A DNA stretch of 58,824 bases from Candidatus Woesearchaeota archaeon (lineage in GTDB: Archaea > Nanobdellota > Nanobdellia > Woesearchaeales > ARS49). Positions 1 through 58,824 of this stretch are shown piece by piece. The notes under the pieces were generated by a model. It searched no databases. It had not been told where the DNA came from and saw only the letters and a program-made list of their open reading frames with translations. Made by a program: the position numbers and the translations under genes. Location: positions 1 through 58,824 of the forward strand of contig JAFGHW010000017.1 in the NCBI GenBank assembly GCA_016929895.1. Direction: 5' to 3'. Position 1 is the first letter of the stretch. Each line of letters starts with the position of its first letter.

Positions 1-63
1 GACTCAACAGAAGCAGAAGTCAGCGGCGCAAGCCTAACAGACGTAACTGTTAAAGCAATATAA
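1..63 (+). CDS. 3' end of a protein-coding gene (partial)
   Basis: Frame 1 is open from the first base and ends at a TAA at 61-63, giving the last 20 residues of a protein that starts outside the window. The tail is small and polar, rich in Ser, Thr, Val and Ala, and ends DVTVKAI. That composition fits the beta-rich end of a secreted or surface protein, but too little is present to name it. A T-rich tract follows directly, which supports a real gene end. Confidence 0.5.
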   Translation, partial: DSTEAEVSGASLTDVTVKAI

Positions 64-64
64 A

Positions 65-106
65 AAGCTTTAACTTTTTTTTAATTTCTTTTTCTTTCTT
101 TTTTAA
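65..106 (+). terminator. T-rich transcription terminator
   Basis: Directly after the stop codon of the partial gene there are several oligo-T runs on the coding strand with no strong hairpin. Archaeal RNA polymerase terminates at such oligo-dT stretches, so this is the likely terminator. Inferred from base composition only. Confidence 0.45.
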
Positions 107-130
107 CATATAACAGTTCTTTTTAGAAAC

Positions 131-193
131 ATTTAAATATGATAATATTAGAATACATATTTAAATATAAAATATTAAAAAAATTGAGGTGAT
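131..193 (+). promoter_or_regulatory. Promoter and Shine-Dalgarno site of the membrane protein gene
   Basis: TATA-like TTTAAATA elements lie at about 131-140 and 158-167. A strong Shine-Dalgarno sequence GAGGTGAT at 186-193, complementary to the archaeal 16S 3' end, sits five bases before the ATG at 199. The upstream TATA box gives a leader long enough to hold the Shine-Dalgarno site. Confidence 0.5.
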
Positions 194-198
194 ATTAG

Positions 199-867
199 AT
201 GACAATTCTGACTGAAATAGGGGTCAACATAATAGACCCGTTATTAAGAATCTGGGATGGAATAATATCAACAGTTCCAGGAATAGTGGCTGCAATAGTA
301 ATTCTAGTAGTAGGATATCTTATAGCATGGGTGATAGGTTATATTGTAGAAAAAACATTAACAAAAATACAACTGGACAAATGGATACTGGAAAAAACAC
401 ATATGCAAAAAATAATAGGTGCATTTAGACTAACGCATTTTCTTGCAGTAATAACCAAATGGTATGTTTTTATCCTGTTCTTGCCACCAGCAGCAACCTT
501 AATACAATTGCCGCCCTTATCATCATTCTTATTATCAGTTGCCTTATGGATACCTAATGTAATCCTGGCAGTAATAATAGGAATAGTAGGAATAATGGCC
601 GCGCACTACACAGAATGGAAAATACTTGAAACAAAAGCAAAAACAGCAAATATAATTGCGTATTTAGCTAAAGTAGTAATAGTAATATTTACATTGCTAA
701 TTGTTTTAGACCAAATCGGAGTAAAAATAGCAATAGCACAAACAAGTTTCTTGATAATACTATCAGGAGTCATGCTGGCAATTGCATTGATGCTAGGAAT
801 AGGATTTGGCTCTGCATTTAGGGAAGAAGCAAAGAAAATAATCAAAGACGTTAAAAAGAAAATTTAA
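199..867 (+). CDS. Multi-TM protein, MscS-associated conserved TM-helix type
   Basis: A 222-residue integral membrane protein with about five hydrophobic segments, near residues 26-50, 88-105, 109-135, 152-175 and 182-204, and a short Lys-rich cytoplasmic tail. The pattern of a long first helix, amphipathic linkers and a Gly-rich last helix (GIGFGSAF) resembles the conserved TM-helix family (PF05552) found alone or before MscS mechanosensitive channel domains. No MscS beta domain is present, so channel activity cannot be claimed. The ATG at 199 is set by a strong Shine-Dalgarno site. The gene converges on the glycosyltransferase gene, with a short T-rich spacer between them. Confidence 0.7.
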   Translation: MTILTEIGVNIIDPLLRIWDGIISTVPGIVAAIVILVVGYLIAWVIGYIVEKTLTKIQLDKWILEKTHMQKIIGAFRLTHFLAVITKWYVFILFLPPAATLIQLPPLSSFLLSVALWIPNVILAVIIGIVGIMAAHYTEWKILETKAKTANIIAYLAKVVIVIFTLLIVLDQIGVKIAIAQTSFLIILSGVMLAIALMLGIGFGSAFREEAKKIIKDVKKKI

Positions 868-872
868 TTTTT

Positions 873-1556
873 TTATTCTTTTTTTATTATATGTTTGCAT
901 TGCAGAGATAAATCTGCCCAAATATTTTCTCCTGATTCTCTGGCATCGCTGCAGAATGCAAAATCGTCATAAGTAGAGCAATCATTTGGAACCCTGAATT
1001 TAATTTTTTCCAAAACCGATTTATGAATCAAAACACAGCCTAGACCGCACATTTTAATTTTTTTAAGAACAGGCTGATTTGAATTTTTCGCAGCAGTACA
1101 TTCAGAATTCATAAAACGCATTTTATCCGGCTCTCCAGGAACATCAGCCCAAATAAGAGGCCTAAGCTTAGGAATTCCATGAAATGTATATATTGTGTAG
1201 TATACTCCGGAAATAACTTTTTTATTATGGCGCAATAATTTTTCAATAACATTTTCCGGGGGGATAACATCTTGCTCTAAACTAAGCAAATAATCATAAT
1301 TGCCTTTTAAAAATCTTTCCCTGATTATATTCCTGCTTTGAACAATGCTGTCATGAGGGCGAGCTCGCGGCAAATCTTTGATTACATTTATCCCTGCTTC
1401 TTGAATTTTTTTAAAATACTGTTCTGAAGGTGAATTGTCAACTAAAAGTATGTCAAATTCAGGATAAGTAAGTTCTTTAAGCGCCTTGATATATGCATCA
1501 AAACAATAATTTTTCCCGTCATATGTCGGGCAACCAACAAGGATTTTAGGATTCAT
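873..1556 (-). CDS. Glycosyltransferase family 2-like protein
   Basis: A 227-residue protein with a GT-A fold start: a first strand and loop (ILVGCPTYDG), a second strand ending LLVDNS at 38-42, and an acidic motif EQD at 94-96 in the place of the DxD motif that binds the metal and nucleotide sugar. A Cys-rich C-terminal half follows. It probably transfers a sugar onto a lipid or protein glycan on the cytoplasmic side, but the substrate cannot be read from sequence. It has no membrane helix. On the minus strand a TATA-like element at about 1577-1590 lies about 27 bases before the ATG, so the mRNA is probably leaderless. Confidence 0.75.
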   Translation of the reverse strand: MNPKILVGCPTYDGKNYCFDAYIKALKELTYPEFDILLVDNSPSEQYFKKIQEAGINVIKDLPRARPHDSIVQSRNIIRERFLKGNYDYLLSLEQDVIPPENVIEKLLRHNKKVISGVYYTIYTFHGIPKLRPLIWADVPGEPDKMRFMNSECTAAKNSNQPVLKKIKMCGLGCVLIHKSVLEKIKFRVPNDCSTYDDFAFCSDARESGENIWADLSLQCKHIIKKE

Positions 1557-1687
1557 AACTTTTTGAATACTGCTAATAATATAAATGTTTTGGACTATAG
1601 AAAAACTTAAAAACTAATGCAATAAATACATCAAATATAGGCAGTCAAACAATGTTTGAGCGCTTTTTAAATCGAGGTTTGAATAAA

Positions 1688-1912
1688 ATGGCAAAAATAG
1701 TACATGAACAATGGAAATGTATTGGTTGCGGAGCATGCACTGGAGTATGTGCAAAATACTGGGAAATGGGTGATGAAAACAAAGCGCAACTAAAAGGAGC
1801 TTCATACAAGGATACAGATGAAGGCAAATTAGGCGAATTAGCTGTTGAAAAAGCTGAATGCAATGAGGATGCAGCATCAGCTTGTCCTGTGCAGTGCATA
1901 CATGTGAAATAA
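1688..1912 (+). CDS. Single-cluster [4Fe-4S] ferredoxin
   Basis: A 74-residue electron carrier. Cys11, Cys14, Cys17 and Cys66 (ACP motif) are placed to bind one [4Fe-4S] cluster. Cys21 and Cys58 are spaced like the disulfide pair of Pyrococcus furiosus ferredoxin, and Cys70 is extra. Where the Pyrococcus protein has Asp as one ligand, this one has Cys14, so a standard all-Cys cluster is expected. An in-frame ATG at 1652 would add 12 basic residues; the ATG at 1688 gives the normal ferredoxin N-terminus and was chosen. The redox partner is unknown. Confidence 0.88.
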   Translation: MAKIVHEQWKCIGCGACTGVCAKYWEMGDENKAQLKGASYKDTDEGKLGELAVEKAECNEDAASACPVQCIHVK

Positions 1913-2084
1913 TGATTTAATGGAAAAATTTCTTTTTTCAAAGAGGCGAAGAAAATCGCTTGTTCAACTTGCCGGATGTTGAGTTAAAAAGAAAAAGCGC
2001 TAGATAAGTTAATTTAACACTTTAAAAGACTATTGGCGAAATTTATTTGTTTTCTATATTGAAAATAATGCTTTTTTTGGTAAC
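1913..2084. other. Intergenic region with small inverted repeats
   Basis: No gene is seen here. It holds a possible two-part stem, CGCTT at 1957-1961 with AAGCG at 1995-1999 enclosing CAAC at 1965-1968 with GTTG at 1978-1981. It ends at the nrdJ promoter. I looked for a B12-riboswitch-like structure before nrdJ and saw none. Confidence 0.3.
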
Positions 2085-2123
2085 CTTTATATAAATTCTA
2101 TCTATTCATTCAAATATAGAGGT
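2085..2123 (+). promoter_or_regulatory. nrdJ promoter and Shine-Dalgarno site
   Basis: TATA box CTTTATATAAAT at 2085-2096, then a GAGGT Shine-Dalgarno site at 2119-2123, eleven bases before the ATG at 2135. This gives a short-leader mRNA that would carry nrdJ, the zinc-ribbon gene and cobO. Confidence 0.6.
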
Positions 2124-2134
2124 TAGAAAAGCAA

Positions 2135-4150
2135 ATGCCCAAAATAACAAAAATACGCAAAAGAGACGGTACAATTGAAATATTAAACACTGAAAAAATA
2201 AAAAAAATACTCGAAAGAATAATACCTGAATCAAAAAAGGGCAAAATAAAAAGAATAATCCAGGAAATCACAGAAACATTAGACAAATATTATTCAGAAG
2301 AGCTCTTGCCCTCAACACAAGATATAGAAGACCTTGTTCTTGACTTTCTTAAAAAAGAAAAAATACCATTAAAAAAATACTTAGAAGAAAAAACAAAACA
2401 AAAATATGGTTTTAAAGTAATACATGGAGTAAGAGATGACATTGGGTTATCTGCAAACGCAATCAAATTACTTGCGCGCAGGTATTTACTTAGAAATGAA
2501 CAAGGCAGAATTATAGAAACACCATCAAGAATGTTCAGAAGAATAGCAAAGGCAATATCTCTAGCCGAACGAAATTACAAAAAAGATATCCGCAAAGCAG
2601 AAGAACAATTTTATAATGTAATGTCAAAATTAGAATTTCTTCCAAACAGTCCAACATTAATGAACGCAGGAACAGAAATAGGACAGTTATCTGCATGTTT
2701 TGTTCTCCCAATAGAAGATTCATTAGACAGCATATTTGATACAATAAAATTAATGGCCAAAATACAACAAACAGGCGGAGGAACAGGATTTAATTTTAGC
2801 AAAATACGGCCGTTAGGGGATTTGATAACCACAACAAAGGGAATGGCATCAGGACCGCTGTCATTTATGCAAATATTCGACAAAGTAACTAACATCATAA
2901 AAAGAGGAGGAAAAAGGAGAGGGGCAAATATGGCAATACTTCGCTCAGACCATCCAGATATTGTTTCTTTTATCAAATCAAAAAAACAAGAAGAAAATCT
3001 TCTGAATTTCAACATATCAGTGGGAGTAACAGACGAATTCATGGATGCCGCAATCCAAAATGCTCCATACTGGTTGGTAAACCCAAGAACAGGAAAAAAA
3101 GTAAAAAAAGTAAGTGCAAAAATACTTTTAGAAATGATTTCTGAAACCGCCTGGAGAATAGGCGACCCAGGAATAGTATTTCTAGATGAAATCAACAAGC
3201 ACAATACATTGCCTAGCTTAGAAAAAATAGAAAGCACAAATCCATGCGGAGAACAACCATTACTTCCATATGAAAGCTGTAATTTAGGCTCAATAAACCT
3301 CATAAAAATGATTGAACAAGGAAGACTTAACTGGGACAAACTTAAAAAAACAGTGCAAATAGCAGTACATTTCTTAGACAATGTGATTGATGTAAACAAG
3401 TATCCATTGCGTGAAATAGAAGAAAAAACAAAACAAAACCGAAAAATAGGCCTTGGAATAATGGGATTTGCAGATGCCATTGCATTATTAGGAATTCCTT
3501 ATGATTCTGAAAAATCAATACAATTCGCAGAAAAATTAATGAAATTCATTACAGAAACCGCAAGGAAAAAATCAGAAGGGCTGGGAAAAGAAAGAGGAAA
3601 TTTCCCAAATTTTGAAAAAAGTATTTTCAACAAAAAATACAAAAACATGAGAAACGCAACATTAACAACAATTGCGCCAACAGGCAGTATTAGTATAATC
3701 GCAGGATGCTCTTCAGGAATAGAGCCCTTATTTGCGATAGCATATGTCCGTGAAATACTAGACAGCACAAAAATGGTAGAAATGAGCAAAACATTTGAGG
3801 ATATCGCAAAAAAGAAAGGCTTTTACAGCAAAAAACTGATGCTGCAAATAGCAAAAGAAGGAACGGTTTCTAAAAACAAAAAAATACCTTCAGATGTAAG
3901 AAAATTATTTACAACATCATTAGAAATAAAACCAGAATGGCACGTAAAGATTCAGTCGGCATTTCAAAAATACGTAGATAACGCAGTCAGCAAAACAGTC
4001 AATCTTCCAAATAATGCGGCATCAAAAGATATAGAAAAGATTTATAAATTAGCATACAAATTAAAGTGCAAAGGCATAACAGTTTACAGATACGGAAGCA
4101 AAGAAAAACAAATTTTATACCTCGGAAGCTGTCCTGCCAATGTTTGTTAA
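2135..4150 (+). CDS. nrdJ: Class II (adenosylcobalamin-dependent) ribonucleotide reductase
   Basis: A 671-residue enzyme that reduces ribonucleotides to deoxyribonucleotides using a thiyl radical made from adenosylcobalamin. An N-terminal ATP-cone (about 1-90) is followed by the ten-stranded barrel. All key residues are visible: Cys188 (SACFVLP) and Cys382 (ESCNLGS) as the redox pair, and Cys371 with Asn369 and Glu373 in NPCGE as the radical centre. The 11-residue spacing of Cys371 and Cys382 matches Thermotoga NrdJ. The C-terminal pair Cys666/Cys671 would re-reduce the active site. The chain is somewhat shorter than many NrdJ proteins but looks complete. It leads a three-gene cluster ending in the enzyme that makes its cofactor. 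Confidence 0.95.
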   Translation: MPKITKIRKRDGTIEILNTEKIKKILERIIPESKKGKIKRIIQEITETLDKYYSEELLPSTQDIEDLVLDFLKKEKIPLKKYLEEKTKQKYGFKVIHGVRDDIGLSANAIKLLARRYLLRNEQGRIIETPSRMFRRIAKAISLAERNYKKDIRKAEEQFYNVMSKLEFLPNSPTLMNAGTEIGQLSACFVLPIEDSLDSIFDTIKLMAKIQQTGGGTGFNFSKIRPLGDLITTTKGMASGPLSFMQIFDKVTNIIKRGGKRRGANMAILRSDHPDIVSFIKSKKQEENLLNFNISVGVTDEFMDAAIQNAPYWLVNPRTGKKVKKVSAKILLEMISETAWRIGDPGIVFLDEINKHNTLPSLEKIESTNPCGEQPLLPYESCNLGSINLIKMIEQGRLNWDKLKKTVQIAVHFLDNVIDVNKYPLREIEEKTKQNRKIGLGIMGFADAIALLGIPYDSEKSIQFAEKLMKFITETARKKSEGLGKERGNFPNFEKSIFNKKYKNMRNATLTTIAPTGSISIIAGCSSGIEPLFAIAYVREILDSTKMVEMSKTFEDIAKKKGFYSKKLMLQIAKEGTVSKNKKIPSDVRKLFTTSLEIKPEWHVKIQSAFQKYVDNAVSKTVNLPNNAASKDIEKIYKLAYKLKCKGITVYRYGSKEKQILYLGSCPANVC

Positions 4151-4165
4151 CAAAGAGGTGATTAA

Positions 4166-4396
4166 ATGGGCAAAGTTAAAAAAAGAGCAAGAAAGATTTC
4201 TAGAAAGAAAATAAAGGCGCGCAAATTAAAAAGAAAAAAAGCTCCCAGCAAGCCGCGCACTTCAAAAGTAGTCATGAAAAAATGCATTAAATGCAAAGCT
4301 CCGCTTTCTGGATTTATGCATAAGTATATAGGAAGGCCGATATTTGGAATAAAACCATCCACAAAAAAGAAAGGATACTGCAATAAATGCGAATGA
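4166..4396 (+). CDS. Small basic zinc-ribbon protein
   Basis: A 76-residue protein with a very Lys/Arg-rich N-terminal half (about residues 1-39) and a C-terminal zinc ribbon with Cys40, Cys43, Cys72 and Cys75 (CIKC and CNKC). Such a charge pattern suggests nucleic acid or ribosome binding; no family is recognised. A strong Shine-Dalgarno site GAGGTGATT stands just before the ATG. It lies between nrdJ and cobO and overlaps the start of cobO, so it is probably translated with them, but a role in nucleotide reduction is not shown. Confidence 0.7.
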   Translation: MGKVKKRARKISRKKIKARKLKRKKAPSKPRTSKVVMKKCIKCKAPLSGFMHKYIGRPIFGIKPSTKKKGYCNKCE

Positions 4397-4908
4397 AAGC
4401 CAAAGTATATCTCTGGACCGGCAATGGCTGGGGAAAAACAACTTCAGCATTAGGGGCTGCCTTAAGAGCTATTGGACACGGTTATAGAGTTTCAGTAATA
4501 CAGTTCATGAAAGGATGGAAAGAAAAAGTAGGCGAATATAAGATTCGCTCTAAACTAGGAAAGAATTTTTCAATACAGCAATTTGGAACAAAAAAATGGG
4601 TTTCCTTAAAAAAGCCAAGTTCAAAAGACATTGAGTTGGCGAAAAAAGGATTACACGCGGCGTATTTTGAAGCAAAGAAAAAACCATTTTTATTAATACT
4701 TGATGAAATAAACCTAGCAATAAGAATAGGTCTTCTAAAAGAAAAAGAAGTTCTTGATTTCTTAGACATTGTTGACTCGCGAACAACAGTCTATTTAACA
4801 GGACGCAATGCAACAAAAGGACTGCTCAAAAGGGCAGATTTTATCAATGAAATAGCGATGAAAAAAGGGCCAAAGAAATTAAAAGGCGAAAAAGGCATTG
4901 ATTACTGA
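4393..4908 (+). CDS. cobO: Cob(I)alamin adenosyltransferase (CobO/BtuR family)
   Basis: A 171-residue P-loop enzyme that transfers adenosyl from ATP to cob(I)alamin or cob(I)yrinic acid a,c-diamide, yielding the AdoCbl-type cofactor. The family P-loop GNGWGKTT lies near the N-terminus, followed by the conserved IQFMKG segment, a Walker B-like LLILDEINLA and the TGRNA motif. An ATGA junction at 4393-4396 overlaps the stop of the zinc-ribbon gene; an ATG two codons earlier (4387) is the alternative start. Being in the same cluster as the AdoCbl-dependent reductase strongly suggests it supplies that enzyme, probably from salvaged corrinoid, since no corrin biosynthesis gene is in the window. Confidence 0.92.
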   Translation: MKAKVYLWTGNGWGKTTSALGAALRAIGHGYRVSVIQFMKGWKEKVGEYKIRSKLGKNFSIQQFGTKKWVSLKKPSSKDIELAKKGLHAAYFEAKKKPFLLILDEINLAIRIGLLKEKEVLDFLDIVDSRTTVYLTGRNATKGLLKRADFINEIAMKKGPKKLKGEKGIDY

Positions 4909-5043
4909 TTATTCCTCTTCTTCTGTTTTTCTTGGAGGTTCTTCTTCGTGATGAGTATGAGGCTTTTTTTTCTTTTTTTCCTCGATGTCTTCTAGCAATT
5001 CATTAATTTCTTCCTTGTCTTTATCTTTATCATTTTCTTCCAT
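4909..5043 (-). CDS. Small highly charged protein (44 aa)
   Basis: A short minus-strand reading frame of 44 residues, starting MEENDKDKDKEE and ending in an acidic run, with a central Lys run and a His-rich PHTHH segment. The stop lies one base after the cobO stop, so the genes converge. A TATA-like element (TTTATATAC on the minus strand, about 5067-5076) stands at the distance expected for a leaderless mRNA. The sequence is low complexity, so coding is plausible rather than proved. No function is assigned. Confidence 0.4.
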   Translation of the reverse strand: MEENDKDKDKEEINELLEDIEEKKKKKPHTHHEEEPPRKTEEEE

Positions 5044-5089
5044 GAAACAGAACTATAGACACAAAGTATATAAAACTTATGATAACTTG

Positions 5090-5175
5090 ACTTTTGCGTT
5101 TGTCTATAACAATAGGCAAAAGTTTCGTAACCTGAACTTTTGCTTGACATATCCAAAGTAGAAATGCAAAAGTTC
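5090..5175. repeat. Array of four alternating inverted repeats (core GCAAAAGT)
   Basis: The core ACTTTTGC/GCAAAAGT occurs four times in alternating orientation: 5090-5097, 5116-5123, 5135-5143 and 5166-5174. The last two extend to a perfect ten-base inverted pair (GAACTTTTGC at 5134-5143 and GCAAAAGTTC at 5166-5175). The array sits between two divergent genes and just upstream of the TATA box of the 640-residue gene, which fits a cluster of operator sites for a dimeric regulator. It could also fold as two hairpins in RNA. Confidence 0.6.
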
Positions 5176-5188
5176 GGGATAAGAAAGA

Positions 5189-5198
5189 TTTATAAATT
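5189..5198 (+). promoter_or_regulatory. TATA box of the 640-residue gene
   Basis: TTTATAAATT lies about 25 bases before the GTG at 5220, the spacing that gives a leaderless transcript in archaea. This spacing is the main reason for accepting the GTG start. Confidence 0.55.
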
Positions 5199-5219
5199 AC
5201 ATCCTGTTAATTATACGCT

Positions 5220-7142
5220 GTGGGAAGAAGAAAAACAACTGGTTTGGGGGAAAAAACCGAATTATTAGTTCAGAAAACAGACAGGCGGACTGCTGCAGGA
5301 AGAACAGCTGCAAAAGCAATATTTCAATATTATGAGAATTCTGACGGAAAAACAATATCTTTATTGTATGGCATTATCGCAAGATGTTCTTTAAGGAATA
5401 TTACTGAATTGAATGAGATAGAAGATGTTTTTTATGTTTCTAAACAAAAAGAGGAAAAAGAGAAACAAAAAGAAATTTGTGTTTGCGGAACACGTATACA
5501 AAATGTGTATTTATTGCAACTTAAAAACGGAAAAATTTCTCTAGACGAAATATTAGAATCATTAGAAACTAATCAAATCTTGCAACTGTCAAAAGATTTA
5601 ATTCCAATTGGAAAAAACTGCTATGAAAAACTGCCGGAAATCTTATCAGAACTAGGATTAAAAAAAGCTGCAGAAAGAATTTCGTCCATGTCAAGAAAGA
5701 AAACAATAAAAAAAGCAAAAAAAGACATGGAAGCAATAGTGAATGAATTGACACAAAACATCTCCTTTGAGCTAAGACAACAATTACGAAAAGCAGGAAT
5801 ACAACCAGAACAATTAGCAAGAACATCATTATTAATAAAACATTATGAACAATTTCTAAAAGGAGATGAAAGCGGAACACTCTTTGATTTAGACCCAGGT
5901 TCAAACAGAAGCATGTTTAACTGGTTTGAAGAAAATGCAAAAGATTCTATAAATAAAGAAATAAGAAATATATTACGCAAATGCAAATATGCTGCACATC
6001 GATTAAACCAAAATGATTTGGCTCAAATTATGCTTTATATAATGGAATACAAACAAATAAATACAAACGTCATGCTCGCAGAATTTAACAAAGACATGCT
6101 GTATATTTCTTCCCTTCCTTTTAGACATCCTTGGGTTACGAAGAAAAGAATACGCATCGACAAAAGATTTTCACAGCCCAATACAATTTATAGAAACCGC
6201 CGCAGTATACGCGGCAGAACAATTCGTAAACTCCTGGAACAAGAAAGAATAACTGCAATGCAGGCAATGGGGATACATAACAAATTTCCTTTTCTAGAGC
6301 AACTTAGAATATCTATAAACACAGAAATAGAACAAAAATATGGTTCTGAAAAAGAAATCAGTTCATTGATACAAAGTACAAAAGATTATTACAAGCAAAT
6401 AAAAGAAAAACGAAAACAAGAAGTCTTTTCTGGAAAGATTTTATTTGGCGGCGAGTATGGAATCTTAAAAGAATTCTTTAAGCGAGCATCAGTAGGGCGA
6501 ACTCATTCTGAACAAGAAAATTATTTAAGAAACTTTTGCATAGAAGACTTCCAAGAAACCTTTCCTTTAATAATTTTGATAGGGCGAAAAATAAAATATG
6601 CGCGAAAATTAAAAAAAGAAAATTCAAGAATTCAAGAACACAATATATTAAGAACACAGTATATTCTGAAAGAAGAGATTGATGAAAATTTTGAAAAACT
6701 AACAGGAATATCTGAAAAAGACATAAGAGAAAGACTGAGATTAAAAGATGGCGATTCTTTATTTGAAAACCTGCTGGATTTTTTTGAAAAAGTGCCTTAT
6801 TCTCATTCACAGTTTACTAACTTTTGGAGCAAAAATATTTTAAGAATACAAACAGGTTTAAGCGAAGGCATAGTGGAAAAAAAATATTTTGCAATGGAAA
6901 AAAATAAAAATAACTTTAGTATATGGTACGAGAGGCTAATGAATGCAGAGATGCATAAAATTTCAGATGAATCAATTCAGCAAGTAGAGGCATTGAGAAA
7001 ACTTCAACAGGAATCAGGAACTGGCTTTTATTATTTAAGAAAAAGGATTTTCTTGTCAACCTTGGAAAGAGAAGGATACGGCTCAAACCATTCAGAACTA
7101 ACTATTAAATGTTTATACAAGGAATATATAGAAAGAAATTAA
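5220..7142 (+). CDS. Uncharacterised 640-residue helical protein
   Basis: A long soluble protein with a GTG start set by the TATA spacing. It is rich in Lys, Glu, Arg, Gln and Ile and appears mostly helical. Residues 85-89 hold a CVC motif, and around 310-335 there is an Arg-rich stretch (YRNRRSIRGRTIRK) that could bind nucleic acid. No signal peptide, membrane helix, P-loop or nuclease motif was recognised. It stands alone between the repeat array and the convergent tfb gene. It may be a lineage-specific protein; its tightly arrayed upstream repeats suggest controlled expression. Confidence 0.75.
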   Translation: MGRRKTTGLGEKTELLVQKTDRRTAAGRTAAKAIFQYYENSDGKTISLLYGIIARCSLRNITELNEIEDVFYVSKQKEEKEKQKEICVCGTRIQNVYLLQLKNGKISLDEILESLETNQILQLSKDLIPIGKNCYEKLPEILSELGLKKAAERISSMSRKKTIKKAKKDMEAIVNELTQNISFELRQQLRKAGIQPEQLARTSLLIKHYEQFLKGDESGTLFDLDPGSNRSMFNWFEENAKDSINKEIRNILRKCKYAAHRLNQNDLAQIMLYIMEYKQINTNVMLAEFNKDMLYISSLPFRHPWVTKKRIRIDKRFSQPNTIYRNRRSIRGRTIRKLLEQERITAMQAMGIHNKFPFLEQLRISINTEIEQKYGSEKEISSLIQSTKDYYKQIKEKRKQEVFSGKILFGGEYGILKEFFKRASVGRTHSEQENYLRNFCIEDFQETFPLIILIGRKIKYARKLKKENSRIQEHNILRTQYILKEEIDENFEKLTGISEKDIRERLRLKDGDSLFENLLDFFEKVPYSHSQFTNFWSKNILRIQTGLSEGIVEKKYFAMEKNKNNFSIWYERLMNAEMHKISDESIQQVEALRKLQQESGTGFYYLRKRIFLSTLEREGYGSNHSELTIKCLYKEYIERN

Positions 7143-7155
7143 ATCAAAAATGTTA

Positions 7156-8052
7156 TTACCTTATTTTAACCTTAACTCCGAGCTGTTTAATCATAGACTT
7201 GCATCTATTTCTTAGAGTTGTTTCAGTAATGCCAGAAATCTCAGCAATTTTCTTTTGAGTTCTCTTTTCACCCAATGTAAGGCCTGCAATGTACAAAGTA
7301 GATGCAGCAACACTAACAGGGCTCAATCCAGACATTAAACCTTTCTTTTTAATGGCTTCAATAAACTTAATTGCCTTTGTCTGAACTTTAGCAGACAGTT
7401 TTAAATCGCTTGCAAATCTTCCGACAAAATCAATAGGGTCTGTTGGCACTATCTTAATATTTAATTCTCTAAGCATCATCTTATAAGTTTTAGCCAGAAT
7501 CTTGATTTCAATATTAGAAGCTTCTGCAAACTCTTTCAAAGACCTAGCAATACCGTGAATCTTGCAAGCAATATAAATCGCTCCAACAACCAGGTTTTCA
7601 ATAGACCTCTTCAGAGTTAAACCCTGCTCTGCAGCCTGCCTGTAAATTCCAGCAGCTTCTTTTTCAACTCTTGCAGGAATATTCAATTGTCCTGCAACAA
7701 CCTTTAAATTTGTTAAAGCAGTATTAAGATTTTGCTGTAAAGAGCTAGAAGTCCAAGCATTCTTTTTCTTAATTCTATGAATTAATTTCTTTGTTTTGGT
7801 GTTAAGCTTAGAAAGGTCCTGCCTATTACCAATAGCAGTACCTAAATTATCAGCAATTCTAGGGTCAAAAGGAGCTCCAGTTCTAGAATTCTTTTCCATA
7901 TCTTCGAATTCAAAAGAACGGTGTTCATCAGTAAAATCAACTACAGATTCATCTAGAACAAAGTTGCACTTTTTGCAAATAACTTCTCCTCTGTCCTTTA
8001 CGTGAAAAAAGTCATGGCCTCCACAGTCTGGACAGGTTTCTTTAGCTATCAT
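7156..8052 (-). CDS. tfb: Transcription initiation factor IIB (TFB)
   Basis: Bridges TBP on the TATA box and RNA polymerase, and reads the BRE. From the chosen start the protein has 298 residues: an N-terminal zinc ribbon with Cys7, Cys10, Cys26 and Cys29, a B-reader region (DEHRSFEFEDME, about 41-53), a linker, then two cyclin-like repeats (about 100-195 and 200-298) ending in a basic helix-turn-helix. An ATG seven codons upstream (8073) is possible, but the ATG at 8052 has a GGTGGGAG Shine-Dalgarno-like sequence and gives the usual short lead into the first zinc ligand. It is the only TFB in the window. Confidence 0.95.
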   Translation of the reverse strand: MIAKETCPDCGGHDFFHVKDRGEVICKKCNFVLDESVVDFTDEHRSFEFEDMEKNSRTGAPFDPRIADNLGTAIGNRQDLSKLNTKTKKLIHRIKKKNAWTSSSLQQNLNTALTNLKVVAGQLNIPARVEKEAAGIYRQAAEQGLTLKRSIENLVVGAIYIACKIHGIARSLKEFAEASNIEIKILAKTYKMMLRELNIKIVPTDPIDFVGRFASDLKLSAKVQTKAIKFIEAIKKKGLMSGLSPVSVAASTLYIAGLTLGEKRTQKKIAEISGITETTLRNRCKSMIKQLGVKVKIR

Positions 8053-8123
8053 TTTTCTCCCACCATTTACCATTAAATTAACTAATACTCACTCACCAAT
8101 ATGACATAGTATGTGACAAGTAG

Positions 8124-8139
8124 TATATAAATCTTTCGG
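8124..8139 (-). promoter_or_regulatory. tfb promoter (BRE and TATA box)
   Basis: On the minus strand CCGAAAG (8133-8139) runs straight into ATTTATATA (8124-8132), a good BRE/TATA pair. Transcription would start near 8102, leaving about 50 bases before the ATG at 8052. The same CGAAA-plus-TATA layout recurs before several other genes here. Confidence 0.65.
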
Positions 8140-8146
8140 TTTTTAA

Positions 8147-9202
8147 CTACTGGAAAGGGGTTATTTTTAAAGCATATTTACTGATTTGTGAAGCAGTATT
8201 TATGAAACCAGTTGATATTTCTACTGCTTTAAGAATCTTATCCATTCCACTATCATTTGTAAGCATCTTATTTTTGCCGTTCTCATCTCTCTTGGGGTGC
8301 ATTATGCTGTAATATTGCCCAATTTCAGCAGGATTTTTTTCAAAATATTTTTTAAATTCGCTTGAAAATTCATCAATTACCTTTTCGCAATATTTTCTGA
8401 AAAAACCATTTTTTTGCCATTCTTTTTCAAACCTTTGTTTGCCTATTTGTTCTTCTAACTTTTGAATAATGTCCTTGTTGCGATACTTAAATGATTTTTC
8501 TATTGCATTAAGAGCTAGTTCCCTAACATCTTCTCTTATTTGGATTACTTCCTTTTTATATTCGTCAGACACTCCTTCAAAATTTTCAAGCTTTTCTTCT
8601 CTTTTTTCACATAATGCAAGATAAGCAATAAGTGTAGTATGCGAAAATTGTTCTAATATGTCAATTCTTTCTTTTTTAGAAAGCAAATTGTCATCAATTG
8701 TTCTTAAAATATTTTCGCTAATATTCTGGTCAATAGAAACGCCGTCTTTATATGCATTTGCTAAGTCATTAATTGCGGCGATGTGCTCATTAACTTCTCT
8801 TTGATAATCTTTTTCTTTATCTTTTTTATAAGGCCGACACCAGTCTGTTTTAGAGCCTAATTTCTTTATTCTATCTTTTTGCATGTCTTCTATTTCGTGA
8901 GCATTTATTTTTCTTGCTACACTTGTATCTCCTTTGTCGAAGATATTCAAAGCAGTTTTTGTGTCTTTTTCTAGGGCTTTTTGTGTTTCAGTATCTGCTA
9001 TTGAATCTATCCATGTCGGAGTTGTCCTTTGTTTTTGCGCGGGTTTTTGCAGCAAAAGATAATTTTCAATAATGGCAGTGTTGGCACTATTTTCGTGTTC
9101 TGTGGGGCTTTTTTCTTGTTCATTTGCCTTTAATTTCTCCAGAACCCTATCAAACATACTTGTGCGTTTCTTTTTGTCTCTTCTTGAGCCATTCATATTC
9201 AT
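8147..9202 (-). CDS. Uncharacterised 351-residue helical protein
   Basis: A soluble, charged, mostly helical protein without recognised domain. The first ~60 residues are polar and probably disordered (Asn/Ser/Glu/Lys-rich). The middle (about 150-270) has long Lys/Glu helices that may form coiled coil. It ends in a more hydrophobic segment (TGFINTASQISKYALK). A minus-strand TATA element at about 9221-9230 lies about 24 bases before the ATG, fitting a leaderless mRNA. It precedes tfb on the same strand, but tfb has its own promoter in the gap. Confidence 0.7.
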   Translation of the reverse strand: MNMNGSRRDKKKRTSMFDRVLEKLKANEQEKSPTEHENSANTAIIENYLLLQKPAQKQRTTPTWIDSIADTETQKALEKDTKTALNIFDKGDTSVARKINAHEIEDMQKDRIKKLGSKTDWCRPYKKDKEKDYQREVNEHIAAINDLANAYKDGVSIDQNISENILRTIDDNLLSKKERIDILEQFSHTTLIAYLALCEKREEKLENFEGVSDEYKKEVIQIREDVRELALNAIEKSFKYRNKDIIQKLEEQIGKQRFEKEWQKNGFFRKYCEKVIDEFSSEFKKYFEKNPAEIGQYYSIMHPKRDENGKNKMLTNDSGMDKILKAVEISTGFINTASQISKYALKITPFQ

Positions 9203-9405
9203 TTTTAAGGTTGTTTTTATTTATAAATATTCTTTATGTATGCTTGTAAAATAAACACTTTTCAGCCTTATTTGGTTAATCAAAGCTTTATCCCGGCTTA
9301 TTTTACTTTACGGCGAACCAATGCGGATTAAATCGCCTATTATGATATTAAAGCAGAAAGAGACTTATAAAGATTGCGGTTATTTGTAACTATTCAGTAG
9401 TTATT
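9203..9405. other. Intergenic region between the beta-helix gene and the 351-residue gene
   Basis: Apart from the TATA box near 9221-9230 no gene is seen. A short stem is possible between GGCGA at 9312-9316 and TCGCC at 9333-9337. A minus-strand TATA-like CTTTATAAG at about 9366-9374 could start a small RNA through that stem, but nothing else supports this. Confidence 0.25.
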
Positions 9406-12400
9406 CTACTTCTTTTTTTCAACAATATCTGAATAGATTTTCTTTAAACTATCAAAAACATCTGGCTGTTTTGGCTGTTTAGAAAGCCTTCTAAGCTTTT
9501 TAAATACTCTTGGCTCGGTTTTTTTCTTGCGTTTTGTTAATTTTTTTCTTTTCTTTAGTATCCTAACTTCAGGAAGCTTTGACTTAATCTTGCCTTTTTC
9601 TGCTTTTTTGAGAGCTAAACTAAGTTTAGGAACAAAAGATGTCTTTGCAGGAGTTTTTTTAGAACTAATAATATTTTTAATAATATTCTCTCTCTTGAAG
9701 TCTTTAAATGCCTTAAACAAATTCGGCTTGAAAACAGTTTTTTTAATAGGAACCCTAATTTGTCTTTTTTCAGGAATTGTTTTGATTACTATTCTCGCTT
9801 TGCTTACATGTGATCTTTTCTCAAAGATAAAAAATAGCACGATAATGATAATAATTGTAGTAATTCCAATAAGCGGCCAGAACAAAGATTTTTCTGAAAA
9901 ACCAGATAACATGCCTTTTATTGCAGCACCTGATTGCTGTTCATAAGAAGAACCGGAATCAATCGCAGATGTTCTGCCAGTATTTCCATCTGTTGCGGGC
10001 TGTTCATGTGCATAGCCTGAAATAGTTGTTGTTGCGGGAATATTTTCATCAAGCAAATTAATCTTTAAAATTACATATCCTAGACTCACTGAAGCAGGAG
10101 TTATGATTAAGTCATTATAACCATTATTATCGATATCAACAATTAATTCCTCATTTAAATAAACAAAATAATCCCTTAGAACAGAAGCAATAGTAATATG
10201 AACCATTTTATTTGAATACAAAATATCTGAAATAGTAATTGTATGAATAAAATTCTTGTAACTAAATTCAAGAACATCTGATTTTAACAAACGATTACTA
10301 ACGAACTCTTTATTCGTTAATAATTCATTAGTAATGTCAAAGGTATTATAATTTGTAACGCCGCCAACAAAAGAACTGCCGCCGCCTCCGCCGCCTCCAG
10401 GCGTTGTTGATGGACTGCTTTGTTCATCTCCAAATAAACCAAAATGACTAAATATGGAAATATTGGAATACACTACTTTATTTGTGGTATCAAGAGAACT
10501 ACTTAAAGCAGACCAAACTGATCCATCATACCGATAAATACCAACAGTTGATTCATCAATACTTGAAATATCTGAATCAGAATAACTTATGTTAATTTCA
10601 ATCCAGTCACCATTAGTTTTGGTGATATTCAAATATTTGGCTAAAGAATCTTTGCCCGAAGGGTCTGCTGCTGGATTTTCAACACCCTTAATCTCAGTAG
10701 TAGTTCCATTATACCTGGGAACACTAAAAGTAACGCTGCCAGGATAAATAGTGTTATTCATTATAGTATTATTCTCGCTGGATGAAAACCGAATATCCCA
10801 CGTAGCTATATTTGAAAGGTTGTTATCTGCGAGCCTATTAGTATGAGAATTAGTTATGGCGATTCCTCTCCAATTATTGCCCCAAATAGAATTATTAATA
10901 ATAATATTCCGATTTGAAGCAGATGCCAAATTAAATCCATTAGTATTATTATTTACAACATTCTCTGAAAAAATATTATCACAAGAATTTGCAGTATAAA
11001 CTCCACTTCCTGTAGTATAACTAAGAGTGTTTCTAGTAACACTATTATTATGCGCATCAGGATTAAAATACAAACTATTAGAGTTATTAATAACAGAATT
11101 ATTAGTTATAGTATTGTTAATGCTGCTATTCAAGTAAATGGCGTAACTAAAATTATAAATTTTACAATTCTTAATCGTAACATTCTTGATATTATTCAAT
11201 CTGAATCCATAACCATCCGCGCTTCTATTGCCAAGCAAAGTAAATCCAGCGCAATCAAACGTAATATTGCTTGCATTAATCATAAAACAACTAGTATTCA
11301 CACTAATATTAGCTAATAAAGTTGCATCATAATTTATATAACTGCAATTAGCACTTCCCAAAGGACCAAAAATACTAAAACTAGATAGATTAGCAGAAAC
11401 AACGTTATTTGTTTCGTCTCTAGTTGTTGCAAGAGGAGTCCATGCTGAGCCAGTATAATGAAACATAGTCAAAGACGATTCAGAAATGCCTGATACATCT
11501 GAATCTGCATAACTAATATTCATAACAACCCAATCTGTTCCAGAAATATTCAAATATTTAGAGATATTTCTATACGGATTTGTGTCGTAGGTATAATCAG
11601 TTCCGCTGATATTTAAATTCCCGGAATATTTTGAAAATGAAAATGTAGTTGGATAAGAGCCAACAGTATTGTTTAAAAATGTATTATTTTCTGCCCCATC
11701 AACTATAATGTCGAAAATATCATTTGAAAGATTATTATTTGTAAACGTATTATCATGCGGACCAAAATAAATATTCATTCCGTATACATTATCTTTTAAA
11801 GTATTATTTGAAACATAAGTATTTTCTACTGCAAGCTGAAAAAATAATCCATATTCGTTATCTTGAAAACTATTACTGGTTAGATTATTAGATTTTCCAA
11901 TGGCGCAACTTATTCCATATGAATTGTTATTTGCGATATTATCTTTAGCTAATATATTATTAACACCTGATAATGCTATTCCAACCATACTATTATTATT
12001 CGCTGTATTTCCAGTAATATTAACATCATATGAAGAACTGACATAAATCCCATATTCTTGGTATAATACTGTATTATTCACAACTGTGCTATTGTGAGAA
12101 AAACTCAAAACATAAATCCCGTACATGTTCCCTGTTACTGAACGTGAATTGTTTTTGATGGTATTATTAATAATATTTGTATTAATCGACGTTTGAACAA
12201 CAATAGCAGTATCTGAATTATCATCAAAATTATTATTAGCAATACCATTATATCCGCAGGATGACAAATACATACCATAAACAGTCTTAGCATCATCTCC
12301 ATTAAGACTTATATTGTTATTAAAGATTTTATTATGACCGCAAGAAGCCATCCTAATTCCATTATCGCTATGTTCATCACCATTGTACATGATACTATTA

Positions 12401-12825
12401 TTTTCTATAATGCTATTATTAATGCCTGCAAAATAAATACCATAACTTGGGCTTGAATTAATGCTATTATTAATAATGAAAATCTCTTTGCCTCCAAGAG
12501 ATGCATCAATATTTGGAGCAAATAAATCTATTTTACAATTTTTAATGGTTATATTAGATAAAGAATAATTAATAAAAATTCCCGGATTCATGCTTGCACC
12601 GGTTAAGGAATGACCCTCGCAATTTAAAGAAACATTACTAACTGTAATATTGATACAAAAATCTCCAGAACTAGTAATATCCTGAGTAAGATTATACTCT
12701 CCCTGAGTGCTAATATTAAATTTGCAATCACTGATAGAAATAATAGCATTCACTGAAAAAGCAAGAATCAAAAGAGATATAACAAAAACTAACAATAACA
12801 AAATACCCCTCTTTTTAATACTCAT
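9406..12825 (-). CDS. Membrane-anchored surface protein with two NosD-like beta-helices
   Basis: A 1,139-residue exported protein. A signal peptide (about 1-27) is followed by two right-handed beta-helix units of NosD/CASH type (about 25-485 and 486-800), marked by repeated NN-I-NN turns. Each unit ends in a similar small domain (YTGSAWTPL and YDGSVWSAL, each followed by a ...SIFG or ...SHFG ending), so the protein arose by internal duplication. A Gly-run linker lies near 810, a transmembrane helix near 980-1001, and a 138-residue very Lys/Arg-rich cytoplasmic tail follows. Beta-helix proteins of this kind bind or act on carbohydrates, but no catalytic site is evident. The leaderless promoter at 12851-12866 is strong. 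Confidence 0.85.
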   Translation of the reverse strand: MSIKKRGILLLLVFVISLLILAFSVNAIISISDCKFNISTQGEYNLTQDITSSGDFCINITVSNVSLNCEGHSLTGASMNPGIFINYSLSNITIKNCKIDLFAPNIDASLGGKEIFIINNSINSSPSYGIYFAGINNSIIENNSIMYNGDEHSDNGIRMASCGHNKIFNNNISLNGDDAKTVYGMYLSSCGYNGIANNNFDDNSDTAIVVQTSINTNIINNTIKNNSRSVTGNMYGIYVLSFSHNSTVVNNTVLYQEYGIYVSSSYDVNITGNTANNNSMVGIALSGVNNILAKDNIANNNSYGISCAIGKSNNLTSNSFQDNEYGLFFQLAVENTYVSNNTLKDNVYGMNIYFGPHDNTFTNNNLSNDIFDIIVDGAENNTFLNNTVGSYPTTFSFSKYSGNLNISGTDYTYDTNPYRNISKYLNISGTDWVVMNISYADSDVSGISESSLTMFHYTGSAWTPLATTRDETNNVVSANLSSFSIFGPLGSANCSYINYDATLLANISVNTSCFMINASNITFDCAGFTLLGNRSADGYGFRLNNIKNVTIKNCKIYNFSYAIYLNSSINNTITNNSVINNSNSLYFNPDAHNNSVTRNTLSYTTGSGVYTANSCDNIFSENVVNNNTNGFNLASASNRNIIINNSIWGNNWRGIAITNSHTNRLADNNLSNIATWDIRFSSSENNTIMNNTIYPGSVTFSVPRYNGTTTEIKGVENPAADPSGKDSLAKYLNITKTNGDWIEINISYSDSDISSIDESTVGIYRYDGSVWSALSSSLDTTNKVVYSNISIFSHFGLFGDEQSSPSTTPGGGGGGGSSFVGGVTNYNTFDITNELLTNKEFVSNRLLKSDVLEFSYKNFIHTITISDILYSNKMVHITIASVLRDYFVYLNEELIVDIDNNGYNDLIITPASVSLGYVILKINLLDENIPATTTISGYAHEQPATDGNTGRTSAIDSGSSYEQQSGAAIKGMLSGFSEKSLFWPLIGITTIIIIIVLFFIFEKRSHVSKARIVIKTIPEKRQIRVPIKKTVFKPNLFKAFKDFKRENIIKNIISSKKTPAKTSFVPKLSLALKKAEKGKIKSKLPEVRILKKRKKLTKRKKKTEPRVFKKLRRLSKQPKQPDVFDSLKKIYSDIVEKKK

Positions 12826-12850
12826 TATATATAGTTTTTACAAGAAAATG

Positions 12851-12866
12851 TATATAAATGTTTCGC
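12851..12866 (-). promoter_or_regulatory. Promoter of the beta-helix surface protein gene
   Basis: On the minus strand GCGAAA (12861-12866) precedes CATTTATATA (12851-12860), and the ATG at 12825 lies about 28 bases downstream. The BRE/TATA/start spacing predicts a leaderless mRNA. It begins right after the end of the ribosomal operon. Confidence 0.65.
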
Positions 12867-12871
12867 AAGAA

Positions 12872-13474
12872 TCATCGAGCAGCATCTGCCTGCCTTTCAA
12901 CTTCATTCTTCTTAGAAATAGCCAAACTTTTAGGATCTAATCTATACGCCGCGATTATTTCATTAGCAAGAGCCATCTGAACAGAAGTTTTCTTATTAAA
13001 ACACTTATCATAAGTTCCCTGAACAAAATACCTCAATGCAATATCAACTCTTCTCTGAGGCGCGCATTCAACAGCCTTTGGATATCTTGCGCCCCCGTAT
13101 TCAATAGTGACAATCTCTTCTCTGGGAGCAGAATTTTCAATAGCCTTGGCCAAAACCTTAATAGGATTTTCCTTAATCTTTTGTTCGACTATTCTAAAAG
13201 CGTTCTCAACAATCTTATAAACAGTAACTGCCTTGCCTGCGCAAGGACCAGAAGTTCTAAAATGTTTTTTACCCTTATGACCTGGCACAGCCAGCTTATT
13301 CATCAATCTTTCAACAATAAAAACCCTGCTTTTATGAAATCTCTTGCCAGCATACTTAGCTCCGGTCTTAGGAACCAAACGCGCCTGCAGGTTAATATAA
13401 TTCTGCAAACCAAGATCTTCAATCTTAATACCTTCTGAACTCCACTTATTAAAAGCCAATACCTCAGTACTCAT
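12872..13474 (-). CDS. rps7: Ribosomal protein uS7
   Basis: A 200-residue small-subunit protein that binds the 3' major domain of 16S rRNA at the head of the subunit and lies near the E site. The archaeal/eukaryotic S7 body is clear: a polar N-terminal lead, then motifs such as [15 protein letters not shown] and a C-terminal [13 protein letters not shown]. Its ATG overlaps the stop of uS12 by four bases (ATGA), so translation is probably coupled. It is the last gene of the RNA polymerase/ribosomal operon. Confidence 0.94.
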
Positions 13475-13908
13475 TTTCTTGCTTTCTCCAGTTTACCGCT
13501 TAATAAATCCCTTAAACTCTGGCCATTAACCTTTAAAACCTGCCACCTAACACCAGGAATATCCCCCTTTGACCTTCCTTTTTTGCCGCCAATACATTCG
13601 ATAATAACTTCATCGTGCTCGTCAACCATTTTCTGAGCACCGTCCCTTGGCAAAAAAGCAGTAACCTGCCTTCCATTTTTAATTAATTGAACACGAACAC
13701 ATTTTCTCATAGCAGAATTAGGCTGTTTGGCTTCTAATTGCACTTTTTCAAGAACAATCCCCTTTGCCTGAGAAGCCCCTTCCAAAGGATCTGCTTTCTT
13801 TTTAAGATTGAAAAGACGCCTATTAAACTTAACCTGCAAAAGCTTGCTCATATGCCTTTTTCTTTTAAGCTTTCTTCCAGTGTTCAATCCGCGAGATTTA
13901 TTAGCCAT
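13471..13908 (-). CDS. rps12: Ribosomal protein uS12
   Basis: A 145-residue small-subunit protein in the decoding centre. It holds the diagnostic [16 protein letters not shown] segment, FLPRDGAQK, and the [14 protein letters not shown] end region. The ATG at 13908 (MANKSRG) overlaps the stop of the NusA-like gene and gives the usual archaeal length; an upstream TTG at 13920 would add four residues and was not chosen. It precedes uS7, the standard archaeal order. Confidence 0.94.
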
Positions 13909-14335
13909 TCTTTTTGCCAACTCTTAATTCCTTAATAGGAAAATATCGTTTAATAACAGATTCATTAAATCTAAGATTACAGGCGTTTTTACCAATTAAA
14001 ATACTCCTTGTCTTTGAATCAACAGGAATTATAGTAAAAATCCCGTCTTCTTCAATGATATCTGCGACCTTTAAGGGATATGCCAGGTTCTTTATAAAGC
14101 TTACGAGTTCAGAAGCAAACTCAACAATCTTAATCTTTTTCTTAAATATTCTTTCTAATTTTTTAACATTAACGCCTTTAGCACCAACTGCCCTGCCGAT
14201 TTCACCCGGATTAACAATGAACAATAACACTTCATCACCAACTACAAGATCCTTAAGCCGGGATTTAGTAATCATTTCAAAAGAAGACATTATTTTCATT
14301 GAAGTGGAATCATAAATAATCTTAGACATCATCAT
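13901..14335 (-). CDS. nusA: NusA-like KH-domain protein
   Basis: A 144-residue archaeal NusA homologue consisting only of two KH RNA-binding domains, without the S1 and N-terminal polymerase-binding parts of bacterial NusA. The GXXG loops are visible as GRAVGAKG in the first KH and in the LIGKNACN region of the second, which has a less regular loop. In archaea it sits, as here, between eL30 and uS12 and is thought to act in transcription elongation or termination. Three ATG codons in a row begin the frame, the first overlapping the eL30 stop. Confidence 0.88.
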
Positions 14336-14619
14336 TTACCTTTCAAAACCCCTAAAACAGAAATAGAAAAAGGCTTTTTGCAAACAACTCCTAATTCGTC
14401 AGAAGGCAATCGGAGTTTCTTGACTTCAACATCTGCCAGCATAGCATACTTATCTATGTTTTTTATCTTTTTATCATCACAGTTGGCTGACAAAAAAACC
14501 ACAGACAATTTGCCTGTTCTAAGTGATTTGACTGTTCTTTCAAAACCAATGATAATCTTTTTCGCAGCCAATAATTTTCTTATCTTTACTGTTGTTTCTG
14601 AAATCTTTTTTTTAGCCAT
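14332..14619 (-). CDS. rpl30e: Ribosomal protein eL30
   Basis: A 95-residue protein of the L7Ae/L30e/S12e RNA-binding family, part of the large subunit in archaea and eukaryotes. The family fold is seen in the order KLLAAKKIIIGFERT, LSVVFLSANCD, and a C-terminal hydrophobic strand. It lies one base after rpo1C and overlaps the NusA-like gene, matching the usual archaeal order. A paralogous L7Ae is excluded mainly by gene order and length. Confidence 0.9.
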   Translation of the reverse strand: MAKKKISETTVKIRKLLAAKKIIIGFERTVKSLRTGKLSVVFLSANCDDKKIKNIDKYAMLADVEVKKLRLPSDELGVVCKKPFSISVLGVLKGK

Positions 14620-14620
14620 A

Positions 14621-15751
14621 CTACTTAATCACCTTTGTCAATAAGCCAGGCAAACCAGTTCCAACAGGGACCGGCTGGTTAAGCATAACATTCTCAACAA
14701 CAGAATTAAGAAAGTCAATCTCTCCAACAAGAGATGCATTGATAATATGCTTGATAGGAGTTTCAAAACTTGCCCTGGCAAGAACAGAAGATTTTTCACT
14801 AACAACACCATAACGAGTAATGCCCTTGATTTCACCAGAAGAACACATAGTATCTGCAACAAGCATAATGTGGCGTATATCAACATTTAATGCCTGCGCT
14901 TCAATAACCTTAAAAACCTCATCAATAATTGCCTGTCTTGCTGCTTCAATACCCAAAACTTTTTGAATCTCATAAATATCATTACAAGTAGTTCGTGTTT
15001 CATCAACAAAATCAAGATCTAAAATTTTCTTCAAATTACTTCCAGCAGTGATAATAATAAACTCATCACGCCTTTTAACAGGCAAAATCTGAGAAACACC
15101 CTTAATACCACAAACATAAACACTTCTTAATTTCTCTTTAGCCTTGTATAAGTCATTCAATCCCTTTTCATCACGGCCGCGAAGCTTAACAACAAGACCG
15201 CCCTCTTCATTCTCCTTAGAAGAAACTTCTTTTCCAAGAGCCTTGTCAATAGCTTTAATCAAAAGCGCGGGCTTGACACCTATAACCGCCATTTTTTCCA
15301 AGTTAAGCTTAAGCTCAATCTTGAGATCAACAATATTAATAACATACTCTTTAATAAATTCTCCGAGAACAGATTCTTTAATACGCATAGCAATGTTATG
15401 AATATCCTTGCCTTTGTTAAAAGGAGATTTTAAGAAAATCTCCATCATAGGAGTTGCAATATTCTTACGGCCGTCAAGAATTTCAATAATCCTGGGAAGG
15501 CCCATTGTGACATTCATTTCAGCAACGCCAGCAAAATGAAAAGTATTCAAAGTCATCTGAGTGCCGGGTTCGCCGATGGATTCTGCACTAACCAAGCCGA
15601 CTGCTTCGCCAGCATCAATCTTAGCATCGCAATATTCCTTATAAACACGCGCTGCAACTTTTTTAATTTTTGACGCAGGACATTTTTCTTCAATCTCATT
15701 TAAAATACTTTCAGGAAGGGTATCTGCATATTTTTTTAGTTCTTCATGCAT
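14621..15751 (-). CDS. rpo1C: RNA polymerase subunit A'' (Rpo1C)
   Basis: The C-terminal part of the largest RNA polymerase subunit, split from A' as in most archaea. It includes the trigger-loop/cleft region ([19 protein letters not shown]) and the C-terminal jaw and clamp parts. The chosen ATG at 15751 has a GAGGTT Shine-Dalgarno site seven bases upstream; a TTG at 15763 would add four residues. It assembles with A', B', B'' and the small subunits to form the catalytic core. The spacing of 16 bases from rpo1N fits co-transcription. Confidence 0.96.
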
Positions 15752-15767
15752 TTTAAACCTCAATTAA

Positions 15768-18533
15768 TTAACTTTCATCAATAATTTTTTGAACATCAAT
15801 CTTTCCAGACTCTGAACGAGCAACATCAATACCATCTTCGCCATACTTGAACTGAATTATTCTTCCATTGGCATCACGAACAGACTCGTCATATTCTGTT
15901 CTTAAATCCTGCATTGCATTAGCCAGTCTTCTATAAAGATAACCTGACTTAGGAGTTCTTAAAGCAGTATCCATCAAACTATCTCTTCCTAAAATCGCAT
16001 GAAAGAAAAACTCACCTGGCTTAAGACCGTGCTTAAATCCATTGCGTACAAAACCATGAGCAGCAGGACTCAAATCTCCTGGCTTAAAACAAGACAGAGT
16101 TCTTCCTTTATACCCTTTTTCAATACGCTTTCCTCTTAAAACCTGCTGGCCTGCACAAGCACTAATCTGAGAAACATTAAGATAAGAACCAACAGCTCCA
16201 GATTCAGCCATAATAATAGAATGCGCATTCTTATTAGCAAAATCCTTAACAACAACACCGCATTTGGTTCTAGAACGATTAAGAATCTCAAGAATCTTAA
16301 GCTCAAGAGTTTCTTTTAATGTTTTACCAGGATATGACTGGAGTTCACCCGCATTAAACTTCTTAATAACATTGCTAACCTCTTCTTCAGCAGAATTCAG
16401 AATGTCCTGAATCTTATCATTGGCCTCTGCAGGCAAATCAGTATCTGAAATCAATGCAGACAATCCATTCCTTAATAAGGCTTCAATGCCCAAGCATAAA
16501 ATCTTGTGAAGAATCTCAACAGTTTTTGAAGCCCCATATTTTTTATGCAACGACCTTAACAGCAACCCTGCGCCTTCTCCGCCAAGAGATACCTTATCCA
16601 TAACTCCTTCAATTAATCTTCCATTTTCAATAACAACAGGCTCTCCTGACTTGGATTTTCCCTTAAAATTAAAGTCCTCTGGAAGAACTGAACTAAAAAT
16701 TTCTCTTCCATTCAGTACTTTTTTATTAGGCAGTCTTGAAAAATCAATAACTCCAGCAGAACAAAGAAAATCAATTGCCTTTTCTCTTGTCATTTCGAGA
16801 AATTTAGTTAAAATATAATTTCCAGAGATACCGTCATGAAGGCAGCCAATAACTGAAAGCCCGTATCTAGGAGAAACAATCTGTGTTTGAACCTCCATCA
16901 AAATTTCAGCCTCTGCTCTTGCTTCTTCTGTTTGCGGAATGTGCAAATTCATTTCATCACCATCAAAGTCTGCGTTATACGGTGCGCAAACAACAGGATT
17001 TAATCTTAATGTCCTGTAAGGCAAAACTTTAACTCTGTGGCACATCATGCTCATTCTATGCAGAGACGGCTGACGATTAAAAATAGCAATATCGCCATCC
17101 ATTAAATGCCTCTCAATTTTATAACCTGGCTGCAATTCTTCTAAAGCCGCCTCTTTTGTTTCATCAGTAATTTTCTTCTTTTTGCCGTCAGGCCGGATAA
17201 TATAATTAGAGCCTGGATAAACAGCAGGCCCTTTTTCAACAAATTTTTTCAGATATGCCGCGTTCCATTCATTAACAGTTTCAGGAACAGTCAATTTCAT
17301 AGCAACGGTTAAAGGAACACCAACCTCGTTGATTTTAAGCATAGGATCAGGGCTAATAACAGTTCTAGCACAGAAATTAGTACGTTTTCCTGCCAAATTA
17401 TGCCTTATTCTTCCTTCTTTAGACTTAATCCTGTCAGTAATAGTTTTCAATGGCTGGCCAGAACGGTGCCTGGCAGGAGGCAATTGAGCAATGTTATTAT
17501 CAAAAAAAGTAGTAACGTGATACTGAAGCAGGTCCCATAAATCTTCAATAATAATTTCAGGAGCGCCAGCATTAATATTTTCAAAAAGCCTCTGATTAAT
17601 CCTGACAATATCCCCTAATTTATGAGTCAAATCATCCTCGCTTCGCTCGCCTGATTCCAAAGTTATTGACGGCCTGACAGTAACAGGAGGAATCGGCAAA
17701 ATAGTCAAAACCATCCATTCTGGACGAGACGCTTTAGGGTTAATGCCAAAAACAAGGCAATCATTATCGGGAATTTTTTCCAGTCTTGCCCTCACATCAA
17801 TAGGGCTTAATCTTTTTTCATTTTCCATAAAAGTAGAAGGCTTTTCAAGACTTATTTTTTGTTGCTTGGCCTTGCAATGCGGGCACTTATTAATAGTTTT
17901 TAAATCAGAAATAACCTTTTTAACCATTGACCGCCTTGCCTCGATGCCTTCTTCTTGTTCAACAACATCCAATTGCCTGCAAATAGTTTTAATCTTATCT
18001 TCAGGAATCAAAATACGGCTGCACTCCCTGCAAGTAGACCTTAATAAATCATGAATAACATTAATAAATTTAATATGAACAACAGACCTTGCAAGTTCAA
18101 TATACCCAAAATGACCAATACATTCCTTTAATTTAGAACCACATGTCTTGCACCGTAAACCTGGATCAATAACTCCTAACCTAACATCCATTAAACCGCC
18201 GTCAACAGGATAACCTTCTTTATCGTAGAGTTCAGGAGTAACAATTTTGGCTGAAGCCATTTTTTTAATCATCTTAGGAGAAAGCATTCCAAAAACAATA
18301 CTAGAGACCTGCTTGAAAACAAAATGCTGCATAGCTTCAACTCTTTCGCGAGTCATTTCTTCTTTTTTTTCCTCTGCTTCACTGGGCTCTTCCTTAGAAG
18401 TTTCTATTTCTTCCAAAGGCTGTTCAGCATCATGAACTTCTTTGCTTTCTTCCTCAGGCACTTCTTTGATAGTCTCTTCCTTTTTCTCAAGTTCCTTTGT
18501 TTGGTTTTCTTCTGTTTTTTTCTTTTTAGCCAT
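15768..18533 (-). CDS. rpo1N: RNA polymerase subunit A' (Rpo1N) with acidic N-terminal extension
   Basis: The large catalytic subunit of archaeal RNA polymerase, 921 residues. The clamp zinc site has Cys128, Cys131, Cys138 and His141, a second CxxC pair set follows (CREC and CPHC), and the metal-binding NADFDGDEMN motif lies near residue 520. The conserved body starts only at about residue 65; before it is a Lys/Glu-rich, low-complexity stretch that is not part of the usual subunit. The ATG directly follows the rpo2C stop, and no better start lies between it and the conserved part except an internal ATG near codon 60, so the extension may or may not be made. Confidence 0.96.
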   Translation of the reverse strand: MAKKKKTEENQTKELEKKEETIKEVPEEESKEVHDAEQPLEEIETSKEEPSEAEEKKEEMTRERVEAMQHFVFKQVSSIVFGMLSPKMIKKMASAKIVTPELYDKEGYPVDGGLMDVRLGVIDPGLRCKTCGSKLKECIGHFGYIELARSVVHIKFINVIHDLLRSTCRECSRILIPEDKIKTICRQLDVVEQEEGIEARRSMVKKVISDLKTINKCPHCKAKQQKISLEKPSTFMENEKRLSPIDVRARLEKIPDNDCLVFGINPKASRPEWMVLTILPIPPVTVRPSITLESGERSEDDLTHKLGDIVRINQRLFENINAGAPEIIIEDLWDLLQYHVTTFFDNNIAQLPPARHRSGQPLKTITDRIKSKEGRIRHNLAGKRTNFCARTVISPDPMLKINEVGVPLTVAMKLTVPETVNEWNAAYLKKFVEKGPAVYPGSNYIIRPDGKKKKITDETKEAALEELQPGYKIERHLMDGDIAIFNRQPSLHRMSMMCHRVKVLPYRTLRLNPVVCAPYNADFDGDEMNLHIPQTEEARAEAEILMEVQTQIVSPRYGLSVIGCLHDGISGNYILTKFLEMTREKAIDFLCSAGVIDFSRLPNKKVLNGREIFSSVLPEDFNFKGKSKSGEPVVIENGRLIEGVMDKVSLGGEGAGLLLRSLHKKYGASKTVEILHKILCLGIEALLRNGLSALISDTDLPAEANDKIQDILNSAEEEVSNVIKKFNAGELQSYPGKTLKETLELKILEILNRSRTKCGVVVKDFANKNAHSIIMAESGAVGSYLNVSQISACAGQQVLRGKRIEKGYKGRTLSCFKPGDLSPAAHGFVRNGFKHGLKPGEFFFHAILGRDSLMDTALRTPKSGYLYRRLANAMQDLRTEYDESVRDANGRIIQFKYGEDGIDVARSESGKIDVQKIIDES

Positions 18534-18534
18534 T

Positions 18535-20337
18535 TTAATATTTGCTCATTAAATTTAATTTAGGATAAATACACAAGGATTTGAACTCGTCCAGTATTAA
18601 TTTAAATGCATAACTAATCTCAACATCATTAACCTCGACATTATCCCCGCAAACAGGACAATATCTTTTATCCTTATAAGAGTCATAAATCGCAATAATG
18701 CCGCAAGATTCACAAACAGGAACAATGGTTTTATCAGAGTCAAAACGTTCTTTTAACAACAAAGATGCGCCGTGAGCAACAAAAGTATCTTTCTCCATTT
18801 CTCCTAATCTTAATCCACCCTCTTTAGCCCGGCCTTCTGTAGGCTGTCGTGTCAACAATTGAATCGGGCCTCTTGCTCGGGCGTGCAATTTATTTGCAAC
18901 CATGTGCCTTAATTTTTGGTAATACATATTGCCAACAAAAATCCTGGCAGTAAACTGCTCTCCAGTCATGCCGTTATAAACAGTTTCAGCACCAGTATCC
19001 ATAAACCCCAAGGAAACAAGTTCTTTTCTTATATCTTCTTCGTTTTCAGAATCAAAAGTAGTGCCGTCAACATATCTTCCAGAAAGCGCCCCTGTTTTAC
19101 CGGCAATAAGTTCAATAAGATGAGAAACAGTCATACGGCTTGGAATACCATGAGGAGTAAACAATAAATCAGGCTTAATACCTGATGCAGTAAAAGGCAT
19201 GTCACTTTCAGGCACAATCAATCCAACAATACCTTTTTGGCCATGTCGTGAAACAAATTTGTCGCCAATCTCAGCAATCCTTTGGTCCCTAATCCTGACC
19301 TGAACCAATTTATTACCTTCTTCATTTTCAGTTATAAGAACCATGTCAACAATTCCCTGCTCTCCATGCCTAAGAGAAATAGAAGATTCTCTGCGAATAT
19401 TTGAAGCCAAAGAATATTCATCCAAAGAACTCAAAAATCTTGGAGGAGAAGTTTTACCAATAACAACATCTTCCTCGCTAACAACTGCTTCAGGGTAAAT
19501 AATTCCATCTTCTTCAAGCATACGATAATCCTTTTCACTCTTATAACCCTTAACTTCTTTATCTGGGCAGCAGACTTCATCCATAAGGCCGCCAGAATAC
19601 CTTAACTCTTCAGCAATAGCTGGACGATAATAACTGCTTCTAGCAAAACCCCTGTCAATAGAACCCTTGTTAAGAATAACTGCGTCCTCCATGTTGTAAC
19701 CTTTATAGGACATGACCGCAACAACAATATTCTGACCAGAAGGATGAGTTTCGTAATGAGACAAATCATGAATAATTGACTTAACAATTGGAATTTGGGG
19801 ATAATGCAAAAGATTAACATCCATATCAACTCTTACAGGAAAATTTGCAGTATACAGACCAATAGAATGCTTTTGATTCTTGCTGCCAATACTTAATCTA
19901 GCTGCCTGGGTATATTCTCCAAAAGGAACAAGCGTAGTAACATAACCAAGCATAACCAAAGGAGAAATCTCCAAATGAGTATGCTCAGGACTTAATTCCT
20001 CCTCATGAAAGGCAATCAAAGCATTTTCTTCTTCAGCAGCATCCAAATACTCGATAACCCCCTGGTCAACCAAATCAGACCAAGAAAGCTCTCCTTTTTC
20101 CAATTGCTTAATATGCTTATCACTCAAAGAAGGAATACCATCCTTGACGACAATCAAAGGACGCCTGGTTCTTCCTTTTAATATTTCTATAAAAATTTGG
20201 TCAAGGTCGCCCTCATAATGAAGATTAAGATTAGTCGGGATAACCCCGCTTCTTCTATCAGTTCTGACTCTGGTCAGAAACTCGTCCTTATTTTCAACAT
20301 TTCCAATAAAATTTCCATTCAAAAAAACTTCTGTCAT
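18535..20337 (-). CDS. rpo2C: RNA polymerase subunit B' (Rpo2C)
   Basis: The C-terminal portion of the second-largest subunit, 600 residues. It holds the catalytic-cleft motifs GYNMEDAVILN and RHGQKG, the FTPHGIPSRMT region, and a C-terminal zinc site with CESCG near 542 and CPVCG near 560. Its ATG overlaps the rpo2N stop by four bases, so coupled translation should keep both halves of the split subunit in equal amount. The split-B layout is known from many Euryarchaeota and some DPANN archaea. Confidence 0.96.
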   Translation of the reverse strand: MTEVFLNGNFIGNVENKDEFLTRVRTDRRSGVIPTNLNLHYEGDLDQIFIEILKGRTRRPLIVVKDGIPSLSDKHIKQLEKGELSWSDLVDQGVIEYLDAAEEENALIAFHEEELSPEHTHLEISPLVMLGYVTTLVPFGEYTQAARLSIGSKNQKHSIGLYTANFPVRVDMDVNLLHYPQIPIVKSIIHDLSHYETHPSGQNIVVAVMSYKGYNMEDAVILNKGSIDRGFARSSYYRPAIAEELRYSGGLMDEVCCPDKEVKGYKSEKDYRMLEEDGIIYPEAVVSEEDVVIGKTSPPRFLSSLDEYSLASNIRRESSISLRHGEQGIVDMVLITENEEGNKLVQVRIRDQRIAEIGDKFVSRHGQKGIVGLIVPESDMPFTASGIKPDLLFTPHGIPSRMTVSHLIELIAGKTGALSGRYVDGTTFDSENEEDIRKELVSLGFMDTGAETVYNGMTGEQFTARIFVGNMYYQKLRHMVANKLHARARGPIQLLTRQPTEGRAKEGGLRLGEMEKDTFVAHGASLLLKERFDSDKTIVPVCESCGIIAIYDSYKDKRYCPVCGDNVEVNDVEISYAFKLILDEFKSLCIYPKLNLMSKY

Positions 20338-21821
20338 TTGCTAGTTTGCAGTCCTGCATTTTTTAATAATTTCAGGACCTCCTCCGCAGGCATATCCTTT
20401 GAAACATTTGCCAACAAAGCAAAATTCTTTTTCAAACCAATATTAGTTCCCTCAGGAGTCTCGCTAGGACATAATCTTCCCAAGTGCGTTGCATGCAGTT
20501 CTCTTGCAGCAAAATTTTCCTGAGACGCTGACAAAGGACTTGCAACTCTCTGCAAATGCGACAAAGTCAGCAAATGATTTATTCTCTGAATCCTCTGAGA
20601 AATACCTTTTCTTCCGCCGGCCCAGTTACCAGTAGCCATGGAAGAATAAATCCTTGAAGTTAAAAGTTTGTCCCTGATAATTACCTTAATGCTGGGAAAT
20701 TTTCCTCTTTTAACCAATCTCTGGAAATTATACAATATGTCCCCAATCAAAATTTTTAAGTTCATCCTAAACAAATCTGCAAGCAAATCACCAGACATTT
20801 TGACCCGCTTGTTCATGTAATGGTCTTTGTCGTCCTCAGGAATCTCTTCAGTAGAAACAGCAATAAACTTGCGCAGCATTTTGCAAAGATTCTGTGCTTT
20901 AGTTAATCTTTCTTCTTTAGTGATACCAACATTAGGAAGCAAATATTTATCAATAATTTCCTGGATACGCTCAAGACGAACTTCCTTAGCCTGAGTAATA
21001 CCTACTTTTTTAGCGATATAATCCATAGCGTCTTCTTCGTTTTTGATATTAACAAATTCAAATAAATTAATCAAAACCTCATCAAATTGCTTTTTAATAG
21101 AAATATGCTTCATTATATCTTCATCTTTGGTCAGCCCCAATGCTTTAATAACCGCAATCAAAGGAATCCTTCTAACCCGGGTAAATGTAAGATAATAAAT
21201 ACCATCTTTTAATCTCTCAACAGTGTGCGGGATTTTGTACTGTCCTCGTTCAGAAAATAACTTGCCAACATAATCGCTGACACCAATCTTTTGCTTTTCA
21301 ACAATAAACCTGTTAGATGCAAGATCCTCAATATTAACAAGAACCCTCTCAGTTCCGTTAATAATAAAATAACCGCCTGGACAATCAGGATCTTCTCCGG
21401 CTTCTATTAATTCATTGCGATTCATTTTTGTAAGATGGCAACGATTACTCTTAAGCATAATCGGAAGATTACCTATTTGAGTAGTTAATGTTTCCCTCTG
21501 AACATCATTAATATGCGAGGAAACCTCTAAAAAAATAGGCGCAGCATAACTCAATTTTCTAAGTCTTGCCTCAACAGGCATAATGGGTCTTCGACTTCCG
21601 TCTGCCTCGGTAATCTCTGGCATTTTAACTTCAATCTTATCCAGCCTAATCTTAAATGACTCAACATTAGGAGGGATGATAGTCGGCTCGATATTCTTAT
21701 TTTCGTTAATAATCTTTTGCAGTTCAGTATTAACAAAATAATTAAAACTCTCAATATCTGACTTAACAAGAGAATTCTCTTCAAAATATTTTTTGATTAA
21801 GATCTTAGCGTATTTAGGCAT
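20334..21821 (-). CDS. rpo2N: RNA polymerase subunit B'' (Rpo2N)
   Basis: The N-terminal portion of the second-largest subunit, 495 residues, covering the protrusion, lobe and fork region. Recognisable segments include PVEARLRKLSY, GYFIINGTERVLV, ASPLSASQENFAARELHAT and the PSETPEGTNIGL fork-loop motif near the end. It lies one base after rpo5 and before rpo2C, the standard archaeal order. Confidence 0.96.
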   Translation of the reverse strand: MPKYAKILIKKYFEENSLVKSDIESFNYFVNTELQKIINENKNIEPTIIPPNVESFKIRLDKIEVKMPEITEADGSRRPIMPVEARLRKLSYAAPIFLEVSSHINDVQRETLTTQIGNLPIMLKSNRCHLTKMNRNELIEAGEDPDCPGGYFIINGTERVLVNIEDLASNRFIVEKQKIGVSDYVGKLFSERGQYKIPHTVERLKDGIYYLTFTRVRRIPLIAVIKALGLTKDEDIMKHISIKKQFDEVLINLFEFVNIKNEEDAMDYIAKKVGITQAKEVRLERIQEIIDKYLLPNVGITKEERLTKAQNLCKMLRKFIAVSTEEIPEDDKDHYMNKRVKMSGDLLADLFRMNLKILIGDILYNFQRLVKRGKFPSIKVIIRDKLLTSRIYSSMATGNWAGGRKGISQRIQRINHLLTLSHLQRVASPLSASQENFAARELHATHLGRLCPSETPEGTNIGLKKNFALLANVSKDMPAEEVLKLLKNAGLQTSK

Positions 21822-21822
21822 T

Positions 21823-22065
21823 TTAACTACTTATAATCCTCCTGTAAAATACAGTCTTGCCGGCAGTTTTGCTGTCGCGAATAATCTTTATAACATCGCC
21901 ATCCTTAACTTTTAAATCAGCCAATGAAGGGTCGGTTTTAAGCATTCTTGGAAGCTCTTTGCCAGAAAGTTTAAGAGTATCAGTAACCTTTTTTTTCTCA
22001 GAATCACTTACTAAAACATGCTTAGGAACTAATAAGTGTTTTGTTATATCTATTTTTTTAGCCAT
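21823..22065 (-). CDS. rpo5: RNA polymerase subunit H (Rpo5)
   Basis: An 80-residue polymerase subunit, the homologue of the C-terminal domain of eukaryotic RPB5, which binds the lower jaw near downstream DNA. The HLLVPKH motif near the start and KDGDVIKIIRDS near the end are typical. It is the first protein gene of the operon. Its ATG lies only 22 bases after the 3' end of the tRNA-Lys gene, leaving little room for a separate promoter, so it is probably read from the promoter upstream of the tRNA. Confidence 0.94.
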   Translation of the reverse strand: MAKKIDITKHLLVPKHVLVSDSEKKKVTDTLKLSGKELPRMLKTDPSLADLKVKDGDVIKIIRDSKTAGKTVFYRRIISS

Positions 22066-22087
22066 TTTTGTTCCTTTGTGGACATCA

Positions 22088-22176
22088 CGGGCCGGACGAG
22101 ATTCGAACTCGCGACCACTTGATGTCTCTTTTAGTAATTAAAAGTCAAGTGCTCTACCAGGCTGAGCTACCGGCCC
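22088..22176 (-). tRNA. tRNA-Lys (UUU) with a 15-nt intron
   Basis: Read on the minus strand, the gene folds as a cloverleaf: acceptor GGGCCGG with CCGGCCC, D stem GCTC with GAGC, anticodon stem CTTGA with TCAAG, T stem GCGAG with CTCGT (one G-T pair) and loop TTCGAAT. The anticodon loop is CTTTTAA with anticodon TTT once 15 bases (22124-22138) are removed after position 37. The discriminator is G and CCA is not encoded. It is the first gene of the RNA polymerase operon and must be cut out of that transcript if the two are co-transcribed. Confidence 0.93.
22124..22138 (-). other. tRNA-Lys intron at position 37/38
   Basis: Fifteen bases between A37 and A38, the canonical archaeal intron site. 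The intron's AAAAG can pair with CTTTT of the anticodon loop, putting the 5' cut in a seven-base loop and the 3' cut in a bulge. This is a relaxed bulge-helix-loop shape, not a full bulge-helix-bulge, and would suit a broad-specificity splicing endonuclease. The exact boundary could shift by one base because of adjacent A residues. Confidence 0.85.
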
Positions 22177-22290
22177 AATATTATAGTTTACACTATTGCT
22201 CGATATCAAATGTGAATGAAAGCAAATCATCTCCTCACGCAATTTGTTTTCCCCTCAACTAATACTGGTGATTAAGTACAGGACTAAAAA

Positions 22291-22310
22291 GTAGTTTAAA
22301 AAGCTTTCGG
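22291..22310 (-). promoter_or_regulatory. Promoter of the tRNA-Lys/RNA polymerase operon
   Basis: On the minus strand CCGAAAGCTTTTTAAACTAC reads as a BRE (CCGAAAG) followed by a TATA box (CTTTTTAAAC). Transcription would start near 22272, about 95 bases before the tRNA. No other good promoter is seen before rpo5, so this may drive the whole operon. Confidence 0.55.
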
Positions 22311-22334
22311 TATTTGCCCCTAAAAAACATAAAG

Positions 22335-22344
22335 AATATAAATT
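22335..22344 (+). promoter_or_regulatory. TATA box of the nucleotide-sugar dehydrogenase gene
   Basis: AATATAAATT lies about 25 bases before the ATG at 22365, which predicts a leaderless mRNA. It is divergent to the operon promoter at 22291-22310. Confidence 0.5.
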
Positions 22345-22364
22345 AAACAGGATTAGCCAAAAAT

Positions 22365-23657
22365 ATGAAAATTGCAGTAATAGGTATGGGATATGTTGGC
22401 GGAACAACTGCAGCTTGTTTTGCAGAGCTAGGGCATGAAGTTTGGGGCATTGACCATGATGCAAAAAAAATACAATTATACAAAACAGGAAAAGCACCAT
22501 TCTATGAAAAAGGACTGGACAGATTAATCAAGCATAATTCTTCAGAAGGAAGACTGAATTTTACAACAAACATTTCAGAAGGAATCAAAGAAGCAAAAGT
22601 AATAATAATTGCTGTAGGAACTCCGCCAAAAGAAGATGGAAGCCCTGATTTAAGCGCCATGGAGAAAGTAGCACAAGAAATAGGAGAATCACTTGACCAT
22701 TACGCAGTCATCGTAGAAAAAAGCACAGTACCAATAAGAACCGGAGAATGGATGAATAAAATACTAGGAAAACATCTTTCAAAAGAACGATTTGATATCG
22801 CAGCATGCCCAGAATTTTTGCAGGAATCAACAGCTGTTTCTGATTTTATGAAACCAGACAGAATAGTGATAGGCGCAGACAGTGAAAAAGCCTCGCCAAT
22901 ATTATTTGAATTATACAAACCAATAGTTGCCCCGAAAATTCACACGTCGATAAAAGCAGCTGAGATGATAAAGCACGCAGTTAATGCAGCATTATACACC
23001 AAGATAGCATTTGCTTTTTCTGTATCTCAATTATGCGATGCAGAAGGAAATGTAGACTGCATAGAAGTACTTCGCGGAGTGGGGCTTGACAAAAGAGTTG
23101 GCGAAGCATTTTTACAGCCAGGTCCAGGAGTTGGAGGATTCTGTTTTCCAAAGGATTTAGATGCATTAATAGCAATACAAAAACAATTTAGGGTATACCC
23201 GGGATTATTCGAAGCAGTAAGAGAAATAAATAAACTGCAAAAGAATCATGTAGTTAATAAGGTAATAAAGTCATTTGACGGCGATATTAGCAATCAAATC
23301 ATAGGGGTGCTAGGACTTGCATTCAAAGCAGGAACAAATGACATGAGACTTGCAGCTTCTATAGACATAATAAAAGAATTACAAAAAAAAGGCGCAACAA
23401 TAGTTGCCTATGACCCGAAAGCAATGGATGAAGCAAAACAAATCTTTACAAATATCGAATACGCGAATAGCTCTGAAGAAGTGGCGGAGAAAAGCAATGC
23501 ACTGCTAATATTAACTGAATGGCCTGAGTTTCAGGAATTAGACATGAAAAAAATACGCGAAAAATTAAAAATAGTCATAGACACAAGAAACCTATTTGAA
23601 CCAAAAAGAATGAAACAATTAGGATATATTTATTATTGTATGGGGAGGCCGATTTAA
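22365..23657 (+). CDS. UDP-glucose/GDP-mannose-type nucleotide-sugar 6-dehydrogenase
   Basis: A 430-residue enzyme that oxidises the C6 alcohol of a nucleotide sugar to a carboxylate in two NAD-dependent steps, giving a uronic acid donor for surface glycans. The Rossmann motif GMGYVGG (residues 7-13), the PEFLQE motif in the middle domain and the catalytic Cys260 in GVGGFCFPKD are all present, followed by the C-terminal UDP-binding domain with GLAFKAGTNDMR. UDP-glucose is the likeliest substrate, but UDP-ManNAc or UDP-GlcNAc dehydrogenases share these motifs. Its end overlaps by four bases the end of the convergent epimerase gene. Confidence 0.88.
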   Translation: MKIAVIGMGYVGGTTAACFAELGHEVWGIDHDAKKIQLYKTGKAPFYEKGLDRLIKHNSSEGRLNFTTNISEGIKEAKVIIIAVGTPPKEDGSPDLSAMEKVAQEIGESLDHYAVIVEKSTVPIRTGEWMNKILGKHLSKERFDIAACPEFLQESTAVSDFMKPDRIVIGADSEKASPILFELYKPIVAPKIHTSIKAAEMIKHAVNAALYTKIAFAFSVSQLCDAEGNVDCIEVLRGVGLDKRVGEAFLQPGPGVGGFCFPKDLDALIAIQKQFRVYPGLFEAVREINKLQKNHVVNKVIKSFDGDISNQIIGVLGLAFKAGTNDMRLAASIDIIKELQKKGATIVAYDPKAMDEAKQIFTNIEYANSSEEVAEKSNALLILTEWPEFQELDMKKIREKLKIVIDTRNLFEPKRMKQLGYIYYCMGRPI

Positions 23658-24586
23658 AGAACCTTTATCTCCTTAAAACCCACAGATTTATACCATTCTA
23701 TTGATTTTTTAATTCCATCTTCTATTTTAGTGTTAGGATCAAATCCTAAGAATGTTTTCATTTTTGTTAAATCCGCACAATATTTTTTAACCTCGCCTAT
23801 TTTGCTCTGCTTAATATTAATTTTTGAATTTGAATTCATATTTTTCTTAATCAATTCAGCAATTTTTAAAATACTGCATATCTCCCCCCCAGAAATATTA
23901 AAAGTATTATTTTTAGCTCTATCAAAGTTATTAACACAACTTATTACTCCCTTAATAGAATCATCAATATAAGTAAAATCCAAAGATTTTTCTTCACCGT
24001 AAACTTCTAAATCCTGGTTATCTTTTGCTCTTCTGATAAAATTAGGGACCACTCTGTGACTTCCATCATACATCCCGTACACATTAGAAAATCTTATGAT
24101 TATATGATCAATACCATAACATTTAGTATATGCGTGAACCAAAGCTTCTGAGCCGATTTTTGATGAAGTATACGGGCTTTCACAATTTTTGATTCTAACA
24201 TCTTCTTCATTTATTATTTCTTTGTCAATATTTCCATATGTTTCTCTGCTTGATGCAAAAATTAATTTTTTAATATTATTTTTCCTGGCAAATTCCAAAA
24301 TATTAAAAGTCATATTATGATTATCATGAGCCAAAACAGGATTAACAACAGACAGATAAACATATGGGTTTGCGGCCAAGTGAATTATCAAATCAAAATC
24401 CTTATCCAATTTCTCTAAATTATTTTCATCTCTTAAATCGATTGTTTTAGTCAGTTTATCCACTTGTTTATTCCAAAGATTTTTTCTTATATCCAATCCA
24501 ACAACATCGTGATTGTTCTTAACCAGAAATTCCATTAATCTAGTGCCAATAGTGCCATTAGAGCCGGTAACTAGGATTTTCATCAT
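23654..24586 (-). CDS. NAD-dependent epimerase/dehydratase (extended SDR)
   Basis: A 310-residue extended short-chain dehydrogenase acting on a nucleotide sugar. It has the NAD motif GSNGTIG (8-14), acidic Asp32 typical of NAD preference, a Ser near 112-113, and the catalytic pair Tyr139 and Lys143 (YTSSK). The closest functional guess is a UDP-glucose 4-epimerase-like enzyme. Pairing with the convergent dehydrogenase suggests a role in making precursors for the surface glycans. A minus-strand TATA element at about 24604-24616 fits a leaderless start; ATG codons at 24586 and 24583 are equally possible. Confidence 0.85.
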   Translation of the reverse strand: MMKILVTGSNGTIGTRLMEFLVKNNHDVVGLDIRKNLWNKQVDKLTKTIDLRDENNLEKLDKDFDLIIHLAANPYVYLSVVNPVLAHDNHNMTFNILEFARKNNIKKLIFASSRETYGNIDKEIINEEDVRIKNCESPYTSSKIGSEALVHAYTKCYGIDHIIIRFSNVYGMYDGSHRVVPNFIRRAKDNQDLEVYGEEKSLDFTYIDDSIKGVISCVNNFDRAKNNTFNISGGEICSILKIAELIKKNMNSNSKINIKQSKIGEVKKYCADLTKMKTFLGFDPNTKIEDGIKKSIEWYKSVGFKEIKVL

Positions 24587-24666
24587 GATTAAATAGTATG
24601 GTTTAGTTTAATAAATTTATGATTTTTGAAGTAAAACTTAAATATGCGAAGTTCCAGGATTATATA

Positions 24667-25446
24667 ATGCAAATAGAACTGGACACAAGCAAAACAATTG
24701 AGCAAAATGCAGCCTGTTATTTTGAAAAAGCAAAAAAAGCCAAACGAAAAATAGAGGGCGTAAAGAAAGCGCTGATAATGTTTGAAAAAGAAAAAAAAGA
24801 ACTGCTTTCTAAAAAAGAACAAGCACTAAAGGAATACGAACAAAAAGAAGAAGAACGCAAAAAAGAAAAACGGACAAAAAAATGGTATGAGAAATTCAGA
24901 TGGTTCATAAGCTCAGAAGGATTTCTGTGTATTGGAGGAAGAGATGCAACTACTAATGAAATAATAGTTAAAAAACATATGCTAAAAGAAGACATAGTGT
25001 TTCATACAGAAGCTCCAGGAAGCCCGTTTTTTGTTATAAAAACATCTGGAAAAGAAGTAGGGGAAATAACATTAAAAGAAACAGCCATTGCAACAGCGGT
25101 ATATTCTAAAGCATGGAAAATGGGATTAGGGAGCACAAGAGTTTACTGGATAAAACCAGAACAAGTTCGAAAAGAACTAGGACTTCCAAAAGGAAGCTTT
25201 ATGATACACGGCAAAAGAAATTATTCAGAACCAGTACTTGAAATTGCAGTAGGGATTAATGAAACAGGAATAGCAATGGGCGGACCAATAACAGCAATAA
25301 AGAAAAACTGCGCAAATTACATAGTCTTAGTACAGGGGAAAGAGAAAAAAAGCGATATTGCTAAGAAGATTAGGAAAGAAATCGGCGGAGAAATAGATGA
25401 TATTTTTTCTTGCTTGCCGGCTGGAGAGTTTGAGATACAGAAGTGA
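24667..25446 (+). CDS. Stand-alone NFACT-R (DUF814) protein
   Basis: A 259-residue protein equal to the C-terminal half of NFACT/RqcH/Tae2 proteins: a Lys/Glu-rich coiled coil (about 15-75) followed by the NFACT-R RNA-binding domain, with the typical WYEKFRWFISSEGFL, GGRDATTNEI and VFHTEAPGSPF segments. Full-length relatives act on stalled large ribosomal subunits and add C-terminal tails to nascent chains. The NFACT-N and helix-hairpin-helix parts are missing, so that activity is uncertain. An ATG at 24619 would add 16 residues; the ATG at 24667 stands about 25 bases after a TATA-like element near 24637-24644 and fits a leaderless start. Confidence 0.85.
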   Translation: MQIELDTSKTIEQNAACYFEKAKKAKRKIEGVKKALIMFEKEKKELLSKKEQALKEYEQKEEERKKEKRTKKWYEKFRWFISSEGFLCIGGRDATTNEIIVKKHMLKEDIVFHTEAPGSPFFVIKTSGKEVGEITLKETAIATAVYSKAWKMGLGSTRVYWIKPEQVRKELGLPKGSFMIHGKRNYSEPVLEIAVGINETGIAMGGPITAIKKNCANYIVLVQGKEKKSDIAKKIRKEIGGEIDDIFSCLPAGEFEIQK

Positions 25447-25508
25447 CTATATTATATAACAAAATTTAAATACACTTGCTTCTTAAAATACTTAAAAAGA
25501 GGGAAAAT

Positions 25509-27197
25509 ATGAACAGCCTTGTTTCAGAGATAGGTTTAATACTAATTTTAGCCACATTCTTAGCATTTATAGCCAGAAGATTAAAACAACCAATGATTCT
25601 GGGGTATATAATCGCAGGAATGATAATAGGACCGCTAGGGCTAAAACTAGTAATAGACATGGACACAATAACCACCCTTTCTGAGCTAGGAATTGCATTC
25701 CTACTATTCATAGTCGGCTTAGAAATAGATGTTCGCAAATTACGTAATTTAGGATTAATTGCCTTAGTAGCAGGAATAGGACAAGTCGTGTTCACCTTTA
25801 TCATAACATACTTTGTTGTAAACCTGCTTGGATTTTCTCAGATACACACATTATACATTGCAATCGCTCTAACACTAAGCAGCACAATAATCATAGTAAA
25901 ATTATTATCTGACAAAAACGAAATGAATGCATTACACGGCCGCATTGCATTAGGAATTTTACTAGTTCAGGACTTTGTTGCGGTAATTGCTCTTGCTGCG
26001 CTTGCCAAAAGTTCAATAACCTGGACAACAGTAGGAGTAAATGTAGCTCTGGGAATAGCATTTTTTGCAATAGCTATAATAATAGGGATGTTCATATTAA
26101 AATACGTTTTTAACCCAATTGCTTCTTCGCCAGAACTATTATTCCTGGGAGCAGTATCAACCTGTTTCCTTTTTGCAATGATATCTGAGAAGATAGGATT
26201 ATCAATTGCAATAGGCGGATTTTTAGCAGGAATATGCCTGGCGCCACTGCCATATAATTTAGAAATCGTAAGCAGAATAAAATCTTTGCGCGATTTTTTT
26301 GCAACAATATTCTTTGTAACACTAGGAATGCAGATAGTAATTCCCTATGGAGTAAACATCTGGTTTCCAGTATTCTTGTTTTCCATTTTTGTTATAATCG
26401 GCAACCCATTAATCGTGCTAATATTGATGTCAGTAATGGGATTCAAAGCAAGGCCATCTTTTTTAACAGGAATTTCAATAGCGCAAATAAGCGAATTCAG
26501 CCTGATACTAATGGCATTAGGCGTAAGCACAGGGATGATTCCGCAGGTTATAATGTCGATAATAGCATTAGTCGCAGTAATAACGTTCACAGTATCTTCA
26601 TACATGATAACCTATGATGAACAGCTCTACAGGTTATTCCAAAAGATAATAAAACCATTTGAAAAACTGGCAATACGAAAACTTCATTTTGAGCACATGC
26701 CAGGAGAAATAAAATACCACATAATATTATGCGGGTGCAACAGAGTGGGAAGAGGAGTAATAGAAAGCGCTCAAAAACTAAAGAAAAATGTCCTTGTAAT
26801 TGATTTTAATCCAGAAGTAGTCCATAAGCTGGCCAAAGAAAAACTGCATGCGCTCTACGGGGATGTTGGTGATGTAGAAATAGTAGAACGAATAATAAAA
26901 CACAAACCAGAACTAATAATATCCACAGTGCCTGATGCAGCAGATAATTATTTATTATTACAACAAGTAAAGAAAAAACACAAAAAAGTAAAAATGATAT
27001 TAACAGCGAACAATATCCACGAGGCACTGGATTTATACGAAGAAGGAGCAGACTATGTTTTACTGCCGCACCAACTAGGCAGGGACCATATAGCGCTAAT
27101 CTTAAGAGAAAAAACCAAGAACATAACCAAATTAGACCAAGAAAGGGCAAGACATATCGAAAGAATTAAAAAGAGAAAAATAGAAGGTATGAATTAA
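25509..27197 (+). CDS. Kef-type cation/proton antiporter (CPA2) with RCK-N domain
   Basis: A 562-residue membrane transporter of the monovalent cation:proton antiporter-2 family. About twelve hydrophobic segments fill residues 1-380, with the family pattern LKQPMILGYIIAGMIIGP at the start and GILLVQDFVAV in the core. A cytoplasmic TrkA-N/RCK nucleotide-binding domain follows (about 400-520), with GCNRVGRG in the dinucleotide-binding loop; the usual second Gly is Asn, so NAD binding may be altered. It probably exchanges K+ or Na+ for protons. The ATG at 25509 follows an AGAGGG sequence. It appears to form an operon with the next gene. Confidence 0.88.
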   Translation: MNSLVSEIGLILILATFLAFIARRLKQPMILGYIIAGMIIGPLGLKLVIDMDTITTLSELGIAFLLFIVGLEIDVRKLRNLGLIALVAGIGQVVFTFIITYFVVNLLGFSQIHTLYIAIALTLSSTIIIVKLLSDKNEMNALHGRIALGILLVQDFVAVIALAALAKSSITWTTVGVNVALGIAFFAIAIIIGMFILKYVFNPIASSPELLFLGAVSTCFLFAMISEKIGLSIAIGGFLAGICLAPLPYNLEIVSRIKSLRDFFATIFFVTLGMQIVIPYGVNIWFPVFLFSIFVIIGNPLIVLILMSVMGFKARPSFLTGISIAQISEFSLILMALGVSTGMIPQVIMSIIALVAVITFTVSSYMITYDEQLYRLFQKIIKPFEKLAIRKLHFEHMPGEIKYHIILCGCNRVGRGVIESAQKLKKNVLVIDFNPEVVHKLAKEKLHALYGDVGDVEIVERIIKHKPELIISTVPDAADNYLLLQQVKKKHKKVKMILTANNIHEALDLYEEGADYVLLPHQLGRDHIALILREKTKNITKLDQERARHIERIKKRKIEGMN

Positions 27198-27198
27198 G

Positions 27199-28752
27199 AT
27201 GAGCATAGACGGAAGCAAACGGCTGATAATGGCAGGATTTGCCACAAAACATTTTAAAAAAGACTATCCTAACTGGAGCTCTTTTTCTGAAGAAAAGAAA
27301 AAAGAAATACTTGACTCAATAGAATCAAAAGGAGGAGAAGAAAAACTAGCCAAATACGCAGACCATGATGAGCTGGTAATGGGCAAAGACCAAATAATGC
27401 TGGTAGACTATCCAAAACCAATAAACAAATACAGAATAGTATATGAAAGCCCTCATTCTTCAATAGAACCATACTATTACTTTGTATACCACAATCTTCA
27501 TTATTCTTTTGGCTTTCCAATAATAGACAAAATAACAGACATTTTCACAGCATCAGAACACAGCTCATTTTACGGAGCAGCAGCACAACGATTAGGACTA
27601 GCACAAGACAAAGTATCACAATACATGGCAGCAATAGGGCAATTCATACGAAAGGATTTGTTCCAATTAATCAGGGATTTAAGATGGCTGGATGAAAGAC
27701 TAGACTTTCATGAAAAAGCAAGAGAATACACAAAACAAGGAAAACTAAAAGATGACTCAGCAGAAATAACACTAAAAGGAATATGGACAGACATGGTAGA
27801 CGGAGTAGTGCAAGGACAAAGAGTATCAGCAAACGTATTTCAAATGGCGCAACAACTGCAATTCACATCACTCCCTGACTTTTTCTTTTCAATGCACCCG
27901 CAAAAAAGAGAAGAAATAAACAAAATGGTAGATGCATTAGACACAACACTCAATTTAAAAAGCGTTTTAAAAAGAAAACTAAGCGATTTCTTAAACTGGA
28001 AAGACGCAAACTACAAAGAACTAAAAGTACGAAAAAACTTTGAATTAAAGTATTTGCGGCAGCATTACAACATAATAAACATGTACCTTCAATGGATAAA
28101 ACCATACATGAAGCACATGGCAAACCTTCGCGGAGACATAGAAAAAACAGACGCGGCAGAATTAATCTCAGCATTTGAAGGTTCAATGGTTGAAATAGAA
28201 ATACTAGGGCAAAGATTAGAAGAAGGAAACAAAAAAGTATACACGTGCATACTGGAAACACTGGACTACAGAACAAGACCGTCTTTAAGCTATCAACAAG
28301 AAGCAGGATTTCACCGCGGGCCAATACACATGGGAGAAATGAAACTAACATACAGGGCATATGCATGGACAAGAAAACAAATAGAAGCATTTAAAAAAAT
28401 GAAGCAAAAAGAAGACATGGAAATGTTTGAACAAATAAGCTCAGGAGTAAAAGCAACAATGGACGCAATACGCGAAGACCTGGACAAATACTTAAAACAA
28501 GCAGAAGGAGCACAAGAAAAAGAAACAAGACCAAAACAAAAACCAGAAGCATTATTATCGCCATTTGCATCAGTAGGAAAAGGATTTGCAGATTTTGTAG
28601 GAATGTTTGTGCCTGTTCCAGGCAGTCCAACTGCCAAAGCTGAAAAAGAAAAAATAAAAAAAGAAGCCTCTAAAGCAGCAAAAGCAGTGCAAACAACACT
28701 ATGGCTAAACTATAAAGCATTTAAAAAAGCCCACAGAATGCTAACCTGGTGA
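27199..28752 (+). CDS. Uncharacterised 517-residue helical protein downstream of the antiporter
   Basis: A soluble, mostly helical protein that I do not recognise. The first 100 residues include an aromatic patch (IEPYYYFVYHNLHYSF, about 91-106); long amphipathic helices dominate the rest, with a region around 425-445 that looks like coiled coil and a Lys/Ala-rich end. A short apolar stretch near 455-475 (FADFVGMFVPVPGSP) is too short and Pro-rich for a membrane helix. It begins one base after the antiporter stop and is probably co-transcribed. A possible link to ion transport is guilt by association only. Its stop codon lies inside a direct repeat described separately. Confidence 0.7.
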   Translation: MSIDGSKRLIMAGFATKHFKKDYPNWSSFSEEKKKEILDSIESKGGEEKLAKYADHDELVMGKDQIMLVDYPKPINKYRIVYESPHSSIEPYYYFVYHNLHYSFGFPIIDKITDIFTASEHSSFYGAAAQRLGLAQDKVSQYMAAIGQFIRKDLFQLIRDLRWLDERLDFHEKAREYTKQGKLKDDSAEITLKGIWTDMVDGVVQGQRVSANVFQMAQQLQFTSLPDFFFSMHPQKREEINKMVDALDTTLNLKSVLKRKLSDFLNWKDANYKELKVRKNFELKYLRQHYNIINMYLQWIKPYMKHMANLRGDIEKTDAAELISAFEGSMVEIEILGQRLEEGNKKVYTCILETLDYRTRPSLSYQQEAGFHRGPIHMGEMKLTYRAYAWTRKQIEAFKKMKQKEDMEMFEQISSGVKATMDAIREDLDKYLKQAEGAQEKETRPKQKPEALLSPFASVGKGFADFVGMFVPVPGSPTAKAEKEKIKKEASKAAKAVQTTLWLNYKAFKKAHRMLTW

Positions 28753-28866
28753 TTTCTGGCCAATAGCGCGCTTTGTTAAGAAATAAAAATACAACTTTCA
28801 AACCGCGATACACATAAATCGAATACATATTCGATAACTTCGCTAGGCGCTATTGGCCTGGTGATT
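28745..28866. repeat. MITE-like or structured-RNA element with terminal inverted repeats
   Basis: A perfect 12-base inverted repeat, GGCCAATAGCGC at 28758-28769 and its complement at 28847-28858, encloses 77 bases. Inside is a seven-base hairpin, ATCGAAT/ATTCGAT at 28818-28835 with loop ACAT. The whole is flanked by the ten-base direct repeat CCTGGTGATT (28745-28754 and 28857-28866). Direct repeats around terminal inverted repeats suggest a small non-autonomous mobile element; removing one repeat plus the interior would leave the upstream gene's stop and the mdh promoter intact. A structured RNA is the other reading: a TATA-like GCATTTAAAA lies about 30 bases upstream. Confidence 0.5.
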
Positions 28867-28868
28867 AA

Positions 28869-28884
28869 CAAAATTTATAAATAA
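28869..28884 (+). promoter_or_regulatory. mdh TATA box
   Basis: AATTTATAAATAAAC stands about 26 bases before the ATG at 28904, giving a leaderless mRNA. It lies just outside the right direct repeat of the upstream element. Confidence 0.55.
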
Positions 28885-28903
28885 ACTATGTTCTTTTTGT
28901 TTA

Positions 28904-29782
28904 ATGCCAAAAGTAAGCATAATCGGGGCGGGAAATGTTGGGGCAACAGCTGCTCTTTACTTCTTAAAAAAACAAATAGCAAAACAAATCATTTTATTAG
29001 ACATAAACCATTCATTAGCAAAAGGAAAAGCAGAAGACCTGAATGATTTTCGCGATATTTCTGATGCAAAGATAAAAGGAACAAATGATTATTCTGAGAT
29101 CAGAAATTCAGATGTGATTATTATAACCGCGGGCAAACCACGGGAGAAAAACAGCGAAACAACAAGAGAAGAATTATTTGCTGTAAACTCTAAAACCATA
29201 AAAGAAATAGCCTTGCAAATCAAAAAATACTCTCCTAACTCAATTGTATTAACAGTAACAAATCCAGTAGACAAAATGAATGGAATAATTTATTCTATCC
29301 TAGGAAATAGAAAAAAAGCAATAGGTGTTGGCAGTTTATTAGATACTTTCAGATTAAAAAATCAGATTTGCGAGCAAACAAATGCATACCATATAGATAC
29401 TATGGTTATTGGGCCGCATAATGACAAAATGATTCCCTTGTTCAGCAGGACTAAAATACATGATAAGCCAATAACAGAATATTGCTCTGCAAAAGAATTA
29501 GAAGAAATAGCGCAAAAAACAAGGCAAAGAGGAAAAGAAATAGTAGACCTAATGGGAAGCGGGTATTATGCAATTGCAAAAGCAATACAAGTCATGACAA
29601 ATGCTATTATCAACAATACTAATGAAGAAATTCCAGCAAGTGTGAATTTAGAAGGCGAGTATGGTATTAATGGAATTAGTTTGGGGGTCCCAATTCGATT
29701 AGGCAAAAACGGAGCAGAAGTAGTTGAAAAAGAATTTGAAGAGAAAAGCCAATTATTAGAAGCTGCTGAAAGAATGAAGTGA
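28904..29782 (+). CDS. mdh: Malate dehydrogenase (LDH/MDH family)
   Basis: A 292-residue NAD-dependent enzyme that interconverts malate and oxaloacetate. Visible sites are the NAD motif GAGNVG (8-13), Asp33 for NAD preference, Asp147, Arg150 (LLDTFR) and catalytic His172 (GPHND). Arg80 stands where lactate dehydrogenases have Gln, which favours malate over lactate. The mobile loop from Arg80 to Arg88 is two residues longer than in the usual AGxPRxxGMTR motif, so substrate choice could differ from standard MDH. No other citric acid cycle gene is in the window. Confidence 0.87.
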   Translation: MPKVSIIGAGNVGATAALYFLKKQIAKQIILLDINHSLAKGKAEDLNDFRDISDAKIKGTNDYSEIRNSDVIIITAGKPREKNSETTREELFAVNSKTIKEIALQIKKYSPNSIVLTVTNPVDKMNGIIYSILGNRKKAIGVGSLLDTFRLKNQICEQTNAYHIDTMVIGPHNDKMIPLFSRTKIHDKPITEYCSAKELEEIAQKTRQRGKEIVDLMGSGYYAIAKAIQVMTNAIINNTNEEIPASVNLEGEYGINGISLGVPIRLGKNGAEVVEKEFEEKSQLLEAAERMK

Positions 29783-29899
29783 TTATTTAAAAGGCAAATC
29801 CTTTTCTTCCAAAGAATCAAATTCTTTATCATCGGAATAAGAGTCTTTTTTAGCTTCATCAATTTCTTTATCCTTGTTTTTAATGAAGCGAGTTCTCAT
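29783..29899 (-). CDS. Small charged protein (38 aa) ending DLPFK
   Basis: A 38-residue minus-strand frame, starting MRTRFIKNKDKE, Asp/Glu/Lys-rich, ending EEKDLPFK. It abuts the end of mdh. On the minus strand TTTATATACA at about 29920-29930 lies 25 or so bases before the ATG, so a leaderless mRNA is likely; this is the main evidence for the gene. The acidic tail ending DLPF resembles the tip of bacterial single-stranded-DNA-binding protein, but with one more residue and no OB fold; I treat that as coincidence until tested. Confidence 0.45.
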   Translation of the reverse strand: MRTRFIKNKDKEIDEAKKDSYSDDKEFDSLEEKDLPFK

Positions 29900-29944
29900 C
29901 AAAGTATAATTAGGAGAGTTTATGTATATAAACATTTCTAAAAA

Positions 29945-30739
29945 TTATCCACCAGCACTTGTATAACTCTTAATTGCCCAGTTCCACAGAAATATAGAGA
30001 AAATCACAAAACCAATCACAGGAAGAAATACTGAAAGCAATAACTTAGGTGAAACGCCTCTGAGCAAAACAATTGAAGGATAAAAAGAACTAACACCAAT
30101 AGGCAACAAAAAAGTAAAAAAGAACTGAATACCAAAAGTATAAACACTTAAAGGATACCTAACAAAATCAGAAATTTTAAAATACAAATGCATCAAAGCA
30201 TCTGATTTAACAACCAAAAAAGCCAAAGAACTAATCAAAATCGCAATGCCTATCTGCATTGCAAAACCTGCGATAATCATAGCCAAATAAAACAAGAAAT
30301 TAAAGGACAAAAAGCTTATCCCTATTGTTGCCATGGAATAAACAATAGTGATAATACCAACTGCAATTTCAGCCAAGCCCTCCATGTAAAAAGATTCTGC
30401 CAAAAGATACAACAAAACATTAAACGGCTTAATCAAATATTTATCAAATTCTCCTTCTCTTATATTATTAATAACTTCATAAGGCATAACAATAGTAAAA
30501 GTATGACCCAAACCAAAAACAATCATCAGAGTTCCCTGAAACAACAAAAGTTCATGCATGGTCCAGCCAGGAATACCTAATGTAGCACTATAAATCAAAA
30601 CAGTCAGCACAGGACTAACTAAATCGGCCAGAGAAACAGCAAAACACTTAAGATAAAAATTCATCTTATAAGCCATATCTCCTGCCAATGCCATGCCAAT
30701 GGTTCTTTTCTCAATCCTGAAAAACTTAAGCAAACTCAT
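29945..30739 (-). CDS. ABC-2 type transporter permease (DUF990-like), second subunit
   Basis: A 264-residue membrane protein with six hydrophobic segments. The loop VINNIREGEFDKYLIKP is the conserved cytoplasmic coupling segment of DUF990 ABC-2 permeases, which usually occur as two different subunits with one ATPase. It should form the exporter pore with the gene upstream, whose stop it overlaps by four bases. Substrate is unknown; related systems export lipids, glycans or small peptides. Confidence 0.82.
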   Translation of the reverse strand: MSLLKFFRIEKRTIGMALAGDMAYKMNFYLKCFAVSLADLVSPVLTVLIYSATLGIPGWTMHELLLFQGTLMIVFGLGHTFTIVMPYEVINNIREGEFDKYLIKPFNVLLYLLAESFYMEGLAEIAVGIITIVYSMATIGISFLSFNFLFYLAMIIAGFAMQIGIAILISSLAFLVVKSDALMHLYFKISDFVRYPLSVYTFGIQFFFTFLLPIGVSSFYPSIVLLRGVSPKLLLSVFLPVIGFVIFSIFLWNWAIKSYTSAGG

Positions 30740-31542
30740 ACTCCTGCACCTGCAAACTGCCTAAATGCCCTTTTATAGATATAAATACTAAGCAAGTACA
30801 AACCAATAATCCACGCTACTTGAATACCAACTTTAATCAAAACTCCAATATTACTGTAAGCAGCCAAGTAAATATTAATAGGGACATATCTCAAGTATTC
30901 AAAAGGCAAATAATGCAAAACTGTCTGAACAGATTCTGGGAAAAAAGCCAGAGGAATCATTCCGCCGCTAAGGAACAATAATAAAGTTCTTCTTACTTTT
31001 CTAATGCCGTCAATCTTTTTCAGCCAAAAAGAGCTTAATCCCACATTAAAAGTCAAAAGAAAAGTTAGGAAAAAAGCCAAAATCACAGAAACAAGAAACA
31101 TTATGATATTGAATAATGGAGCTACTTCTAATCCAAAGAAAACAAATCCAATTATAAAAACAGGAATTATTTCTAAAATCAACCCCAAAGAATTCATGCC
31201 AATCTCAAAAGCCAAATGCTGCCATAAAAACTTCATAGGGTAAACAAACATTGTGATAACATGACCTCTGCGAACATCCTGAGAAATCCATTTGTCAGTA
31301 TCGCACCACACAAAAAACCCAACAATCATGCTTAAAACATAATAATTAACCATTGCTGGAAAAGTAAAGCCTCTAATAATCTCTTGTCCGGTGTAGTCAT
31401 AAATGGAAAGCCAAAGATAGTAAAAAATAATCAAGGATATCGGAGTTGTCAGCATAGCTATAATAAAATTAAACCTATACTTAAGCCCGACTTTCCAACC
31501 AGCTTTAGCCTGCGCAAAATAATGCCTAAAACTGCTTATCAT
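30736..31542 (-). CDS. ABC-2 type transporter permease (DUF990-like), first subunit
   Basis: A 268-residue membrane protein with about six transmembrane segments and the loop DVRRGHVITMFVYP, matching the DUF990 coupling region (here Gly-His instead of Gly-Glu/Asp). It overlaps the ATPase gene and the next permease by four bases each, showing tight translational coupling of a three-gene exporter. Confidence 0.82.
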   Translation of the reverse strand: MISSFRHYFAQAKAGWKVGLKYRFNFIIAMLTTPISLIIFYYLWLSIYDYTGQEIIRGFTFPAMVNYYVLSMIVGFFVWCDTDKWISQDVRRGHVITMFVYPMKFLWQHLAFEIGMNSLGLILEIIPVFIIGFVFFGLEVAPLFNIIMFLVSVILAFFLTFLLTFNVGLSSFWLKKIDGIRKVRRTLLLFLSGGMIPLAFFPESVQTVLHYLPFEYLRYVPINIYLAAYSNIGVLIKVGIQVAWIIGLYLLSIYIYKRAFRQFAGAGV

Positions 31543-32525
31543 TTCCTTTTCTCCCTGTAAATTTTCTGGATTATTTCTTCAATAGGCGGGTCCTGAACAA
31601 TGATATCTGCAACATCAAAGTTAGTGATTAAATAGTTTATTGCATTTTTTATTGTTTGTTTCTTTGTGTCTAATTCTATCTTAAGCTCGTATTCATCTTC
31701 TTTGATTATCTTACAGCCTGATAATTTAAACTTCTTTTTCAAATCATTAAACTTAACATCCAAATGCTTGTGTGTCAGATATTCTTTCTTGATTTTTTCA
31801 ATCGGGCCGTCGTAGACAATTACTCCGTAATTTATGATAATTATTCGTTTGCATAATTTCTCAATATCGCCCATGTCGTGAGTGGTAACAATAAATGTTG
31901 TTTTAAACTTTTTATTAATATCAACAATAAAATCCCTAAACCTATCCTTGGCAATAACATCCAAGCCAATAGAAGGCTCATCCAAAAAGACCAACTTAGG
32001 ATTATGCAACAAAGCTGCAATCAGTTTGCACTTCATACGCTCTCCTAAAGATAAATCCCGAGTAGGAGTATGAACTACTTCTTCAACATCTAATAATTTA
32101 ATCATGTGATTCAAACGCTTTTTGAACTCATATTCAGGGATATCGTAAACATCCTTATTAAGCCAATAAGTATCCAAAGGAGGCAAGTCCCAATGCAATT
32201 GAGGCTTTTGCCCGAAAACAACACCGATATTTTTAACATATTTAACCCGGTCTTTCCAGGGAATAAATCCTAAACTATTAACACTGCCAGAAGTAGGATG
32301 CAAAACGCCAGATAAAGCCTTAATAGTAGTAGATTTTCCAGCACCGTTAGGGCCTATAAAACCAACTATTTCTCCTTCCTTAATACTAAAATTGACTCCC
32401 TGCAAAGCATGCTTGAGAACAATCTCTCGTTTAAATAGGGATTTAACTGCGTTAAAGAACCCTGCTTTTCTCCTATGAGTTTTGTAAGTTTTTTTCAGGT
32501 CGTTTACACAAATAACGGTTTCCAT
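31539..32525 (-). CDS. ABC transporter ATP-binding protein (ABC-2 exporter, NatA-like)
   Basis: A 328-residue ATPase that powers the two downstream permeases. Walker A GPNGAGKST (58-66), signature LSLGERMK (158-165, with Leu for the usual Gly in LSGGE), Walker B LVFLDEP (178-184) and the switch His in VTTHDM are present. The C-terminal ~80 residues form the extra domain common to DUF990-type ATPases. A GAGGCGA Shine-Dalgarno sequence precedes the ATG at 32525, with an AT-rich promoter around 32545-32560. Confidence 0.92.
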   Translation of the reverse strand: METVICVNDLKKTYKTHRRKAGFFNAVKSLFKREIVLKHALQGVNFSIKEGEIVGFIGPNGAGKSTTIKALSGVLHPTSGSVNSLGFIPWKDRVKYVKNIGVVFGQKPQLHWDLPPLDTYWLNKDVYDIPEYEFKKRLNHMIKLLDVEEVVHTPTRDLSLGERMKCKLIAALLHNPKLVFLDEPSIGLDVIAKDRFRDFIVDINKKFKTTFIVTTHDMGDIEKLCKRIIIINYGVIVYDGPIEKIKKEYLTHKHLDVKFNDLKKKFKLSGCKIIKEDEYELKIELDTKKQTIKNAINYLITNFDVADIIVQDPPIEEIIQKIYREKRK

Positions 32526-32922
32526 ATTGTTCGCCTCTTCTTAGTTTTTAATAAATTTTGTAATGCTTGAAACATAGTAATTTTAGGTTTGACTGGGGAG
32601 TCGACAAAAAAAGAATTTAAACTAAGGAAATCAATGTGTTATATTAATTTAATTTCCATAGTTATCACGAACAGCAAGGAAGATGTTTATGTATTTAAAA
32701 TTTTGGGTTTGAGAAGCTAGAATGAAATAATCTGAATAAATCCTTATTTGTCAAGTAATCATCTTCTAAAATATTCCTGAAAAAGATAAAAAATGGAATA
32801 TCCTTTCAGAAATCTGGGGAGATTTGGAAAAAAAACCCATTGTATTCATATAGATGAAATTCTGGTGTTATCCAGAATAAGGATAAGATATTTATATTCA
32901 AATGGTAATATATTCCAATAAA
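32526..32922. other. Divergent 397-base intergenic region
   Basis: No gene found on either strand. The left part holds the exporter promoter (minus strand AATTTATTAAAA near 32546-32557). The right part holds the Lrp/AsnC promoter and its inverted repeat. In between, GGAATAT/ATATTCC words recur at 32770-32777, 32795-32803 and 32909-32915, perhaps more regulator sites. The rest is AT-rich with nothing I can assign. Confidence 0.5.
32859..32898 (+). promoter_or_regulatory. Operator-like inverted repeat and promoter of the Lrp/AsnC gene
   Basis: A perfect seven-base inverted repeat, ATTCTGG (32859-32865) and CCAGAAT (32872-32878), with a six-base spacer, sits directly upstream of the TATA box GATATTTATATT (32887-32898). 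The ATG at 32923 follows at leaderless spacing. Lrp/AsnC proteins commonly control their own gene, so this is a likely autoregulatory site. Confidence 0.55.
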
Positions 32923-33369
32923 ATGAAAATAACTGAAAAAGATATGAAAATACTTGCCAAATTGGGAGAGAATTCCAAGAATACAGTAGTTCAAATATCT
33001 GCGCAAACAGGAGTTCCAGTAACAACAGTACATAATAGAATCAAGCGAATGGAGAGAGCGGGAGTTATTAAGAAATACACTCTGGAATTAAATCATTCTA
33101 TTTTAGGCAATGCATTAACAGCCTATTTAATGATACACACAACAACAATGCTGGCAAATGGATTAAAAGTAAGCCAGGAACAAATAGCCAAAGAAATCAA
33201 AGAAATAAACAATATAGAAAAAGTAGAATTATTAGCAGGCCATGGAGACATCCTTGTGAAAGTAAGAGTAAAAGACACTACTGAATTGAATGAAACAGTA
33301 ATGCAAAAAATAAGAAAAATAGACGGTGTTGATAAAACACAGACTATGGTTGTTTTGAACGAGTTCTAA
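32923..33369 (+). CDS. Lrp/AsnC family transcriptional regulator
   Basis: A 148-residue DNA-binding regulator. The N-terminal winged helix-turn-helix (about 1-55: TVVQISAQTGVPVTTVHNRI) is followed by the ligand-binding RAM domain (about 65-148). Members form octamers and often sense amino acids; the ligand here is unknown. An in-frame ATG at 32902 would add seven residues, but the TATA position points to 32923. It diverges from the ABC exporter operon, which may be its target, and converges with a four-base overlap on the Ig-like surface protein gene. Confidence 0.9.
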   Translation: MKITEKDMKILAKLGENSKNTVVQISAQTGVPVTTVHNRIKRMERAGVIKKYTLELNHSILGNALTAYLMIHTTTMLANGLKVSQEQIAKEIKEINNIEKVELLAGHGDILVKVRVKDTTELNETVMQKIRKIDGVDKTQTMVVLNEF

Positions 33370-35762
33370 TCAAACGTAGGACCCCAGTCAATTTTACCAG
33401 ATTCTTTTTTTCTAATCTTTCTTATTCCGTAGACAGAACCAATCACCAGACCAACTGTTGTTAATAGTATAATCAACCATTTAGCACTTGTATTGCCAAA
33501 GATTCCAGTAACACTGCCGGTTATAGCAGGAACTCTTGGCTCTTGTTCAGGAATCTCTTCTTCAATTTCTTCACCAGTCTCTTCAATTAATTCTGAATTA
33601 GAAGAGTCAGGTTTTGGAATACTATCTGTATCTGAAGATGATTCATCAGTTCCTCCTGAAGGAGGATTATAGTTTGCTGAAAGATCACCATAACCACTAC
33701 TGCCGCCATAGTTTTGCTGAGCAGGGCTTGCAACACTAAAAGAAACTGTTTTTTTGTAAACCAAACTATTAACAGTATAACCAACAGTAACTTCATAATC
33801 ACCGTCATTCGCAGGCGCTGTGAACGAATAACTAAATTCAGAATTATCATCCAAGCTTGCATCAGTAGAACCATCAGGATATGACACTGTAACAATTCCT
33901 GTGACTCCTGAAGAATCATCCCTTAATACAGAACCAGTAACAATAATCTCTTCACCAGGAGAAACACTGTAACCAGACAACTGGACATTAATATCATATG
34001 ATTCAACAACGGCAAATTCATCAAAAGCACTATTTTCCTGGTTATTGCTATCAGTTGCGTAAACAGTAACAATATAATCACCAAGAACCATTCCAGAATC
34101 CAAATTAAAAACTCCAGAATAAACATCACCATTAGCACTTAATATCTTTTCAGTACCTTCAAAGACAGCCTTAACTTCACTAATACTGCTGATATCAGTA
34201 ACAGTTGCCTGAACATTTAAATCAGAACCCCGGGCAACATAGGTAATATCCTCAATAACAATATCAGGACCTGTTAAATCCTCTGCAACAGCAGACATCT
34301 GCTCTGACTGAACAGAATTACCAATATCATCAACACAAAGCATATACCAGGTAAATCCGCCCAAAGGCAAAGCAACCTGAATAGTTGATTCTTCGCCAGA
34401 AGTTAAATCCTGAGAAACAGGACTTGAAACACTAGTACTCAAAGCACACTCAATCTCAGTATCAAAATTATCAGTCACTTTAACAACAAAATTACCATGA
34501 TAATCAAAAGATTCATTGTTCAATGGACTAATTACCTCGATTACAGGCGCTTCTCTGTCAACAAAAAACTCAAAGTTTTCAACAGCAGTATTTCCTGCCT
34601 TGTCAGTTGCAGTAACAGTCAATGTATTCCATGCATCAGGCCAATTACTTGAATCCAAATCAGCACTGTAATCAACAGAATCAATCTCAAAATTATCCTC
34701 AACAGTTAAATCAATTACTGCATCTTTAATCGCAGAACCATTAACAGGACTGTTTAAAACAATTGTTGGAGCAGTAATGTCATAAATAAATGAATCCTGG
34801 TCTTCACCTTCTAAACCAACAGCATCAGAACAAATAACCTTCCAATCATGCATTTCTTCGCTAACATTAACTTCCAGAGAGAAAGCATTAGTTCCTTCAA
34901 AAGCCTCAACTTCCTGAACAAAAACATTATCAATTTCCATCTGGCACTCAAATTGAGCAGCCTTATTGTCAGAAACATCAAACCTGAACATATTTGTAGC
35001 ATAACTATTATCCACAGGAGATAACAAATTTACAGTTGGAGGAGTTTCATCAAAACCAAAAGAACCAGTAATTACAGACGAATCTCCGGCATTATTAGTA
35101 ATCGTAACAGTAAAACAGGCAGTATCATCCTCTCCATAGGCTGAAAAATCAGCATTCCCACTGCAAAAGCCATTATTACAGCTTAACATAACATTAGAAC
35201 TATTTGAATAACAATCACTAAAAACATAGCTAACTGATTTAATACCTGTTTCAGGGTCAGAAGCATTAATCCTAATTTCCTGGTCTGGCTTGTATGCCCT
35301 GACATAACCATTATCAGCAGGAAAAACATCATTTAAAACAGGGGCAGACGAATCATTAAGAACAGTAACATTAATTTTAAAATCTTCAAAAACCAAATTA
35401 GCATATCTTAATTCGCCGCTTAATTCATATGTACTATCCTGGTCAACCAAAGGAGCATTAGCAGTAAAAACAAACAATGCACTATCAACATTGGTTTCAA
35501 TAGTTCCATCAGACCAAGTGACTCGCGAGGAAGAAAAATCACTAGTCCAACCAATAAATTGAAGAACATCCTGTATTTCTAAATCAGGGGAGTTAAGAAC
35601 AACTCTATTAATAACTTCACTGCCTAAATAATTATTAATCTTAACATTAAAATCAGCATCAACACTTTCATAAGTTTCTGCAGGAGATAAAGTCACTTGA
35701 GCTCCTAAAGCAAATGGTATTGCTAGAACAAAAATTGCTATGTATATAAAGACGTTTTTCAT
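33366..35762 (-). CDS. Membrane-anchored surface protein with Ig-like domains
   Basis: A 798-residue exported protein: signal peptide (about 1-20), a chain of six or so Ig-like beta domains with recurring phrases (SPVNGSA, SPLNNES, YVFSD, VTDN), a Gly/Ser/Pro/Glu-rich stalk (about 680-750) and a C-terminal membrane helix (about 762-780) with a short basic tail. Paired Cys residues in several domains suggest disulfides. Such proteins act in surface structure or adhesion. The ATG at 35762 has GAGGG just upstream; an in-frame TTG at 35783 would add seven residues. Confidence 0.82.
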   Translation of the reverse strand: MKNVFIYIAIFVLAIPFALGAQVTLSPAETYESVDADFNVKINNYLGSEVINRVVLNSPDLEIQDVLQFIGWTSDFSSSRVTWSDGTIETNVDSALFVFTANAPLVDQDSTYELSGELRYANLVFEDFKINVTVLNDSSAPVLNDVFPADNGYVRAYKPDQEIRINASDPETGIKSVSYVFSDCYSNSSNVMLSCNNGFCSGNADFSAYGEDDTACFTVTITNNAGDSSVITGSFGFDETPPTVNLLSPVDNSYATNMFRFDVSDNKAAQFECQMEIDNVFVQEVEAFEGTNAFSLEVNVSEEMHDWKVICSDAVGLEGEDQDSFIYDITAPTIVLNSPVNGSAIKDAVIDLTVEDNFEIDSVDYSADLDSSNWPDAWNTLTVTATDKAGNTAVENFEFFVDREAPVIEVISPLNNESFDYHGNFVVKVTDNFDTEIECALSTSVSSPVSQDLTSGEESTIQVALPLGGFTWYMLCVDDIGNSVQSEQMSAVAEDLTGPDIVIEDITYVARGSDLNVQATVTDISSISEVKAVFEGTEKILSANGDVYSGVFNLDSGMVLGDYIVTVYATDSNNQENSAFDEFAVVESYDINVQLSGYSVSPGEEIIVTGSVLRDDSSGVTGIVTVSYPDGSTDASLDDNSEFSYSFTAPANDGDYEVTVGYTVNSLVYKKTVSFSVASPAQQNYGGSSGYGDLSANYNPPSGGTDESSSDTDSIPKPDSSNSELIEETGEEIEEEIPEQEPRVPAITGSVTGIFGNTSAKWLIILLTTVGLVIGSVYGIRKIRKKESGKIDWGPTFD

Positions 35763-35911
35763 CCTCTTTTTCCCTCGCAACAAGTATTTTTAACTATATA
35801 TAATGAATTACTATATAAATATATTGATTAGTATACTGGTTTCATGCATTTATTTTTGAGTAGTGATAAAAGATTTTAAACTCAAACAAGGATATACGTA
35901 ATGGGGGTAGT

Positions 35912-36379
35912 ATGAGAATTGAATTAGTATATGTTGGGATACTAATATTTATTTTGGGGTTTACAGTTAGTTCTCTGTTTGATTCAACAGAGCCTAGATT
36001 TGCCTCTGGAGGAACAGTAGATAGAGATAATCCTGCAGACCACATATCAGGCGATGAAATACATCTATACGCAGACAAACTGGTAATAGAGCAAAAAGGA
36101 TTACGATATGCCTCTGTTGAAGACACCAAATCAATGGAACCAATTTTAAGTTCAAATTCCCATGTAATAGAAACACAAGCAGACATAAATAAATTACAAA
36201 AAGGAGACATAATTTCATTTTCAAAAGAAGGGCAAGTAATAGTTCATTCGATTTTTGAAACAGGAACAGATTCAGAAGGATGGTATGCCTTAACAAAAGG
36301 ATATAATAATGATTTTATTGATAACTGGAAAGTTCGAGTTTCTGACTTAAAAGGAGTAGTTGTTGGGATTTTAAATTAG
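35912..36379 (+). CDS. Minimal signal peptidase I-like protein (S26B type)
   Basis: A 155-residue protein with one N-terminal membrane helix (about 4-22), an extracellular region, and the S26 catalytic elements: Ser74 in SMEP, His112 in IVHSI and an Asp (134 or 137) after LTKGYNN, the Ser-His-Asp layout of archaeal and ER signal peptidases. It would cut signal peptides on the outer side of the membrane. It is shorter than most, and the loop after Ser74 differs from the usual SMxPT (Ile for Thr), so a specialised processing enzyme is possible. A GGGGGT sequence precedes the ATG. It follows the Ig-like protein gene on the opposite strand. Confidence 0.75.
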   Translation: MRIELVYVGILIFILGFTVSSLFDSTEPRFASGGTVDRDNPADHISGDEIHLYADKLVIEQKGLRYASVEDTKSMEPILSSNSHVIETQADINKLQKGDIISFSKEGQVIVHSIFETGTDSEGWYALTKGYNNDFIDNWKVRVSDLKGVVVGILN

Positions 36380-36417
36380 GGGAATCATTAAATACTATCA
36401 TTATTTCTATATTTACT

Positions 36418-36960
36418 ATGAACGGCATAGACTTCGATAAAATAAGGCAGTTACCGCCAGAAGAAAAGATTAAAGTACTGCAAAGAATAGAAAACGAACT
36501 AAAAGAATTGATAAACCAAAGAAAAAAAGAAATAGAAAAAAGAAACACAGAAATAGAACAAGCAGAATCATTATTACAAGAAGCTGAAAAAGAATCCAGA
36601 ATTCTAGAAGAAATCAAAACACCAGAAATAAAAACAATAGATGTAAGCCAATTATTCCGTCCAGAAGAAAAAGGACTTGAAGGAATCGCAGCAACATTGC
36701 CATCAGAAGCTGAAAAAGCATCACAAATAGAAGAACTAAGCAGAAAACCAATGCAAGAACTATACAATACAGTTGTTGGAATAAAAACCGAAGTAGAAAA
36801 AACAGGAATAGAAACACTATATCAGCAGCAACAAATAGAACAAATCAATGAAGCAATGTATGAAAAACGAAAAGCAATGGAAAGCAGACAATACAATCCA
36901 ACACAAAAAGCAAGACATTTAATGACTGCTGCAGAGCAAATGATACAAAGTTATTTTTAA
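36418..36960 (+). CDS. Coiled-coil protein upstream of the TIM-barrel gene
   Basis: A 180-residue protein made mostly of long charged helices. Residues 10-65 form a strong Glu/Lys/Ile heptad coiled coil, a Pro/Ile-rich hinge follows (about 66-100), and a second helical region runs to a hydrophobic C-terminus (MIQSYF). No family is recognised. Only about 100 bases separate it from the TIM-barrel gene on the same strand, but that gene has its own promoter. It could be a structural or adaptor protein. Confidence 0.65.
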   Translation: MNGIDFDKIRQLPPEEKIKVLQRIENELKELINQRKKEIEKRNTEIEQAESLLQEAEKESRILEEIKTPEIKTIDVSQLFRPEEKGLEGIAATLPSEAEKASQIEELSRKPMQELYNTVVGIKTEVEKTGIETLYQQQQIEQINEAMYEKRKAMESRQYNPTQKARHLMTAAEQMIQSYF

Positions 36961-36982
36961 AAACAACGAAATAATTAAACAA

Positions 36983-37003
36983 TGAAAAATTGAAAATTTT
37001 TCA
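36983..37003 (+). terminator. AT-rich hairpin after the coiled-coil gene
   Basis: A perfect nine-base inverted repeat, TGAAAAATT (36983-36991) and AATTTTTCA (36995-37003), with a three-base loop, lies 22 bases after the stop at 36960. The T-run on its 3' arm fits termination, though it could equally be a second regulator site for the next gene. Confidence 0.4.
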
Positions 37004-37007
37004 AGTT

Positions 37008-37036
37008 TAAAAGTTTCTTACGAAACTTTTAAATAC
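37008..37036 (+). promoter_or_regulatory. Palindromic BRE/TATA promoter of the TIM-barrel gene
   Basis: TAAAAGTTTC (37008-37017) and GAAACTTTTA (37022-37031) form a perfect ten-base inverted repeat around TTAC. The right arm contains the BRE (CGAAA, 37021-37025) and most of the TATA box (CTTTTAAATACT, 37026-37036... trimmed by the arm end). The ATG at 37063 follows at about 30 bases. A repressor binding this palindrome would directly block TBP/TFB; alternatively, it is a bidirectional promoter core. Confidence 0.5.
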
Positions 37037-37062
37037 TCAATATACAAAAAGGTATACTGAAT

Positions 37063-38814
37063 ATGGTAGAATTTCAAACAGACTATTACACGCCAATGGA
37101 CAGGGAATACGAAGTAGGCATAGCCTCAGGAGTAGGAAAGCAAACAAAAATAGAAGAACCAATAGTCTCAATAGGAGAACTAGGACAAACAGTCCCAGAA
37201 ATAGATCCTGCAGGAAAATTCAAAAACATGGTGCAGGGAGTGCAAGCAGCAATGAGAGCAGGCTCAAAAAACATACAATTAGTAATGTCAACACCAGTAA
37301 CCAGCCCAATGGGAGGAAGGCCAAAAGCATATGGTCAAGAAGTAAGACAAGCAATGAAAGATGCATTCTTAGCAAATGACGCACGATTAATAGGAATAGA
37401 ACTACCAAGCTCAATGAACAATTTATCAGGCTTTGACCAGCAGCAAGGAGTATTCAGCGAAACAACAAGACAAAAACACATGGACGAAGTAAAAGAAGCA
37501 ATAAGATTTGCATCAGACGTGGGCCAAGGAGGAGGAATAGACGTAGTAAGCTGGGAATTCCAAAGACCAATAAGCAATATCGCGCCAGAATCAGAAGGAT
37601 TCCAGCCAGAAGAAGAAGAGGTTTTGCAAGTAGTAGACAGCAAAACAGGAAGAATAAATGCATTTAGAAAAAAAGAAGTAAGAATACACCTGCCATTTGA
37701 ACCAGGAACAGAAACACCTATAACAAAAGAAACAGAAAGAGGACTTCCAAAATTAGAACCATGGGAATGGGAAGACTTTGTTAATTTAGCCAAACAAAAA
37801 GGAACCAAACCTGAAAAAGAATTCATAGAAATGCAATTAAACGCTCAAATAGACACTTCTGAAGGATGGGCGGGACATTACGTTGCTGTTGCGGCACATG
37901 CCAAAAAAAGAGTTGACGAAGCTAAAGAAGCAGGAGAACCGCAAGAAGTGATAGATAAATTAGAAAGAGAATACAATTATGACAAACAATTAGCACAAGG
38001 ACAAGCACAACAAGCAGAAGAACTAAGAGAAAGAAAAAACCGAATGATGCCTGTATCAGAATATGCAAAACAAAAAGCAATAGAATCATATGCAGATTTA
38101 GGAATAGATGCAATGGATGAAACAAATAACAATCCAAAAGTAAGACATCCAATACATGTAGGTCCTGAAATAGGATGGCCGCATGCATATGGAGGACATC
38201 CAAAAGAATTTGTAGAACTAATACAAGAATCCAGGAAAAGAATGGTTGAAAAATTAGTTCATGATCCTAATAGAAAAATGTCTCTATCACAAGCTAAAAA
38301 AGAAGCACATGAACATATACAAGGAATGTTTGACACAGGACACCTAGGAATGTGGCTGGAACACTTTAAACCAAGAACAAGATACCAAGAAAGACTAAAA
38401 GAATTCAACAAATGGTTTATGAAACAAGTCGACATGATTGCAGACGCAGATGTTGTTGGAGGAATACAAGCAGTAGACTCTGCAGGAGCAGCACACGGGC
38501 ATTTGCCAGCAGGACAAGGAATATTTCCAGTAGTAGAAGCTGTTAAGACATTAAAACAAAAAGGATTCAAAGGATACATAGTATCAGAAGGACATGAAGA
38601 AGAACGATTTGGAGAAGGAAGAATATTATTAAAAACATGGCAGGCATTTAATGCACCAATAGAATCAAAATATGGTCCAGGAGTTCCTGCAAGACAATTC
38701 AATGACATTCACCAAGGATATTTTGGAAGAACAAAAGCACCAACACAAATGTTTGGTTCTTACACGCCGCCATTTGGAGAGTATAAACCTTGGTCTGAGA
38801 TTCCTTTTGAATGA
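37063..38814 (+). CDS. TIM-barrel protein of the xylose isomerase/AP endonuclease 2 type
   Basis: A 583-residue soluble protein. The C-terminal half shows the metal-site pattern of the xylose isomerase-like/AP endonuclease 2 superfamily: Glu369 in GPEIGW, Asp424 and His427 in FDTGH, Asp472 with His478/His480 in DSAGAAHGH, and Glu509 in SEGHEE. The N-terminal part (about 50-180) could supply the first barrel strands (IQLVMSTPV, LIGIELPS, DVVSWEF). A charged helical insert of about 130 residues (roughly 200-335) separates the halves, which is unusual. It may be a metal-dependent sugar isomerase, epimerase or endonuclease; the reaction is not determined. Its stop abuts the convergent next gene with no gap. 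Confidence 0.7.
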   Translation: MVEFQTDYYTPMDREYEVGIASGVGKQTKIEEPIVSIGELGQTVPEIDPAGKFKNMVQGVQAAMRAGSKNIQLVMSTPVTSPMGGRPKAYGQEVRQAMKDAFLANDARLIGIELPSSMNNLSGFDQQQGVFSETTRQKHMDEVKEAIRFASDVGQGGGIDVVSWEFQRPISNIAPESEGFQPEEEEVLQVVDSKTGRINAFRKKEVRIHLPFEPGTETPITKETERGLPKLEPWEWEDFVNLAKQKGTKPEKEFIEMQLNAQIDTSEGWAGHYVAVAAHAKKRVDEAKEAGEPQEVIDKLEREYNYDKQLAQGQAQQAEELRERKNRMMPVSEYAKQKAIESYADLGIDAMDETNNNPKVRHPIHVGPEIGWPHAYGGHPKEFVELIQESRKRMVEKLVHDPNRKMSLSQAKKEAHEHIQGMFDTGHLGMWLEHFKPRTRYQERLKEFNKWFMKQVDMIADADVVGGIQAVDSAGAAHGHLPAGQGIFPVVEAVKTLKQKGFKGYIVSEGHEEERFGEGRILLKTWQAFNAPIESKYGPGVPARQFNDIHQGYFGRTKAPTQMFGSYTPPFGEYKPWSEIPFE

Positions 38815-40005
38815 TTAAGACTTAAGAATTCTATTAACTTTATCAATTGCAGATTGAATACTCTTTTTGTCCTCTTTTAGTTCGTTCATATATGTTTCTG
38901 AAATGGCTTTAAACAGAACACTGAATTCAATTGCAGACAAAGGATTTTTTTTCTCTGCAAAAAACATTGCAGCATTATACGCAATATCCTGTGCTTTTTC
39001 AAGATGCTCTTGTCTTACCTCAGGTCTAAAGGTTTCATTACGGTAAATACCCAAATGAACATTCATTACTGCGGCAGGAACATGTTTGCTTAAACTTATA
39101 ATCAAAGGATGTCCGCCATTTTGCATAATCCAGCACATTGCCTGTTCTGAAATTCTTTCTACTTTAGCAAGATCTTCAAGTTCATACTCTCTGGGAAAAC
39201 TTACAAAAGGGTTGAGTTCGTCTAGCAATTCCTTAACTCTGCCGATCTTAAGCTCTGCTTCTAGTTCTGAAGGATTAATATTTGAATCCATTGAAATAAT
39301 TGCACTTGCAAAATCTTTCATATTTCCACCGTTAGAAAAATATCCTTGTTTTAAAGCATAAATTTGTCTGGCTTTTTTATTTGAGTCTAAATTTTCTTTA
39401 GCTTTTTGTCTCAGATTATCAAAATATCTTTTATCTTCAGGAGAAAGGTCTTTGGTTATGATTGTTTTTTCTTTTTTTCCAAACAATCTGCCGATAAAAC
39501 CGGGCTTGATAGTATCTTTTGTTGTATGAAGCTTGTCAAAATCAACTAAAACTTGCTGATATAATTCTGCAATACTGTTAACTTTATCATATTCGCCAAC
39601 TCCTGCAGATAATTCTGCTTTTTGCTTTAGTTTTTTGCAAAATTCATTTATTTCGCAATTAGAAATGTGTTCAGGATTAACTCTAAGCGACTCTTCTAAA
39701 GTTAAAGCATTATTCTCATGATTAAGTTTAGGTTCGCCTTCAGAAAGAATTATATGTTCAAAAATTGGAAACTTGTTAATAAGCTTGTTACGGATTTCTT
39801 GAGGACTTTTATTTTCATATGATTGACCATTATTTCCATTAAGCAATTTGCTCATGTGTATTAAAAATTCATCTCTGCCCAGTTCTGAATGACGCTCTTC
39901 TTCAGGATGCATACTTACAAAAGTCTTGTATCTATCAAGACATTCGGCACTATTAGAATCATACTTGAGCATTAGATATTCGAGTTTTCTTGTATCAATC
40001 GCCAT
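38815..40005 (-). CDS. Uncharacterised 396-residue helical protein with structured leader
   Basis: A soluble, mainly helical protein that I do not recognise. It has scattered Cys residues (for example CEINEFCKK near 120), a basic patch near 180-190 (GRLFGKKEKT) and a better-packed C-terminal half (about 260-396). No membrane segment or catalytic motif is seen. The frame stays open to a GTG at 40074, but the ATG at 40005 is preferred because the upstream 65 bases form a strong hairpin. A BRE/TATA promoter lies at 40112-40126. Confidence 0.65.
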   Translation of the reverse strand: MAIDTRKLEYLMLKYDSNSAECLDRYKTFVSMHPEEERHSELGRDEFLIHMSKLLNGNNGQSYENKSPQEIRNKLINKFPIFEHIILSEGEPKLNHENNALTLEESLRVNPEHISNCEINEFCKKLKQKAELSAGVGEYDKVNSIAELYQQVLVDFDKLHTTKDTIKPGFIGRLFGKKEKTIITKDLSPEDKRYFDNLRQKAKENLDSNKKARQIYALKQGYFSNGGNMKDFASAIISMDSNINPSELEAELKIGRVKELLDELNPFVSFPREYELEDLAKVERISEQAMCWIMQNGGHPLIISLSKHVPAAVMNVHLGIYRNETFRPEVRQEHLEKAQDIAYNAAMFFAEKKNPLSAIEFSVLFKAISETYMNELKEDKKSIQSAIDKVNRILKS

Positions 40006-40016
40006 TTTAGTGTACA

Positions 40017-40091
40017 GTAAGTAATAAGTCGTGCGGGCAATAGAAATCGGGTGTGGGGGGATTGCTATGCCCACTTACGACATATTATTAC
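40017..40091 (-). ncRNA. Candidate structured 5' leader or small RNA (75-nt hairpin)
   Basis: Segments pair in order: 40017-40020 with 40088-40091, 40022-40026 with 40083-40087, 40028-40032 (GTCGT) with 40077-40081 (ACGAC), 40035-40039 (GGGCA) with 40068-40072 (TGCCC), and 40041-40043 with 40065-40067, about 22 base pairs in all with small bulges and a C-rich loop on the minus strand. It is clearly more GC-rich than the surrounding DNA. The predicted transcription start of the minus-strand gene (near 40090) falls at its 5' edge and the ATG at 40005 about 12 bases past its 3' edge, so it would fill the whole leader. Confidence 0.5.
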
Positions 40092-40126
40092 CATCTGGTA
40101 GTAATTAAGAGTATTTAAAGCTTTCG
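40085..40126 (-). promoter_or_regulatory. BRE/TATA promoter and near-palindrome before the 396-residue gene
   Basis: On the minus strand TCGAAAG (40120-40126) precedes CTTTAAATAC (40111-40120), a BRE/TATA pair. A near-palindrome TTACCATCTGGTAGTAA (40088-40104) lies between TATA and the predicted start, where a repressor could act. Transcription should begin near 40090. Confidence 0.55.
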
Positions 40127-40169
40127 ATTTTTTAGTTACTGGATGGTGGTTATTTATTGCAGAATCAGA

Positions 40170-40715
40170 CTATTTCTCAGAAAAAACCATATACGCGCTT
40201 GCGTCATACATGAACTTCCATAAACCGGGGTTTAATGCCTTGAACATTAAATTGCTCTGCTTTTCTTCAAAAGTTTCTTCTGTTCCAGGCATGAACAAAC
40301 CAAACTCATTCCTCATTTTAGCATTATAATTAGTTTTAATTGCAGTGTTAAATTCTTTGGTCTGCTGAGAAACAATAACCTCTCTAAAATCATCTGATTT
40401 ATAGCTGATATCATAATAAGTGCTTAATTCAGTCGGAGAATCATCTCTCTGCCAATATTTTAAAACATTTGAATACGAAGTATGGAAATCTTCGTGGCGT
40501 GCTTGATAAGCATCTGAAAAATCCTGTCCTGTTTCTGTTATTTTTTTAGAAGAGCTGTCTTTTATAACTTCATCAATAGCATCCTTAATCTCTTTTTTAA
40601 TCTCCTCTGTTTCATCAGGCTCTGTTAAAGTAGCTATATTTATTTCTTCAATATCCTCTGGCTCAGTAGAATTATCAAATTCGTCTGGCTCTGTTATGTT
40701 AATCTCTTCTGACAT
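40170..40715 (-). CDS. Uncharacterised acidic protein (181 aa)
   Basis: The first ~65 residues are very acidic with repeated TEPDE/EEIN-type phrases (three related copies), probably disordered. The C-terminal part (about 75-181) is a compact Tyr/Phe-rich helical region ending SAYMVFSEK. No domain recognised. The ATG at 40715 lies about 28 bases after a minus-strand TATA element (GTTTAAAAA near 40740-40750), so a leaderless mRNA is likely; an upstream ATG at 40742 falls within that promoter and was rejected. Confidence 0.65.
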   Translation of the reverse strand: MSEEINITEPDEFDNSTEPEDIEEINIATLTEPDETEEIKKEIKDAIDEVIKDSSSKKITETGQDFSDAYQARHEDFHTSYSNVLKYWQRDDSPTELSTYYDISYKSDDFREVIVSQQTKEFNTAIKTNYNAKMRNEFGLFMPGTEETFEEKQSNLMFKALNPGLWKFMYDASAYMVFSEK

Positions 40716-40813
40716 CGTAACACAATGGTTTTTTTTCACCACTTTTTAAACTTTACTAATTGCAAAACCAGTTTTTTTAAAGTATATTTATTCATAGTGA
40801 CTATTAGACAATA

Positions 40814-41668
40814 GTGATAAAGTTATTTAAAAACAGTCAGCCAATTGTTGGAGTAATGGAATTTCAAACTACAGAGAAGAGTCATCCAAACATAAGAAGC
40901 TACAGCACAGACGATTTCAAGCTGGCAAAAGAATTTGCAGAAAAAATACACAAAGAATTAGAAGGCGGGTTTTTAAAAGCAGCGATATTATTCGGAAGCA
41001 CTGCCAGAAAAGAAAAAACATATCATGAGCCAGACATAGACATTCTGCTTATAATAAATGATTTAACAATGATTCTGAGCCCTGAAGTAGTAGAGGCGTA
41101 TCGGGTAATAACACGAAATGTCGCTTCAAAAGTATCTAAACGACTGCATATTACAACATTTAAACTGACAAGTTTTTGGGATTATTTACGAAACGGAGAC
41201 CCTGTATCTGTAAACATATTGAGAGATGGTGTGCCTTTGTATGACTGTGGTTTTTTTGAACCTGCGCAAGCTTTACTATTCCAGGGAAGAATCAGGCCAA
41301 CAAAAGAAAGCGTGTGGACATATTTCACACGCGCGCCAAACACAATAAAAAGTTCAGAATGGCACTTGCTGCAGGCATCAATAGACTTATACTGGGCAGT
41401 AATCGACGCGGCACACGCAGCACTAATGCATTACGGAGAAGTTCCTCCTTCACCGTCGCATGTGTCGGATTTGATTTATGAAAAACTAGTCAAGAAAAAA
41501 ATATGCTCGCGAAAAGAAGCAGAAACAATGAGGTTTTTTTACGAACTAAGCAAGAAGATTACACATCGGCAGAAAAATACAGTAACAGGAAAAGAATATG
41601 ATGCTTATTTAGCCCAAGCCAAGCAATTTGTAGATGTAATGAAAAGGATAATTTCGGGGAGAAAGTAA
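40814..41668 (+). CDS. Nucleotidyltransferase (MNT)-HEPN fusion protein
   Basis: A 284-residue two-domain protein. The N-terminal part is a minimal nucleotidyltransferase: FGSTARKE (60-67) and DID (74-76) form the GS...DxD metal and nucleotide site. The C-terminal part (about 165-280) is a helical HEPN-like domain. As separate proteins, MNT antitoxins AMPylate and silence HEPN ribonuclease toxins; here both sit on one chain. A typical HEPN RX4-6H catalytic motif is not clear, so the domain may only bind nucleotide. A GTG at 40814 and an ATG at 40856 each have a TATA element at leaderless spacing; the start is unresolved. No partner toxin gene is adjacent. Confidence 0.75.
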   Translation: MIKLFKNSQPIVGVMEFQTTEKSHPNIRSYSTDDFKLAKEFAEKIHKELEGGFLKAAILFGSTARKEKTYHEPDIDILLIINDLTMILSPEVVEAYRVITRNVASKVSKRLHITTFKLTSFWDYLRNGDPVSVNILRDGVPLYDCGFFEPAQALLFQGRIRPTKESVWTYFTRAPNTIKSSEWHLLQASIDLYWAVIDAAHAALMHYGEVPPSPSHVSDLIYEKLVKKKICSRKEAETMRFFYELSKKITHRQKNTVTGKEYDAYLAQAKQFVDVMKRIISGRK

Positions 41669-41701
41669 AACTTTATATTCTAAGTTCTAATTATTTCTAA
41701 T

Positions 41702-42262
41702 ATGACTTTTGAATTAGACAAAAAAAACATTTTAGGAAAAGTAGACAAATCACAAAAAGGAAAAATAGACACAGGAATAAAAGAAATATGCGATTTGATA
41801 AATAATAATAAAAACTATTATACAACTTCATCTTGTTCTGGTAGAATTGTTTTATTAGAAGCAGATTCAAATAAGAAAAACAAAGCAAAATGGTTGTTTG
41901 TTTCACACGAATCAACTGATTTTGAATCGATTTCCAAAAAATTAGATTCAAAATCAGAAGTATGGCTTCGCCAGGAAGGAGCAATATTACACATTTGCTG
42001 CAAGGATTTAGAAAGTGCAGAGAAATTAATCAATTTAGTTAAATCAATTGGATTTAAAAGAGCAGGAATGATTTCTATAAATAAACGATTTGTTGTTGAA
42101 ATAATAAGCTCAGAACATTTATGCGCTCCTGTGATAAAAAAAGGAAAAAAAATTGTTACAGATGAATATTTTTCTGTTTTGATTTCAGAAGCGAATAAGA
42201 AGATAAGGAAGAATAAGGAGAAACTGGAGCATTTAAAGACAAACTTAGAAACCTTTAAATAA
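41702..42262 (+). CDS. taw3: tRNA wybutosine-synthesis methyltransferase Taw3 (TYW3 family)
   Basis: A 186-residue enzyme that methylates the tricyclic wyosine intermediate at G37 of tRNA-Phe using S-adenosylmethionine. Family hallmarks are YTTSSCSGR near residue 40, the WLFVSHE strand, WLRQEGAILHI, and SSEHLCAPV near 140, followed by a Lys-rich helix. In archaea it acts after Taw1 and Taw2, which are not in this window. A TATA-like element near 41668-41680 predicts a leaderless start. Confidence 0.88.
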   Translation: MTFELDKKNILGKVDKSQKGKIDTGIKEICDLINNNKNYYTTSSCSGRIVLLEADSNKKNKAKWLFVSHESTDFESISKKLDSKSEVWLRQEGAILHICCKDLESAEKLINLVKSIGFKRAGMISINKRFVVEIISSEHLCAPVIKKGKKIVTDEYFSVLISEANKKIRKNKEKLEHLKTNLETFK

Positions 42263-42283
42263 TCCTCTCCAATTAACTTATTA

Positions 42284-42409
42284 ATGAGAGTGAAGATGTT
42301 TAAAGAAGTAAAGGATTCTTGCTTTGGAAAAAAATACCAAACAAGCGAGCAATGCGAGCATTGCTGGATAACAAATGCATGCCTGATATGTTTTCGAAAC
42401 AAAAAATAA
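42284..42409 (+). CDS. Small Cys-rich zinc-finger-like protein (41 aa)
   Basis: A 41-residue frame with Cys13, Cys24, Cys27, Cys33 and Cys36; CEHC and CLIC are two CxxC pairs five residues apart, a possible small zinc or Fe-S knuckle. A TATA element CTTTAAATAA at about 42253-42262 lies 24 or so bases before the ATG, fitting a leaderless mRNA. It follows taw3 on the same strand and ends four bases before the convergent lamin-tail gene. The Cys spacing and promoter argue that it is real. Function unknown. Confidence 0.55.
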   Translation: MRVKMFKEVKDSCFGKKYQTSEQCEHCWITNACLICFRNKK

Positions 42410-42413
42410 AAAT

Positions 42414-43532
42414 TTATTCTGCGGTAATTGTTATTAAACTTTGATAACTGCCTAATTCGGTTTCTTCAGGTATTTCTATTTTGAAATGCAAACCAGAAGA
42501 TTTTCCTGCAGGAATCTCAAATTGCTCTGAAAACCCGACAAAATCATCATTGTTAAGGCTGAATTGGAACAGAGATTTGTCTAATTCATCTGTAATTAAA
42601 TCTAATGAAAAAACCAAATCTGTATTTCCATTGTTTATTATTCTTGCCTTATTTGAAGCAATACTAGAACTTCCTGGAACAACATTAAAACTAATTTTAT
42701 CTGAAATAACTTTAAACGATTTTAATTCTTTAATTTCAAATCCTAACTTGCTGTTATCTGAAAACAAAATCGAATAATTGCCTGGAGATTTATAATATGG
42801 GACAGAGAAAACTGCTTCAAAACTATTATTATCAACTTTTTCCATAACCTTAGTTGTATCAAAGAGAGTAGCAGTCATTAATTCACCTGCACGAACATGA
42901 ATAGTTGTATTTGTACCTGCACTTGGCGTAATACTGCCGCTCTCTAAGATATAAGCAGAACTTTGCGAAGAATCTGTGACATTAACCTCTATACTAATCA
43001 CATTATCACCGAAAAAATCCGGCTCTGCAATTATAAAATCATTAGAATTATCTTTTGTTGAATCTATTCTTAATAATGCCTTACTTTGCGGCGCATCATT
43101 ACAAGGAGTTCCTGCAAATAAATTATTGTCAATATTATCTGGATTTCCCCAGCCAACTGCGTCCACTATTTCTCCTGAAGAGTTAATCAGAGCAATACCT
43201 GAATCCTCATTATTCAAAGTAATAGGGGTCATAAAATCAGCAGACCTCCAGTTAAGATTATCTTTTCTCTCGTCCCACATATTGTCTGCCAAAAGAAAAT
43301 AGCCATTAGCAGGAATAGTGGAGTTGGCTGGAAAAATCGCGTCCTTCATAGAAGACTCTGTGGCGACAATCCAGCCAGAGATGTCTATATCAAAGGGGTG
43401 CGGGTTATAGAACTCAATAGACTCTCCGCCACTCTCACTATTTGCCGGGTCGTAGAAAATCTGATAAATTTCAACAGCTGAGACAAGATTAGGAAGGAGC
43501 AGGACCAAAAGGATTAATAATATTTTTTTCAT
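42414..43532 (-). CDS. Exported lamin-tail-domain protein
   Basis: A 372-residue secreted protein. A signal peptide (1-19) leads into a lamin-tail domain (about 20-135), an Ig-like fold seen in many archaeal and bacterial envelope proteins and nucleases; typical phrases are IEFYNPHPFDIDISGW and IPANGYFLLAD. The rest (about 175-372) forms beta-rich domains resembling NEW3/COG1361-type modules. No nuclease motif and no C-terminal membrane helix are seen. A strong Shine-Dalgarno site (GAGGTGA) precedes the ATG. Confidence 0.85.
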   Translation of the reverse strand: MKKILLILLVLLLPNLVSAVEIYQIFYDPANSESGGESIEFYNPHPFDIDISGWIVATESSMKDAIFPANSTIPANGYFLLADNMWDERKDNLNWRSADFMTPITLNNEDSGIALINSSGEIVDAVGWGNPDNIDNNLFAGTPCNDAPQSKALLRIDSTKDNSNDFIIAEPDFFGDNVISIEVNVTDSSQSSAYILESGSITPSAGTNTTIHVRAGELMTATLFDTTKVMEKVDNNSFEAVFSVPYYKSPGNYSILFSDNSKLGFEIKELKSFKVISDKISFNVVPGSSSIASNKARIINNGNTDLVFSLDLITDELDKSLFQFSLNNDDFVGFSEQFEIPAGKSSGLHFKIEIPEETELGSYQSLITITAE

Positions 43533-43689
43533 TTGGATTCACCTCAAAAATTAAAGAAGGTAAACTGATTAAAAAGCATATCTGAAGAAAAATCGGAAAA
43601 CGGATGGTGGAATCGGATAAAGTTATGAAGATTTTGAATAAAAATCACAAATCAAAAGAAAAAATAAAATAAATCCGAATTATTCGGAA

Positions 43690-45078
43690 TTATTCCTCGT
43701 CCAGAGGTCTTCTGAACAATACAATCAGCAGTACAATAACGATTACTGCCAATAGAACACTAATTCCTGCTAAAAGCCAGATATAAGCAGGGCTGTCCTT
43801 GAATGAAGAAGCACTTGAGCTTCTTACCCTGGCAGTAGTTGTTGCTCCAGTTGTTACAGGGACATCTGTAGTTGTGACAGTTGTTGTGTCTGTAGTTGTA
43901 TCAACAGCAGTTGTAGTGTCTTCTGCCACTTCACATTTCTCAACAACAAAATCAAACCTTTTAGTGTTACTCAAAGCAGTTGTATCAAACAAAGTGTTTA
44001 ACTCAACTGTGTAAACTCTGGATTCAGTTCCTTTGGGTATAGTAAATGTAAAGGAAATGCTTTCATCATCATCTTCATCAAGCTCGATATTTGACTTTTT
44101 TTCTTCTAAACCCAATTCTTCAATAGTTGCTCTAGCAACAACTTCTTCTTCATCTCGTTTGCCAAGATTAACCAGCCTGGCATCCAAGCTAATTCTTCTG
44201 TCCTGGCAATTATCAAACTGAACAGGACTTAATGAAGCAGACTTTATCTGGATATCATGCTTAAGTCTTTCAACTTCAAACTTGACTTCCCACATTTCAC
44301 CATGGTAAGCTCCATTTTCATCAACGCCATATACACGGATTTCAATAGGGTATTTTCCTTCCTCTGTATCTTCTTCAATCTCAAAATCAAAAGTCATCTC
44401 ATCCTTGTCATCTGCATCAAGACTTGTATCATCGTCTTCATCCAAGTCTAAATCACTATCCATGCTCTCGACCTCAACATATACTGGGTCAAATTCAACA
44501 TCGCCAATCCTTAAATCATCTCTGTCATTATCATTGAATAAATTTTCAAACTCAACTGTGATAGAACATGCCATATCAGGAGACAATTCCTCAAATTCTT
44601 CTTTGTCATCCAGTCTTTCTGATTTGTCGCCGCAAACAGCATTAATCTTTTTAATTTTTAACTGATTGACTGCCTGCATGTTTAAATCAGCAGTAGATTC
44701 AATAGAACCAGATACTGCTTTAACAGTTCCTGCCTTAAAGGGGGTTTGTTTTAAAAAATCAGAATCACCTGATTGCTTAACAACAGCATCAAATGAAACA
44801 GGAATATCGCCTGTAACAGTAACAGTCTGAACTGCTCCTGAAGCTAAGTCAAAAGTAGCAGGATCAAACCTCACATTATACCTGGAATCACCTGCAAAAG
44901 ACATCACAACATTAGATAATGCAGTTCCTCCATCATTAGTAACAGTAACTGTTGTTGAAACATTACTAACACGGTCCTGATCTGAATTGCCTATGGTCCC
45001 TACGCTTACTTGCAGAGCGCTAACTCCTGCAGCAAATAAAACAGCAAAAACCAATAGCATTATTATGGTTTTTTTCAT
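43690..45078 (-). CDS. Putative S-layer/surface glycoprotein
   Basis: A 462-residue membrane-anchored surface protein. A signal peptide (1-21) is followed by NEW3-like beta domains, a very acidic Asp/Glu stretch (about 205-240) that may bind calcium or other cations, a Thr/Ser-rich stalk (about 395-425) that is a good target for O-glycosylation, a membrane helix (about 434-456) and a short tail RRPLDEE. A GGGGGAGA Shine-Dalgarno sequence and a TATA box near 45126-45136 give a leader of about 30 bases. The layout is that of an abundant envelope protein, perhaps the main S-layer subunit. Confidence 0.75.
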   Translation of the reverse strand: MKKTIIMLLVFAVLFAAGVSALQVSVGTIGNSDQDRVSNVSTTVTVTNDGGTALSNVVMSFAGDSRYNVRFDPATFDLASGAVQTVTVTGDIPVSFDAVVKQSGDSDFLKQTPFKAGTVKAVSGSIESTADLNMQAVNQLKIKKINAVCGDKSERLDDKEEFEELSPDMACSITVEFENLFNDNDRDDLRIGDVEFDPVYVEVESMDSDLDLDEDDDTSLDADDKDEMTFDFEIEEDTEEGKYPIEIRVYGVDENGAYHGEMWEVKFEVERLKHDIQIKSASLSPVQFDNCQDRRISLDARLVNLGKRDEEEVVARATIEELGLEEKKSNIELDEDDDESISFTFTIPKGTESRVYTVELNTLFDTTALSNTKRFDFVVEKCEVAEDTTTAVDTTTDTTTVTTTDVPVTTGATTTARVRSSSASSFKDSPAYIWLLAGISVLLAVIVIVLLIVLFRRPLDEE

Positions 45079-45196
45079 ATTGAATCTCCCCCAATATCAT
45101 GTGTTATTAGTCTAGAGTAGTTACGTTATATATAAAGTTTTTGGTTTTATCTAGGTTGGAAACTATATTTTAGAAAATATAAGAAGAAAGAAAAAT

Positions 45197-45493
45197 TTAC
45201 TCTTTTTTGCCTGCCAATAAGATAACTGCTACTAATGCGATTGCTGCAACAACCATTACAATGCCTGTAGACAATGGGGGCATGGACAAAACCGAGCTGC
45301 CAACGCCGGCTGCAACACCGCCAGTCATTGTTCTATACCCATAGTAAATCAGTAAAATAGCTAAAACAATAACTATCAAGGCAGCAATAATTGCAAAATT
45401 ATTCTTTTTAACAGGTCCTGTGCTTTTTGCAGGGGTTAATCTAATAGTCGCGGGCTTAAATTTCTTAACCTTTTTACGCTTTTTCTTGGCCAT
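45197..45493 (-). CDS. Small membrane protein with two transmembrane helices
   Basis: A 98-residue protein: a Lys-rich cytoplasmic start (MAKKKRKKVKKF), one membrane helix (about 33-53), a short Gly/Ser-rich external loop and a second helix (about 73-93), ending KKE. The ATG at 45493 is preceded by AGGTGAT; an upstream ATG at 45526 would add 11 residues and lacks such a site. It lies next to the S-layer-like gene and may help in envelope assembly, which is inference. Confidence 0.65.
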   Translation of the reverse strand: MAKKKRKKVKKFKPATIRLTPAKSTGPVKKNNFAIIAALIVIVLAILLIYYGYRTMTGGVAAGVGSSVLSMPPLSTGIVMVVAAIALVAVILLAGKKE

Positions 45494-45535
45494 AGTATCA
45501 CCTTTAATATACCCAGAATTCCGCATATATAAATT

Positions 45536-45898
45536 TTACTTTTTTTCCTGCACTTCTTCAGCTATTTCTGTAATATCTTCAACTTCTTCAATATCTTCCT
45601 TTAATTCATCGCTTTTCTTTTTAATCTTCTTAAAATGCTCTTTGTCCTGATGACTCTCTTTCTCGTCTTCAATAAGTTCTTTTTTAATCTCTTCAAGCTC
45701 GTTTTTAAGCTCTTCAATCTTTTCATCTTCTTTGAATTCGTTTTTCATCATTTCACCTATTGATTTATTATCTTCGCTACCAGAAGTTTCAATAATTTCT
45801 TTAGCCCGTGCAGTAGCCTCTTCAATAGACCCAGCCATATGCAAGTCCTTTAACTGCTGAGCAAGTTTTCTTATTTTTTCCTCTTTTGACTCCTTCAT
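45536..45898 (-). CDS. Small charged coiled-coil protein
   Basis: A 120-residue protein composed almost wholly of Glu, Lys, Asp, Ile and Leu. A short first helix (1-45) is followed by a long heptad coiled coil (about 55-118). No family recognised. It stands between two membrane-protein genes on the same strand. Its bias makes similarity-based assignment unreliable. Confidence 0.6.
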   Translation of the reverse strand: MKESKEEKIRKLAQQLKDLHMAGSIEEATARAKEIIETSGSEDNKSIGEMMKNEFKEDEKIEELKNELEEIKKELIEDEKESHQDKEHFKKIKKKSDELKEDIEEVEDITEIAEEVQEKK

Positions 45899-45924
45899 AA
45901 AAATAAGTTAAGCCAGCAAATATA

Positions 45925-46707
45925 TTAATCTTTTGAATGCTTTCTCTTGAGCTTGCTGAAATGCAAAAGAGATACAAATGTTATGGACAGAATTAACCAC
46001 GCAACTAATGGAACCAAGTATATGTTTAAATTCCAAAATGAAAACAAAGAAACCATCCATTTTGCGTATATTGCTGAAGACACTACTTCAACTAAAATAA
46101 TCAGAGTAGAGGTATAATAAGCAGACTTAACACATGTTTTCCAAGGCTGGCTAAACCTTGTCAAATCAGCCATTAAAAAAACAATAGTCCCGATTAACAC
46201 AGCAAACAAGAAATACTTTAACCAAAAACTTCCAAATGTAAAAAAAACCAAAGAAGGCAGAATAAAAATAAAAAAATAAATTATCAGCCTGCTAACAACA
46301 GGCTTATCCATCTGCTTAATCTGATTCAAAGGAATCTCTTTTCTGCCTGCAAAAAATTTGTAAAACAAAGAGTCCCTAGTTATAGTAATCCTTTCTTTAT
46401 TGGGAATAACCTCGCTGCCAGTAGCATCTATAACAATTAAAGGCTCTTTTGCAGGGATTCTGATAGATTCTGACTGCGAAACAATTCCTGTAACAGAAAA
46501 AGAATCAAATTTGGATAACTGGTCCTGAATCTCTGATTTAAGAGTAACAAGTTTAGGAACCAGCAAAATTGCCATTATTATATATGCAATAGCCAATATT
46601 TTGGTGAAATATTTTACACTGTCCCAAAAAGGAGCATTGATTAATTTGTTAAATTCCCTGGGGTCAAATGCATGAAAGACTTGTTTACTGAACTTTTCAA
46701 AACGCAT
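45925..46707 (-). CDS. DUF1189-like membrane protein
   Basis: A 260-residue protein with an N-terminal membrane helix (about 37-55), an extracellular beta-rich region (about 60-140) and four further helices (about 145-255). This layout, with the SFWLKYFLFAV and YYTSTLIIL segments, resembles the DUF1189 family of unknown function. The ATG at 46707 lies about 26 bases from the TATA box ATTTATATA (minus strand, near 46730-46738), fitting a leaderless mRNA; an ATG at 46716 is closer to that box and less likely. Confidence 0.65.
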   Translation of the reverse strand: MRFEKFSKQVFHAFDPREFNKLINAPFWDSVKYFTKILAIAYIIMAILLVPKLVTLKSEIQDQLSKFDSFSVTGIVSQSESIRIPAKEPLIVIDATGSEVIPNKERITITRDSLFYKFFAGRKEIPLNQIKQMDKPVVSRLIIYFFIFILPSLVFFTFGSFWLKYFLFAVLIGTIVFLMADLTRFSQPWKTCVKSAYYTSTLIILVEVVSSAIYAKWMVSLFSFWNLNIYLVPLVAWLILSITFVSLLHFSKLKRKHSKD

Positions 46708-46782
46708 GCTTGTCATCTATACTAACTAGTATATAAATATTACTCGCGAAACTTTTTAAAGAATCTCTAATTTCAAGGCAAG

Positions 46783-47298
46783 ATGATTGGTGAAATAATC
46801 CGAGATTTGTATAACCGTTCTGGAGAAGATTTTGATAAAAGATATCATAACAGAACCTCTTTTAATTTTGATGGATATTCCTTAAATAAAATAAATTTAG
46901 AAAAAATTGATGAATCAAATAAAAAACCCCGGGTGTTGAATATTAAAAATAAAAATAATCATCACTTAGAATTTGATGTGACTGCTGATGGCAAAGAAAG
47001 CCTCCTTGAAATATATCTTTATCAGGATGAAGTGCGCGATATTACGCGAACCTTAGTTGAAACACAAAAAACATCTCGCGGCGATAAATATAAATCTTTT
47101 ATTCGCAGAGTAATAAAAAGATTAAGCAAAGCAAATTTTTCCAGAGGGTATGAAGGTTCAGTAATTATACCCATCTCTAAAAAAGATAGCGCGCATGTTG
47201 CAAGAGTAATTCATAAATTATACGAAACTAATAATATAGATATATTAAATCAGCATCCGAGTTCATCGCGCAGTCAATGGAAAAGCAAGTGGACATAA
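46783..47298 (+). CDS. Uncharacterised 171-residue basic protein
   Basis: A soluble protein, Lys/Arg-rich in its C-terminal half. A BRE/TATA pair (CGAAA then CTTTTTAAAG, 46744-46759) at leaderless spacing supports the start. It uses GAT, TTT, CGC and GCG codons more freely than neighbouring genes, which prefer A-ending codons, so it may have been gained recently. Its last 71 bases overlap the end of the convergent methyltransferase gene. Confidence 0.6.
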   Translation: MIGEIIRDLYNRSGEDFDKRYHNRTSFNFDGYSLNKINLEKIDESNKKPRVLNIKNKNNHHLEFDVTADGKESLLEIYLYQDEVRDITRTLVETQKTSRGDKYKSFIRRVIKRLSKANFSRGYEGSVIIPISKKDSAHVARVIHKLYETNNIDILNQHPSSSRSQWKSKWT

Positions 47299-47701
47299 TC
47301 TCCTTAATCAATTCAAGCTTATTTGACTTCTTAAGAACACTGAATGCAAATTTATGCTTTCCAACTCTTTTGATTTCTTTCAAACCCTTTTCAATATCCT
47401 TGAAATTATGAATAGATGTGACTGCGATTACGATGTCGAAAGAATTATCAAGGAAAGGCAAGGATTCTGCGCATGCCTTTACTGTCTTGAAAGGACACTG
47501 CTTTAACAATTCTTCAGACGGGTCAATGCCAGTAATATCACAATCAAAAACCTTGGCTGACAAACCTGTTCCGCAACCAACATCCAATAATTTATCTGTT
47601 TTTTTAACTTTTAATTTTTCTGCGATAATCCTGAGTTTTTTTAACTGCTCATCTCCATGAAGCTCGTTATATCCCTTAGCTATTTCATCATAATATCCCA
47701 T
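47228..47701 (-). CDS. Class I SAM-dependent methyltransferase
   Basis: A 157-residue protein with the S-adenosylmethionine-binding core: motif I LLDVGCGTG near residue 43, Asp in ITGIDPS, and LPFLDNSFDIVIAV as motif III/IV, as in the Methyltransf_11 family. The substrate is unknown. The frame extends upstream to 47893, but that part overlaps the divergent PLP gene and lacks family similarity, so the ATG at 47701 (MGYYDEIAKGYNELH) was chosen. The C-terminus is short and shares 71 bases with the convergent gene; it may be a natural small form or slightly truncated. Confidence 0.82.
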   Translation of the reverse strand: MGYYDEIAKGYNELHGDEQLKKLRIIAEKLKVKKTDKLLDVGCGTGLSAKVFDCDITGIDPSEELLKQCPFKTVKACAESLPFLDNSFDIVIAVTSIHNFKDIEKGLKEIKRVGKHKFAFSVLKKSNKLELIKEIMSTCFSIDCAMNSDADLIYLYY

Positions 47702-47729
47702 AAACTTTATTAAGCAATAAAAGTTTATA

Positions 47730-48515
47730 ATGCTTATGGAAGCCACTGAGAAACTATACGAATTATTCCGAAAAAACAACATCAAACTGGTTGAAAGCGG
47801 AGACCATGCAATACTATCAGTCTTGAGATATGCAAAAGCAATAGGCAAAGAAAAAGTACTAATACAAGACCAAGGAGGATGGCTGACATACAAAGACTAT
47901 CCCAAAAAAGCAGAATTAGAACTAATTGAATTAAAAACAGACTATGGCTTAATTGATTTAGACGATTTGCGAATTAAAGCAGACGGCAAATCAGTTTTAT
48001 TAGTCAATTCCCTTAACGGATATTTCTCAGAACAACCAATGGAAGAGATTAAGAAAGTTTGTTCAGACAAAAACTGTCTTTTGATTAATGATGCATCAGG
48101 CTCAGTAGGAACAGAGCCGGCATCAATTGGAGACATAATCATTTGCAGTTTTGGAAAAGACAAACCAATTAATCTGCACTACGGAGGAAGTATAGCGTAT
48201 GATGAAGGGGATTTTGCAGGAGAATTCAACCTCAAAAAATTAGACTTGTTAAACGAAGAACTAGACAAGCTTTTTTTCAGGCTCCAAAAATGGAATGAAA
48301 TCAACAGAAAAATAAAACAAGAGCTAAAAGATTTTGATATAATCCACAGAAATAAAAAAGGAATAAACATTATTGTGCAATTTGAAAACGATTCTGAGAA
48401 GCAAAAAATAATTGATTATTGTTGTAATAATAAATACGAATATACATTATGCCCGCGCTATATCAGAGTCAAAGAAAAAGCTGTTTCTATAGAAGTTAAA
48501 AAAGTCAAGATTTAA
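47730..48515 (+). CDS. Small PLP-dependent enzyme, DegT/DnrJ-like fold
   Basis: A 261-residue fold-type I PLP protein, about 100 residues shorter than typical DegT/DnrJ/EryC1 aminotransferases. LLINDASGSVG supplies the Asp that contacts the PLP ring nitrogen, and in CSFGKDKPINLHYGG the second Lys aligns with the catalytic Lys of the family SFxxxK motif, keeping the GG that follows. The small domain is reduced. It may act on a nucleotide sugar or an amino acid, but the reaction is unknown. ATG codons at 47730 and 47736 are both possible. It diverges from the methyltransferase gene with a very short gap. Confidence 0.7.
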   Translation: MLMEATEKLYELFRKNNIKLVESGDHAILSVLRYAKAIGKEKVLIQDQGGWLTYKDYPKKAELELIELKTDYGLIDLDDLRIKADGKSVLLVNSLNGYFSEQPMEEIKKVCSDKNCLLINDASGSVGTEPASIGDIIICSFGKDKPINLHYGGSIAYDEGDFAGEFNLKKLDLLNEELDKLFFRLQKWNEINRKIKQELKDFDIIHRNKKGINIIVQFENDSEKQKIIDYCCNNKYEYTLCPRYIRVKEKAVSIEVKKVKI

Positions 48516-48541
48516 AAAGTATCCTGCTCTTATGAATTTGT

Positions 48542-49126
48542 ATGGGCAAAATAAAGAGAAAAACAAGCCATACTTTTAGAAGAAAAAAAATTCCTCAGTC
48601 TCATCATAGGCTGGACCATGCAAAGATGTCAAAACAAGAAGTAATATTCCTTGTTTGCAGAGTGGCATTGGACTATTCAACCCTGCAAGGCGAAGCTGCA
48701 ATAAGAGCAAGCGAACATTTACCAGTTTATCATATCTGGGAAAAAATATTTTATCATTCAAGACCAGTAGAAGACATGGGAATAGTATATGACCAAAAGA
48801 TTCAAAGACGATTTATATTCCCTGCGCATGCGAAAGATGGACAGATTATTATTGAAAAAGAGCCAACAATTTCGGTATTGATAGACGGCAATGAAATAAA
48901 AGAAACAGTAGAGTTCAATCCTAAAGAAAAAAATGCGTTAGAAATAATGGTTAATGAGGTTTCCAGACGCTTATTAACTTCTAATACAAATTTTGTTGAA
49001 AGAGAACTAACAAACAGAGCCAAAACCATGCTAAAACAAAACTTCAGCCAGGAATTAATATACGAATTAAACAAGAAATATTTATACCTGGAAAAACTAA
49101 GTATAAGACTTCCAATATTTGTTTAA
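48542..49126 (+). CDS. Uncharacterised 194-residue protein with basic N-terminus
   Basis: The first ~28 residues are rich in Lys, Arg and His (TFRRKKIPQSHHRLDH), followed by a helical region and then a beta-containing region (about 85-125) and a long helix to the end. No family recognised. The TATA element near 48511-48520 fits the ATG at 48542. The basic lead suggests RNA or ribosome binding; if translation starts instead at the internal ATG at 48626, that lead is absent. Confidence 0.6.
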   Translation: MGKIKRKTSHTFRRKKIPQSHHRLDHAKMSKQEVIFLVCRVALDYSTLQGEAAIRASEHLPVYHIWEKIFYHSRPVEDMGIVYDQKIQRRFIFPAHAKDGQIIIEKEPTISVLIDGNEIKETVEFNPKEKNALEIMVNEVSRRLLTSNTNFVERELTNRAKTMLKQNFSQELIYELNKKYLYLEKLSIRLPIFV

Positions 49127-49187
49127 TAAAAACAACCAAAACCCTTAAATATCCAGAAGAAAAATTTTCTCATGAGGTGACTTTAAT

Positions 49188-49604
49188 ATGAAATTATGTT
49201 TTCCAAACTCAATGGATGAATGCGTATATTTTACCAGAAGAAAATTAGGGGAAAAAGGCACTGCAGTTGCCTGGGTTTTCAAAGAAAAATGCCCAAAATG
49301 CAAAAAAGCATTAATGGGAAAACCCAAAGACGAAAAAACAGGCAAAATCAAAATAAGAGCAAGCGAATATGTCTGCTCTTCCTGCGGATACACAATGGAA
49401 AAAGGCGCATATGAAGACACCTTAACAGCAAACATACAATATACCTGTCCATATTGCGGTTATTCTGGCGAGCATCAAATGAGCTTTAAACGAAAAAAAG
49501 TACAAATGCTTGATGAAGAAGGAAAGAAAAAATCAGTAGATGCACTAAAATTCCAGTGCGCCAAATGCAAGAAAGACATTCTCATAACAAAAAAGATGAA
49601 GTAA
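49188..49604 (+). CDS. Zinc-ribbon protein with several CxxC pairs
   Basis: A 138-residue protein. CPKC (about 35-38) pairs with CSSC (about 63-66) and CPYC (about 87-90) with CAKC (near 126-129), giving two zinc ribbons; two further Cys are near the N-terminus. Such paired ribbons usually serve nucleic acid or protein binding. A strong Shine-Dalgarno site (GAGGTGA) precedes the ATG, and a TATA element lies near 49142-49153. The exact family is not identified. Confidence 0.75.
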   Translation: MKLCFPNSMDECVYFTRRKLGEKGTAVAWVFKEKCPKCKKALMGKPKDEKTGKIKIRASEYVCSSCGYTMEKGAYEDTLTANIQYTCPYCGYSGEHQMSFKRKKVQMLDEEGKKKSVDALKFQCAKCKKDILITKKMK

Positions 49605-49605
49605 A

Positions 49606-50058
49606 TTAATTTTTAGTAATTGCATCAATAATATTATTCAAATATTTTTCAAAACTTTCAGAAGTTCTATCAGAGACAGATTTGAAAAGACCCATTTTAA
49701 TCATTCTTTCCCATGTTAACTTTTCTAAAGGATGCTGTTTATCATCTGCATGCGGAGAAACAATATGAATGTATTTATCTTTTGCATTAGGCCATTCAGA
49801 ATACCGTTGAGCAAGATCAATGCCGCTTATAGTTTCATCGCTTATACGGACAGATTCATAACTTTCTTCTGATTCAAGAGAATAACCAAAAATAAAAACT
49901 TTTGCTTCGAATTCTCTTAACTTGACTCTTTCTCTTAAATCAGTAACAACCTCAACAGTATAACCTAAATCTCTAAGCATATCCACATAGGGCTTATCAT
50001 TAAAAGCATTATCCAAAACAAAAACATCAGTTGTTCTGCAATCATTCTCCCCAGCCAT
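49606..50058 (-). CDS. Pseudo-receiver (CheY-like) protein, tentative
   Basis: A 150-residue soluble protein whose strand order (VFVLDN, LGYTVEVVTD, AKVFIFGYS, GIDLAQRY, YIHIVSPHA) follows the response-regulator receiver fold. The phosphorylated Asp at the end of the third strand is not present there (FIFGY), and no output domain or kinase gene is nearby. If the fold call is right, it cannot work by ordinary phosphotransfer. It converges on the zinc-ribbon gene with one base between stops. Confidence 0.5.
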   Translation of the reverse strand: MAGENDCRTTDVFVLDNAFNDKPYVDMLRDLGYTVEVVTDLRERVKLREFEAKVFIFGYSLESEESYESVRISDETISGIDLAQRYSEWPNAKDKYIHIVSPHADDKQHPLEKLTWERMIKMGLFKSVSDRTSESFEKYLNNIIDAITKN

Positions 50059-50117
50059 GGATTTAGAAAAAAATTAATAGTTTATAAAATTTATGACACA
50101 TACATCTTGTTACAGCA

Positions 50118-50129
50118 AGATTTAAATAC
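50118..50129 (+). promoter_or_regulatory. metG TATA box
   Basis: GATTTAAATACG lies about 27 bases before the ATG at 50151, giving a leaderless mRNA. A short inverted repeat CTTG/CAAG stands just upstream. Confidence 0.5.
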
Positions 50130-50150
50130 GTTTATTCTTTAATTATCTAA

Positions 50151-52121
50151 ATGGCAAAAAAGAAATTTTACATAACAACAGCAATAGATTATCCTAATTC
50201 ATTTCCCCATGTAGGTCATGCATATGAAAAAATAATTGCAGATGTTTTAGCTAGATGGCACAGGCTAAAAGGAGAAGATGTATTCTTTTTAACAGGAACA
50301 GACGAGCACGGCCAAAAAATATACAAAACAGCAAAAGAACAAGGAAAAGAACCAAAACAGTTCGTAGACGAGATGGTTCCTTATTTTAAGAAGCTGTGCA
50401 AAAAATTAAACATTTCCAATTCAAGATTTATCAGAACAACAGAAGAACAGCATAAAAAAATATGCCGGGACATCTTTAAAAAACTGGAAAACAATGGAGA
50501 TATCTACAAAGGAGCGTATGAGGGGCTTTACTGTTCAGGATGCGAAGCATATTACACTGAAAAAGATTTAATCGACGGACTGTGCCCTGTTCATAAGAAA
50601 AAACCAGAACCAGTAAAAGAGGAAACATATTTTTTCAGAATGTCCAAATACCAGGACCGCCTGATAAAACACATAAACCAATATCCTAACTTTATACAAC
50701 CAACCTCCAAAAGAAACGAGATACTAAACAGGCTGAAAGAGCCATTAAAAGACCTAAGTGTTTCAAGAACAACATTTGACTGGGGAGTTTCAGTGCCCGG
50801 AGACAAAGAACACGTATTATATGTCTGGCTTGATGCGTTATTAAATTATATCACAGGACTTGATTATCCTGGAGAAAACTTCAAAAAATACTGGCCAGCA
50901 GACGCCCATATAATAGGAAAAGACATAACATGGTTTCATACAGTGATATGGCCATGCGAATTAATGTCAGCAGGAATAGAACTGCCAAAAACAGTTCATG
51001 TTCATGGCTTTGTAAACTTAGGAGGAGAAAAATTATCCAAATCCCGCGGAATAGTAGTAGACCCAATCAAATTAGTAGATGAATACGGAGTAGATGCAGT
51101 AAGATACTTTTTCATCAAAGAAATACCTGCAGGAGAAGACGGAAATTTCTCATACGAAGCACTAACAGAAAGAACAAATTCAGACCTAGCAGACGATTTA
51201 GGAAATTTATTGCAGAGAACAAGCGTGTTGATTCACAAAAACTTTGGCGGAAAAATACCCCTGCCTGTAAGATTTGAGCGCGAAGAAGAAGAACTAATCC
51301 AGGAATCAGACATTTTTGAGCAAACAGATGAATTAATGAAAACATTTCAATGGAACAAAGCAATATCCAGAATATGGTCGTTTATACGAATGTGCAATAA
51401 ATACATAAATGAAACAGAACCCTGGAAAAGAAAAAACGAGCCAGACAGGCTGGCAACAATATTATACACCTTGGCAGAAAGCCTGAGAATAATATCGATT
51501 TACATATCCCCGTTTGTCCCGGAGACTGCAGAAAAAATATCGCATCAATTAGGAAGAAAACCAGGAACATTTGCAGATATCAAATTCAAGAAAACAACCA
51601 AAGGAGTGCTGGAAAAACCAGAAATATTATTTAAAAAAACCGAAGCAAAACAAGAAGATATTTTTGCCAAGCTAAGCCTGAGAGTTGCCAGGATTTTAGA
51701 AGCAAAAGAACACCCATCAGCAGACAAGCTGCTAATCTTACAAATAGACTTAGGAACTGAAAAAAGACAATTAGTGGCGGGACTAAAACCGCATTTTAGT
51801 ATTGATGAACTAATCGGAAAACACATAGTTGTCTTAACAAACCTTAAACCAGCAAAAATCAAAGGGACAGAAAGCAATGGAATGCTTCTCGCAGCAGAGC
51901 ATAAAAACAAAGTAGTATTATTAGAAGCTCCGCGCTCAGAACCAGGAGAGCAGGTATTTGTTGAAGGAATTACACCCTGCAGAGAACAAATCTCTATCAA
52001 GGATTTTGAGAAAATAAATATCACAACAAAACAAGGAAGAGCAATCTATAACAAACAATTCTTAAAAACAAAAAAAGAGGAAATAGAGGCAAACATAGAC
52101 GATGGAGCAAAAGTATGCTAG
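50151..52121 (+). CDS. metG: Methionyl-tRNA synthetase with C-terminal tRNA-binding domain
   Basis: A 656-residue class I synthetase that charges tRNA-Met. The HIGH motif is PHVGHAYEK near residue 20, the KMSKS motif KLSKSRG near 293, and the zinc knuckle CSGC...CPVH lies around 125-150. The anticodon-binding helical domain follows (about 360-490), with the conserved W residues of the family. From about 505 to 615 there is an EMAP-II/Trbp111-type OB fold (SADKLLILQIDLG, NLKPAKIKG), which improves tRNA binding. A Lys-rich tail ends the chain. The gene overlaps the next by 20 bases. Confidence 0.96.
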   Translation: MAKKKFYITTAIDYPNSFPHVGHAYEKIIADVLARWHRLKGEDVFFLTGTDEHGQKIYKTAKEQGKEPKQFVDEMVPYFKKLCKKLNISNSRFIRTTEEQHKKICRDIFKKLENNGDIYKGAYEGLYCSGCEAYYTEKDLIDGLCPVHKKKPEPVKEETYFFRMSKYQDRLIKHINQYPNFIQPTSKRNEILNRLKEPLKDLSVSRTTFDWGVSVPGDKEHVLYVWLDALLNYITGLDYPGENFKKYWPADAHIIGKDITWFHTVIWPCELMSAGIELPKTVHVHGFVNLGGEKLSKSRGIVVDPIKLVDEYGVDAVRYFFIKEIPAGEDGNFSYEALTERTNSDLADDLGNLLQRTSVLIHKNFGGKIPLPVRFEREEEELIQESDIFEQTDELMKTFQWNKAISRIWSFIRMCNKYINETEPWKRKNEPDRLATILYTLAESLRIISIYISPFVPETAEKISHQLGRKPGTFADIKFKKTTKGVLEKPEILFKKTEAKQEDIFAKLSLRVARILEAKEHPSADKLLILQIDLGTEKRQLVAGLKPHFSIDELIGKHIVVLTNLKPAKIKGTESNGMLLAAEHKNKVVLLEAPRSEPGEQVFVEGITPCREQISIKDFEKINITTKQGRAIYNKQFLKTKKEEIEANIDDGAKVC

Positions 52122-52686
52122 AATTCTGGGAATAATCCTAGTTCCAGTTGTGATTTACTTACTTAGTTTTGGAATAGTAGTTTTTTATTATCCAACATAT
52201 GAAAAATTAATCAATAAATACAGTTCTGATAAAACAACAGCTTCTCTGCAAACCAAAAACATAATTTCATATTTTCAGGGCAAAGAAGAATTAAGAGGAT
52301 TTACTTTTTACGAAGCAAAACATTTGAAAGATGTAAGATTTGTAATCTGGCTGTTGATTATTATTTTAATTTTCAGTATTATTGGCTTGTTTTTGATTAA
52401 AGATGCCAAAGCAGTTGTTTACGGAGGAATACTGAGCTTGTTTTTGCCATTGATTCTGTATTTACTGCCTTTTTCCTTGGTTTTTGACTTGTTTCATAGA
52501 ATTGCATTTCCCCAAGGGAACTGGATATTTGATTCAAGCTCAATACTGATACAGATGTATCCTTTGGAGTTTTTTTGCGCTTTTTTCAAAAACATATTAA
52601 TACGAGGATTTATCTTAGGATTAGTGATAACAATACTTTTTTCAATAGATTATTTAAAGAACAAAATATATGTTCTACTACAATAA
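52102..52686 (+). CDS. DUF1461-like integral membrane protein
   Basis: A 194-residue protein with four or five membrane helices: about 9-30, 77-97, 105-130 and 165-190. The external loop between the first two ends FYEAKHLKDVRFVIW, the HL/HM-DV(K/R) pattern of DUF1461/TIGR01906 membrane proteins, whose function is unknown. It overlaps the end of metG by 20 bases in another frame and is probably translated from the same mRNA. Confidence 0.7.
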   Translation: MEQKYARILGIILVPVVIYLLSFGIVVFYYPTYEKLINKYSSDKTTASLQTKNIISYFQGKEELRGFTFYEAKHLKDVRFVIWLLIIILIFSIIGLFLIKDAKAVVYGGILSLFLPLILYLLPFSLVFDLFHRIAFPQGNWIFDSSSILIQMYPLEFFCAFFKNILIRGFILGLVITILFSIDYLKNKIYVLLQ

Positions 52687-52742
52687 AATTAATAAATAGG
52701 TTTGCTATTTTTGAATAACAACAACCTAAAGAGGGGGATATT

Positions 52743-53990
52743 ATGGATACGAGAGTCAGGAAAATCATATTGGCAAGTTTTACAATTCTTGTAATTCTAA
52801 TGCTAACAGGATGCGCTTTAAAGGACTTTAAAATCAAAAGAAAGGCGCAAATAACAGACACAGAAATAGACGAAATAGACAAAGCACTGCAGGAAATAGA
52901 AAAAGTATCAGAGTTAATAGAGCAGGAAAACCCTGACGTTCCGATAGAAGAAATGAAAGACCAAACCCCTGAAGAAGATGACAGCGGACTTCCGGCAAAA
53001 ACTGTCAAAGAAGGGGACCTGGTGGAATTCCCAAACCTAAAAGCAACAGACCCTGACGGAGATTTAATCGAATACACATTCACAGCGCCTCTAAACAGAA
53101 GAGGAAAATGGCAGACAAAAGAAGGAGATGCAGGAAGATACAAGGTAACAATCACAGCATCAGACGGTATCAATAAAGTAAGCCAAGATGTTGTCATAAT
53201 CGTAAAAGCACTAAACAGGCCGCCAGTGCTTTCAATAAAAGAAAAAACAATAGTAGTATCTGAAGGAGAAAAAATAACACTAAGCGCAACAGCAACAGAC
53301 CCTGACGGGGACGAAGTAAAAATAAGCTATACAGGATGGATGACAGGACCTGTAAAAACAACTGATTACCGCGACGCAGGAGAACACACAGTAATAGTAA
53401 CTGCATCAGACGGAAAAGAAAAAACCCAGGAAGAAATCAAAGTAGTTGTAGAGAATGTCAACAGAGGACCAAGAATAGAAGCAATAACCGACATTGTAAT
53501 AACAGAAGGAGACAAAATAACGATAGAACCAAAAGCAACAGACCCTGACGGAGATGAAATAAACTTTGTTTATTCCAGACCAGTAGACCCAACAGGAGTC
53601 TGGAGAACAGCAGAAGGAGACTCAGGAAAATACAGAATAACAGTAACAGCAACAGACGGAGAACTTGAAGACCAAACAAGCTTCTACATAGTAGTAGAAT
53701 CATTAAACAAGCCGCCAATAATAACAGTTCCCACTGAAATGATAACAGTAGACGAAGGAGAACTAGTAAGCATAAATGCAGAAATAACAGACCCTGAAAA
53801 TGACGAAATGACAATAACCTACACAGGATGGATGACAACAGACACGTACATGACTGACTATGAAGACCAAGGAACACACCAAGTAACAATCAAAGCAACA
53901 GACGGCGTAAACACAGCAGAAAAAGAAATTACAATCATAGTAAATGACGTAAACCGTGCTCCTGTATTTGAAACAGGAGCTTTTGATTAA
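52743..53990 (+). CDS. Lipoprotein with four Ig-like repeats in ABAB order
   Basis: A 415-residue surface protein. A signal peptide ends in the lipobox LTGC (Cys23 or so), predicting lipid anchoring. A charged helical stalk (about 24-75) precedes four repeats of about 83 residues (roughly 82-165, 166-249, 250-335, 336-415), each with TDPDGD- or TDPEND-type loops as in cadherin/PKD-like folds that often bind calcium. Repeats 1 and 3 share GxWxTxEGDxG, repeats 2 and 4 share YTGWMT...TDYxDxG, so a two-domain unit was duplicated. It precedes rad50 by only 19 bases, with no evident functional link. Confidence 0.82.
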   Translation: MDTRVRKIILASFTILVILMLTGCALKDFKIKRKAQITDTEIDEIDKALQEIEKVSELIEQENPDVPIEEMKDQTPEEDDSGLPAKTVKEGDLVEFPNLKATDPDGDLIEYTFTAPLNRRGKWQTKEGDAGRYKVTITASDGINKVSQDVVIIVKALNRPPVLSIKEKTIVVSEGEKITLSATATDPDGDEVKISYTGWMTGPVKTTDYRDAGEHTVIVTASDGKEKTQEEIKVVVENVNRGPRIEAITDIVITEGDKITIEPKATDPDGDEINFVYSRPVDPTGVWRTAEGDSGKYRITVTATDGELEDQTSFYIVVESLNKPPIITVPTEMITVDEGELVSINAEITDPENDEMTITYTGWMTTDTYMTDYEDQGTHQVTIKATDGVNTAEKEITIIVNDVNRAPVFETGAFD

Positions 53991-54009
53991 AATTATTTTT
54001 TTTATATTT

Positions 54010-56067
54010 ATGCTCTTAAAATCTTTAAAACTGGAAAACATAAGAAGTTATATTTCGCAGGAAATAAAATTTCCAACAGGAATAGTTCTATTATCAGGGG
54101 ATATTGGCTCTGGAAAATCAACCATATTATTATCAATAGAATTTGCCTTATTCGGGATACTGCCCGGTGAATTAACTGGAAGTTCTTTATTACGAAACGG
54201 CGAAAGCAAAGGAAGTGTTGAGCTTAATTTTGAAATAAACAATCAAAATGTTATAATTTATCGTACTTTAAAACGAAGCAAGACCTCTGTAGGGCAAGGG
54301 AATGGGTATATTGTTAAGAATAATGTTAAAATAGAACTAACCCCTGTTGAGCTTAAAACCCAGATTTTTTTATTATTAGGATACCCCAAAGAAATGCTTG
54401 CAAAAAGCAGGAATATCTACCGCTTTACAGTTTATACACCTCAAGAAGACATGAAAAGAATACTGCAGGAACGAAAAGAAGACCGGCTGGACATATTACG
54501 CAAGGTATTTGACATAGACAAATATAAAAGAGTCCAGGACAATACGGTTTCTTACATAAGAACAATCAAGGAAGAACAAAAAGAAAAAGCAGGAATGACA
54601 GCAGACTTGGAAGAAAAGAAAAAAAACCGCAGATACCGCCAAAGAGACTTTAATCTCGCTGAAAAAAAGATACAAGACATAAAACCACTGGTCAATGCCG
54701 CCAAAATAAAAGTAGAACACAAGAAAAAAATAATAGAAGAAACAGAAGAAAGACAAAAAAAACTGCAGGAGCTAAAAAAATCATTGGCTGTAAAAGAAAC
54801 AGAAATACAAAACAAAACCGAGCAGCACAATTTTAACTTGAAACAAACAAAAGAGCTTGAAAAAGAAATAAAAAAATTACAAAAAGAACTGGACGGGGAG
54901 GAAATAAAAGAAACGTCTTCGGAAGAGATACAGGAAATAAACAAGAAAATAATTTCACTGGAAAAAGAAATCCGCGCTTTAAACGAGAAAAAAACAATAC
55001 ACGAAACAGACAAAAAAAGAAGCCAGGAACTAAAACAAAAAATAAATGAATTAGACAACTGCCCGACATGCCTTCAAATTGTTGATGAAACCCATAAATC
55101 CAATATTTCTTCAAAAGAAAATGAAAAAATACAAACATCAACATTGCACATAAACAAGTATTTTCAGGAGGCTGTTGAAAAAGAAAAAGAACTGGAAACA
55201 AACAAAACAAAAGCGGAAAACCTGCGGGACCAAGAGAAAAAGATGGCAGAGCTAAGAATCAAAAAAACCAATCTTGAAGACAAGGAAAAAAAATACGAGA
55301 AGTCAATAGAACTGCAGGAGAAATTATTAAAGACCATAGAAGAAGCAAAAACAAAAAAACAAGAAATATCTCAGGAAACCAAAAAATATCTCGGGACTGA
55401 AAAAGAAATAGAAGCCGACAAAAAAGAACTTGCATTTTTACAAGACGAAGAAAAAAACCAGGAGATAGAATACAACAGGGCTGTTGAGAAAAAAGAAAAC
55501 ATGAAATCAATTATAGAAGAGCTTGACAAAGAAATAGATAAAAAAGAAAAAATCAAAAACCAATTACTAAAACTGCAGGATTTGAAAACATGGCTGACAG
55601 ATTATTTTTTAAAACTAACAGAAGCCATAGAAAAACAGGTAATGACGCGCGTGTATTACGAATTCAATGAATTACTGCAGGCATGGTTTAGTGCCTTGGT
55701 AGAAGACGAAGCAATACAAATACGGCTGGATGACACATTCACGCCGCTGATAGTCCAGAATGGATATGATATTGACATAGATAATTTAAGCGGAGGAGAA
55801 AAAACAGCATGTGCATTGGCTTATCGGCTAGCACTTAATAAAGTAATAAATGACCTAATCACAGACATTAATACCAAAGAATTACTCATATTAGACGAGC
55901 CGACAGACGGCTTTAGCTCAGAACAACTAGACCAGATGAGAACTGTTCTGGAACAACTAGGAATGAAGCAAATCATAATAGTAAGCCATGAAAACAAAGT
56001 AGAAACATTTGTGGATGAGGTCATTAAAGTTAATAAAAGCGAGCATGTAAGCCAATTAGCATCATGA
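54010..56067 (+). CDS. rad50: Short Rad50-like SMC ATPase with zinc hook
   Basis: A 685-residue DNA-repair ATPase that, with Mre11, tethers and processes DNA ends. Walker A GDIGSGKST (30-38), the Q-loop (YTPQEDM), coiled-coil arms (about 150-345 and 360-560), the zinc hook CPTC (Cys351, Cys354), signature LSGGEKT (593-599) and Walker B LLILDEP (near 625) are all present. Archaeal Rad50 is often near 880 residues, so the arms are short. An ATG at 53956 inside the lipoprotein gene would add 18 hydrophobic residues and was rejected. No mre11 or herA/nurA gene is in the window. Its stop overlaps the convergent DnaB-like gene by six bases. Confidence 0.92.
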   Translation: MLLKSLKLENIRSYISQEIKFPTGIVLLSGDIGSGKSTILLSIEFALFGILPGELTGSSLLRNGESKGSVELNFEINNQNVIIYRTLKRSKTSVGQGNGYIVKNNVKIELTPVELKTQIFLLLGYPKEMLAKSRNIYRFTVYTPQEDMKRILQERKEDRLDILRKVFDIDKYKRVQDNTVSYIRTIKEEQKEKAGMTADLEEKKKNRRYRQRDFNLAEKKIQDIKPLVNAAKIKVEHKKKIIEETEERQKKLQELKKSLAVKETEIQNKTEQHNFNLKQTKELEKEIKKLQKELDGEEIKETSSEEIQEINKKIISLEKEIRALNEKKTIHETDKKRSQELKQKINELDNCPTCLQIVDETHKSNISSKENEKIQTSTLHINKYFQEAVEKEKELETNKTKAENLRDQEKKMAELRIKKTNLEDKEKKYEKSIELQEKLLKTIEEAKTKKQEISQETKKYLGTEKEIEADKKELAFLQDEEKNQEIEYNRAVEKKENMKSIIEELDKEIDKKEKIKNQLLKLQDLKTWLTDYFLKLTEAIEKQVMTRVYYEFNELLQAWFSALVEDEAIQIRLDDTFTPLIVQNGYDIDIDNLSGGEKTACALAYRLALNKVINDLITDINTKELLILDEPTDGFSSEQLDQMRTVLEQLGMKQIIIVSHENKVETFVDEVIKVNKSEHVSQLAS

Positions 56068-56907
56068 ATACTTTTTACAGAAATCAACAAAACGATAAGT
56101 TTCAGGATAATGTCCAAGATAAATATGTGCATTCTTCGGGCCGTGCCTGTTTTTTTCAGCGGTCACAGAGATAACATCAATAACCTGGCCCGGCTTTTTA
56201 ATTTTCTTATAAAACCGAAAAATAGTGTCGGCATATTTTTTAAATCCGAGCGGAACAAAAAATAGAGTTTTTCCCGGCTCTTCTCTTATTACCTCATCAC
56301 AATCAGTAACAGCGATAACTGCAGAATGATTTTTCCGCGCCATCTGGCCAAGATTATACGCCTTGGTCTCAAAAACATTTGCCTTGTCAATAACAATCAA
56401 CTCCTTTTTTCTGATATCAGGAGCGATTGTTTCAAAAGACAATTCATCACAATGGCAAAGCCTAAGAGTTCTTATCTTTAGACCATGCTTTTCATAATAA
56501 TTAATAAAATCAAGCGTCCTTTCAGTTCCTGTAGAAAAATAACTTTCCTTGTGTTTATTCAGCGCAACACGGCAAGCAATACACAAAGCAAGCTCGCTTT
56601 GGCCTTGATTTTGGGATTTTGCAAAAAAATTCCCTGCAAAAACAAACAACCCGGGATTAAACCCATCACCTGTAAGATAATCCAAATCAATCAAACCAGT
56701 CCTAAGACCAGGCCTGGCTTTTGACTCCATTCTTGCATTTATCCTATCAAGGCAGTCTGGAATGATTTCCTCAATGCTTTTAATTCCAAAAGAAAAACCA
56801 TGCTCATCTAACTTATTAGCAATTTCTCTAAGCTCTCCTGAATAAGCTGCATTCTTTATTTCTTTTATACTGTTAATAATATCTAGTTTTTTTAAATTAC
56901 TTGCCAT
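56062..56907 (-). CDS. DnaB/RecA-fold ATPase-like protein with altered Walker A
   Basis: A 281-residue protein with features of the C-terminal RecA fold of DnaB helicase: a lead-in TGLIDLDYLTGDGFNPG (70-86), a P-loop position AGNFFAKS (91-98), a Walker B-like ELIVID ending at Asp174, and a late EKNRHGP segment like the KNRxG region of DnaB. In the P-loop, Ala replaces the Gly before Lys and an insert QNQGQS follows, so ATP hydrolysis may be weak or lost, though Lys97 and Ser98 remain. DnaB is not the archaeal replicative helicase, so a phage-derived or repair role is possible. It converges on rad50. Confidence 0.65.
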   Translation of the reverse strand: MASNLKKLDIINSIKEIKNAAYSGELREIANKLDEHGFSFGIKSIEEIIPDCLDRINARMESKARPGLRTGLIDLDYLTGDGFNPGLFVFAGNFFAKSQNQGQSELALCIACRVALNKHKESYFSTGTERTLDFINYYEKHGLKIRTLRLCHCDELSFETIAPDIRKKELIVIDKANVFETKAYNLGQMARKNHSAVIAVTDCDEVIREEPGKTLFFVPLGFKKYADTIFRFYKKIKKPGQVIDVISVTAEKNRHGPKNAHIYLGHYPETYRFVDFCKKYS

Positions 56908-57007
56908 ATTTTAAAGTAAAATAAATCCCTTTATATTGTTTCACCTTTCTTAGTAGAAAAGTATATAAATAAGCAATCCAAACATTCTATAATATAGGGG
57001 TTAATAA

Positions 57008-58423
57008 ATGAAAAAAATAGGTTTGTTGCTCTTGATAGTATTACTTATAGCCACAGCAGCATATGCACAAGACTTCTCAGCAACCATATTATCGCACACA
57101 GAAAAAATCAAGCAAAACGAAACAGCAACATACCAATTAATCATATCACACCCATTTGGCTTGCCGCAAACATTTGAAATCTACACAACAGACGTGCTAT
57201 GGGATGTGCGAACAAAAGACACGCTAAATGTAAACCCAGGAACAGACTTTCAAACAGAACTACAATTACGGCCCCTGAATTTAAACCCTGGAGTATACAG
57301 CATACCATTACACATTAAATTATCAGGAACAGACCAGGTAATCAAAGAAAACATACAATTAGAAGTAGTATCACAATACCCGCCAACAGCAACCTACCTG
57401 CCAGCAGTCCGCGGAACAGTAACAATGGCAAGAAAAGCAGACCCAAAAGACCCGATAAGAGTATATGTCCGGCTGGAAAACCAAAACAAAAAATTACTAA
57501 AAAACGTCCAAGTAAAACTAAGAAGCGCGGTCATAAACAAAGACTATGACGCAGAATTAAAACCATTAGAAACAAAAAAACTAACCTTTGAAGCACTAAT
57601 AGACCCTTATACTGCCCCTCAAAAAGACATAATGAAAGTAACAGTAGTGGTTCAAGAAAACGGAGAAGTGTACCAATTTGACCTTGAACCAGTAGAATAC
57701 ACGGTTTTAGAATACCGGGATTTAGTAGTAGTGCAGGATGAAACAATCAAAGAAACCTTTAAAATCCTAAAAACAATAATCCTGACAAACGAAGGAAATG
57801 TGCGTTTAATTGAAAAATATTCTATACCAACAAATTTTCTAGAAAGCCTTTTTATGACAACAACACCCTCTTCTACAAGAATAGGGCACCAAAGAATATG
57901 GGAATTAGACATTGAAAAAGGGCAAACACAAAGAATAGACATAATAATCAATTACAGACCATTAGTATTCTTATTATCTGCTTTAATTATTTTAATAATC
58001 TCTTACTTTATTTTTAGAAGCCCAATAACAATGAGAAAACAAGCAGCAGTAGTAGGAACAAGAGAAGGAGGAATATCAGAACTAAAAATATTACTTGTTA
58101 TTAAGAACAGAACCAAAAACAGATTAAAACATTTGCGAATAATAGACTTAGTGCCAAGAATAGCATCCTTAAAACAAGACTCAGACATAGGAACAGTAAA
58201 CCCAGACAAAATAATACACAATGACACACAAGGAACAATCCTAAAATGGCACATAGACCAGATTGATTCTGGCGAAGAAAGACTGATTTCTTACAAAATC
58301 CGTTCAAAACTAAGTATTCTTGGCGGTGTTACATTGCCAGTGGCTGTGGCTAAGTTTAATACTGAGAAAGGTAAAGTTCGACATTCTAATTCTAACAAAG
58401 CACGCATAGGATTTTTAGGGTAG
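57008..58423 (+). CDS. Membrane-anchored NEW3/COG1361-like surface protein
   Basis: A 471-residue exported protein. A signal peptide (1-20) is followed by three or so extracellular beta domains (about 21-310) of the NEW3 type, with long runs of Thr, Gln, Asn and Pro. One membrane helix lies near 318-335, and a 135-residue domain follows (GISELKILLVIKNRTKNRL...), which would be cytoplasmic; it looks like another beta domain rather than a simple tail. It probably forms part of the envelope or a surface appendage. An AT-rich promoter lies near 56958-56968. Confidence 0.75.
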   Translation: MKKIGLLLLIVLLIATAAYAQDFSATILSHTEKIKQNETATYQLIISHPFGLPQTFEIYTTDVLWDVRTKDTLNVNPGTDFQTELQLRPLNLNPGVYSIPLHIKLSGTDQVIKENIQLEVVSQYPPTATYLPAVRGTVTMARKADPKDPIRVYVRLENQNKKLLKNVQVKLRSAVINKDYDAELKPLETKKLTFEALIDPYTAPQKDIMKVTVVVQENGEVYQFDLEPVEYTVLEYRDLVVVQDETIKETFKILKTIILTNEGNVRLIEKYSIPTNFLESLFMTTTPSSTRIGHQRIWELDIEKGQTQRIDIIINYRPLVFLLSALIILIISYFIFRSPITMRKQAAVVGTREGGISELKILLVIKNRTKNRLKHLRIIDLVPRIASLKQDSDIGTVNPDKIIHNDTQGTILKWHIDQIDSGEERLISYKIRSKLSILGGVTLPVAVAKFNTEKGKVRHSNSNKARIGFLG

Positions 58424-58428
58424 AAAAC

Positions 58429-58824
58429 TTATTTCACAATTTCATTCTGCAGTCTCAAGGCCAAATAATAATTTAATAATTTTTTAGACATATCTATTTG
58501 CTGATTCACTGCATGAAAAAATTGCTTTCCTTTGTCATCTTTGCTGTAATACTCTTTGAACGAATTTTCAATATACCGCGCAAAAGCAAAAGGAGAGGGT
58601 GTTTGGCAAATATCTTCAAGAAAAGAAACAAACTTTTTAACATGGCGGGTTGGAGTAATTTTTTCAAAACTAGGAGGCCTATAACCCCTGGATTTTAATG
58701 TTTCCACTTTATCAGGCTCTGCAAAACAAACCAAAGTCGAATCTTCAGCAAATAAAGTCAAAGCTTCGTTAGTTATAATTCTAATAATATCTTTTTGTTC
58801 TGCTTCTTCTTTTGTACAAACAAA
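58429..58824 (-). CDS. Uncharacterised protein, 5' end outside the window
   Basis: The minus-strand frame ends at 58429-58431 and stays open to the window edge, giving at least 131 residues. The visible part is a charged, helical, soluble sequence (ENSFKEYYSKDDKGKQFF, then KKLLNYYLALRLQ). An in-frame TTG at 58761 exists, but the upstream residues look equally coding, so the gene most likely begins beyond 58824. No family recognised. It converges on the surface-protein gene with a five-base gap. Confidence 0.6.
   Translation of the reverse strand, partial: FVCTKEEAEQKDIIRIITNEALTLFAEDSTLVCFAEPDKVETLKSRGYRPPSFEKITPTRHVKKFVSFLEDICQTPSPFAFARYIENSFKEYYSKDDKGKQFFHAVNQQIDMSKKLLNYYLALRLQNEIVK

Follow-up and report, generated by a model that had tools for sequence, protein, structure and literature searches.

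The hairpin at 40017-40091, on the minus strand of the window (the whole 58,824-nt stretch of Candidatus Woesearchaeota DNA analysed here), very probably belongs to an RNA gene. By sequence comparison it represents a real, structured, single-copy small-RNA family that is absent from Rfam release 15 and occurs in part of one archaeal order, where its carriers are tiny archaea, at least 13 in number and most of them uncultured. We found this RNA described nowhere in the literature searched. A conserved structure, motif and promoter box, an independent gene context and a spread at the level of the order were all observed, and the RNA is probably free-standing and regulatory rather than the leader of the adjoining gene. 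The relevant features of the window are these:

40017-40091, minus strand: hairpin of the putative sRNA (the transcript probably runs from about 40089 to about 40015), assigned from its MFE, its z-score and 13 homologues with a covarying stem
40042-40063, minus strand: apical motif AAUCCCCCCACACCCGAUUUCU, with a C6 run in the loop, conserved in 13 members
40088-40104, minus strand: downstream dyad TTACTACCAGATGGTAA, which spans the expected start site and may serve as operator or initiator element
40112-40126, minus strand: BRE/TATA promoter core CGAAAGCTTTAAATA, assigned from sequence and from a TATA-like box in 13 of 13 members
40136-40149, minus strand: upstream dyad CCACCATCCAGTAA, beyond the BRE as seen from the hairpin, its position conserved in most members
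38815-40005, minus strand: orphan 396-aa ORF, starting 12 nt past the hairpin, with no Pfam match
40170-40742, minus strand: 190-aa ORF upstream of the RNA, a syntenic neighbour in G001, G002 and probably G018

The minus strand of 40017-40091 folds into one long hairpin with an MFE of -25.8 kcal/mol. The hairpin of the original prediction is real, and this fold has 28 pairs against the 22 or so counted there. Dinucleotide-preserving shuffles of the interval averaged -9.7 (z -6.85), with none of the 200 as stable, and the plus strand gave a weaker fold signal (z -3.6). Across the members of the family, single-sequence fold z-scores ran from -1.5 to -5.7, mostly at or below -3. Since the hairpin is conserved in relatives, its signal is not a product of chance.

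Searching 353 genomes of the window's order with covariance models recovered 13 members in five families, each carrier genome having a single accepted copy:

family f1: G000, G001, G002, G017, G018, G021
family f40: G202; family f43: G207, G208, G209, G210; family f55: G226; family f86: G345

The first covariance model, built on three genus copies, gave weak matches, several of them with a common apical motif, and the rebuilt models R2 and then R3 brought the family to its present size. The G001 hairpin is nearly identical to that of the window. The last member scored an E-value of 3.8e-4 and the next match 0.014. Weak model matches with neither promoter nor stem were dropped (the second match in G002, G338, G206, G209 C21, G301, G207 C49, G007, G310, G230, G282, G231, G237, G143, G291, G311 and others), and a few more were excluded by score alone, e.g. 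G017 C1, G208 C126 and G207 C75. A strict pattern, ATCCCCCCACA-N0-8-GATTTC, was present in 7 of the 353 genomes and its reversed control in none; it had no match in about 170 genomes from other orders of the class. In the neighbouring order (103 genomes), two weak matches were the only ones found, both without the architecture of the members. Viral contigs held no exact match to the long motif. The 17 viral matches to a short pattern were rejected, as none combined stem, UUUCU and TATA and their number is at chance level for so large a collection. One IMG/VR viral contig carries the pattern at 3526-3543 inside a very strong GGGGCCCCA hairpin, which we attribute to chance, as the 3' UCU and the promoter are absent.

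Against Rfam, the window interval had no match at gathering score, nor up to an E-value of 10, and the 12 homologous loci had none up to 0.5; weak matches of the interval to eukaryotic microRNA families lay far under the cut-offs of those families and were set aside. A C/D box guide RNA finds no footing either, as boxes C (RUGAUGA) and D (CUGA) are absent from 40017-40091 and Rfam returned no match. Elsewhere in the window, a tRNA-Lys(ttt) at 22087-22177 on the minus strand spans about 91 bases against a 71-position tRNA model, and may hold an intron.

The outer stem is paired in all 13 members but differs in sequence between clades, with 34 double-sided changes. In a core alignment of seven members, both sides change in 8 of 8 outer-stem pairs and 98.8% of cells are paired; with 11 members, covariation scores 0.627, a value that none of 500 shuffles reached (their score is 0.196) and that is lost when the register is slid. 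All of these counts lean toward structure because the alignment was built by hand, with small insertions omitted and N padding used to keep register. G-U pairs make up 17 of the 282 pairs in the stems. We also asked, with an unedited and register-free flank swap of the 26 nt on either side of the motif, whether a 5' arm prefers its own 3' arm. Own arms paired at a mean of -17.5 kcal/mol and arms of different clades at -8.5, and with eight clade representatives the native pairing was matched by 3 of 40,000 permutations, a set that includes the identity. The best cross pairing came near to or above own pairing for G202, for G345 and for the group with a common CCCAGG stem (the f43 members and G226), so that the signal of this comparison rests on the contrast between clades. 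Compensatory changes, whose absence the original prediction had named as counting against it, are abundant in the homologues and support an RNA element. In the f40, f43 and f55 members, a second short hairpin adjoins the main one on its 5' side, again with differing sequence and retained pairing.

The apical part of the hairpin behaves differently. The motif AUCCCCC(C)...UUUCU is nearly invariant, AUCCCCC and UUUCT being found in 13 of 13 members, and the loop between them differs in length by single bases. A protein-coding explanation was rejected, as the resulting motif lengths of 19-23 nt hold no reading frame. The C5-6 run sits in the apical loop in all 13 predicted folds. The three innermost pairs show hardly any covariation and are partly lost in f43, where the sequence is retained, which argues that the apical part is held for its sequence.

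We propose that a stand-alone RNA of about 70-100 nt would be transcribed from the BRE/TATA at 40112-40126, beginning at the foot of the hairpin, and would end in most relatives at the U-tract just past it. The long stem might need only to pair, its role being to present a fixed motif with a single-stranded C5-6 run. As its most likely action, this C-rich loop would pair in trans with G-runs in mRNA leaders, chiefly G-rich ribosome-binding sites, and the pairing might alter how a few genes are translated. The dyads around the TATA box may time production of the RNA. That the RNA acts in trans through its C-run on mRNA leaders is, to our reading of the sequences, about as likely as not, with protein binding as the main rival. 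The leader of the gene at 43690-45078 (minus strand; a probable exported protein) is a suggestive candidate target: it reads UUGGGGGAGAUU at 45079-45100, a G-run ribosome-binding site, and is kept as UUGGGGGGAGAUU (G6) in the G001 orthologue, whose protein is 73% identical. A G-rich ribosome-binding site can also be retained there for its own sake. The perfect complement GTGGGGGGAT of the G000-type loop does not occur in the three genus genomes besides the RNA gene itself, GGGGG ribosome-binding sites were equally common in sampled genomes with and without the RNA, and the duplexes predicted between loop and window leaders were no better than those of shuffled loops. These results speak neither for nor against antisense targeting.

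The lack of target enrichment in these tests would also fit a stand-alone RNA that works by binding protein, as a titrating decoy or RNP scaffold, with AUCCCCC...UUUCU serving as a protein recognition site and not as an antisense seed. We regard this as a genuine possibility, if one that falls short of being probable. Sequence is kept in the closing pairs and in the unpaired 3' UCU while the outer stem drifts freely, and the f43 members lose inner pairs yet keep the C-run and UUUCU; such conservation of loop-adjacent paired bases and of the UCU exceeds the needs of simple antisense pairing, and protein binding accounts for the fixed sequence beside the loop equally well. However, no candidate protein co-occurs nearby across the families, and an exposed homopolymeric C-run is equally typical of antisense C-rich sRNAs.

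A U-tract follows the hairpin on its 3' side in G017, G018, G021, G207, G208, G209, G210 and G226, and a weaker one in G345; in G202, a T-run accompanies a separate inverted repeat downstream, and no U-tract follows the hairpin in the window's genus. The next gene downstream is convergent, on the opposite strand, in G001, G018, G208, G209 and G226, and differs elsewhere. Taken together, the convergent downstream genes and the U-tracts give the layout of a stand-alone RNA gene and suggest that the RNA is its own transcription unit. In G001, the downstream ORF appears protein phosphatase-like (a name given from reading its sequence), and the presence of the hairpin beside a different gene makes it independent of the orphan gene. 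In G208, G209, G210 and G226, a related ORF of 356-359 aa lies downstream of the RNA and on the other strand, a conserved neighbour in f43 and f55. Upstream, the 190-aa protein has relatives in two Woesearchaeota records, those of G002 and G001; its synteny in G018 was judged by inspecting the C-terminus.

The original prediction had offered two branches, a cis-acting leader and an independent small RNA. The latter fits 13 of 13 members, and a general role as leader finds no support, as the orphan gene follows the hairpin only in the window and in G002. The sole relative of the 396-aa ORF among 36 relatives searched is that of G002 (32% identity), which the RNA likewise precedes, and the ORF looks like a lineage-restricted gene lying behind the RNA gene. 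Nor is there a constant downstream gene or class of gene, such as would mark a riboswitch or cis leader: what lies downstream changes from carrier to carrier or is convergent. The hairpin does fill the space between promoter and ATG in the window and G002, where the ORF begins 12-20 nt downstream with no U-tract between; this suggests that part of the transcription there reads into the orphan gene, in which case the RNA would double as its leader. As an account of the hairpin itself, however, a cis-acting leader of the 396-aa gene, whether riboswitch, thermosensor or protein-binding, is very unlikely, given that most carriers lack that gene, that opposite-strand genes come next in the five genomes named above and that the hairpin ends in U-tracts in most of the other carriers.

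The promoter gives further support to a free-standing RNA. The original prediction placed a BRE/TATA at 40112-40126 and an ATG at 40005, and both are found there, the former reading CGAAAGC-TTTAAATA. A TATA-like box lies 53-69 nt 5' of the motif in all 13 members, with a CGAAA-type BRE usual and the weakest box in G021; the TATA spacing would put the first transcribed base near 40089, where the hairpin has its foot. The near-palindrome at 40088-40104 is likewise present, and its position is kept as TYACT-N4-AGTRA in most members. A similar dyad, of the form YCACT-N4-AGTRA, stands 5' of the BRE, again in most members. The notion of a private DNA-level switch did not hold, and the dyads were rejected as an operator peculiar to the RNA gene, since the same dyads occur at unrelated promoters. 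Of 12 carriers, 11 have the upstream-type dyad with a TATA box, for the most part at promoters other than that of the RNA gene; a reversed control gave no match, and the genes behind these other promoters are diverse. The downstream-type dyad also occurs elsewhere (nine matches in G345; one control match, in G017). ACT-N4-AGT dyads flank the TATA box of the RNA gene and, per genome, those of a few unrelated genes. They look like a promoter class or regulon of the order, or a shared promoter-operator element. That the hairpin itself is a DNA-level element (a palindromic protein site, recombination site or cruciform) and not RNA is highly improbable: the other strand also folds stably in several members and dyads adjoin the hairpin, but it keeps a same-strand direction with a TATA box at a fixed distance on one side and a U-tract on the other, its stems include G-U pairs and differ wholly between clades, a divergence that a DNA-binding protein would not accept, and it is present in a single copy per genome with no mobile-element features seen.

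A single-copy RNA whose invariant loop is kept across several families of small genomes is probably useful to its carriers, and the motif and covariance profile will ease searches in metatranscriptomes. To our knowledge, little sRNA biology has been described in DPANN archaea beyond guide RNAs. The broadest reading of our data is an order-wide DPANN sRNA family that acts in trans via its fixed C5-6 loop, has its own conserved double-dyad promoter, governs mRNAs with G-rich leaders, e.g. those of exported or surface proteins, and is a convergent archaeal counterpart of bacterial C-rich-loop sRNAs; as a whole, we hold this reading to be doubtful and put it forward tentatively.

Free-standing intergenic sRNAs have precedents in archaea: Haloferax sRNA132 and s479 are intergenic, act in trans and have regulatory effects (PMC6560208, PMC8155600). 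They belong to a distant lineage, and the likeness noted here is in the type of RNA. Closer in appearance is the 6C RNA of Actinobacteria, an Rfam family with three helices and two C-rich hairpin loops, in which about six C stand in a row (PMC6582537). In contrast, the archaeal RNA matches no Rfam family and has one C-rich loop, with a UUUCU motif on its 3' side; each member has one C-run, and none lies in the extra 5' hairpin of f40, f43 and f55. In Staphylococcus, pairing of C-rich stretches with ribosome-binding sites has been proposed or demonstrated for sRNAs with C-rich regions, e.g. IsrR (PMC11257911). Those RNAs are bacterial, with several C-rich regions each and known targets, whereas the archaeal RNA comes from mostly uncultured organisms and has candidate targets at most. 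If its loop does target G-rich leaders, it would constitute a case of C-rich-loop regulation outside bacteria.
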